From the IMG/VR virus record IMGVR_UViG_3300044730_001458, positions 1 to 27,932 of that record: DNA of 27,932 nt, one strand, 5' to 3'. The notes beneath the pieces were generated by a model. It searched no databases, had not been told where the DNA came from, and saw only the letters and a program-made list of their open reading frames with translations. Origin of the DNA: a virus. Below are positions 1-27,932 of this stretch, piece by piece (positions within the stretch are counted from its first letter, which is position 1; every line of letters starts with the position of its first letter). Made by a program: the position numbers and the translations under genes.

Positions 1-24
1 ATTGTGGAAAAGGGGGGATGGGTT

Positions 25-44
25 GGTGGGCGGTGCCCACTACG
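25..44. repeat. GTGGGC-type palindromic repeat, copy 1
   Basis: GGTGGGCGGTGCCCAC followed by TACG. It is a shortened copy of the palindrome found intact at 1203-1224, 2193-2214 and 22405-22426. It overlaps the TAG stop of the HU-like gene (40-42). Confidence 0.75.
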
Positions 45-318
45 AGCCGCCGACTTGGGTTTTGAACTCTTTGCCGGGATGGAACCGGGGCACCAACTTG
101 GCGGGGATGACGAGCTCTTCTCCGGTGGCGGGGTTGCGGCCCATACGTTCCTTGGTCAGCTTCGCCTCGAAGGCACCGAAGCCCACCAGGGTGACTTTCT
201 CGCCGTTGGCTACGGTGGATTGAATCACCTCAATCAGGCCATCCAGGGCACGGGCCACGTCCTTCTGGGAGAGGTCGGTGACGGCGGCGGTGCGTTGAAT
301 CAACTCAGCTTTGTTCAT
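40..318 (-). CDS. HU/IHF-family DNA-binding protein
   Basis: This 92-residue protein is a full-length HU/IHF homologue, a small dimeric DNA-bending protein. The start is the ATG at 318 because the canonical N-terminus MNKAELI begins there. Visible family features are the helical N-terminal half (AELIQRTAAVTDLSQKDV), the core GEKVTLVGFGAFEAK, and the DNA-intercalating arm with GRNPATGEELVIPA, where the family's RNP motif is intact. It is the leftmost gene of the late block, downstream of two small membrane proteins. Mu transposition uses host HU and IHF, so a phage copy could support the transpososome or condense DNA. Its late-operon position points to packaging or late DNA structure rather than early transposition. 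The family is near certain; the role is inference. Confidence 0.95.
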   Translation of the reverse strand: MNKAELIQRTAAVTDLSQKDVARALDGLIEVIQSTVANGEKVTLVGFGAFEAKLTKERMGRNPATGEELVIPAKLVPRFHPGKEFKTQVGGS

Positions 319-366
319 GGGGTTCTTGGGGTAGCTGGGCAAATGCGACGGGCATGTCGCTTTTGG

Positions 367-582
367 CTAGGCGGGGAAGTCGTCGTCCTCGGCGGGTTCT
401 ACAAATCCCCGGCTGCCACCGCCTTGGCGACGGCCAGGGAATTGGTCTCGGTCGCCCTTCCTCACCACGGGGCCGCTCTCGTCTCGGCGAGGGCTTTGCA
501 TGGCGGAGAACATCATGCCCATGGCTGCGCTCATGGTGGCGATGGAGATGATGAGGATGGCAACGGTCAGTAGGTCGGTCAT
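367..582 (-). CDS. Small single-pass membrane protein
   Basis: A 71-residue protein with one N-terminal hydrophobic segment at about residues 4-27 (LLTVAILIISIATMSAAMGM), followed by a charged, glycine- and arginine-rich tail ending in an acidic EDDDFPA. Its ATG overlaps the stop of the upstream small gene (579-734) as ATGA, so it is translationally coupled. The tail contains DRDQFP, also present in the upstream neighbour; the matching DNA is an identical 18-bp stretch (437-454 and 607-624). The two proteins look like diverged tandem duplicates. Function is unknown. Small membrane proteins in phages can be holins, spanin parts or virion membrane proteins, and nothing here decides among these. 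Confidence 0.6.
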   Translation of the reverse strand: MTDLLTVAILIISIATMSAAMGMMFSAMQSPRRDESGPVVRKGDRDQFPGRRQGGGSRGFVEPAEDDDFPA

Positions 583-734
583 CGGTGAAAGGTGGGTAGG
601 CCCACGGGGAATTGGTCTCGGTCGGGGGGCGGGGTTGGGTCGGCCCTAGCGGCTAGCACCACCCAAAAGAAGAAGGTCACGCTGACCAGCACCAGGGCCA
701 GGGCAAACAGGTCGGCTTGGCGGAGGGGTGTCAC
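579..734 (-). CDS. Small single-pass membrane protein (51 aa)
   Basis: A short gene starting at GTG (734), preceded by GGAGG at good spacing (cacGGAGGtacgcccGTG). Its GTG overlaps the TGA of the upstream helix-hairpin-helix gene as GTGA, and its own TGA overlaps the next ATG as ATGA, so coupling supports it on both sides. The protein has one membrane segment at about residues 8-29 (DLFALALVLVSVTFFFWVVL) followed by a proline-rich, charged tail containing DRDQFP. That motif recurs in the downstream small membrane protein. Function is unknown. Confidence that it is a gene is good, from the ribosome binding site and the two coupled overlaps. Confidence 0.7.
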   Translation of the reverse strand: MTPLRQADLFALALVLVSVTFFFWVVLAARADPTPPPDRDQFPVGLPTFHR

Positions 735-1174
735 GGGCGTACCTCCGTGTGATGGATCACCTGCACCAGGGGGGCCACCTCGGCCCAGCGGGTGTCACTC
801 ATCCCCGCTACATGCTGGGCATCCTTGAGATTGGCCAAGGGGCGGGCGGCAATCAGCTTGGCGGCGGTGACTTCCCCAATCCGAGGCAGGGCAGTTAGCT
901 CCTCCAGGGTGGCGGAATTAAGATCCACCAAAAACGACACAGTGTCGTTTTTGGCCTCACCCCCCTTCCCAAGGGGGGCAGGGGGGATCTCCGGCTCCGG
1001 CACCCCCTCGCCCTCCTGGGAGAGGGGGCTAGGGGGTGAGGGCGGCTCGGCCTCCACATAACCCACCGCCAACAGCGCCGCCGCATCCTCCTCCCCCAGC
1101 GCCACGGTTTCCCCCGCCTGGTAATCGCGGGAGCCATCGCTGATGGTGGTGAGGGCACGGTAGAAATGCAGCAT
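731..1174 (-). CDS. Phage head-region protein with C-terminal helix-hairpin-helix domain
   Basis: The 147-residue protein has two parts joined by repeat-derived sequence. Residues 1-42 (ending DAAALLAVGYVE) resemble short phage proteins encoded next to capsid genes that carry an 'xGxxVxLxxxDAxxLLAxGxV' pattern. Residues about 87-140 look like a helix-hairpin-helix fold: DLNSATLEELTALPRIGE then VTAAKLIAARP, as in ComEA-like DNA-binding domains. The linker is built of three consecutive repeats read in frame: PPSPPSPLSQEGEG, PEIPPAPLGKGGEA and KNDTVSFL. It lies directly downstream of the major capsid gene, where Mu places its head-completion proteins. A head-tail or head-completion role is inference. 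The start ATG at 1174 has no strong ribosome binding site. Confidence 0.75.
   Translation of the reverse strand: MLHFYRALTTISDGSRDYQAGETVALGEEDAAALLAVGYVEAEPPSPPSPLSQEGEGVPEPEIPPAPLGKGGEAKNDTVSFLVDLNSATLEELTALPRIGEVTAAKLIAARPLANLKDAQHVAGMSDTRWAEVAPLVQVIHHTEVRP
928..954. repeat. Perfect 27-bp palindrome encoding NDTVSF, copy 1
   Basis: Two 13-bp arms (CCAAAAACGACAC and its complement) around one central A. Read on the minus strand it encodes KNDTVSFL in the linker of the HhH protein. The second copy is at 18039-18063. Confidence 0.9.
955..992 (-). repeat. Type-A GC-rich repeat, copy 1
   Basis: CCCCCCTTCCCAAGGGGGG followed by CAGGGGGGATCTCC. It encodes EIPPAPLGKGGEA in frame on the minus strand and abuts the NDTVSF palindrome. 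Confidence 0.85.
1003..1042 (-). repeat. Type-B GC-rich palindromic repeat, copy 1
   Basis: Arms around CTCCTGGGAG followed by AGGGGGCTAGGGGGTGAG. It lies inside the HhH gene and encodes PPSPPSPLSQEGEG. Confidence 0.9.
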
Positions 1175-1202
1175 GGTTCAGGGTGGGGTTAGGGGCTGGG
1201 GT

Positions 1203-1224
1203 GGTGGGCGGTGCCCACCCTACG
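1203..1224. repeat. GTGGGC-type palindromic repeat, copy 2
   Basis: GGTGGGCGGTGCCCACC followed by CTACG, directly after the stop of the major capsid gene. It is inverted relative to the copy at 2193-2214 on the other side of that gene. Confidence 0.85.
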
Positions 1225-1225
1225 A

Positions 1226-2164
1226 TTAGGCGACGGCGTTCTCAATGAAGTAGCCCAGGTCAGGCGCGGAGATGATCTCCTTGAGGCTCCAACCCACGCG
1301 GGTGATCTGGCCGCCGCGCATCCCGATGTGGGGGTCGGGGATGGTGCCCGCGATGCGAGACCCGAACTGGCCCGTGAACCCAAAGGTGGTGCCCCGCTGT
1401 GGGCCTGCCAGGGTATCGCGGTACAGCAGGGCAATGTGCTTGCCCCACACCCGCGCATAGGTGGCGGCTTGGCCACGGGCGGCGGTGTTCAGCCAGCCTT
1501 GGCCCACGTAGATTTGTTCGATCTCCAGCAGCTCAGCCACCTGCTCACGGGTCACGGTGCCCGCCGCTCCGGTGCCTGCCCCAGTGCCCTTGATGGCCTC
1601 AATCATCTTGGGATGCTGGCGAAGGACGCGCCACGCATCCTGGCCGATGACCATGATGTTGGGGCGCATCAGGGGGATGTCGAGGCGTAGCAGCAGGTCG
1701 CTCAGGGGGTTGCTGTCGGCGTGGCTGTATTGGGCGGTGGAGGTGTGCGCCACCTTGTTACCGCTGGGGTAGGTGCCCGCCGCAAACACCAGGTTGGCCA
1801 CCCGGATCTCATGTCGCAGCGTTAGCAGGTTAGACAGGAACTCGGTACTCTTGCCCACCACGTCATAGCCGGGGATGTTGTTGGCCTCCAGGTCGTCCTG
1901 GGGGATGGGGTCATCGTAGGCGTAGTCCTCGGTGCTGTCGGTCACTTCCGTCCCGGTGAAGCTGAGCTGGTTAGGACGGCTCTTGCGGCCCACCTTGTCA
2001 TCGGGCGCGGTGAATCCTTCTTCCTTGGTGTGCTTGATGTAGGTGAACTTTTTGGAGACCGGGGTGATGGGTAGCACCTCCGCCCCAATCAGCACCGGGT
2101 TGCGGTGGGCAATCGCCACCGCCGTGTATTCGTTGTTAGTCGGAAACGGGTAGTTCGCAGTCAT
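1226..2164 (-). CDS. Major capsid protein (Mu gpT-type position)
   Basis: A 312-residue protein in the place of the Mu-like major head subunit: after the protease/scaffold and decoration-type genes. The sequence matches the pattern of HK97-fold capsid proteins of Mu-like phages. It has an N-terminal LIGAEVLPITPVSKKFTYIK segment, then acidic DSTEDYAYDDPIPQDDLEANN, a helical region SNLLTLRHEIRVANLVF, a segment LMRPNIMVIGQDAWRVLRQHP, and C-terminal LLYRDTLAGPQRGTTFGFTGQF and IKEII-like strands. Length is typical of the family. Start at ATG 2164 (MTANYPFPTNNEYTA). It is bracketed by inverted copies of the GTGGGC palindrome. The call rests on pattern and position; fold confirmation would need profile comparison. 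Confidence 0.85.
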   Translation of the reverse strand: MTANYPFPTNNEYTAVAIAHRNPVLIGAEVLPITPVSKKFTYIKHTKEEGFTAPDDKVGRKSRPNQLSFTGTEVTDSTEDYAYDDPIPQDDLEANNIPGYDVVGKSTEFLSNLLTLRHEIRVANLVFAAGTYPSGNKVAHTSTAQYSHADSNPLSDLLLRLDIPLMRPNIMVIGQDAWRVLRQHPKMIEAIKGTGAGTGAAGTVTREQVAELLEIEQIYVGQGWLNTAARGQAATYARVWGKHIALLYRDTLAGPQRGTTFGFTGQFGSRIAGTIPDPHIGMRGGQITRVGWSLKEIISAPDLGYFIENAVA

Positions 2165-2192
2165 GGCGTTCAGGGGTTAAGGGTGGGTCAGG

Positions 2193-2214
2193 CGTAGGGT
2201 GGGCACCGCCCACC
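2193..2214. repeat. GTGGGC-type palindromic repeat, copy 3
   Basis: CGTAG then GGTGGGCACCGCCCACC, in the gap between the decoration-protein gene and the capsid gene. Opposite orientation to copy 2. Confidence 0.85.
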
Positions 2215-2225
2215 ATCAATCAGGG

Positions 2226-2603
2226 CTAGGCACCTTGCACAGAGCCAGGGCCAATCAGCACCGCGCCAATGTCGCCGGATACCCCAGCAACCAGGGCTGT
2301 GCCAACGATGCGGTTGTTCACGCCAGCGGCAGGCGCAGCGGCCACAGCATAGCCACTGCCATTAGCCGTCACCAAGTCACCCGCGCTCACGTTGCCGCCG
2401 TAGATCACCTCGGCGATGCCAGAGACAAACACATCCACCCGGTCGCCACTGGCAGCGGCCACCTCACTAGAGATGCCAATCAGCTTGTCTGTGGCAGCGG
2501 CTCCGGCCACCACCTCGCCAGCGGTGCTGTGGGGTTTCACAATGATCCGGGCAGGGATGGCCCCGCCAGCATTAAACGCTTTTACCAGTCCGTCAGTACG
2601 CAT
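2226..2603 (-). CDS. Capsid decoration/DUF2190-like protein
   Basis: A 125-residue protein rich in Ala, Gly and Val with a beta-rich pattern (GDRVDVFVSGIAEVIYGGNVSAGDLVT). This resembles DUF2190 and related head-decoration proteins, which sit between the protease/scaffold and major capsid genes in many tailed phages. N-terminus MRTDGLVKAFNAGGAIPARIIVKPHS; a mid segment AAATDKLIGISSEV is typical of such small capsid proteins. It would act on the outside of the capsid shell as a stabiliser. No cysteine or catalytic motif is visible. Position in the operon strengthens the call, but similarity is low-complexity and seen only by eye. Confidence 0.7.
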   Translation of the reverse strand: MRTDGLVKAFNAGGAIPARIIVKPHSTAGEVVAGAAATDKLIGISSEVAAASGDRVDVFVSGIAEVIYGGNVSAGDLVTANGSGYAVAAAPAAGVNNRIVGTALVAGVSGDIGAVLIGPGSVQGA

Positions 2604-2645
2604 AGGGAATCAGGGGTTAGAGGTCAGGGGTCAGGTCTTCTCCTG

Positions 2646-2686
2646 TCCCCCCTCTCCTAGGAAGGAGAGGGGGCTAGGGGGTGAGG
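2646..2686 (-). repeat. Type-B repeat, copy 2 (intergenic)
   Basis: Intact palindromic core CTCCTAGGAAGGAG followed by AGGGGGCTAGGGGGTGAG. It occupies the gap between the decoration and protease/scaffold genes. Confidence 0.88.
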
Positions 2687-2710
2687 TTCCAAGGCCAGGG
2701 GTGAGGGCCG

Positions 2711-3676
2711 TTATTTTTTGGCGACCTTGGCTACCGCTTCGGCGGCTCCGATGGTGATGCCCTTGGCGGCTTGCTCAGCCTGGTAGGTGCGGGCCGCTTC
2801 GGCTAGGGCGATGGGGTTCTCGGCAAAGTCCACGGTGTCGCTGGGCTTGGCTACCTCACCAAATTCCACCAGCTTTGGAAGGCCGTTTAACAGCCCCTTA
2901 AACCGCTCTAAAGGGGTCTCGCCTTCGGCAAATTCCACCTCGGTCGGGTGGCCAGGGTCGAGGTGGCAGAGGAGCGAAACCACGGTGTCCTTCTGACTGG
3001 GGTGCAGTTTCTCCTTCAGGCTCTCGGCAAAGGCAACGTGCTCGGCCTTGGTTAGCTCCGCTTCCTTGGCGGCTAGCTTGGCCTCGCGTTCAGCCAGGGC
3101 CGCTTCACGGGCAGCAATCTCTTCAGCAGTGGGCATAGGGTCTACCTGGGTAGGGGTGTCGTCAGGGTCAAACTCTTGTCCCCCCTCTCCTTCCTGGGCT
3201 AGGGGGCTAGGGGGTGAGGGCGGCTCGGCAGTGGGGGCATCCTCAGCAAAGGCCACCTCCACCACGTCGCTCTCTTCTTCGGCAAAGCTCACATCGGCCA
3301 GCCCCTTAATCGCCGGAGGCTGAGCACCCAACAGCCCAACGTCCCTGAGGTAGTAAACGCCAGGGACAGGGTTGCGGGGAGAGGTGGGGGTATAAAATCG
3401 GGCGCTGCGTTTCTTGAAGGGGCCACTCACCAACTCGGCAAATTCGGCCACGGTGTTATGGGCGGTGGCCACCAAGCCCCCCTCGCCAAACTCCAACGCC
3501 TGCACCCAGCCATAGGCCGGGGCGGTGTCTTTGGGATGGCCAATGACCACAGGCGCTTCGTGCTTGGCAGGGTCGTAGGCGGCGGCACTGGCCACCAGGT
3601 CGGCCTCCGAAAACACAACCGAGGTGCCGTTCTGGTCGGTAAAGCTGCCCGGTCGGGCAAGGGGCAAACGGGGCAT
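2711..3676 (-). CDS. Mu-like head maturation protease with C-terminal scaffold (gp32/I-type)
   Basis: A 321-residue protein starting at ATG 3676 (MPRLPLARPGSFTDQNG). The N-terminal half matches the Mu protease I/gp32 pattern: PGSFTDQNGTSVVFSEADL, AYDPAKHEAPVVIGHPKDTAPAYG, then FKKRSARFYTP and LLGAQPPAIKGL. The C-terminal half is scaffold-like: a charged heptad region (AAREAALAEREAKLAAKE) with helical tail. Between the two lies an in-frame type-B repeat (PPSPPSPLAQEGEGG, around residues 153-166). Two QKDTVVSL/PSDTVDF segments further down vaguely resemble decayed NDTVSF palindromes. It should cleave head scaffold during capsid maturation. It is separated from the gpG-like gene by a 2.8-kb cassette, unlike Mu, where I follows G closely. 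Confidence 0.85.
   Translation of the reverse strand: MPRLPLARPGSFTDQNGTSVVFSEADLVASAAAYDPAKHEAPVVIGHPKDTAPAYGWVQALEFGEGGLVATAHNTVAEFAELVSGPFKKRSARFYTPTSPRNPVPGVYYLRDVGLLGAQPPAIKGLADVSFAEEESDVVEVAFAEDAPTAEPPSPPSPLAQEGEGGQEFDPDDTPTQVDPMPTAEEIAAREAALAEREAKLAAKEAELTKAEHVAFAESLKEKLHPSQKDTVVSLLCHLDPGHPTEVEFAEGETPLERFKGLLNGLPKLVEFGEVAKPSDTVDFAENPIALAEAARTYQAEQAAKGITIGAAEAVAKVAKK
3179..3220 (-). repeat. Type-B repeat, copy 3, with altered core
   Basis: Lies between protease and scaffold halves. The central arm is changed to TTCCTGGGCTAGGGGGCTAG, so the hairpin is weakened but the reading frame is kept. Confidence 0.8.
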
Positions 3677-3810
3677 AGGGCGCACAGAAAAACCACTGCG
3701 CCCAGTATCGCCACCCGGCCCGCCCATGGGCAGGCGGCAGCCCTGCCACCTGCCCAATGCCCCAACCCCGCCCCACAATGGAGGCTGACCCCAAGGAGCC
3801 ACCCCGGCCC

Positions 3811-4143
3811 ATGAGCATCAAATCTAGCCCCGACCGCATTCTCGATATTCTGGAAGCCCGGTTCCAGCCCAGCACCGTCAGCCGCACGGCAGTGAATGCC
3901 AGCGCCAGCAGCGTGGCCCTCGTTGCCGCTAATGCTGGCCGGGTGGGCCTCGCGATTTTTAATAATGGCAGCACCGATCTGCATCTGGCCTATGGAACCA
4001 CGGCGGCTACCACGACGAGCTTTTCGGTGCGGGTTTCCCCTGGTGGATTCTATGAGGCTCCGGTGGGCTGGGCGGTGCTGGCGGTGCAAGGGATTTGGTC
4101 GGGTTCGCCCACGGGGACGGCTCAAATCACGGAGGTGCTGTAA
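3811..4143 (+). CDS. Putative virion surface/tail-fibre associated protein
   Basis: A 110-residue rightward gene, opposite to the late operon. Beta-rich pattern SRTAVNASASSVALVAANAGRVGL then AIFNNGSTDLHLAYGTTA, with C-terminal SFSVRVSPGGFYEAP and GIWSGSPTGTAQITEV. This is the arrangement seen in small phage proteins near tail fibres and other virion surface genes. The start chosen is ATG 3811 (MSIKSS); AAGGAG lies about 13 bases upstream, which is long, and an alternative ATG at 3778 is possible. The stop overlaps the start of the next gene as TAATG. Exact function is unknown; a virion surface role is inferred from sequence style and neighbours. Confidence 0.65.
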   Translation: MSIKSSPDRILDILEARFQPSTVSRTAVNASASSVALVAANAGRVGLAIFNNGSTDLHLAYGTTAATTTSFSVRVSPGGFYEAPVGWAVLAVQGIWSGSPTGTAQITEVL

Positions 4144-4679
4144 TGCCTTTGTTTCTGCCTAGACCTACCCTCGCTGATCTTGGTGGGCAATCCCTAGACA
4201 GCGACTTGACAGCCATTGCCGCCCTCGCAACCACAGCCTATGGCCGAGGGCTGTTGACATTGGCAGACTCTAGCGGGCTGACGATTCAATCAGGAACCTG
4301 GACTCCGGCTTACTCACTGTCGATCAGCGGCACCGTGACCCCTAGCACAGCAACAGGGTTCTGGTGGCGGATAGGCCGATTGGCCTACGCTACCGGGGTA
4401 TTAATATCTAGCGGAGTTTCTAGCCCATCTGGGACCGTTCGGATCACGCTTCCCTTCCCAGTTACCAGTAATAAAAATTTTTCCCTGGCTATCGGGCAGC
4501 TGTCAGGCTGGGGGGACTCTGTCAGCAATCTCTCTGGATATATCTCAACTTCAAGTTTGATCATTTTAGTGAAGCAAGCCCCATCATCAGCGGTAACAAC
4601 TACGGTAAATAGCAACGACCTAGCTACAGGGAGTAGTGGCAATGTTATTAGATTTTCCGTTTTATACGAGGTAGATTAG
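4143..4679 (+). CDS. Tail fibre protein (short)
   Basis: A 178-residue protein with two phage tail-fibre signatures. Near the N-terminus, SLDSDLTAIAALATTAYGRG plus LLTLADS is the hinge phrase found at the start of many fibre distal modules. After it, SGTWTPAYSLSISGTVTPS and WWRIGRLAYATGVLISSG leading to VRITLPFPVTSNKNF match the 'G.WTP...W.R.G....G......LPF' receptor-binding domain pattern. The second half of the gene (about 4380-4680) is clearly more AT-rich than the surroundings, consistent with exchange of the receptor-binding part. It is translationally coupled to the gene before and followed two bases later by a likely assembly gene. It is short for a whole fibre, so another fibre gene may lie outside the window. 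Confidence 0.8.
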   Translation: MPLFLPRPTLADLGGQSLDSDLTAIAALATTAYGRGLLTLADSSGLTIQSGTWTPAYSLSISGTVTPSTATGFWWRIGRLAYATGVLISSGVSSPSGTVRITLPFPVTSNKNFSLAIGQLSGWGDSVSNLSGYISTSSLIILVKQAPSSAVTTTVNSNDLATGSSGNVIRFSVLYEVD

Positions 4680-4681
4680 CC

Positions 4682-5203
4682 ATGACCACTATTCACAATG
4701 GCGTAATTTTCCACCGATCCGAAAACAATCACATTCGGTCTTTCTATCCGCACCAGCCCTTGCCCAATGACGCGCCTACAGAGGTGCAGATAGCGGCGGC
4801 AGAACTATGGACGCCTGAGTTTGTGGCAGAGTGGGTCGCTCAGCAAAACCCAGCGCCCACGCTGGAGGAAGCTATAGGGGCCAAGGTAGCCGAAATCAAA
4901 TCCCACTACTCCCGCCTGTCAGAATCCTTTGAATACCAGGGCCATATTTATCAATCTGACAAGGCTGCTGTCGCTGACCTAACGGCGTCTTTGTTGGTGG
5001 CTCAGACGGGCCTTCTGCCTGTTCCTTCCCCCTGGCGCACGATGGATAACGAGATGGTGCCCTTTACCAGTGCTGAGTTTGTGGCTTTCGCCACTGCGGT
5101 GTTTCAGCACAAGGAAGGGTTGTTCACTGAGATGGTCGGCCATGTCGATGCTGTCCGTGCTCTGGCGACGGTTGAGGCGGTGCAAGCCTACTCATTCGGG
5201 TAG
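4682..5203 (+). CDS. DUF4376-like tail fibre assembly/tail protein
   Basis: A 173-residue protein located just downstream of the fibre gene. Residues about 60-130 resemble DUF4376: AKVAEIKSHYSRLSESFEYQ, then GHIYQSDKAAVADLTASLL, then PSPWRTMDNEMVPFTSAEF. This family is found at the ends of phage tail fibre operons and in fibre-assembly proteins. The N-terminus (MTTIHNGVIFHRSENNHIRS) would correspond to the variable part. The gene ends inside a perfect hairpin (5182-5209) whose right arm starts at the stop codon. Function in fibre folding or attachment is inferred from family and position. Confidence 0.78.
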   Translation: MTTIHNGVIFHRSENNHIRSFYPHQPLPNDAPTEVQIAAAELWTPEFVAEWVAQQNPAPTLEEAIGAKVAEIKSHYSRLSESFEYQGHIYQSDKAAVADLTASLLVAQTGLLPVPSPWRTMDNEMVPFTSAEFVAFATAVFQHKEGLFTEMVGHVDAVRALATVEAVQAYSFG

Positions 5204-5209
5204 GCTTGC
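5182..5209. terminator. Hairpin at convergent gene ends
   Basis: Perfect inverted repeat: GCAAGCCTAC, loop TCATTCGG, GTAGGCTTGC. It spans the stop codon of the rightward fibre-assembly gene and sits 13 bases from the end of the leftward gene at 5222. There is no T-tract on either side, so intrinsic termination is uncertain; it could act in both directions or protect the 3' end. Confidence 0.5.
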
Positions 5210-5221
5210 CTTCGCCAGGGG

Positions 5222-5707
5222 CTAGGCCGCTAGGGCCATCAGCACCTCCCGGTCGGTGGGTAGGGCGGCTAGCAGTTGCGCCTTGCGGGCGGCGCGGGCA
5301 CCGGGCACCTTGGCTTGCTGGCCCAGGGTGCGCAGTTGGGGCACCGTCAGCCCTGCGTAGGTGCAGGTGATGGTGGCGGGGTAGTGGGGGTTGGCCTCAG
5401 TGCCAAAGGGGTCTGCGGGTTCGGCAGCGGGAGCCTCAGCGATGGGCCGCTCCAGGCAGGTCTCCACCTGGCCATCCACCCAGGACTGAATGATGATCCG
5501 GGCGGTTTGCCCCAGGGCGAAGGCGACGACGGCCCCGACGTACAACGACCAGACGGCCACCTTGACCGCTTGCACGGTACGAGGATGGGTGACCAGGGCG
5601 TGGATGCGCCAGCAGTCGCGGCGGGCCTTGCGATAGCAGATGGCAGCGGTGTCGGCGGCGCTGTGGGCGGTGATGGTCAGGAGGTTGAAATAGGAAGAAG
5701 ACTGCAT
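5222..5707 (-). CDS. Membrane protein with C-terminal SAP/Rho-N-like motif
   Basis: A 161-residue protein. Residues about 49-76 (VAVWSLYVGAVVAFALGQTA) form one membrane segment, preceded by a basic, aromatic N-terminal region. The C-terminal ~45 residues read LTVPQLRTLGQQAKVPGARA then RKAQLLAALPTDREVLMALA. This is the 'LT..qLR.lak...v.g....kkaeLl..L' helix-loop-helix pattern of SAP/Rho-N-type nucleic-acid-binding domains. The same type of ending occurs in the nearby protein at 6114-6410. Two cysteines flank the middle region. Function is unknown. It is divergent from the gene at 5876 and part of the cassette interrupting the head operon. The membrane plus SAP-like combination is unusual. Confidence 0.65.
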   Translation of the reverse strand: MQSSSYFNLLTITAHSAADTAAICYRKARRDCWRIHALVTHPRTVQAVKVAVWSLYVGAVVAFALGQTARIIIQSWVDGQVETCLERPIAEAPAAEPADPFGTEANPHYPATITCTYAGLTVPQLRTLGQQAKVPGARAARKAQLLAALPTDREVLMALAA

Positions 5708-5842
5708 GGTGGTGTCCCGTGTAGAGGTTGGGGTTTGTTTTGTCCTGGCCGCTGCTCTTCCGGCCCGTCACCCGATTTGGTATCCCGCTGGGGTGCGGCT
5801 CTGTGGTGTGGGGCGGTGTGGTGTGTGCCCCGTTGATATAGT

Positions 5843-5848
5843 TATAAT
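5843..5848 (+). promoter_or_regulatory. Candidate -10 box upstream of the 5876 gene
   Basis: A perfect TATAAT in the AT-rich pocket of the otherwise GC-rich divergent gap 5708-5875. No good -35 is visible at 16-18 bases upstream, so it may depend on an activator or serve the divergent gene. Confidence 0.4.
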
Positions 5849-5875
5849 TCCTTTGTAGGGAGTAAGTCAACCCCC

Positions 5876-6157
5876 ATGTACAAAAAAAGTTTAGAGGCCG
5901 TCCAGGCCACCGCCGCAGAACTCCCCAGCGCCCCGGTGGTGGTGCTGTCTGGGGTCATCCTCACGGCTCGGCATTGCTACGATGTGCTGGCCGCTGCCAG
6001 GGGGCCGATGGTGGCCCAGGCGGTGGCCGACCAGGTGAGCCACCGCACCGGGCGATTGATTGGCGCGGAAACCGTGCGGCAAATCCTCCGGGCCTTGCAG
6101 GCGGGTGGTCTGCCTATCGAGTCGCTGAATCGGAAGGGCTACCAACTGAAGCGCTAG
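5876..6157 (+). CDS. Small winged-helix-like DNA-binding protein
   Basis: A 93-residue rightward gene starting at ATG 5876 (MYKKSLEAVQATAAELPSAP). The second half reads QVSHRTGRLIGAETVRQILR then ALQAGGLPIESLNRKGYQL. This is a helix-turn-helix recognition pattern ending in a GYxL wing, as in small winged-helix regulators. It is convergent with the gene at 6114-6410, and the two coding regions overlap by 44 bases. AGGGAG lies upstream at long spacing. It has its own TATAAT box. A plausible role is local control of the fibre/SAP cassette, but this is inference from position only. Confidence 0.62.
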   Translation: MYKKSLEAVQATAAELPSAPVVVLSGVILTARHCYDVLAAARGPMVAQAVADQVSHRTGRLIGAETVRQILRALQAGGLPIESLNRKGYQLKR

Positions 6158-6410
6158 CCAACGCCGCCACCAGCTCGGCCTTGGTCATGGTTGAGTAGCC
6201 GGGGAGCTTCGCCGCCTTCGCCCTATCCTTCAGGTCGCGGATAGATAGAGTGGCTAGGTCAGGGGTGCTGGCCACCTGCATCCAGCCTTCGATCTGGGCT
6301 TGGGCTACCTCGCGAATCAGCGCTAGGCGAAGGCTAGTCCGTTGAGCAGGGGGGATCTGAAATTCTGCCAAGACCCTATCAATGCGTTGGGAGAGATCGG
6401 TGCTGTTCAC
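6114..6410 (-). CDS. SAP/Rho-N-motif protein
   Basis: A 98-residue protein starting at GTG 6410, with AGAGGA five bases upstream. The N-terminal half is helical (LSQRIDRVLAEFQIPPAQRT). Residues about 53-88 (LSIRDLKDRAKAAKLPGYST then MTKAELVAALA) match the Rho-N/SAP pattern 'LSv.dLK..Ak...l.GyskmkKaeLi..L', a short nucleic-acid-binding module. No catalytic motif is visible. Its 3' end overlaps the convergent gene at 5876-6157 by 44 bases, so the two transcripts would be antisense to each other. It is the first gene of the inserted cassette after the gpG-like gene; upstream, 6411-6517 holds nothing recognisable. Confidence 0.65.
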   Translation of the reverse strand: MNSTDLSQRIDRVLAEFQIPPAQRTSLRLALIREVAQAQIEGWMQVASTPDLATLSIRDLKDRAKAAKLPGYSTMTKAELVAALASASVGSPSDSATR

Positions 6411-6517
6411 GGTCGTCCTCTGGATCAGCGATCCGCTATCCCTCTAGCCTAGCCGAATCCGTCTTAGGTGCTCTGATGCCCCCAATTCGTTCTAGGGCAT
6501 TCTGAGCGGCCTGAGCG

Positions 6518-6982
6518 CTAGGTGATGTAGTCGCCCAAGATCCGCAGGATCTCTTCCTGGTCTTGGGGGCTAATGCCCAGGAAGGGGCGGGCGGGGATGG
6601 TGGCCTTGCGGCCTCGGCCTGCTTGGCCCCCTAGCTGATGGATGGCGGCATAGACCTCGTTGCTGCCAATCACCACATCGCTGCGGCTGGCCTTGTAGCG
6701 GATGGTGTCGCGCAGGGTGCCGCGTTTGGCGAGGATTCTTTTGCCACCGTCTACAACACTCCTCATCCGGGCCTTGCGGGCGGCATAGCGGGGGGAGAGC
6801 GCAGCCCACTTGCTGCCGTCTGGGGCGGTCTCGGTGTCGAACCTGCTGCGGGTGGCCGTGATCATGTAGTCGCCAATCTCTTGCATGGCGGGGGTGAGGT
6901 CGGCCATGTGGTCTATCACCCGGTCGATGGCCTTGCGGAGTTCGGCATCGTCAATGCGGACGGTGATGTTAGCCATTGGCAT
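6518..6982 (-). CDS. Mu gpG-like virion morphogenesis protein (gp31)
   Basis: A 154-residue protein matching the phage virion morphogenesis family (Mu G, PF05069): ITVRIDDAELRKAIDRVIDH near the N-terminus, MQEIGDYMITATRSRFDTE, the hallmark PDGSKWAALSPRYAARKARM, then LRDTIRYKASRSDVVIGSNE, YAAIHQLGGQAGRG and ARPFLGISPQDQEEI. In Mu, G acts in head assembly or tail-length functions. Two starts are possible (ATG 6982 or ATG 6976); neither has a good ribosome binding site. The gene overlaps the small Cys-rich gene upstream by 14 bases and is followed, after 107 bases, by the cassette at 3.8-6.4 kb. Confidence 0.93.
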   Translation of the reverse strand: MPMANITVRIDDAELRKAIDRVIDHMADLTPAMQEIGDYMITATRSRFDTETAPDGSKWAALSPRYAARKARMRSVVDGGKRILAKRGTLRDTIRYKASRSDVVIGSNEVYAAIHQLGGQAGRGRKATIPARPFLGISPQDQEEILRILGDYIT

Positions 6983-7157
6983 TGGTTTCTAGTGGTTCAT
7001 AAAGGATGCCGTCCTTCTCGTTGCCCACGGGATTGATGTGCTCCACGTCGCCACTGGCAAACCAAATCGGAATCCCATCTGGATAGGCCGCGCACCCACG
7101 GGGTTCTCCCTTCCGGTAAGGGTAGATGTGCTTACACGTTTGACAGCTGCTAACCAT
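6969..7157 (-). CDS. Small Cys-rich protein directly downstream of the MuF gene
   Basis: A protein of about 62 residues with SCQTCKHIYPYRKGEPRGC then AAYPDGIPIWFASGDVEHIN and DGILYEPLE. The CxxC...C arrangement suggests a metal site. The 'C..C......G..CaAyPdGIP..i..G...H......DgI.yEP' pattern recurs in small proteins next to head morphogenesis genes in other phages. Start ATG 7157 coincides with the MuF stop (GGTGATGG) and has GGAGG nine bases upstream; GTG 7160 is an alternative. Position makes it a candidate partner or immunity protein for the MuF C-terminal domain, but the pattern also occurs beside MuF proteins without toxin tails, so this is tentative. Confidence 0.8.
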   Translation of the reverse strand: MVSSCQTCKHIYPYRKGEPRGCAAYPDGIPIWFASGDVEHINPVGNEKDGILYEPLETNANG

Positions 7158-9025
7158 CACCAATCACCTCCCCAATCTTCCTCTTCACTTACCGCCCCTG
7201 GATTGTAGTTATCCAGATCGCCTAAGCCCATCCATTCATCCTCCAGCGGGTCGCCTGCAATCACTCGGCTAGGGGCACTCCTGAGGGTGGCGGCAGATTC
7301 GTTCCCTTCGGGCAGCAGGTCCTTTGCGCTCACACTAGGATCAATCACGATCCTATCTAGCTGTTGACTTAGCCGTTCGTTTTCTACTGTCACCACCTGG
7401 CGCTGGTCAAAGGCAACGCCGTATCCCAGGTCGGTCAGGTAAATCGAATCATGCCCACGGGCCTTTAGGAATGCCGTTAGAGTTGCTGAGTCCACGCCGT
7501 TGGTTTGGCTTCCGGGGAAGGATGCGCCCAGAGCGTCCAAATCTGCGGAGGTCACCACATAGGGGTTGTTCGCTTTGATGTGGCTCGTAACTAAGCCAAC
7601 CTCGACGTTGCCGTTTTGGCTGGCTGCTTTGGCGTACAACTCCCCAATCCCTCGGTCTACGCCGAAGTAGGTTCCCTGGCCGTAGATGCCCTTGTCGTTC
7701 AGCCAGGGCTTGGCCCCATCGCCAGCAATGTCGTCGGTGATGCTGCGGCGGTTGCCGTGGTAGAACCGAGTCGTTCCGAAGTAGGAATCCTGGAGGTAGG
7801 CGGCGGCTTCGGTAGGGGTCATCTGGGGTTTCCAGCCCCGTGTACTATCCCCCGGCATCAGCGGCGCATTGATGGCCTGGTCTATGTCAGCAATCAATCG
7901 GTTCCGCCCTTGGGCGGCTTCTCGCGCCTGCTCCAGCCTGGACTGTTCAGCCTTATTAAATTTCACAGACGCCAAGGCCGCATCAATGGGGATGTAGCCA
8001 TTCAGGGAAACCGCATCCTTGACCGCTGTTTGATAATCGCCTTTTCGTGCCCTGGGGTTGGCCGCTTTGTATTCGTCCCAGCTCAGGTTGTGGGCAGCGG
8101 TGGGGTTGTCCTGGTTCTTCTGCCAGTAGCGGGCATCCACATACTCGCGGAATTGTCCCGGGGTGAGATCCGTTTTAGCGTTGGGGTTCCAGTTCGGATC
8201 GCCCTTCAGGCTTGGGGGCACCGTGGTAGAGGCTGGGCTGGCGGGAGTCGCCGCAGGCTGCGGGGCTGGCTTGGGTTGAAACGCCGCTGCCTCTCGCCTC
8301 ACCTGCGCCGCCAATGCCGGGTCTAGCCTGCGGGTCACCGCATCCAACAACTGGGCACGGTGCTGGGGGCCGCTGCTGCCGTGCAGGTGGCCCCAGCCTG
8401 CCGGTGGGTTCATCGCTGTGGTTTGCCCTGGCAGATCGGGGATGGGCAAGCGGTCGCCCAGTTGTGGCCCTGGCTCTGCGGCCAAGCCCCGCCGCTCCAG
8501 GTCTCGGTCGCTGAGGGTGAACACGCTGCACCGACAACCGTAGCCCTGGGGCGGGCTACCGAAGCTGCTCCAAAACGGGTCATCGTGGCGAAACACTTTG
8601 CCATCCAGCGCCAGGTGTTGGGGGCGGGGGTGGGCGCTGCCGCCGTGTCGCCATTGCCAGTAGGGGCGGCTGGTGGTCACTTGCTGCATCTGCTCGTAGC
8701 GGCCAGCGGCGTAGCTGGTTCGCAGGTTGGTGTCCCAAATCACGTTGGCCCGCCATGCGCTGCCGCCCCGGAACGTCCAGCCCGTGCGCTCCACAATGCT
8801 GTCAAACTCTTGCCGGAACTGCTCTAGGGTTTGCCCCGTGGCAATGGCCCGATCCACCGCCGACCGAAAATCATTCAGCACCGCGCCCTTGGCCCCAGCC
8901 ACCACAAAGGCGGCATCGTGCTCGGCCCCAGACACATCCCGGTAGCTGTCGGTGGGCACATTCACCCGCTCGGCCAGAAAGGCGATCTGCTCCTCAAACG
9001 GTAGCCGTTGCCAGGGTTCAGCCAT
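7157..9025 (-). CDS. MuF head morphogenesis protein with C-terminal ADP-ribosyltransferase-like domain
   Basis: The 622-residue protein starts at ATG 9025 (MAEPWQRLPFEEQ). Residues about 5-190 are the Mu F/SPP1 gp7 minor head domain: LPFEEQIAFLAERVNVPTDS, AIATGQTLEQFRQEFDSIVE, NLRTSYAAGRYEQMQQV and the Cys-containing GSPPQGYGCRCSVF. A Pro/Ala-rich linker follows (about 250-280). From about residue 410 to 570 the sequence resembles ADP-ribosyltransferases: RFYHGNRRS (H423), GIYGQGTYFGVD (Y453), NGNVEVGLVTSHIKANNPYVV, FLKARGHDSIYL, and FDQRQVVTVEN (E548 as candidate glutamate). This is the architecture of MuF polymorphic toxins carried in phage heads. F alone is usually about 400-430 residues, so the extra length is the tail domain. 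The H-Y-E assignment is by eye. Confidence 0.88.
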   Translation of the reverse strand: MAEPWQRLPFEEQIAFLAERVNVPTDSYRDVSGAEHDAAFVVAGAKGAVLNDFRSAVDRAIATGQTLEQFRQEFDSIVERTGWTFRGGSAWRANVIWDTNLRTSYAAGRYEQMQQVTTSRPYWQWRHGGSAHPRPQHLALDGKVFRHDDPFWSSFGSPPQGYGCRCSVFTLSDRDLERRGLAAEPGPQLGDRLPIPDLPGQTTAMNPPAGWGHLHGSSGPQHRAQLLDAVTRRLDPALAAQVRREAAAFQPKPAPQPAATPASPASTTVPPSLKGDPNWNPNAKTDLTPGQFREYVDARYWQKNQDNPTAAHNLSWDEYKAANPRARKGDYQTAVKDAVSLNGYIPIDAALASVKFNKAEQSRLEQAREAAQGRNRLIADIDQAINAPLMPGDSTRGWKPQMTPTEAAAYLQDSYFGTTRFYHGNRRSITDDIAGDGAKPWLNDKGIYGQGTYFGVDRGIGELYAKAASQNGNVEVGLVTSHIKANNPYVVTSADLDALGASFPGSQTNGVDSATLTAFLKARGHDSIYLTDLGYGVAFDQRQVVTVENERLSQQLDRIVIDPSVSAKDLLPEGNESAATLRSAPSRVIAGDPLEDEWMGLGDLDNYNPGAVSEEEDWGGDW

Positions 9026-9191
9026 AAATCGTCCCTCGGTTTTGCTCCTTCTCCCACAGCACATCCCGCAGCGCTAGATAGTCCTCCAGCAAGATGAGGA
9101 ACTGCCCCTCCAGCAAATCCCGTGGCATCAGCGCCAGGTGGTAGCGGGTAGAGTGCAGCGTGAACTCTCGCTCTAGGGTGGGTGGGTTCAT
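9018..9191 (-). CDS. Small hypothetical protein between portal and MuF
   Basis: A 57-residue protein starting at ATG 9191, which overlaps the stop of the upstream gene as ATGA; its own stop overlaps the MuF start by 8 bases. Sequence MNPPTLEREFTLHSTRYHLA followed by LLEGQFLILLEDYLALRDVL is amphipathic and helical at the C-terminus. No known motif is recognised. The coupled overlaps on both sides and the conserved place between portal and minor head protein support a real gene, perhaps a small head-assembly factor. Function is not assigned. Confidence 0.65.
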   Translation of the reverse strand: MNPPTLEREFTLHSTRYHLALMPRDLLEGQFLILLEDYLALRDVLWEKEQNRGTIYG

Positions 9192-9394
9192 GCGTCTTCC
9201 TGCTCCCACTGGTGGTCAAGCTCTTGGCGGATGCAAAGCGCCGCCGCCTCTTGCAGCACCCGCGCCCACTCCAGCGGCGTGGTGTGTGGGTCGGCCTGCA
9301 TGATGCGCATCAACTCCAGCTTGGCCTTGCTCATGCGGCCCAGGCTGTGGCACTCGGCACTGGTGCAGTGGCTCGGATGGTCGCTCAAAATCAT
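9188..9394 (-). CDS. Small hypothetical protein after portal
   Basis: A 68-residue protein whose ATG overlaps the portal stop as ATGA. N-terminus MILSDHPSHCTSAECHSLGR contains a His/Cys cluster (H6, H9, C10, C15, H16) that could bind a metal. The rest is helical (KLELMRIMQADPHTTPLEWA, then RVLQEAAALCIRQELDHQWE). It is unknown to me. It lies in a run of three small overlapping genes between portal and MuF, suggesting a fixed translational unit. A structural or assembly role is possible but not shown by sequence. Confidence 0.65.
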   Translation of the reverse strand: MILSDHPSHCTSAECHSLGRMSKAKLELMRIMQADPHTTPLEWARVLQEAAALCIRQELDHQWEQEDA

Positions 9395-10965
9395 GGGGTC
9401 TCCTCCTGGGCAATCTCGGTCTGTACGGCATAGCGGCCCGTCAGCCTAGCGGCGGTCATCGCCTGGGTCAGCGTCTCTGCTAGGGGGCCGCTCTCAAGCT
9501 CCGGGAACAGGGTGATTAAACGGTCGTTAAATTCCTCCAGGCTCTCGGCCTCGCCCAGCTCCCGCCGCACCACCTCCACCATCGCCACAATCTCCGGCTG
9601 CGCCTGCGCCCGCAACCGCAACAGCAGCGGCCCAATGGGGTCGTCCTCACCCTCCGCCATCTCCACCTCCTCCACCTCTTGTTCCCCCTCTCCTCCCTGG
9701 GAGAGGGGGCTAGGGGGTGAGGGCATCTCCATCAACTCATACCCATCCCCATACACCTCCGCCACACTTTCCACCGTGCGCCGAAAGCCCATCTCAAACA
9801 GAAGCTTGTCGCGGGTGGCCACCTCGGTCAGGTCGTCCTCATCCTCAAAGATCCAGGCGAACTGCGGCGGCTTGGCCCCCTCTCCCAGGATGGGGCGGTT
9901 CAGTTCCACAATCCAGCGAATCAGGGTGCGGTCTAGGGTGCGGCTCAGTAGGTCGGCATCGGCCTTGATGATGGCCCCCATGCCTTCACGGGCCACCTCG
10001 TCACGGGCACGGCTACCGCCGCCGTCGCTCTGGTTGGTGGTGCCCGTCTGGCCCAGGATGCACTCACTGATCTGCTCGTCGCACCACCGGGCCAGCCCCT
10101 CATAGGTGGTCACGTTGCCGGATCGGGTGGCCTCCAAAAACTCAATCAGCATCCCCTCAGGCAGGGTGGTGGCCATGCCCTGGGTGAGGTTGGCCAGCGC
10201 CTCTAGGAGGATGGCCTTGTCGGCTTCGCTGGTGCCCGGTGGGTATTTGCCCACGGGGGTGGGGCTACCAAACTTGTCGGCAAATATCAGCCAGAACTGA
10301 ATGTTCTGCCGCTTAAAAAATACAGGCCAAAACACTTTGCTGCACAGGCCCAAACCGTAGGGGTTGGCATCGCTGGCGGTGGGGCTGTGGTAGATGAACT
10401 TGCGGTCGGGGATAGGCTCTCCCCGGCTCCCGCTGGCATCGGTAATCAGCCGCAGTTCCCAGGCTCCGGCTTCGCCCAGCACCCAACCAAACCGCCGTTG
10501 ATCCTTGGGTCGCACCTCGGCCACAAAGATTTCCTGGCCATCCTGCGCCCACATAATCTCGCCGACGCCATAGCCCTTGGCCGTCGCCTCCAACAGGTTC
10601 AGGGCCACGCCATCAAAGCCAGACCCACCGTAGTAGCTGGCCAGGGCATACTCCCTCGCCCCCAGCGCCTCTAGCTGGGCATCCACTAGGTCGGCGGCTT
10701 TGATGTCGGCCTCGTCGTCGCTGGCAGGTTCTAGCTTCCAATCACGGGCAATCAGTTCCAGCTTGCGCTGCTGAAAGACGGCATGGGCGTGGGGGTCTTC
10801 CATCACTCGGTCATACAGCAACAAGCCTTGCCCACCGCCACGGGCTTGCAGGGTGCGGTCGGGGTTTTGCAATACAAAGCCCTGGCCCCCAAAAAAGCCC
10901 ATGAAGCTGAGGAAGGATTTTTGCAGGGTGGCAAATTCTTGGCGCAGGTTGGCGGGTACTGGCAT
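9391..10965 (-). CDS. DUF935 portal protein (Mu gp29-type)
   Basis: A 524-residue protein matching the Mu-like portal family DUF935, which forms the dodecameric ring for DNA entry and exit. Recognisable segments: DRVMEDPHAHAVFQQRKLEL then IARDWKLEPASDDEADIKAA, TAKGYGVGEIMWAQDGQEIF, VRPKDQRRFGW, FIYHSPTASDANPYGLGLCS, ADKFGSPTPVGKYPPGTSEA, LPEGMLIEFLEATRSGNVTT and CDEQISECILGQTGTTNQSD. Length fits the family. An in-frame type-B repeat (MPSPPSPLSQGGEGEQEVEE) sits near residues 414-430, between the portal core and a C-terminal helical tail of about 95 residues. It follows the terminase by 15 bases. Confidence 0.93.
   Translation of the reverse strand: MPVPANLRQEFATLQKSFLSFMGFFGGQGFVLQNPDRTLQARGGGQGLLLYDRVMEDPHAHAVFQQRKLELIARDWKLEPASDDEADIKAADLVDAQLEALGAREYALASYYGGSGFDGVALNLLEATAKGYGVGEIMWAQDGQEIFVAEVRPKDQRRFGWVLGEAGAWELRLITDASGSRGEPIPDRKFIYHSPTASDANPYGLGLCSKVFWPVFFKRQNIQFWLIFADKFGSPTPVGKYPPGTSEADKAILLEALANLTQGMATTLPEGMLIEFLEATRSGNVTTYEGLARWCDEQISECILGQTGTTNQSDGGGSRARDEVAREGMGAIIKADADLLSRTLDRTLIRWIVELNRPILGEGAKPPQFAWIFEDEDDLTEVATRDKLLFEMGFRRTVESVAEVYGDGYELMEMPSPPSPLSQGGEGEQEVEEVEMAEGEDDPIGPLLLRLRAQAQPEIVAMVEVVRRELGEAESLEEFNDRLITLFPELESGPLAETLTQAMTAARLTGRYAVQTEIAQEETP
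9683..9723 (-). repeat. Type-B repeat, copy 4, in the portal gene
   Basis: Intact core CTCCTCCCTGGGAG followed by AGGGGGCTAGGGGGTGAG. Encodes PSPPSPLSQGGEGE between the portal core and its C-terminal tail. Confidence 0.9.
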
Positions 10966-10980
10966 GGCGGTGGGTGGGGG

Positions 10981-12291
10981 TTAGAGGGTGAAGCCGTCAA
11001 GTTGGTAGCCCAGGCGAGGGGTGCCCAGGCTGGCGTATTCGATGGGCTGGTGAGGGTTGGTGGCCGCATGGACGGCTAGCGCCTGCGCCCAAAAATAGTC
11101 GGCGTGGCCAGCGTCGGTGCGCTCGGCATCAAAGCGGATGTTGCCCGCCGAGGTGGTCAGGCGCTTCACGGCATGGAGGCTATCGCGCACATCGCGATGG
11201 ATGGGCACCGTCACCTGGCGATCTTCGTAGCGCTGCTTGAGTACCGTGGCCAGGTCTTGCTTGGTGGTGCCGCTAAACAGCACCCCCTCAATCCGGCTGG
11301 TGCCGTACTCTCGCTGGGCCAGCTCCACCAATACCTCGCCCATCCCGGTCTGGTCTAGGCAGGCACGGCGCACGGGGTAGGCATCCATCAAGAACCGGAA
11401 TTGCTTTTGCTGAAATTCAAAGTTCCGGCCCCGCATCCGCACGATCTCCGCCGTCTTGAATTGGTCGTCTATCAACCAGAGAATCGATAGGTCCCGGCGA
11501 CGGGCGATGTCCCAGCCCAGATAGTACGCTTTAGCTCCGGTATGCGCTCGAACCCATCTGTCATCGCTAAAGATCAGGTCGGCCACCTCGCAGGGGGCAA
11601 TCAGGTCATAGGGTAACCAAGCGCTGGCCTCATCCAACCACTGAAGCTCAAATTCCGTAGCCCAAGCATCGGGGTCGTTGATGGCCTCCCGCAGTTGCTC
11701 CACGTCGCGGGGCAAGCCATCGGCCACCGCCTGGTAGATGTCCACCTGGTGGCGGCTCCACTGCTCATCCGTCCCGGTCATCAGCTCATAGAACTTGTTG
11801 CCTTTGCCGTTGGGCGTGGAGGTGATCCGCAGCTTGAGACCGGGCTTGGAGATGACCGGGAACAACGCCTGCCAAATTTTGCGGCTGTCGGCGTGGAAGG
11901 CGAACTCATCTAGGAACACGTTGGCGCTAAAGCCCCGTGCGGTGTCGGGGTTGGCGGGTAGGGCGGTGATTCTAGAACCGTTGGGCAAGGTCACTTCCAG
12001 CGCTTTATAGCTGCCCTCCCAGTCGTAGGAGAGGGATTCAAAGCCCACTTGATAGGCGTTTAAGTGGCGCTTAATGCCCTCCTCCATCGCCTCCCTAGCT
12101 TGGCGTTCCCCACGGGAAAGAATCACCCAGCGCTCTCGTCTGCCCTGGCTCTCGGCGTCTAGGCAATCGTCGGCAATCTCCAGGGTGGTGGTAAAGGTTT
12201 TGCCCGTCTGTCGGGCGAACATGCCGATCTTGAAGCGTTGCTGATCCTTCAGCCACCGCTGTTGATAGGAGTAGAGTTCAATGGCTGGCAT
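10981..12291 (-). CDS. Terminase large subunit (Mu gp28-type)
   Basis: A 436-residue packaging ATPase/nuclease. Walker A is ARQTGKT (residues 26-32) and Walker B is VFLDE (125-129), followed by the coupling motif region RITSTPNGKGNKFYEL. The C-terminal RNase H-like nuclease begins at YYLGWDIARRRDLSILW, whose first Asp is a candidate metal ligand; SKPG and the DQTGMGEVLVELAQREYG segment are also typical of gp28-type terminases. It would drive DNA into the prohead through the portal encoded directly downstream. Start ATG 12291. The small gene at 12278-12409 overlaps its start. The Walker A lacks the first Gly of the classic motif, which is usual for phage terminases. Confidence 0.94.
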   Translation of the reverse strand: MPAIELYSYQQRWLKDQQRFKIGMFARQTGKTFTTTLEIADDCLDAESQGRRERWVILSRGERQAREAMEEGIKRHLNAYQVGFESLSYDWEGSYKALEVTLPNGSRITALPANPDTARGFSANVFLDEFAFHADSRKIWQALFPVISKPGLKLRITSTPNGKGNKFYELMTGTDEQWSRHQVDIYQAVADGLPRDVEQLREAINDPDAWATEFELQWLDEASAWLPYDLIAPCEVADLIFSDDRWVRAHTGAKAYYLGWDIARRRDLSILWLIDDQFKTAEIVRMRGRNFEFQQKQFRFLMDAYPVRRACLDQTGMGEVLVELAQREYGTSRIEGVLFSGTTKQDLATVLKQRYEDRQVTVPIHRDVRDSLHAVKRLTTSAGNIRFDAERTDAGHADYFWAQALAVHAATNPHQPIEYASLGTPRLGYQLDGFTL

Positions 12292-12409
12292 CGCTCTTGC
12301 CCTCCTGTTTGCCCTGGAGGTACTGATCGTTGATGGCCTCCCGCAGCGGCTTGCGGGGGGTGTCGTCGCCCAAGGGGCGCTTCTCCTTCTTGTCCTCAGA
12401 GGAGCCCAT
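12278..12409 (-). CDS. Small charged protein between small and large terminase
   Basis: A 43-residue reading frame starting at ATG 12409, with AGGA about five bases upstream. It overlaps the end of the DUF3486 gene by 14 bases and the start of the large terminase by 14. The product is strongly charged: MGSSEDKKEKRPLGDDTPRK, then LREAINDQYLQGKQEGKSDA. Without it, the terminase subunits would be separated by about 100 non-coding bases in an otherwise gapless operon, which supports it. No known motif. It could be a small packaging accessory or only a coupling peptide. Confidence 0.55.
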   Translation of the reverse strand: MGSSEDKKEKRPLGDDTPRKPLREAINDQYLQGKQEGKSDASH

Positions 12410-12914
12410 AAATTTCCTGCCTCACACGGTTAAGGGTCTCAGCGTCCAAGCCCTTGGCGGTGGCTCCCTCCTCCAGGGATTTGAACTTCGCCTCCACTTT
12501 GGCCCGCACCTCCTCGGCAAACTTCTTCTGCTGCACCGCCGCCCGGTTCAGCTCGGCAATGCTGCGGGTCAGCTTGCTAAAGTCTTGGGTCTCGGCGTCG
12601 ATGTCCATGTCCATCAACACCTGAAAGGCTTTCTCCTGCGCCAGGTTCACCAGCGCCTCACCCATCGCGTTCTGGTCATCGCCCACCGCCTCGGCAATCG
12701 CTTTGGCCTGTTGGCTGGCCACCCGCAACGCCCCCAGCTTCTTCTCAAACTGCGAGCCGTACCGCTGCAAGGAGGATTTAGAAATTTCTAGCCCCTGCTC
12801 CGCCAGCCAGTCGGAAAGCTGCACATAGCCCCCAAAGCCACTCGCCACCAACCGCCGATCCAGTTCGGCGCGAATCTCGCCAGGGAGTTGGGTAACAGCA
12901 GATCGAGCAACCAT
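12396..12914 (-). CDS. DUF3486 protein, probable small terminase (Mu gp27-type)
   Basis: A 172-residue protein matching DUF3486. The N-terminal part is a helix-turn-helix pattern: LPGEIRAELDRRLVASGFGG, YVQLSDWLAEQGLEISKSSL and QRYGSQFEKK. A long helical region follows (QAKAIAEAVGDDQNAMGEAL; KFAEEVRAKVEAKFKSLEEG). In Mu this gene (gp27) precedes the large terminase and is thought to be the small, DNA-recognising terminase subunit. Start ATG 12914. The gap between it and the next upstream gene is filled by a type-B repeat (12944-12984). Confidence 0.88.
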   Translation of the reverse strand: MVARSAVTQLPGEIRAELDRRLVASGFGGYVQLSDWLAEQGLEISKSSLQRYGSQFEKKLGALRVASQQAKAIAEAVGDDQNAMGEALVNLAQEKAFQVLMDMDIDAETQDFSKLTRSIAELNRAAVQQKKFAEEVRAKVEAKFKSLEEGATAKGLDAETLNRVRQEIYGLL

Positions 12915-12943
12915 AGGGCAACAGGGTAAAGGGTTCTCTCTTG

Positions 12944-12984
12944 TCCCCCCTCTCCTTCCTAGGAGAGGGGGCTAGGGGGTGAGG
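12944..12984 (-). repeat. Type-B repeat, copy 5 (intergenic)
   Basis: Core CTCCTTCCTAGGAG followed by AGGGGGCTAGGGGGTGAG, filling most of the gap between the gp26-like and gp27-like genes. Confidence 0.9.
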
Positions 12985-12989
12985 TCGGG

Positions 12990-13589
12990 CTACTCCCAAT
13001 ACTTCTCAATCAGCCGTACCCCAGGGGGCGCGGGGATGTTGTACTCCATCACGTCCTGGCCGCTGGCGGTGAGGGCGGCACTCCAGCCGCCTAGGGCCAC
13101 GTCGCCATCGATGGCGATCAGGTTCTTGCCTGCCAGATAGTCCGCCTCGCGGCTTAGCTCCTTGTCGCTCACGGGCAGGTCGCTGTCATCGAGCGCCCGC
13201 CACAGCAGCGCCGCCGTCGCCCCGTGGGGTCGGGCAAAATATAGGGCCATCAACAGCCGTCCCCGCACCTCCTGCCGATAGGCTAGGGTCTCTGGGCTTA
13301 GCGCCCCGTTGACCGGGATGCCGGGGATGTCGGGCACGTTGTGCTCTAGCACGTCCACGCCCAGGGGTAGGAGCTGCCACCGCACGTCGTGGTGCAGCGT
13401 CAGCCCCTTCGCCTCCAGATAGGCCAATTCCTGGATCAGCAGATCCAGGTTGAGGGCAAGACCATTCTGGAGGAGGCTACGCATCAGCACGCTCTCGGCC
13501 ACGGGCTTGGGGCGTTCCCGGTCGAGGGCTTTGAGCAACTGGGCGCGAATTTCTTGCTGCTTGGCACGGGCCAGGTCGGGGTTGGTCAT
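12990..13589 (-). CDS. Mu gp26-position protein with two winged-helix-like halves
   Basis: A 199-residue protein starting at ATG 13589 (MTNPDLARAKQQEIRAQLLK); the ATG overlaps the TAA of the upstream gene. The protein appears internally duplicated: LLKALDRERPKPVAESVLMR with LELAYLEAKGLTLHHDVRWQL-like wing in the first half. The second half has LLMALYFARPHGATAALLWR with DYLAGKNLIAIDGDVALGGW. Each half then ends in a matching phrase, DVLEHNVPDIPGIPV versus DVMEYNIPAPPGVRL. This two-fold pattern suggests tandem winged-helix units. It occupies the gp26 position of Mu, between the DUF2730-like and DUF3486 genes. Function in head assembly or packaging is inferred from position. Confidence 0.75.
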   Translation of the reverse strand: MTNPDLARAKQQEIRAQLLKALDRERPKPVAESVLMRSLLQNGLALNLDLLIQELAYLEAKGLTLHHDVRWQLLPLGVDVLEHNVPDIPGIPVNGALSPETLAYRQEVRGRLLMALYFARPHGATAALLWRALDDSDLPVSDKELSREADYLAGKNLIAIDGDVALGGWSAALTASGQDVMEYNIPAPPGVRLIEKYWE

Positions 13590-14227
13590 TAGCTGGGCTC
13601 CAAAAAACGTTGGCCACGGTGGCCGAGGGTGCTGTCGATGCGTTCCCACACCGCGTCTATCCGAGAGGTCAGCACCGTCATCTCCCGCACGTATTTCTCT
13701 TCGCTGATGTAGCCCGCTGCCACCTCGGCCCGCAGGCTCAGCACGTCGCGCTGGCACTGTTGCAATAGTTCCTGGGTTTGGCGTAGCACCAGCTTCACGT
13801 TGTCCAGGCGCTGCACACGTTCGCTTAGTTGGCCGTTGTCGGTTTGCAGCTTGGCCACCTGCTCCAGCAATCGGGGGAGGTCGGCCAGAGCCTTGATGGC
13901 GTCGGCTAGCTCTTGCTTGATGCGCTCCTGATTGGCTTCTAGTCGGGCGATCTGGGTGAGGTCGAATTGTTGGTTGGTATCGCTTTTCTGGAGGATTTCG
14001 ATAGCCCGGTCGTGCCGATCCAAAATCTCAGTGAAGCGCTTGAACTCCCGCGCCGCCAAAACCTTGAACAACCACAACACCCCGCCCAGCGCAGCCGCCA
14101 CCAAAAACTCAGTAGGGATAGCCACCGCCCCATCACGGATCTCAACGGGCACCTCCAAGAAAAAAGCAGCGCTCCCCAGCCCATCACTGGGCCAAAGAAC
14201 GCTGGCGACTAGCACGGAGATATCCAT
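13589..14227 (-). CDS. Membrane-anchored coiled-coil protein, DUF2730/gp25-like
   Basis: A 212-residue protein with a hydrophobic N-terminal half: residues 1-25 weakly hydrophobic, then a clear membrane segment at about 38-57 (IPTEFLVAAALGGVLWLFKV). A long coiled coil follows from about 63 to 200 (FTEILDRHDRAIEILQKSD; LEQVAKLQTDNGQLSERVQR; LTSRIDAVWERIDSTLG). This organisation and its place right before gp26/gp27-like genes match the DUF2730/gp25 proteins of Mu-like phages, though at about 120 residues those are usually shorter. Its stop overlaps the next start (TAATG). Function is not established; a role at the membrane or in assembly is possible. Confidence 0.75.
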   Translation of the reverse strand: MDISVLVASVLWPSDGLGSAAFFLEVPVEIRDGAVAIPTEFLVAAALGGVLWLFKVLAAREFKRFTEILDRHDRAIEILQKSDTNQQFDLTQIARLEANQERIKQELADAIKALADLPRLLEQVAKLQTDNGQLSERVQRLDNVKLVLRQTQELLQQCQRDVLSLRAEVAAGYISEEKYVREMTVLTSRIDAVWERIDSTLGHRGQRFLEPS

Positions 14228-14249
14228 TTGGCTGTTGTCTAGCTGACGC

Positions 14250-14657
14250 TCAGAACAGCCTTAATTGTCTCCCCCAGGGTGCGGCGGCATCAGGCGGCAG
14301 GGCTGCCAAGCACACGGGCGGCTGGTGCAGAATGGCCCGGATCTGGCGGTGGCTGAGGTCAAACCGTTGGGCCAACTCTGGCCCCGTCAGCCCCGCCGCA
14401 CTGGCCTCGCGGATGGCCTGGTTGCGCCGCACAATGGCAATCTCGTAGCCCTTCGGAATCAGCAGCCGCATCCCGCCGTAGTGCCAAATCAGTCGCTCTG
14501 CCGCCTCTGGCCCCAGCAGCACCGCTAGGGGATGGTCGGCCTCTAGGGTGTGGGGCACCGTCAGAAATTGGTTGCCGTAGTGGTCGATCAATTTCTGCGC
14601 CGCCCCAAACCCCACCAACCGAATCAGCTCCGCCGTGAATCTGCCTTTGCTATTCAC
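14250..14657 (-). CDS. Mor/C-family transcription activator
   Basis: A 135-residue protein with the Mor activator domain: RLIWHYGGMRLLIPKGYEIA (beta strand with the family's IPKG), IVRRNQAIREASAAGLTGPE, then the C-terminal helix-turn-helix LAQRFDLSHRQIRAILHQ. In Mu, Mor and C bind as dimers just upstream of the -10 of middle and late promoters and recruit RNA polymerase. The start chosen is GTG 14657, because GGAGG lies five bases upstream; a TTG at 14699 in the same frame has none. The gene sits just after a strong terminator and 22 bases before the late block, exactly where an activator controlling late genes is expected. No second family member (separate C) is seen in the window. Confidence 0.92.
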   Translation of the reverse strand: MNSKGRFTAELIRLVGFGAAQKLIDHYGNQFLTVPHTLEADHPLAVLLGPEAAERLIWHYGGMRLLIPKGYEIAIVRRNQAIREASAAGLTGPELAQRFDLSHRQIRAILHQPPVCLAALPPDAAAPWGRQLRLF

Positions 14658-14759
14658 GATCCCCTCCAGCCCAGTCGGGGCAAGCTCTACACCCCACAAT
14701 CTAACCGAGACCCCCCGTACTGCGATCTGCCCCCAGCCCTTTGGTTACAGGCACTCAAC

Positions 14760-14788
14760 AAAAAACCGGGGCTCCGTCAGAACCCCGG
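14760..14788 (-). terminator. Rho-independent terminator at the end of the early block
   Basis: On the minus strand: stem CCGGGGTTC, loop TGACG, GAGCCCCGG, then TTTTTT. One G-T pair in the stem. It ends the leftward early transcript just before the mor-like gene, so expression of mor and the late genes must start downstream or depend on antitermination. Confidence 0.9.
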
Positions 14789-14800
14789 CTATCTTCCGGC

Positions 14801-14838
14801 TCCCCTCTCCCAGGGGGGAGAGGGGCTGGGGGTGAGGG
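14801..14838 (-). repeat. Type-B repeat, copy 6 (variant)
   Basis: CCCCTCTCCCAGGGGGGAGA then GGGGCTGGGGGTGAGGG; it lacks the TAG of the common form. It lies between the 14840 gene end and the terminator. Confidence 0.85.
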
Positions 14839-14839
14839 C

Positions 14840-15100
14840 TCACAGGCTTCTCAGCTTGCCCAGCAGTGCCCTCAGTGCCGCCGCATCCTGGCCATCCAGC
14901 GTAGGGCGGCTGGGGTTGCACCGGGCAAAGAACGCCCGCACCCGCTCACTTTTCCAGGTCAGGCCCAGGCGGGTTAGCTCCACCTCGCAATCGAACCTCA
15001 GCGTCAGGAACTCGCCTGGTGGCAGGGGATTCCCCACCTCATCTCGGTCTAGCTCCAGGCGCTCGGCAATGCTGGCCAAAATGCCCGCCACATCATCCAT
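14840..15100 (-). CDS. Small hypothetical protein between gemA and the terminator
   Basis: An 86-residue protein starting at ATG 15100 (MDDVAGILASIAERLELDRD), overlapping the gemA stop by a few bases. The middle reads PPGEFLTLRFDCEVELTRLG, and the C-terminal half is basic and helical (WKSERVRAFFARCNPSRP; AAALRALLGKLRSL). No motif is recognised. It is the last gene before the early terminator. The start region lies within the end of a type-A repeat (15104-15140), which also supplies the last codons of gemA, so the repeat may have changed how the two genes are joined. Confidence 0.65.
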   Translation of the reverse strand: MDDVAGILASIAERLELDRDEVGNPLPPGEFLTLRFDCEVELTRLGLTWKSERVRAFFARCNPSRPTLDGQDAAALRALLGKLRSL

Positions 15101-15632
15101 CAGCCTCACCCCCCTTGGTAAGGGGGGCAGGGGGGATCTCCGGCTCCGGCTTCTCCCCCGTCTTCCGCTCATACATGGCCTTCAGCGCCTCAATCACCTT
15201 GTTGGCATCGTAGGAACTCCGAAGCCAGTCCACCCGCTCTACCTTGGCCATGCGCTTCACAAAGGCATTCAGCCCTTGCTCGTAGCGGTTGCTCACCGCA
15301 CCCACTTCGGCGCAGGCAATCCACAGCGCCCGGATCTTATCAATCTGGGTTTTGGTAGCCGGAGCCTTGTGGCGGGTCTTGGGGCTGAGCTTGCCGCCCT
15401 TGGCCTTACCCGACCGCCCACCACTGGGCTTAAAGCCAATCTCCCGCAACCGATCCATCACCCGGTTCAGTTCCGGCAGGCTCATCTCTGCACAGCTCTC
15501 CTTGCCCGTGGCACTGGCCAGCACCGTGCGGTAGTCGTCTTCGCTCAGGCCCAGTTGCCGCTTGGCAACGTGGATAAGCTTGATCGCCTGCTTGCGGTAG
15601 GGCGATAGGTCGTCATCAGTCAGTGGTTTCAT
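15093..15632 (-). CDS. gemA: GemA-like regulatory protein (DUF1018)
   Basis: A 179-residue protein with the GemA/DUF1018 pattern: YRKQAIKLIHVAKRQLGLSE (start of the domain), DDYRTVLASATGKESCAEMS, LPELNRVMDRLREIGFKP, a basic linker, then IDKIRALWIACAEVGAVSNR and LNAFVKRMAKVERVDWLRSS. In Mu, GemA (gp16) modulates host gene expression and decatenation. It occupies the expected place in the semi-essential early region, upstream of mor. The last ~18 residues (EPEIPPAPLTKGGEADG) come entirely from a type-A repeat and replace whatever the native C-terminus was. Start ATG 15632; overlaps the upstream gene by 17 bases. Confidence 0.9.
   Translation of the reverse strand: MKPLTDDDLSPYRKQAIKLIHVAKRQLGLSEDDYRTVLASATGKESCAEMSLPELNRVMDRLREIGFKPSGGRSGKAKGGKLSPKTRHKAPATKTQIDKIRALWIACAEVGAVSNRYEQGLNAFVKRMAKVERVDWLRSSYDANKVIEALKAMYERKTGEKPEPEIPPAPLTKGGEADG
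15104..15140 (-). repeat. Type-A repeat, copy 2
   Basis: CCCCCCTTGGTAAGGGGGG followed by CAGGGGGGATCTCC. It forms the C-terminal codons of gemA. Confidence 0.85.
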
Positions 15633-15864
15633 TGCGGTTAAACCCCTTATAAAGCCCCCTTAAGGGGGTGAGAATGTAGCACTCTGCCAGCCGTGGGTTC
15701 AGCGTTCCAGCCCGGTACGCTTCCACCCAGCCGTCGAGTTTGTCTAGGCAGGTGGGCAGGTAAGTCACCCCGCCCACCCGCAACGGCAGCGCCGCCGCCA
15801 CCGCCTCCCGGTTCTCCGCCAGCCACGCCAGCGCCCGCTCAATCCTCTGTTCTAAGGAGTCCAT
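15616..15864 (-). CDS. Small hypothetical protein upstream of gemA
   Basis: An 82-residue protein, start placed at ATG 15864 (MDSLEQRIERALAWLAENRE); upstream in-frame ATG 15882 and TTG 15888 are possible since no good ribosome binding site marks any. The sequence is helical, followed by LPLRVGGVTYLPTCLDKLDG, then RAGTLNPRLAECYIL. The last third contains LTPLRGLYKGF, encoded by CCCCCTTAAGGGGG plus flanks (15649-15670), probably a degraded type-A repeat. It overlaps the ParB-like gene upstream by 26 bases and gemA by 17. Function is unknown. Confidence 0.6.
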   Translation of the reverse strand: MDSLEQRIERALAWLAENREAVAAALPLRVGGVTYLPTCLDKLDGWVEAYRAGTLNPRLAECYILTPLRGLYKGFNRNETTD

Positions 15865-16672
15865 GATCGGCCAAGACAGCATGGTCAAATTCTGGGAAAG
15901 GCCAGAGGTTTTTAGTCGTTTCCCGAATAGATGTCAGCCCTCGGTCATTCAGGTAGGCGCGAAGGACGGACTGAGTTTGATAGAAGAAGCTGAAACTTAA
16001 GGCATTGCCAGCCTTGCCAGGGGTAGCGTCATAGTTGTTGCGCAGGCGAACGATAGCCAACTCGTTAGCGGACAAGGACATCCGTGTGTCCCAAACCTCC
16101 AAAAAGCGCCTGAGAGCCGCATGATCTTCATGACCCCACGCCCTCGCAATCACCGCCCGAACACCTGCGTAACCTCGCGAGCTGTTGCCATATCGGTGGC
16201 ACGCAAAGAGCAACCGCTCTTCGTGCTTCAAGAAAAGGCGGACGATCTCCCGCTTGGGGAGAAAGTCTTTAATGCGTGAGGGCGGGACGCTGGCATTAAA
16301 CGCAAACAGCATCTTGATGGTAGCTGCGTGTTCATTGCCCATTTTTACCCCCTGGACTGCTGCCGTATGGCTAGCCGACCGGACAAGTCCTGTGTCGAGG
16401 TTTGGCACTCCCTCCTCTGGAAAGTCACGCAAAACAATGAAATCGACTGCGCATCCCGCCTTAACTACAGCCATCAATCGGTGCTGGCCATCTACCATCC
16501 GCCCATTCGAGGTGAACTTGATTGAGTCCCCCAGCGTCCAGTCCCCACGTTGCATCTCCGCCGCATAGGTGGCGATCCTACGATGCGAGATAGGGCGCTG
16601 GTTCTGCATATTCGCCTCCAGATATCGGGCTGCGATCCCAGGAGTGATGCGTTCAACTTGAGCGTTAACCAT
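15839..16672 (-). CDS. ParB/Srx-fold phage protein
   Basis: A 277-residue protein starting at ATG 16672 (MVNAQVERITPGIAARYLEA), with GGAG eight bases upstream. Residues about 20-75 carry the ParB-like N-domain found in many phage proteins: RPISHRRIATYAAEMQRGDW, then TSNGRMVDGQHRLMAVVKAG, where the DGQHR box is the family hallmark. The rest is helical with SSRGYAGVRAVIARAWGH and NDRGLTSIRETTKNLWPFPE. Proteins with this domain in phages are often annotated as ParB-like nucleases, but their biochemical role is mostly unknown, and the C-terminal DNA-binding part of true partition ParB is not seen. It is an early-region gene next to the zinc-motif gene at 16701. Confidence 0.82.
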   Translation of the reverse strand: MVNAQVERITPGIAARYLEANMQNQRPISHRRIATYAAEMQRGDWTLGDSIKFTSNGRMVDGQHRLMAVVKAGCAVDFIVLRDFPEEGVPNLDTGLVRSASHTAAVQGVKMGNEHAATIKMLFAFNASVPPSRIKDFLPKREIVRLFLKHEERLLFACHRYGNSSRGYAGVRAVIARAWGHEDHAALRRFLEVWDTRMSLSANELAIVRLRNNYDATPGKAGNALSFSFFYQTQSVLRAYLNDRGLTSIRETTKNLWPFPEFDHAVLADHGLLRTED

Positions 16673-16700
16673 TTGGATTCTCCGTATTACTTCGTTGCGT

Positions 16701-17081
16701 TTACTTTTCGATTTCCCAAATCGGCACCCACCGTTCCGCCCTGGGCATGGTCGGCTCTTGTCCCCCCTCTCCTCCCTGGGAGAGGGGGCTAGGGGGTGAG
16801 GGCGCTTTGGCGGCTCCCTCCTCAAACCGCTGCTCCAAATAGCCCCAATCCCCCTGGCGGATCTTGTTGCGGATGGCGTTGATGGCATCGCCCACCTCGG
16901 CGGGTAGCTCGTGCTTGCGAAGGAACTTGCGCGTCCCCATCACCAACTGGGGTTGAAAATCGTTGAACCCCGGCCCCGTCCACAGGTGGCCCAGGCCCAC
17001 GCCCACCAGCTCCGGGTATTTGTGCCGCTGAAAGGCAGCGGCCTGTCGGTCAATCGGCTTGCCACAGTGAGGACAGTGCAT
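16701..17081 (-). CDS. Short early protein with N-terminal CPHCG motif
   Basis: A 126-residue protein starting at ATG 17081 (MHCPHCGKPIDRQAAAFQRH). One CxxC pair (C3, C6) with nearby His suggests a small metal-binding knuckle. The middle is GVGLGHLWTGPGFNDFQPQL, LVMGTRKFLRKHELP and AINAIRNKIRQGDWGYLEQR. The C-terminal third carries an in-frame type-B repeat (APSPPSPLSQGGEGGQEP), and the last residues RAERWVPIWEIEK follow it. No function assigned. Two bases separate it from the previous gene. The repeat may have extended an originally shorter protein. Confidence 0.68.
   Translation of the reverse strand: MHCPHCGKPIDRQAAAFQRHKYPELVGVGLGHLWTGPGFNDFQPQLVMGTRKFLRKHELPAEVGDAINAIRNKIRQGDWGYLEQRFEEGAAKAPSPPSPLSQGGEGGQEPTMPRAERWVPIWEIEK
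16760..16802 (-). repeat. Type-B repeat, copy 7
   Basis: Canonical copy inside the CPHCG gene; core CTCCTCCCTGGGAG, identical to those at 9683, 24413 and 26139. Confidence 0.9.
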
Positions 17082-17083
17082 AG

Positions 17084-17377
17084 CTAAAAATCGCTCCCGT
17101 CAAAGGTTTCGTTTTCGTCAGCCACAAACCGCCCCGCCTGCCGCCGCAACTGCACCAGCAGCCGCAGTTCGGTGGCCGCTTTCAGGGTGCTCAAAATGGC
17201 CGCATTCAGATCGACCAGGATAGGGAGGTCGTCCAGCCCTAGCCCGTCTGCCATCGTTGATTCAATCCCCTCAAGGATGTTGCGCTCATGGGCAATGGCC
17301 TGCTCCAGGGAAATCAGCCTATGCTTGCTCCGAAAAACGGCATCCTTCACCAGCGCGTCTAAGTTGTTCTCGTTCAT
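17084..17377 (-). CDS. Small hypothetical helical protein
   Basis: A 97-residue protein starting at ATG 17377 (MNENNLDALVKDAVFRSKHR), with GGAGG about ten bases upstream. It is almost entirely helical: LISLEQAIAHERNILEGIES, LPILVDLNAAILSTLKAATE, LRLLVQLRRQAGRFVADENE. No motif is recognised. It lies four bases downstream of the methyltransferase stop and two bases before the CPHCG gene, so it is cotranscribed with them. Function is unknown. Confidence 0.65.
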   Translation of the reverse strand: MNENNLDALVKDAVFRSKHRLISLEQAIAHERNILEGIESTMADGLGLDDLPILVDLNAAILSTLKAATELRLLVQLRRQAGRFVADENETFDGSDF

Positions 17378-17381
17378 CGGT

Positions 17382-18401
17382 CTAGTCCTCCAGTAATGTC
17401 CGCATCCAAAAATCGCCCAGGTGGGCAAAGGCATCCCGAAACGCGCCCTCATTTCGGCCCAGATAAAACACCGCCGAGGGGAACCGGGCCGCGTCGGCGT
17501 TGCCCTTAAAGGTCAGCCGTCCGCGAATTAGGCACACCGGAAAATCCCGTAGCTCATACCACCACTGGGTGTCGGTGTAGGCAGGCACCAGGTAGATCGC
17601 CTCGGTCACGCTGCCCTCGCGATACTGGCGCAACAGCCACTCCGTCCAGCGGCCCAGCTCCCCCGTGGGGCTGTAGGGCGGATTGGCAAACACCCGCCCC
17701 CGCCACGTCCGCCGCAGGCCGTCATCCTCCCGCCGATAGTGAGCCGCCGCCTTCACGTTCGGCTCTCCAGGGTTGCAGCACGGGTCAAGATCCACCTCCC
17801 ACAGACAGGCATAGACCGCCTCCAAGATGCGATCCGGCGTGTAGTGCTCGTTGTGGGCCTCTGGGTTATCCAACCGCTTCGGCCCTTCCGGTTCTTGGGC
17901 CTGGCGCATTGCTTCGCGAATGCACCCTACGCAATCGGGTTCCACCACCTCAGCATCAATCACCTCAATCTCCGGTGCAGGCGGCAACTGGGGCGCTTCC
18001 CTCGGTTCCGCCAAAAGCGCCAGCGCACCGCGAAGGCTCAAAAACGACACAGTGTCGTTTTTGGGGGCGGCGTCGGAATTGGCCAACACCACAGGCTCCA
18101 GCACCGCCCAATCCCGCGCAATCTGCATGTAGCGCTGGGCCTCGCGAGAGCTGCCCTCAAAGCACTCGGCCAAGGTGCGGCCCCAGTCGCCATGGCGGCA
18201 TAGGCGCTTGGCCTCCAGCAACAGCCGCCCACAGTCGCGGGCATCAAAGAGCATGGTGCCCATCGCCTGCCGAATCGCCGAGTGCTTGGCGTTCGCCTGC
18301 TCTAGCTTGAACTCCACCGCCAAGTCCTCATCGGTCTTGTTCTCCAAGCTCCCCGGCTGGATGCCCAGAAACTCAGTCAGGTCGCCAAATATCTCACTCA
18401 T
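17382..18401 (-). CDS. DUF3102 - phage DNA N6-adenine methyltransferase fusion
   Basis: A 339-residue protein with two domains. Residues about 28-100 (EFKLEQANAKHSAIRQAMGT; RLLLEAKRLCRHGDWGRTLA; SREAQRYMQIARDWAVLE) match DUF3102, a ParB/KorB-related phage domain. Residues about 180-335 match phage Dam-type N6-adenine methyltransferases: NEHYTPDRILEAVYACLWEV, DLDPCCNPGEPNVKAAAHYR, DDGLRRTWRGRVFANPPYSP with the catalytic NPPY (240-243). Such enzymes methylate adenine in DNA, often as anti-restriction protection. The interdomain linker contains KNDTVSFL from a perfect palindrome (114-121) and CVGCIREAM from a second repeat type (157-165). The start overlaps the upstream stop as ATGA. Specificity cannot be read from sequence. 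Confidence 0.9.
   Translation of the reverse strand: MSEIFGDLTEFLGIQPGSLENKTDEDLAVEFKLEQANAKHSAIRQAMGTMLFDARDCGRLLLEAKRLCRHGDWGRTLAECFEGSSREAQRYMQIARDWAVLEPVVLANSDAAPKNDTVSFLSLRGALALLAEPREAPQLPPAPEIEVIDAEVVEPDCVGCIREAMRQAQEPEGPKRLDNPEAHNEHYTPDRILEAVYACLWEVDLDPCCNPGEPNVKAAAHYRREDDGLRRTWRGRVFANPPYSPTGELGRWTEWLLRQYREGSVTEAIYLVPAYTDTQWWYELRDFPVCLIRGRLTFKGNADAARFPSAVFYLGRNEGAFRDAFAHLGDFWMRTLLED
17906..17931. repeat. GCATTGCTTCGCGAATGC repeat, copy 1
   Basis: Imperfect palindrome GCATTGCTTCGCGAATGC followed by ACCCTACG; encodes VGCIREAM in the methyltransferase linker. The identical 26-bp copy is at 20991-21016. Confidence 0.85.
18039..18063. repeat. NDTVSF palindrome, copy 2
   Basis: Arms CAAAAACGACAC and complement around a central A. 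Encodes KNDTVSFL in the DUF3102-methyltransferase linker, the same frame as copy 1. Confidence 0.9.
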
Positions 18402-18613
18402 CGCAACACCTCCCCAATCACTTCCCGGTTATCGGCCTCATCCTTAATCCACTCCAGCCACACCCGCCGACTGGTCGGCCACTGGGCCACACTCACCGCC
18501 AGGTCAAGGGCCGCAATAATGTCGTCCTCCACCCGCCGCTCACTCAGGTCGTGGGCATAGTCCTCAATGCAAACGAAATACACAAACGGCAACCGCCTAG
18601 GGTTCTTCGCCAT
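18398..18613 (-). CDS. Small hypothetical protein before the methyltransferase
   Basis: A 71-residue protein starting at ATG 18613, overlapping the stop of the upstream gene; its own stop overlaps the methyltransferase start as ATGA. Sequence MAKNPRRLPFVYFVCIEDYA, ERRVEDDIIAALDLAVSVAQ, then RRVWLEWIKDEADNREVIGE. It has a short beta-like N-terminus and helical remainder. No motif is recognised. Coupled overlaps on both sides support it as a real gene of the early operon. Confidence 0.68.
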   Translation of the reverse strand: MAKNPRRLPFVYFVCIEDYAHDLSERRVEDDIIAALDLAVSVAQWPTSRRVWLEWIKDEADNREVIGEVLR

Positions 18614-18927
18614 CACCCCGCCCTCCGCCGAGGCCGACGCAACCGCCCCTCCAGTTCCCCCTCTCCCCCCGGGGAGAGGGGGCTAGGGGGTGAGGGCTCC
18701 GGGAACGGCAACGCCCCATCCGGGCTACCCTCCAGCGGAAACGGCCCAATCGCCGCCAACACCGTCCGGGTCTCCTCCCGGTTCAGCAACGCCGGGGCCG
18801 CATTGCTAATCCACCACAGCTTGCTGGTGCCGTCACTGCTCACATCCAACCCCCGTGCCGTGGCGATGTTGATCCACCTATCCGGGTTCCGACTCACCAA
18901 CAACCAACTCCGATTCGGTTCATCCAT
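18613..18927 (-). CDS. Small hypothetical protein with C-terminal repeat
   Basis: A 104-residue protein starting at ATG 18927 (MDEPNRSWLLVSRNPDRWIN), with GGGAG at about eight bases. The first ~70 residues, including IATARGLDVSSDGTSKLWWI and NREETRTVLAAIGPFPLEG, look like a compact small domain. A type-B repeat (EPSPPSPLSPGGEGE) then leads to a short basic tail RRPRRRAG. The native protein probably ended near where the repeat begins. Start overlaps the upstream Cys-rich gene's stop by 8 bases. Function is unknown. Confidence 0.68.
   Translation of the reverse strand: MDEPNRSWLLVSRNPDRWINIATARGLDVSSDGTSKLWWISNAAPALLNREETRTVLAAIGPFPLEGSPDGALPFPEPSPPSPLSPGGEGELEGRLRRPRRRAG
18655..18697 (-). repeat. 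Type-B repeat, copy 8
   Basis: Core CTCCCCCCGGGGAG, with compensating changes relative to the common core, so the hairpin is preserved. Inside the 18613 gene near its 3' end. Confidence 0.9.
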
Positions 18928-19066
18928 CACCGTCGCTCCCTTCAATCTGTTTTCCGATCTCACTCAGCAGTTGCCACCAGCCCCTAGCGCAGTAGTCCTC
19001 CCAGCACCGCTGGCAGTACAACTCCAGATGCTCCGCAGGCTCGGCGGGGCAGTTCACACAGTTCAC
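18920..19066 (-). CDS. 48-residue two-CxxC zinc-ribbon-like protein
   Basis: A short gene starting at GTG 19066, whose GTG overlaps the TGA of the upstream coiled-coil gene as GTGA. Its stop overlaps the next ATG by 8 bases. The product begins VNCVNCPAEPAEHLELYCQR and continues CWEDYCARGWWQLLSEIGK. Two CxxC knuckles (C3/C6 and C18/C21) with fixed spacing indicate a zinc-ribbon-like fold, followed by an amphipathic helix. It is too short for long-ORF detection, and the coupled overlaps support it. Role unknown; small zinc proteins in this part of phage genomes often bind nucleic acid or polymerase. Confidence 0.72.
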   Translation of the reverse strand: MNCVNCPAEPAEHLELYCQRCWEDYCARGWWQLLSEIGKQIEGSDGDG

Positions 19067-20331
19067 GCCGCCACCTCCGGCTCCGGCTCCCCCTCTCCTT
19101 CTTGGGAGAGGGGGCTAGGGGGTGAGGGCTCCAACAACGCCATCGCATGGGCAATCGCCCGCAAGTCCTCCATCCGCGCCAACTGTTCATTCCCAAGCCG
19201 CTCCATCTCTGTTTGGATGGCCGCAATCTGCCGTTGCAACTCCACCCGCCGCACCATCAGCGCCTCCATCGGGTCAACGGCCTGCCGTTCCAACACCGCA
19301 GACTGCGCCTCCAGTTCCGCATTGCGCCGCGCCGTCGCCGCCAGTTGCTCCTGCAACTCCCGAATCTGCCGCTCATAGTCCTCCCGCAAATCCGCCTCCC
19401 GAAACTCCAGAGAAGCCACCTCCTCCTCAAGCTCCGTCGCACGATCAGGGCCGTTGGGCAGAACCCCCTCCGGTTCCCCCTCTCCCAGGGGGGAGAGTGG
19501 GCTAGGGGGTGAGGTCTCCAAGACCTTAGCCGCCGCCTCATCCCGCCGCCGCTTCTCCTCCTGCAAGGCCACCTTTACCCGCTCACGCTCCCCAGTGTGC
19601 CGATGGAAAAATCCCGTACTCAGCCCCGCCGCCTCGGCCACCCTCGTCTGCATCAAGTCGGCATCTTCCCAGTACGGGATCTGCTTGAGCACCGCCGTCA
19701 GCGCCGCCTTACACGCCTCAGTTGTCCGAGCCTCCTTCCGTGCCATGGTCTCCATCTCCGTAGTAGTTGTGTTCTCATCAGCCTGGTAATTGCCTCCCGA
19801 CAGTGCCCGGCCCAGTTCCCCCTGGGAGAGGGGGCTAGGGGGTGAGGTCTCCGGGGCCGTGGGCTTCCCCGCCCACTCCCGCGCCGCCTCAATCTCCTCC
19901 CGCCGTTCCGCATCAAAGGCCGCTTGCCGTTCCCGTCGCAACCGCCGCGCCTCTAGTTCGTCCTCCGCCAGTTGCCCCGGTCGCCAGGTCGCCAAGTAGG
20001 GGTCAACCGTCACCGTCACCTGGCCCTGGGGCCGGGGAGGGAAGCTCGGCGGCTTGGGCGGCTTCAGGTGATACCGCACCTCCCAGTCGCTTGTCCTTTG
20101 CCCCGTCTCCACCCGGCAATCTGGGCTAGCCAGCAGCGGCCTCACAATCGAGTCAACCTTGCGGGCGGTGTGGTAGGCTTTGCCGTTCCCCTTTTTGCGC
20201 TGGATGGGCAGGTTGATCGCCGTGCAAAAGCTCGACAACTTCACCACCTCCCGCTGCTTCAGGTAGGCCAAAAAGCGATCCTGGATCTCCTGCTTCGTCA
20301 GCCGCAACGATTGAAAAACTGTCTGCCCCAC
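19063..20331 (-). CDS. Coiled-coil early protein carrying three repeats, HTH/DUF6262-like middle
   Basis: A 422-residue protein starting at GTG 20331. Residues 1-100 (LRLTKQEIQDRFLAYLKQRE; VVKLSSFCTAINLPIQRKKG) resemble a winged-helix domain. The basic helix RRLRRERQAAFDAERREEIE follows, then a type-B repeat. Residues about 195-265 (ARTTEACKAALTAVLKQIPY; TRVAEAAGLSTGFFHRHTGE; RERVKVALQEEKRRRDEAAA) fit the HTH-plus-coiled-coil style of DUF6262/TnpC- or KfrA-like proteins. A long coiled coil (about 300-400: LEEEVASLEFREADLREDYE) ends the protein, with repeats at about 270 and 405. An internal METMARKEARTTEA suggests the second half was once a separate gene fused by repeat insertion. Function is unknown. 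Confidence 0.7.
   Translation of the reverse strand: MGQTVFQSLRLTKQEIQDRFLAYLKQREVVKLSSFCTAINLPIQRKKGNGKAYHTARKVDSIVRPLLASPDCRVETGQRTSDWEVRYHLKPPKPPSFPPRPQGQVTVTVDPYLATWRPGQLAEDELEARRLRRERQAAFDAERREEIEAAREWAGKPTAPETSPPSPLSQGELGRALSGGNYQADENTTTTEMETMARKEARTTEACKAALTAVLKQIPYWEDADLMQTRVAEAAGLSTGFFHRHTGERERVKVALQEEKRRRDEAAAKVLETSPPSPLSPLGEGEPEGVLPNGPDRATELEEEVASLEFREADLREDYERQIRELQEQLAATARRNAELEAQSAVLERQAVDPMEALMVRRVELQRQIAAIQTEMERLGNEQLARMEDLRAIAHAMALLEPSPPSPLSQEGEGEPEPEVAA
19087..19128 (-). repeat. Type-B repeat, copy 9
   Basis: Core CTCCTTCTTGGGAG; encodes EPSPPSPLSQEGEGEPE at the C-terminus of the coiled-coil protein. Confidence 0.9.
19474..19513 (-). repeat. Type-B repeat, copy 10
   Basis: Core CTCCCAGGGGGGAG followed by AGTGGGCTAGGGGGTGAG. 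Encodes TSPPSPLSPLGEGEPEG between HTH-like and coiled-coil parts. Confidence 0.88.
19816..19848 (-). repeat. Type-B repeat, copy 11 (truncated)
   Basis: One arm is shortened to CCCCCTGGGAG, then AGGGGGCTAGGGGGTGAG. Reads TSPPSPLSQGELG. Located at the join between the two halves of the coiled-coil protein. Confidence 0.85.
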
Positions 20332-20333
20332 CG

Positions 20334-20855
20334 CTACACCCCCGCCTCGCCCAGGAACACCCAGCGAAACTCGCCGCTCTCGGCAAAGTGGCGCACCTGG
20401 TCAAACTCGGCCTGCGTCACCAGTTCCCAGTCGCTCACCTCCACCACCCAGTAGGTGCCGTCCTCGCCCTCGCGCTCCACCGCCCGCAGGCCCAACCGCA
20501 CCGCACTCGGATGCAGGCGGCTGTGGCTCGTCAGACGCAGGTCGCTCGTAAAGGTCTCAATCAGGTTGATGGCGCTTTCCTTCTTCAGGGCCATCACGCC
20601 CACCACGCCCTGCTCATCCACAAAGGCCAGGTCGATCCAGGTTTGGTTAGGTCGGCCCCAGCGCTCCCCCGTCACCAATCGACGGTTAAACAACTGGATG
20701 CGGATCGCCTTGCCAGCCCCAATCTCCCCCACCAAAAACTCGCCCACCTCGCCATCAAACCGATACTGCCGAGGCACCCCATCAAAGGTCAGCGCAGGCT
20801 GTTCCTCAATCGCCCAGGCAGGCACATTCGCTTCATTCAAAGGCTGCTTAAACAT
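20334..20855 (-). CDS. Conserved-looking early phage protein, unknown function
   Basis: A 173-residue protein starting at ATG 20855 (MFKQPLNEANVPAWAIEEQP), with GGAGG nine bases upstream. It reads like a compact alpha/beta protein: YRFDGEVGEFLVGEIGAGKA, RIQLFNRRLVTGERWGRPNQ, VGVMALKKESAINLIETFTS, GTYWVVEVSDWELVTQAEFD. The GEIGAGKAI stretch resembles a P-loop but lacks GxxxxGK[ST], so it is not taken as ATP-binding. I do not recognise the family. It follows a 260-base repeat-filled gap (20881-21138) and is nearly contiguous with the coiled-coil gene. Confidence 0.7.
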   Translation of the reverse strand: MFKQPLNEANVPAWAIEEQPALTFDGVPRQYRFDGEVGEFLVGEIGAGKAIRIQLFNRRLVTGERWGRPNQTWIDLAFVDEQGVVGVMALKKESAINLIETFTSDLRLTSHSRLHPSAVRLGLRAVEREGEDGTYWVVEVSDWELVTQAEFDQVRHFAESGEFRWVFLGEAGV

Positions 20856-20880
20856 CGTCTAAATCCTCCATAAACATCTG

Positions 20881-21138
20881 GTCTTCTTTCACTCACCCCC
20901 CTTCCCACGGGGGGCAGGGGGGGATCTCCATCTCCTGTCCCCCCTCTCCCCCCTGGGAGAGGGGGCTAGGGGGTGAGGTCTCCGGTAGGTGCATTGCTTC
21001 GCGAATGCACCCTACGGGTGAGGGCTCTACCGCCCCGATCCACGTCCGCTATCCATCGCGTCCTCCTCTCTGCTAAACAACGCTGTCCCTTCTCTTGCTC
21101 CCCTCTCCCAAGGGTGGGAGAGGGGCCGGGGCTGAGGT
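20881..21138. repeat. Intergenic repeat island (four elements)
   Basis: The gap between the genes at 20855 and 21138 contains almost only repeats: type A (20892-20929), type B copy 12 (20938-20979), the GCATTGCTTCGCGAATGC element (20991-21016), and a divergent type-B copy 13 (21098-21138), whose end overlaps the 21138 stop codon. No coding region is evident between them. Confidence 0.85.
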
Positions 21139-21398
21139 CAAAACCTAGGCAACCTCGGCTCCCGTCTGGGTCGGGTCGGCGGAGCACTCGCCGGGGTCGG
21201 CCACGGGGCAATCCGTTCCCGCACTGCCATCCCCGGCCTGCACCCCTCGATCACATCCAGGCAGGCCAACACCGTCTGGCACGTCACCAGGTTCGCCAAC
21301 ATCCGCTGGCGCACCTCCGCCCGCTCCACTGGCCCCATCCCCTCCAACTGCTCCAATAGCCCGTCGTGGCTGTCCCGCAATGCTGCTAAATCGTCCAT
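21138..21398 (-). CDS. Small helical protein, alternative frame to the 21145 ORF
   Basis: An 86-residue frame starting at ATG 21398 (MDDLAALRDSHDGLLEQLEG), GGAG about nine bases upstream. Sequence GPVERAEVRQRMLANLVTCQ then TVLACLDVIEGCRPGMAVRE is a natural helical protein, whereas the overlapping frame here is Gly/Ala-rich and looks like a shadow. In this frame a TAA lies a few codons upstream of the start, so it is a separate gene and not the continuation of the 21145-21825 frame. The basic Pro/Arg-rich tail (PTRPRREPRLPRF) ends beside a type-B repeat. Function is unknown. Confidence 0.6.
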   Translation of the reverse strand: MDDLAALRDSHDGLLEQLEGMGPVERAEVRQRMLANLVTCQTVLACLDVIEGCRPGMAVRERIAPWPTPASAPPTRPRREPRLPRF

Positions 21399-21825
21399 TC
21401 CACTCGCTCCGTTCAACCGGGGTTAAATCACACAGTTCCAACAGCACCATCGTTTCCGTCAGCAGTTGCCGCAGGTTTTGCCGCGCCACCTGGATGCTGT
21501 ATCCCGGCACCGCCTGCATCGCCCTGGCCGTCGCCTCGGTGGTCATCGCATCCCGCGCCTCGGCCACCAACGCCTCCACGCGCTCAAAGATGTCGTACAC
21601 CTGATCCAGTTGCTCATCGCTCCAGTTCCACGTATCCACCGTCATTCCTCCAAAAAAGGGTTTGTCTTCTCTCCTGTCCCCCCTCTCCCCGTGGGAGAGG
21701 GGGCTAGGGGGTGAGGTCTCCGAAGGCAACTGGGCAGGCACCCAATCGCCATCGCACCCCGCCAACCCCAGCACCACGGCCAACACCAACCAACCCACCT
21801 CACACCTCCACATCAAACTCAGCAA
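21145..21825 (-). CDS. Lipoprotein-signal ORF fused through a repeat to a small helical protein
   Basis: This frame combines three parts. Residues 1-28 are a bacterial lipoprotein signal: VGWLVLAVVLGLAGC with the lipobox LAGC (C24). A type-B repeat (TSPPSPLSHGERG) follows. From MTVDTWNWSDEQLDQVYDIF onward it is a soluble helical protein (VEALVAEARDAMTTEATARA; RQNLRQLLTETMVLLELCDL). The second part has its own possible start, GTG 21639 or ATG 21645, preceded by GGAGG. It may therefore be two original genes whose separation was erased by the repeat. Past about 21416 the frame becomes Gly/Ala/Asp-rich and overlaps the better-looking 21138 gene, so the true 3' end is uncertain. Function is unknown. 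Confidence 0.5.
   Translation of the reverse strand: MLSLMWRCEVGWLVLAVVLGLAGCDGDWVPAQLPSETSPPSPLSHGERGDRREDKPFFGGMTVDTWNWSDEQLDQVYDIFERVEALVAEARDAMTTEATARAMQAVPGYSIQVARQNLRQLLTETMVLLELCDLTPVERSEWNGRFSSIAGQPRRAIGAVGGDGASGAGGGAPADVGEPGDVPDGVGLPGCDRGVQAGDGSAGTDCPVADPGECSADPTQTGAEVA
21677..21719 (-). repeat. Type-B repeat, copy 14
   Basis: Core CTCCCCGTGGGAG followed by AGGGGGCTAGGGGGTGAG; joins the lipoprotein signal and the helical domain in one frame. Confidence 0.9.
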
Positions 21826-21991
21826 TCACGGGCATCTCCTTCTGTCCTGCCACCTCCCGCTGCACCACAATCCGCAGCAGTTGTCGGCCTCCCTCCCGGC
21901 GAGGCGACACCATCACATGGCATCCCCAAAGCCCCGCCAAATGCACCGCCATGCCATAGAAAAAAACCTGCCAAAGCCGTGGTGCGCTCAT
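21800..21991 (-). CDS. Small hypothetical protein
   Basis: A 63-residue protein starting at ATG 21991 (MSAPRLWQVFFYGMAVHLAG), overlapping the upstream stop as ATGA. The N-terminal third is hydrophobic (LWQVFFYGMAVHLAGLWGCH), followed by a basic strand-rich part, RREGGRQLLRIVVQREVAGQ. It could be membrane-associated or a small beta protein. Its end overlaps the lipoprotein-signal ORF by 26 bases. No function assigned. Confidence 0.6.
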   Translation of the reverse strand: MSAPRLWQVFFYGMAVHLAGLWGCHVMVSPRREGGRQLLRIVVQREVAGQKEMPVIAEFDVEV

Positions 21992-22323
21992 GCCGCCACC
22001 CCAGCCCGTGCCGCCTTTTCCTCCCGCTCCAGCCGCTCCATCCGCATCCGCCACTCATGCCGCGCCGCCACAAACTGGCCATGCACATAGGTGCTGTCCA
22101 GCCATTCCCGCCGCGCCGCCATCTCCCCCAGCCGCTGGGCCTGGGCCGCACACAGGTCGGCCCCCAAATCCAGCCCCGCCTGTAGATCTGGCTCACTGGC
22201 CAGATTCCCTGCCCACATCAGCAGTTCCTCCGCCAGCCGCAGGTAGTGCAACTGCCACGCCTTCAGCGTCTCAACGTCTTTCAGGCCCAGCCGCAACTCA
22301 CTCTCCAAAAACTCCAACGCCAT
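21988..22323 (-). CDS. Small helical early protein
   Basis: A 111-residue protein starting at ATG 22323 (MALEFLESELRLGLKDVETL), with GGAG upstream. Almost fully helical: KAWQLHYLRLAEELLMWAGN, LQAGLDLGADLCAAQAQRLG, FVAARHEWRMRMERLEREEK. No known motif. It overlaps the next gene as ATGA. It lies in the region that in Mu holds kil/gam and other semi-essential early genes, but no similarity to those is apparent. Confidence 0.65.
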   Translation of the reverse strand: MALEFLESELRLGLKDVETLKAWQLHYLRLAEELLMWAGNLASEPDLQAGLDLGADLCAAQAQRLGEMAARREWLDSTYVHGQFVAARHEWRMRMERLEREEKAARAGVAA

Positions 22324-22404
22324 GGCTCTTCTCCGTAGGTAAAAAAGGACGCACGATCCCACCAGCCCCCAGGGCCGCTTTTCCCGTGCCAGTTGTCGTC
22401 ATCT

Positions 22405-22426
22405 CGTAGGGTGGGCACCGCCCACC
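22405..22426. repeat. GTGGGC-type palindromic repeat, copy 4
   Basis: CGTAG then GGTGGGCACCGCCCACC, identical to the copy at 2193-2214; in the 116-base gap between two early genes. Confidence 0.85.
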
Positions 22427-22439
22427 ACCCAGCTACTCG

Positions 22440-22784
22440 CTAGCCATCCATCGCCTGGGGCTTGCTGCCCCGCAAATAATTGGGGCACTCTGGGCAGGCC
22501 ATCTGAAACCGCACCCGATTCGGGTTGCCTGGTGCAAAGGGAATTTTTTGGTAAGCCACACACAGGTGGGTGGGCAAGGCGAACCCCGCCGCAGGGCACG
22601 TCACCCGGTCGCCCATGTACTTGCCTCGCACCAGGCGCTCAATGGTGGTGGTGGTCGCGCCATACTTGCCGCTTAGCACCTGGCTGATGGTCGTGTCGCT
22701 CACCTGCAACTCGCGGGCCACGGTGGCCTGAGAGCTTTCTTTAACCCGGCTTCTAAGGGCGTTTAACCAATCCGCTCCAGCCAT
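22440..22784 (-). CDS. HTH protein with C-terminal Cys4 cluster
   Basis: A 114-residue protein starting at ATG 22784, coupled to the gene before (ATGA), GGGAGG upstream. Residues about 10-50 are an HTH of the XRE type: ESSQATVARELQVSDTTISQ then VLSGKYGATTTTIERLVRGK. The C-terminal half has four cysteines (TCPAAGFALPTHLC and ACPECPN), a likely zinc site. Mu-like phages commonly encode such a small HTH protein shortly after the B gene. A regulatory function in the early region is likely; the target is unknown. Confidence 0.78.
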   Translation of the reverse strand: MAGADWLNALRSRVKESSQATVARELQVSDTTISQVLSGKYGATTTTIERLVRGKYMGDRVTCPAAGFALPTHLCVAYQKIPFAPGNPNRVRFQMACPECPNYLRGSKPQAMDG

Positions 22785-23368
22785 CAGCTTGCCCTCCCAG
22801 TGGTGGATAAAATGCGCTCGGCGTTGGGGTCAAACACGCTGCCATCCCGCCGAAATACCGGGGCCAAGGGGCCAAGGTTCCGCACCAGGGTATAGCTGCG
22901 ATAGCTGCCGATGGGCGATCCGCTGTGGTGGGGCCGCACCACAGCCACCAGGCCCGCCCTCAAAAACTTGCTCACGTAGGTTTCCACCGTCTGCTGCTTC
23001 AGCCCGGTCAGGCTTTGCAGGGTGGGGCTGTCAAACTGGGTCAGTTGCCGCATCGCCAACCATGTGCGGGTCAGGCCGTCGAGGTGCTGGGGGTCTAGGT
23101 TGGGGTCGGCCATGCCCTCGGCGGTGAGCTGGGGGGCGTGTGGCCCCGTGTGCAGTGCCAGCCGATAGATCGCCGCCCGGTCGGGGTCAGCCGGAGTCCG
23201 AGGCCGAACGCAGGTCACATAGTCCCACGTCTTCAGGTCGGCCACATACTTGGCCACGGTTCCGTAGGGCTGCTTGGTCACGCTGGCCACCTCGCCCACC
23301 GTAAACTCCCCCATGCGGGCCATCGCCCGCCAAATCAACAATCGCGCCTGTCGGTTTCGGGTCTGCAT
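22784..23368 (-). CDS. Tandem winged-helix DNA-binding protein
   Basis: A 194-residue protein. The start is ATG 23368, eight bases after a strong AGGAGG (23377-23382); the GTG at 23377 lies within that site and is unlikely. Two winged-helix units are visible. Residues about 8-50: LLIWRAMARMGEFTVGEVAS, then VTKQPYGTVAKYVADLKTW. Residues about 100-150: LAMRQLTQFDSPTLQSLTGL, then KQQTVETYVSKFLRAGLVAV. Both show helix-turn-helix followed by a strand pair. It lies immediately after the ATPase gene, whose TGA falls between the ribosome binding site and this ATG. An accessory role in transposition or early control is inferred from position. Confidence 0.78.
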   Translation of the reverse strand: MQTRNRQARLLIWRAMARMGEFTVGEVASVTKQPYGTVAKYVADLKTWDYVTCVRPRTPADPDRAAIYRLALHTGPHAPQLTAEGMADPNLDPQHLDGLTRTWLAMRQLTQFDSPTLQSLTGLKQQTVETYVSKFLRAGLVAVVRPHHSGSPIGSYRSYTLVRNLGPLAPVFRRDGSVFDPNAERILSTTGRAS

Positions 23369-23373
23369 CCTCA

Positions 23374-24090
23374 TCACCTCCTATCCAAAAAGTACGCTTG
23401 CCCCACGGCCTTCCAGTCGGCCAGGGTTACGGGCCGTCCGCCCAGCTTCTTGCCATGAAATTCAATCCGGCTCAGGCCGTTCACCAAATAGCCCGCGCTG
23501 CCCCCCGCCTGTCGGTGCAGGTCGTGGAGGAGGTCGTCGGCCACCTCCACCTCGCAGCAGTCCAGGGTCAGTTGCCGCGCATCGGTCAGGCTCAGCGGGC
23601 TAAATTCCACCACCTGGGTGATGCGTCGGTTGAGCTGCGGCCAGCGGGCAATCTTGGCCTTAATCAATTCCATCCCCACCAGCACCACCGGGCACCGGGC
23701 CACGTCATACACGCTGCGCAGGGTCTCCAGCAGCCGACCGGGGTTGTTGGTCTGAAACAGCATGTCGGCCTCGTCAATAAAGATCGGGCGACGGTGCAGG
23801 GTCAGGCTTTCTTGCAGCGCATCCAGCATGTCTTGGTTGCGGTTGCGGGGTTCTTTGCCCACCTCCACGGTCATCCGTTGCAGCATCACGTTGGGCGTCC
23901 ACAGCGGTGTGGCCCGGAGGAAAATGCCGTTGTTGTTCAGGCTCAACCAGTTGGTGGCCGTCGTCTTGCCCAGGCCGCTCTGGCCATACACCAGCGCCAC
24001 CCGTTCCACGCCCTCCGGCGTTTCCCACAGCGCCCGGTAGGCATCGGCCAATAGGCAAACGTTTTCTGTCTCTGATACAATGGGTCTCAA
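23374..24090 (-). CDS. AAA+ transposition ATPase (MuB-like)
   Basis: A 238-residue ATPase starting at TTG 24090, marked by AGGAG six bases upstream. The longer reading from 24156 would overlap the transposase and lacks a ribosome binding site. Walker A GQSGLGKTT at residues 36-44; Walker B PIFIDEAD with D106/E107; a sensor-like VVLVGMELI; and an arginine-rich RWPQLNRRITQVVEF. In Mu, MuB binds ATP and DNA, selects target DNA and activates MuA. MuB is about 312 residues with an N-terminal HTH domain; that domain is absent here, making the protein closer in size to TnsC/IstB-type partners. The C-terminal GRPVTLADWKAVGQAYFLDR is typical of phage B proteins. Confidence 0.92.
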   Translation of the reverse strand: MRPIVSETENVCLLADAYRALWETPEGVERVALVYGQSGLGKTTATNWLSLNNNGIFLRATPLWTPNVMLQRMTVEVGKEPRNRNQDMLDALQESLTLHRRPIFIDEADMLFQTNNPGRLLETLRSVYDVARCPVVLVGMELIKAKIARWPQLNRRITQVVEFSPLSLTDARQLTLDCCEVEVADDLLHDLHRQAGGSAGYLVNGLSRIEFHGKKLGGRPVTLADWKAVGQAYFLDRR

Positions 24091-24125
24091 AGTTTTACTC
24101 CTATTCAAGTCAAGTTCTACGGGCT

Positions 24126-26459
24126 TCAGGCAAAGCGGCGGCGTTGTTCCGCCCATAGCTTGTGAGCCCGTTCTTTCTTCAGCACGCCCTCGCGCAGGTC
24201 GTCTGCCTCAGTCGTCGATAGTCCAAACTCTTGGCCCAGGGCATAGGCCGCGTCGGCATCCAGGCTCAGCACCCCGGTAATGTTGTCCCGGCCTGTGCTG
24301 GTTAGCTCCATCGCCATGTGCTTCCGCAGTTCCGGATCGGCTTCGTGGTTCCCCGCCCGATAGTGGAAGGCAAACCAATGCCACGGAGCCTTAAACCGAC
24401 TCGGCTCCTCTTGTCCCCCCTCTCCTCCCTGGGAGAGGGGGCTAGGGGGTGAGGGCTGCGAGGGTGAGGGCACCAAGGCCATCGCTGCCGCCGTTTCTGT
24501 CCCGGCCTCTGCCACCATGGCCACCCGCACCGCCTCGGTCACCTGTTGCTGGGCCACCAGGTCAGCGGTGGGCGACAGCGCCAAATCAGGCCGCTTCTCC
24601 AGTTCCCGCACCACCCGCTTCCCGGCCTTGGCAGCTTCCTTAGTCCCGGCCACAATCCCCTGCTGAATCCGCTTGGCGGTCTGGGCCGCTGCAATCAGCT
24701 CGGCCTTGCTCATGGCGATCTCCCACTTGGCCATGCCGTAGTAGTTCTGCATGTCCAGGCTATAAACATGGATGCGCCGGAGGTCGTTGCCATCCATCGC
24801 CACTCGCAGCTTGTCGCCAGCGCTCACCAGGGCCAGGTGCTCGGTAATGTACCGCTTGCCTTCCCACACCACGCAATCCCGCCGTGCTGTCACTTCGGCA
24901 GAGTAGGCCAGCCGTCGCAGTTCGGTTTCGCCCAAGGGGCAATCTGTCCGCCGCCAGCCCTGCGCCACAAACTCGGCCAGCTTGGCATTGGGGCTAAGGC
25001 CATCCATGCCCACCCCAGTGTGGGCGGTCTGGTGAATCTCCTCGGTCAGCGCATCCAACCAGCGTTGGAAGGTTTCAAACTGGGGCGCGTTCTCTAGCAA
25101 AAACTGCTCTCCCTTCGCCGCCCTAATCTGTTCCCGCTGGGCTACGTTGTGCCCCACAAAGCTGGGTTCGGCTTCCATCCGTCGCACCAGGTCGCCCAGG
25201 GCTTTTTCTACGTTGCCCTTCTCTTGCGGCTTGCCCGGTATGCACGGGTTCACAATAATTCCGAGGGTGTTGCACAGGGTCGTAATCCGGCTGTTGATGA
25301 ACTCTCGCCCGTTGTCGGGCCTAATCTCGGTCGGCATCCCCCAGTCTTCAATCGCCGCCAGCAGCAGCAGGGCCGTGGTCTCGCCCTTGGGCACCGGGCT
25401 AAGCAGCACTTTGCGCCGCCGCGTCGCCACATCCAGCACCATGCCCACGGCAAATCGGGCCACCTTACCCTCCAGTTCCAGCAACACGTCGTTGCGGGTA
25501 AAGTCGAGCTGCCAGCGTTGGTTCGGCTCCAAGTCTTGATCCAGCCGCCCAATCGCCATCGCCACCTTGTTCCGAAAATCTTTGGGGCTAACCAGCGTCA
25601 AAAACTGAACCTTACACTCGGTTTGAAACCACCTTAAATACCGCAATACCTGGGCATAGCTGGGGCATTGTTCCTCTGGCAAGGCCCGTTGCAAGCGGCG
25701 ATACACCGTCCTTGGCCCACAGGCCGCAAGGGTCTGCTCACTCAACACGCCCCACACCATTTTCTCTAGCTCCGCATCCTCCCGAATCCCGTTCAGTGGG
25801 CCGCTGCGGTGTTTGCCGCCCAGTGGCCCCACGGCCACATCTGTCCCGGCGCTGCCCTGGTCGCGCAGTTGCCGCCAGCGGTGCAGGGTGCTGCGGCTCA
25901 CCCGCCTCACATGCTCCCGCACCCAGTCGGGCACCGCCACCTGGCCCAGGCCATACGCCTCACAAAACCGATACTCGCAATCCACCTGGCCCTCCACCCG
26001 GTGCCTCACGCACCACGGTGCCACCAGCGCCAACACCAGCGCCCGCGCCGCCGCCCGCACCTCTGACCGGGTGCCCATCGGTCGCTCAAAGTCTTTGCAG
26101 TGGGTCAACTGCCAATCCCCAGAATGCAACCCCTCCGGTTCCCCCTCTCCTCCCTGGGAGAGGGGGCTAGGGGGTGAGGGCTCATCCACCACCACCTCAC
26201 AATCCACCGCCACCGCCTCATCCACGGGCTGGGCACCGCCCACCATCTCCCCGGCCTCCTTATATAGAGAGAGGCCTTCCTTCTCAGCGATGGTCGCCTG
26301 CCAATCCTCCGGCAGGTCAGCCAAGCAATACTCAAGCCCTTTGCCCTTTGCCCGTTTGCGGCCTGGGATAGCGTTGTTTTTGATGCGCTTGAGCACCGCA
26401 GGCAGGGTCTTTCCTGTTAGCTCAGCAATGCGAGGCGCTGGCAACCAATACTCAGTCAT
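24126..26459 (-). CDS. Mu-type DDE transposase (MuA-like)
   Basis: A 777-residue transposase. N-terminal Mu-type HTH (about 4-60: YWLPAPRIAELTGKTLPAVL; GLEYCLADLPEDWQ). A linker at 70-112 is built from repeats: MVGGAQP from the GTGGGC palindrome and EPSPPSPLSQGGEGEPEG from type B. End-binding region about 120-290 (RVSRSTLHRWRQLRDQG). DDE core: RWQLDF (D319), RPDNGREF (D382), GKPQEKGNVEKALG (E418), spacing typical of the family. Then a basic, mainly helical part, a second type-B repeat at about 669-682 and a C-terminal domain RFKAPWHWFAFHYRAGNHEA thought to contact the ATPase. MuA is 663 residues, so this one is longer. Joins phage ends to target DNA for integration and replication. No frameshift or lost catalytic residue, so it could be active. 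Confidence 0.96.
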   Translation of the reverse strand: MTEYWLPAPRIAELTGKTLPAVLKRIKNNAIPGRKRAKGKGLEYCLADLPEDWQATIAEKEGLSLYKEAGEMVGGAQPVDEAVAVDCEVVVDEPSPPSPLSQGGEGEPEGLHSGDWQLTHCKDFERPMGTRSEVRAAARALVLALVAPWCVRHRVEGQVDCEYRFCEAYGLGQVAVPDWVREHVRRVSRSTLHRWRQLRDQGSAGTDVAVGPLGGKHRSGPLNGIREDAELEKMVWGVLSEQTLAACGPRTVYRRLQRALPEEQCPSYAQVLRYLRWFQTECKVQFLTLVSPKDFRNKVAMAIGRLDQDLEPNQRWQLDFTRNDVLLELEGKVARFAVGMVLDVATRRRKVLLSPVPKGETTALLLLAAIEDWGMPTEIRPDNGREFINSRITTLCNTLGIIVNPCIPGKPQEKGNVEKALGDLVRRMEAEPSFVGHNVAQREQIRAAKGEQFLLENAPQFETFQRWLDALTEEIHQTAHTGVGMDGLSPNAKLAEFVAQGWRRTDCPLGETELRRLAYSAEVTARRDCVVWEGKRYITEHLALVSAGDKLRVAMDGNDLRRIHVYSLDMQNYYGMAKWEIAMSKAELIAAAQTAKRIQQGIVAGTKEAAKAGKRVVRELEKRPDLALSPTADLVAQQQVTEAVRVAMVAEAGTETAAAMALVPSPSQPSPPSPLSQGGEGGQEEPSRFKAPWHWFAFHYRAGNHEADPELRKHMAMELTSTGRDNITGVLSLDADAAYALGQEFGLSTTEADDLREGVLKKERAHKLWAEQRRRFA
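24413..24455 (-). repeat. Type-B repeat, copy 15
   Basis: Canonical copy in the transposase C-terminal part, encoding QPSPPSPLSQGGEGGQEE. Confidence 0.9.
26139..26180 (-). repeat. Type-B repeat, copy 16
   Basis: Canonical copy in the transposase N-terminal linker. About 46 bases away is a partial GTGGGC palindrome (26227-26244) in the same linker. Confidence 0.9.
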
Positions 26460-26461
26460 CT

Positions 26462-26869
26462 CTAAATCGCCTCCATTTGGTCGATAGGCTTGGCTGCATG
26501 GTTGGCCAACACCTGTCTTGCCTGCGCCACCGCCGCGCTTTGAACAAACTCGACTCGATCTTTTCCGCTAGAAGCTATCGCCCGGTCAATCAAGTTCAGG
26601 TCATCAGGCCTAAACCGGACAGTCAAAGGTTCGGTCACGTCCACGTCACGCCCCGGAGATCCTTCCCCAGTCGCCAACCATTGCAGATTCACCCTAGCCG
26701 TTTTAGCAATGGCTATCACAGCGCTCACTCTCGGCTCAGACTCCCCATTGATATACCCGCTCAGGGATGTCTGAGAAATGCCAGCCGCCTCAGCGAACGC
26801 CTTTCTGGGGTAATAACCAGAGCTATCAACAGCCGCCTCTACTCGCTTCATAAATTCGGTGTCCATCAT
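26462..26869 (-). CDS. HTH regulator with C-terminal ribbon-helix-helix-like segment
   Basis: A 135-residue protein starting at ATG 26869 (ATG 26866 also possible), coupled to the gene before by ATGA. Residues about 20-65 are an XRE-type HTH: PRKAFAEAAGISQTSLSGYI then NGESEPRVSAVIAIAKTARV and NLQWLATGEG. The C-terminal part, PLTVRFRPDDLNLIDRAIAS then SGKDRVEFVQSAAVAQAR, has the pattern of DUF1778/TacA-type RHH domains. This combination is uncommon. Immediately upstream of the transposase, it occupies the place of Ner, the negative early regulator of Mu. A Ner-like role is inferred from position. Confidence 0.78.
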   Translation of the reverse strand: MMDTEFMKRVEAAVDSSGYYPRKAFAEAAGISQTSLSGYINGESEPRVSAVIAIAKTARVNLQWLATGEGSPGRDVDVTEPLTVRFRPDDLNLIDRAIASSGKDRVEFVQSAAVAQARQVLANHAAKPIDQMEAI

Positions 26870-27084
26870 GCCACCTCGTCAGCAGCAGACAGAATATCAG
26901 CCACGCTGACCCCAAATTCCTTGAACAGCTTTAGGCAGCGCTCCTTCACCGTCAGGCGCATGAAGTGAGTGCGGTTTTCGCCCATCAGCTCCGCCGCCTT
27001 CTCAATCATCAGCATCTCAGCGGCACTAAATCGGATAGGGATCACCTGCGTTTTGACCCCCTCAGGCAGTCTAGTTCTAGCCAT
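26866..27084 (-). CDS. Small RHH-like DNA-binding protein, first early gene
   Basis: A 72-residue protein starting at ATG 27084, with AGAGGA upstream. Sequence ARTRLPEGVKTQVIPIRFSA then AEMLMIEKAAELMGENRTHF and MRLTVKERCLKLFKEFG follows the RHH plan: a short strand (VIPIRFSA) then two helices, as in Arc or DUF1778 antitoxin-type proteins. No toxin partner of the GNAT type is seen nearby. It is the first gene after the strong leftward promoter and overlaps the next gene as ATGA. An early transcription regulator is the likeliest role. Confidence 0.75.
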   Translation of the reverse strand: MARTRLPEGVKTQVIPIRFSAAEMLMIEKAAELMGENRTHFMRLTVKERCLKLFKEFGVSVADILSAADEVA

Positions 27085-27092
27085 CACGTCCT

Positions 27093-27121
27093 CTTGTCTT
27101 GATCTGTGGATCTTTGTCAAG
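27093..27121. promoter_or_regulatory. Candidate operator near the leftward early promoter
   Basis: Interrupted inverted repeat: CTTGTCTTGATC, TGTG, GATCTTTGTCAAG. It lies between the leftward -10 and the first early start, followed by TCAAGTCAACTT. A TCAAGTCAA also occurs upstream of the ATPase start (24105-24113). Confidence 0.35.
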
Positions 27122-27143
27122 TCAACTTAACGCCGATAACCGC

Positions 27144-27171
27144 AGTATAGCTCTAGGGCTACGGGTGTCAA
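27144..27171 (-). promoter_or_regulatory. Leftward early promoter
   Basis: On the minus strand: TTGACA (-35, 27166-27171), 16-base spacer, TATACT (-10, 27144-27149). Near-consensus sigma-70 promoter 60 bases before the first early gene, divergent from the repressor promoter. Confidence 0.85.
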
Positions 27172-27215
27172 CCTATTTTTAGAAAAACTTTTGGCGGAAT
27201 CTGGAATCAGATCCC

Positions 27216-27221
27216 TATAAT
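27216..27221 (+). promoter_or_regulatory. -10 box of the rightward repressor promoter
   Basis: Perfect TATAAT; a weak TTGGCG lies 19 bases upstream. It rules out the GTG at 27222 as translation start, because transcription would begin after it. Confidence 0.6.
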
Positions 27222-27260
27222 GTGTATCAGGTGGTATACGCTCTACTTGATGGAAGACCA

Positions 27261-27638
27261 ATGTACAGGACAACAGTTATGGACTCGCCAAGCCTCATCA
27301 CCGAATATGGCAAAAGGGTTTTGGGCGATCTCCTGCGGTCATCTCGTGAGGCCGCAGGATGGAGCCTAGAAGACCTGTCAGTGGAAATTAGAAACGCATC
27401 TGGACGCAAGCTCAGTCGAACCGCTGTCAGTAACTTGGAGCGAGGCTATAGCACCCCGGCCTGGGACACCCTCTCCATCCTGGCTGCGGTGGGCTACGTC
27501 AAAGACTCATCCGGTCGGAAGCTCACCGCCCACGACATGTTTGACATCGCCTGCGAGGCCGTCGCCTACCACCGGGGCCAAGTCGCCATCATCCCCAGAG
27601 GCGCAGAGCTGGGCGGCGAATACAACGCCAATGCCTAA
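27261..27638 (+). CDS. XRE-family repressor candidate
   Basis: A 125-residue rightward gene, divergent from the early operon. Start ATG 27261 is chosen because GGAAGA lies six bases upstream; ATG 27279 (MDSPSLITEYGKRVLGDLLR) is the main alternative. Residues about 20-75 (numbered from 27261) are an HTH: LRSSREAAGWSLEDLSVEIR then KLSRTAVSNLERGYSTPAWD. The C-terminal part, FDIACEAVAYHRGQVAIIPR, is short, so there is no LexA-type cleavage domain. Its position between the early promoter and the probable prophage end matches the lysogeny repressor c of Mu, although Mu c belongs to a different HTH class. Confidence 0.8.
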   Translation: MYRTTVMDSPSLITEYGKRVLGDLLRSSREAAGWSLEDLSVEIRNASGRKLSRTAVSNLERGYSTPAWDTLSILAAVGYVKDSSGRKLTAHDMFDIACEAVAYHRGQVAIIPRGAELGGEYNANA

Positions 27639-27687
27639 GCTCCTTATTGAGAACCGAGGATTGAACTTGGCACCGCCCACCCAGTGA

Positions 27688-27796
27688 AGGGATCAGTTTC
27701 GGGTTTAGTTTTTCCTGTCTAGGGATCAGTTTCGGGTTTAGTTTCTCTATTTAGGGATCAGTTTCGGGGTTTAGTTTCTCTGGGGTTTAGTTTCTC
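27688..27796. repeat. Terminal direct repeats, probable transposase end-binding sites
   Basis: Three direct repeats of GGGATCAGTTTCGGGTTTAG flanked by A and TTT: 27688-27711, 27721-27744 and 27753-27777 (one extra G). A half copy GGGGTTTAGTTTCTC lies at 27782-27796, and the core TTTAGTTTAG occurs inverted at 27899-27908. Spacing of starts is 33 and 32 bases, about three helical turns. They lie beyond the repressor, where Mu has its L1-L3 MuA sites. Confidence 0.75.
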
Positions 27797-27870
27797 CAGT
27801 GCGGCCCACCCCGCCCCAACTGGCACACCCGCCTTAACACCCCGCAACACAGCCCCCAAACCCAGCAAAA

Positions 27871-27899
27871 GCCCCGCAGCGGGGGCACCGCAGCGGGGC
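27871..27899 (-). terminator. GC-rich hairpin, probable terminator of leftward host transcription
   Basis: Arms GCCCCGCAGCGG and CCGCAGCGGGGC pair in 11 of 12 positions; on the minus strand the stem is followed by TTTTGC. It would stop transcription entering from the right. Between the repressor stop (27638) and here there is no coding region. Confidence 0.55.
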
Positions 27900-27932
27900 T
27901 AAACTAAAGCTGTACAAAGGGCTTTACCCCAT

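Follow-up and report, generated by a model that had tools for sequence, protein, structure and literature searches.

A reversed, probable host-recognition module in a probable cargo slot between head genes G and I of Mu/B3-like cyanobacterial phages

Why do fibre genes lie backward inside the head region of a transposable phage? The question is raised by the window, the whole stretch of 27,932 nucleotides analysed here, which is an entire IMG/VR record (IMGVR_UViG_3300044730_001458) and a 27.9-kb piece of a Mu/B3-like transposable phage. Membership in this group was borne out by profile matches to a transposase (phrog_310, E 1.6e-68, with Mu-transpos_C), by a MuB-type ATPase (phrog_296, E 1.2e-42), a Mor activator (E 2.2e-9) and the Mu-type head genes F, G and I. 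The portal matched Portal_Mu (E 1.9e-100) and the major capsid protein (MCP) phrog_1005 (E 1.5e-80). The head genes occupy the minus strand in the order TerL, portal, F, G, I, small head gene and MCP. A first-pass annotation had described a split of about 2.8 kb between G and I with six inserted genes; the separation indeed measured 2.7-2.8 kb, and all six genes were present on the strands given, namely SAP98 (-), wHTH93 (+), memSAP161 (-) and then fibA, fibB and fibC (+). The features of this slot are as follows.

2711-3676, minus strand: I (protease/scaffold), left border of the slot; phrog_976, E 2e-79
3677-3810: divergent I/fibA spacer of 134 bp, presumed promoter site for both genes
3811-4143, plus strand: fibA, small adaptor-like protein of 110 aa, first gene of the reversed module; open reading frame with no family match
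4143-4679, plus strand: fibB, fibre of 178 aa with helical N-terminus and C-terminal beta-sandwich knob, from the predicted structure
4682-5203, plus strand: fibC, DUF4376 probable tail-fibre chaperone; PF14301, E 3.1e-14, and PHROG tail families down to 8e-12
5182-5209: hairpin where fibC and memSAP161 converge; folding energy of 5170-5225 -31.4 kcal/mol, z -4.75
5222-5707, minus strand: memSAP161, membrane segment and SAP/Rho_N-like C-terminus; weak Rho_N match, E 0.013
5708-5875: divergent memSAP161/wHTH93 spacer with TATAAT at 5843-5848; 149-bp length polymorphism between strains
5876-6157, plus strand: wHTH93, small winged-helix protein; HTH_12, E 5.5e-5
6114-6410, minus strand: SAP98, Rho_N/SAP protein just after G; Rho_N, E 3.5e-7
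6518-6982, minus strand: G (phage virion morphogenesis, Phage_tail_S), right border of the slot; PF05069, E 1.6e-37

The start of gene I was placed most likely at 3676 (MPRLPL...) by comparison with relatives. On the opposite strand, the stop codon of fibA overlaps the start of fibB (TAATG). A partial homologue of FibA (40% over 60 aa) is encoded just upstream of a large gene in the podovirus MW202718, and the AlphaFold model of FibA (pLDDT 48) was too poor for a structure search. No sequence family was matched by FibB. The knob predicted in its model, which is of modest confidence (pLDDT 63), resembled the Det7 tailspike 6f7k in Foldseek (E 2.3e-5, TMq 0.60), and the model also matched many predicted phage fibre proteins, several of them from Synechococcus phages. 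FibC shares the DUF4376 family with the tail fibre chaperone of Alteromonas V22 (E 4e-7) and is on this basis probably a fibre chaperone. A fibre gene followed directly by a DUF4376 chaperone gene is the arrangement known from Alteromonas V22 and A5 (PMC7289586, PMC10579305). There the module stands among tail genes on their strand, whereas in the window it lies backward among head genes, with a fibre shorter than that of V22. Together, fibA, fibB and fibC make up a host-recognition module whose kind is familiar and whose position, reversed and recurrent, is unusual. The fibre tip had been called AT-rich, and its composition does differ: GC falls to 49.6% at 4501-5000 versus about 62% around it. 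The variable part of fibB has 51% GC versus about 62%, and the stretch 5001-6000 with memSAP161 is no different from its surroundings.

To place the arrangement among relatives, phages gathered by capsid and protease and from cyanobacterial genomes were compared. Among 167 distinct I genes, G was found upstream in 89 and on the same strand in 88. In 64 of these 88 same-strand pairs G and I are at most 450 bp apart, so that the cassette is an insertion at the level of the family. Beetrevirus B3 and other Pseudomonas transposable siphophages (JBD67, PM105) share with the window the order portal-F-G-I-(small head gene)-MCP and have MCPs 46-48% identical to that of the window. In B3, unlike the window, an empty gap of 190 bp separates G from I, and the gene annotated as a fibre stands at the right end. 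The earlier reading of the cassette as an insertion was thus right relative to the wider family. Conservation of the arrangement in all relatives had been named at that time as evidence against an insertion. The outcome lies in between: the nearest relatives and another cyanobacterial clade share the arrangement, and the wider family lacks it.

A reversed cassette in the G/I slot was observed in six near-identical contigs of the window clade, in a Tildeniella prophage (L006/L013) and in the second clade, which comprises five lineages (L008, L009, L165, L133 and L183). The Tildeniella torsiva prophage (L013), with an MCP 77% identical to that of the window, has the same slot, a SAP98 homologue after G and three reversed genes before I, but a different fibre and a different third gene. 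Most reversed cassettes follow a three-gene size pattern, with products of 110, 178 and 173 aa in the window, 121, 258 and 128 aa in L006, 108, 238 and 182 aa in L165, 114, 252 and 167 aa in L133, and 147, 278 and 424 aa in L183; in L008 and L009 there is a single main reversed gene. By eye, the first genes of L008, L009 and L183 share the N-terminal motif M-[NK]-F-x-S-x-G-x-L. Most cassette proteins outside the window lineage had no family match, and a few gave weak hits, such as to the tail family phrog_25379 (E 7e-4); their designation as putative fibres draws mainly on position, the size pattern and these hits. Other cargo occupies the slot elsewhere: a reversed defence-like pair, GmrSD_N and RiboL-PSP-HEPN, in L241 (3950-5604), a reversed defence-like pair with DUF488 in L169 (10597-12368), and a forward fibre-like cassette in L268. 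A literature search found no published account of this reversed G/I arrangement.

In the tree of I, the phages with reversed cassettes fall in two strong clades that do not group in the free tree. Constraining the two clades together was not rejected (p-AU 0.175), and a single origin of the reversed cassette was thus neither rejected nor demonstrated. An ordinary tail-fibre set might also have been relocated once by inversion rather than having entered a recurrent slot. Large inversions do occur in the group: in L008 and in genome G316 head and tail blocks have opposite orientations, and the fibre strand there is also the tail strand. Close relatives argue otherwise: L183 and L165 have close I genes, yet unrelated-looking cassettes on the same strand at the same junction, which indicates that the content changes while slot and strand stay. 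Moreover, the cassette of the window clade runs against head and tail genes alike, and we regard a single inversion as improbable.

The inverted block in these phages (L008 with L020, record G007; L165/L166, genome G316) extends from the portal C-terminus to the major tail protein and is inverted relative to the tape-measure/tail block. In G007 it is also opposite to TerL, and the C-terminal part of the portal is a separate gene. The tail end of the G316 prophage (L166 14623-17001, L165 2-2284) carries tandem copies of a gene starting MDDLTRKIQEQSKLRYQ.

The six genes had originally been taken as a single moron-like unit with its own promoter, a moron being an independently expressed insert between phage genes (PMC4378225). 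The comparison with relatives did not support such a unit. A SAP98 homologue is located behind G in L006 (Tildeniella), and a similar Rho_N gene behind G in L270 (genome G842); these counterparts right after G in two other phages indicate that SAP98 belongs to the head operon. memSAP161 and wHTH93 are absent from the Tildeniella prophage, where a pentapeptide ion-channel gene takes their place. Of 64 genomes from the order of Tildeniella, one, G434, contained a homologue of the memSAP161 N-terminus (69% over 85 aa), outside any recognisable copy of the window's phage. In the spacer between memSAP161 and wHTH93, the 149-bp segment is present in L005, L010 and L002 and absent from the window, L003 and L004; it is bordered by the short repeat TGTAGAGGTTGGG.

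The proposed promoter, TATAAT at 5843-5848, points right, away from the fibre genes that lie to its left, and has no -35 element. No site passed a sigma-70 scan at this position, and one site was obtained elsewhere versus 1.2 expected. wHTH93 is the only gene that this box could serve, and a single moron unit driven from 5843 was rejected because the box faces away from the fibres. A lysogenic conversion unit of moron type, active in the prophage and not needed for lytic growth, is nevertheless conceivable for the module. It lies between genes that are adjacent in relatives (64 of 88 same-strand pairs within 450 bp), its fibre tip is AT-rich, the slot bears defence-like genes in other phages, and wHTH93 and memSAP161 are patchy. 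The three fibre genes, however, look structural (fibre and chaperone), the TATAAT does not face them, and fibA is 100% identical among the sampled strains while the tip varies, which is the pattern of a host-recognition gene. This explanation was judged unlikely.

The hairpin where fibC and memSAP161 meet tail to tail, a further element of the first-pass annotation, is real: no shuffled sequence folded as well (z -4.75), although a T run after it is absent. Leftward late transcription had been expected to cross the fibre genes antisense on its way to the capsid genes. Such a crossing need not occur. KS10, TJ1 and Bise have gene I at the head of a separate operon behind regulatory genes, which makes G/I a natural module border, and in the window the hairpin lies between the convergent units. 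In the sister clade, the spacer between I and the first cassette gene holds a conserved 24-bp element with the dyad CTGA-N6-TCA, which recurs near other gene starts, for example close to the portal genes in L008/L020; some of these recurring sites had gone into the matrix itself, so the recurrence is suggestive only. The recurring dyad in the spacer suggests that gene I has its own promoter in that clade. The I/fibA spacer of the window contained no counterpart of the dyad and no promoter consensus, and around the start of I in the window no convincing repeated promoter element emerged.

The strongest variation within the module lies in fibB. The six near-identical contigs, five of which come from separately numbered metagenomes, carry four fibB alleles; the others are 47, 55 and 56% identical to that of the window, with nearly identical flanks. 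Identity across the contigs amounts to 100% for fibA, about 94% for fibC and about 99% for memSAP161, and the strongly variable stretch extends from about 4220 to 4680. The same allele was recovered in two datasets (L003 and L004), which argues against an assembly error. These sequences suggest that the fibre tip was recently exchanged between near-identical phages. Phage Mu likewise has alternative fibre parts that could set host range, in its G segment (S/U tail fibres). Unlike there, neither a Gin-type recombinase nor large flanking inverted repeats were found for the window, and the variants are alleles in different contigs.

Four alleles among near-identical phages could in principle be the product of a dedicated machine, such as an invertible segment, a diversity-generating retroelement or silent cassettes. 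The six clade records, which are fragments, contained no match to RVT_1 (reverse transcriptase) or Resolvase (Gin-type serine recombinase). No large inverted repeats flank the fibre region, a second or silent fibB copy was not found in the clade DNA, and the alleles differ throughout, with indels. With no recombinase, reverse transcriptase or duplicate found in these fragments, the invertible-segment and retroelement readings were dropped, and a dedicated machine of any kind appears very improbable. The same gaps leave exchange with other phages as the likeliest source of the alleles, as we infer.

Outside the slot, the window encodes an HU/IHF-like DNA-binding protein downstream of the capsid gene (40-342; phrog_379, E 1.2e-30), also present in L002, L003, L005 and the Tildeniella prophage. 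In L010, the F protein (window 7157-9064; L010 3442-4653) has an unrelated sequence in place of the C-terminal part after about residue 265, with a small extra gene behind the replaced tail. This tail is a second exchangeable module and by eye resembles polymorphic effector tails; neither the window's nor the L010 tail had a Pfam match. A repeat, PSPPSPLSQxGEGE (in another frame PHPLAPSPRxxRG), sits in frame within many unrelated genes of the window's phage, for example at window positions 3180-3230, 731-1174, 9391-10965, 16701-17081 and 26105-26335.

Where on the virion the fibre would be borne is a separate matter. The fibres might attach to head or neck instead of the tail and for that reason be encoded among head genes, in the manner of the head spike fibres of the gene transfer agent RcGTA, which bind capsule (PMC10218006). 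The location of the module between two head genes and the absence of a second DUF4376 gene from related records are in line with this. On the other hand, the known examples of DUF4376 chaperones and of the matched folds come from tail fibres and tailspikes, and gene position does not fix virion position; we consider head or neck attachment doubtful. The right end of the window's phage was in no contig found, the sole tail-reaching contig stopping inside tail genes, and a second fibre set may therefore be present there. Additional genes lie at the tail end of the Tildeniella prophage, among which no clear fibre family was found.

Taken with roughly two chances in three, the reading we prefer is that the G/I junction is a cargo slot in which cyanobacterial phages carry a reversed, exchangeable host-recognition module. 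It builds directly on gene order, orientation, slot occupancy in relatives, the allele pattern, the DUF4376 identity and the knob fold match. Its promoters, timing, virion location, ligand and exchange mechanism are put forward as a proposal. The junction would separate two head operons in transposable (Mu/B3-like) phages, and the module would supply an adaptor-like protein, a short, probably trimeric fibre with a variable knob and a dedicated folding chaperone. Transcription of the module would probably proceed rightward out of the 134-bp spacer shared with gene I, leftward transcription of I and the capsid genes would begin in the same spacer, and the hairpin at 5182-5209 may keep the fibre transcript apart from the leftward memSAP transcript. 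The fibre would be made late, folded with the help of the DUF4376 protein and borne on the virion, where its knob may bind a glycan or protein of the cell surface. Recombination between related phages would replace entire modules and, on a finer scale, the knob part of fibB; the fibA side, which is conserved, and the fibC side, which is largely so, could offer the homology for it. A more far-reaching version is tentative and rather unlikely as a whole: the junction would be a general, orientation-tolerant exchange slot and the main host-recognition locus of the cyanobacterial phages, possibly for head-attached fibres, with knobs swapped by homologous recombination between co-resident prophages.

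The transposing phages of filamentous cyanobacteria have been little studied. A fixed slot would explain how fibre genes can lie backward inside the head region, and its interchangeable fibre-chaperone modules offer a direct place to seek host-range determinants in such prophages. The gene-order rule that places receptor-binding proteins at the tail end is unsafe in this phage group.
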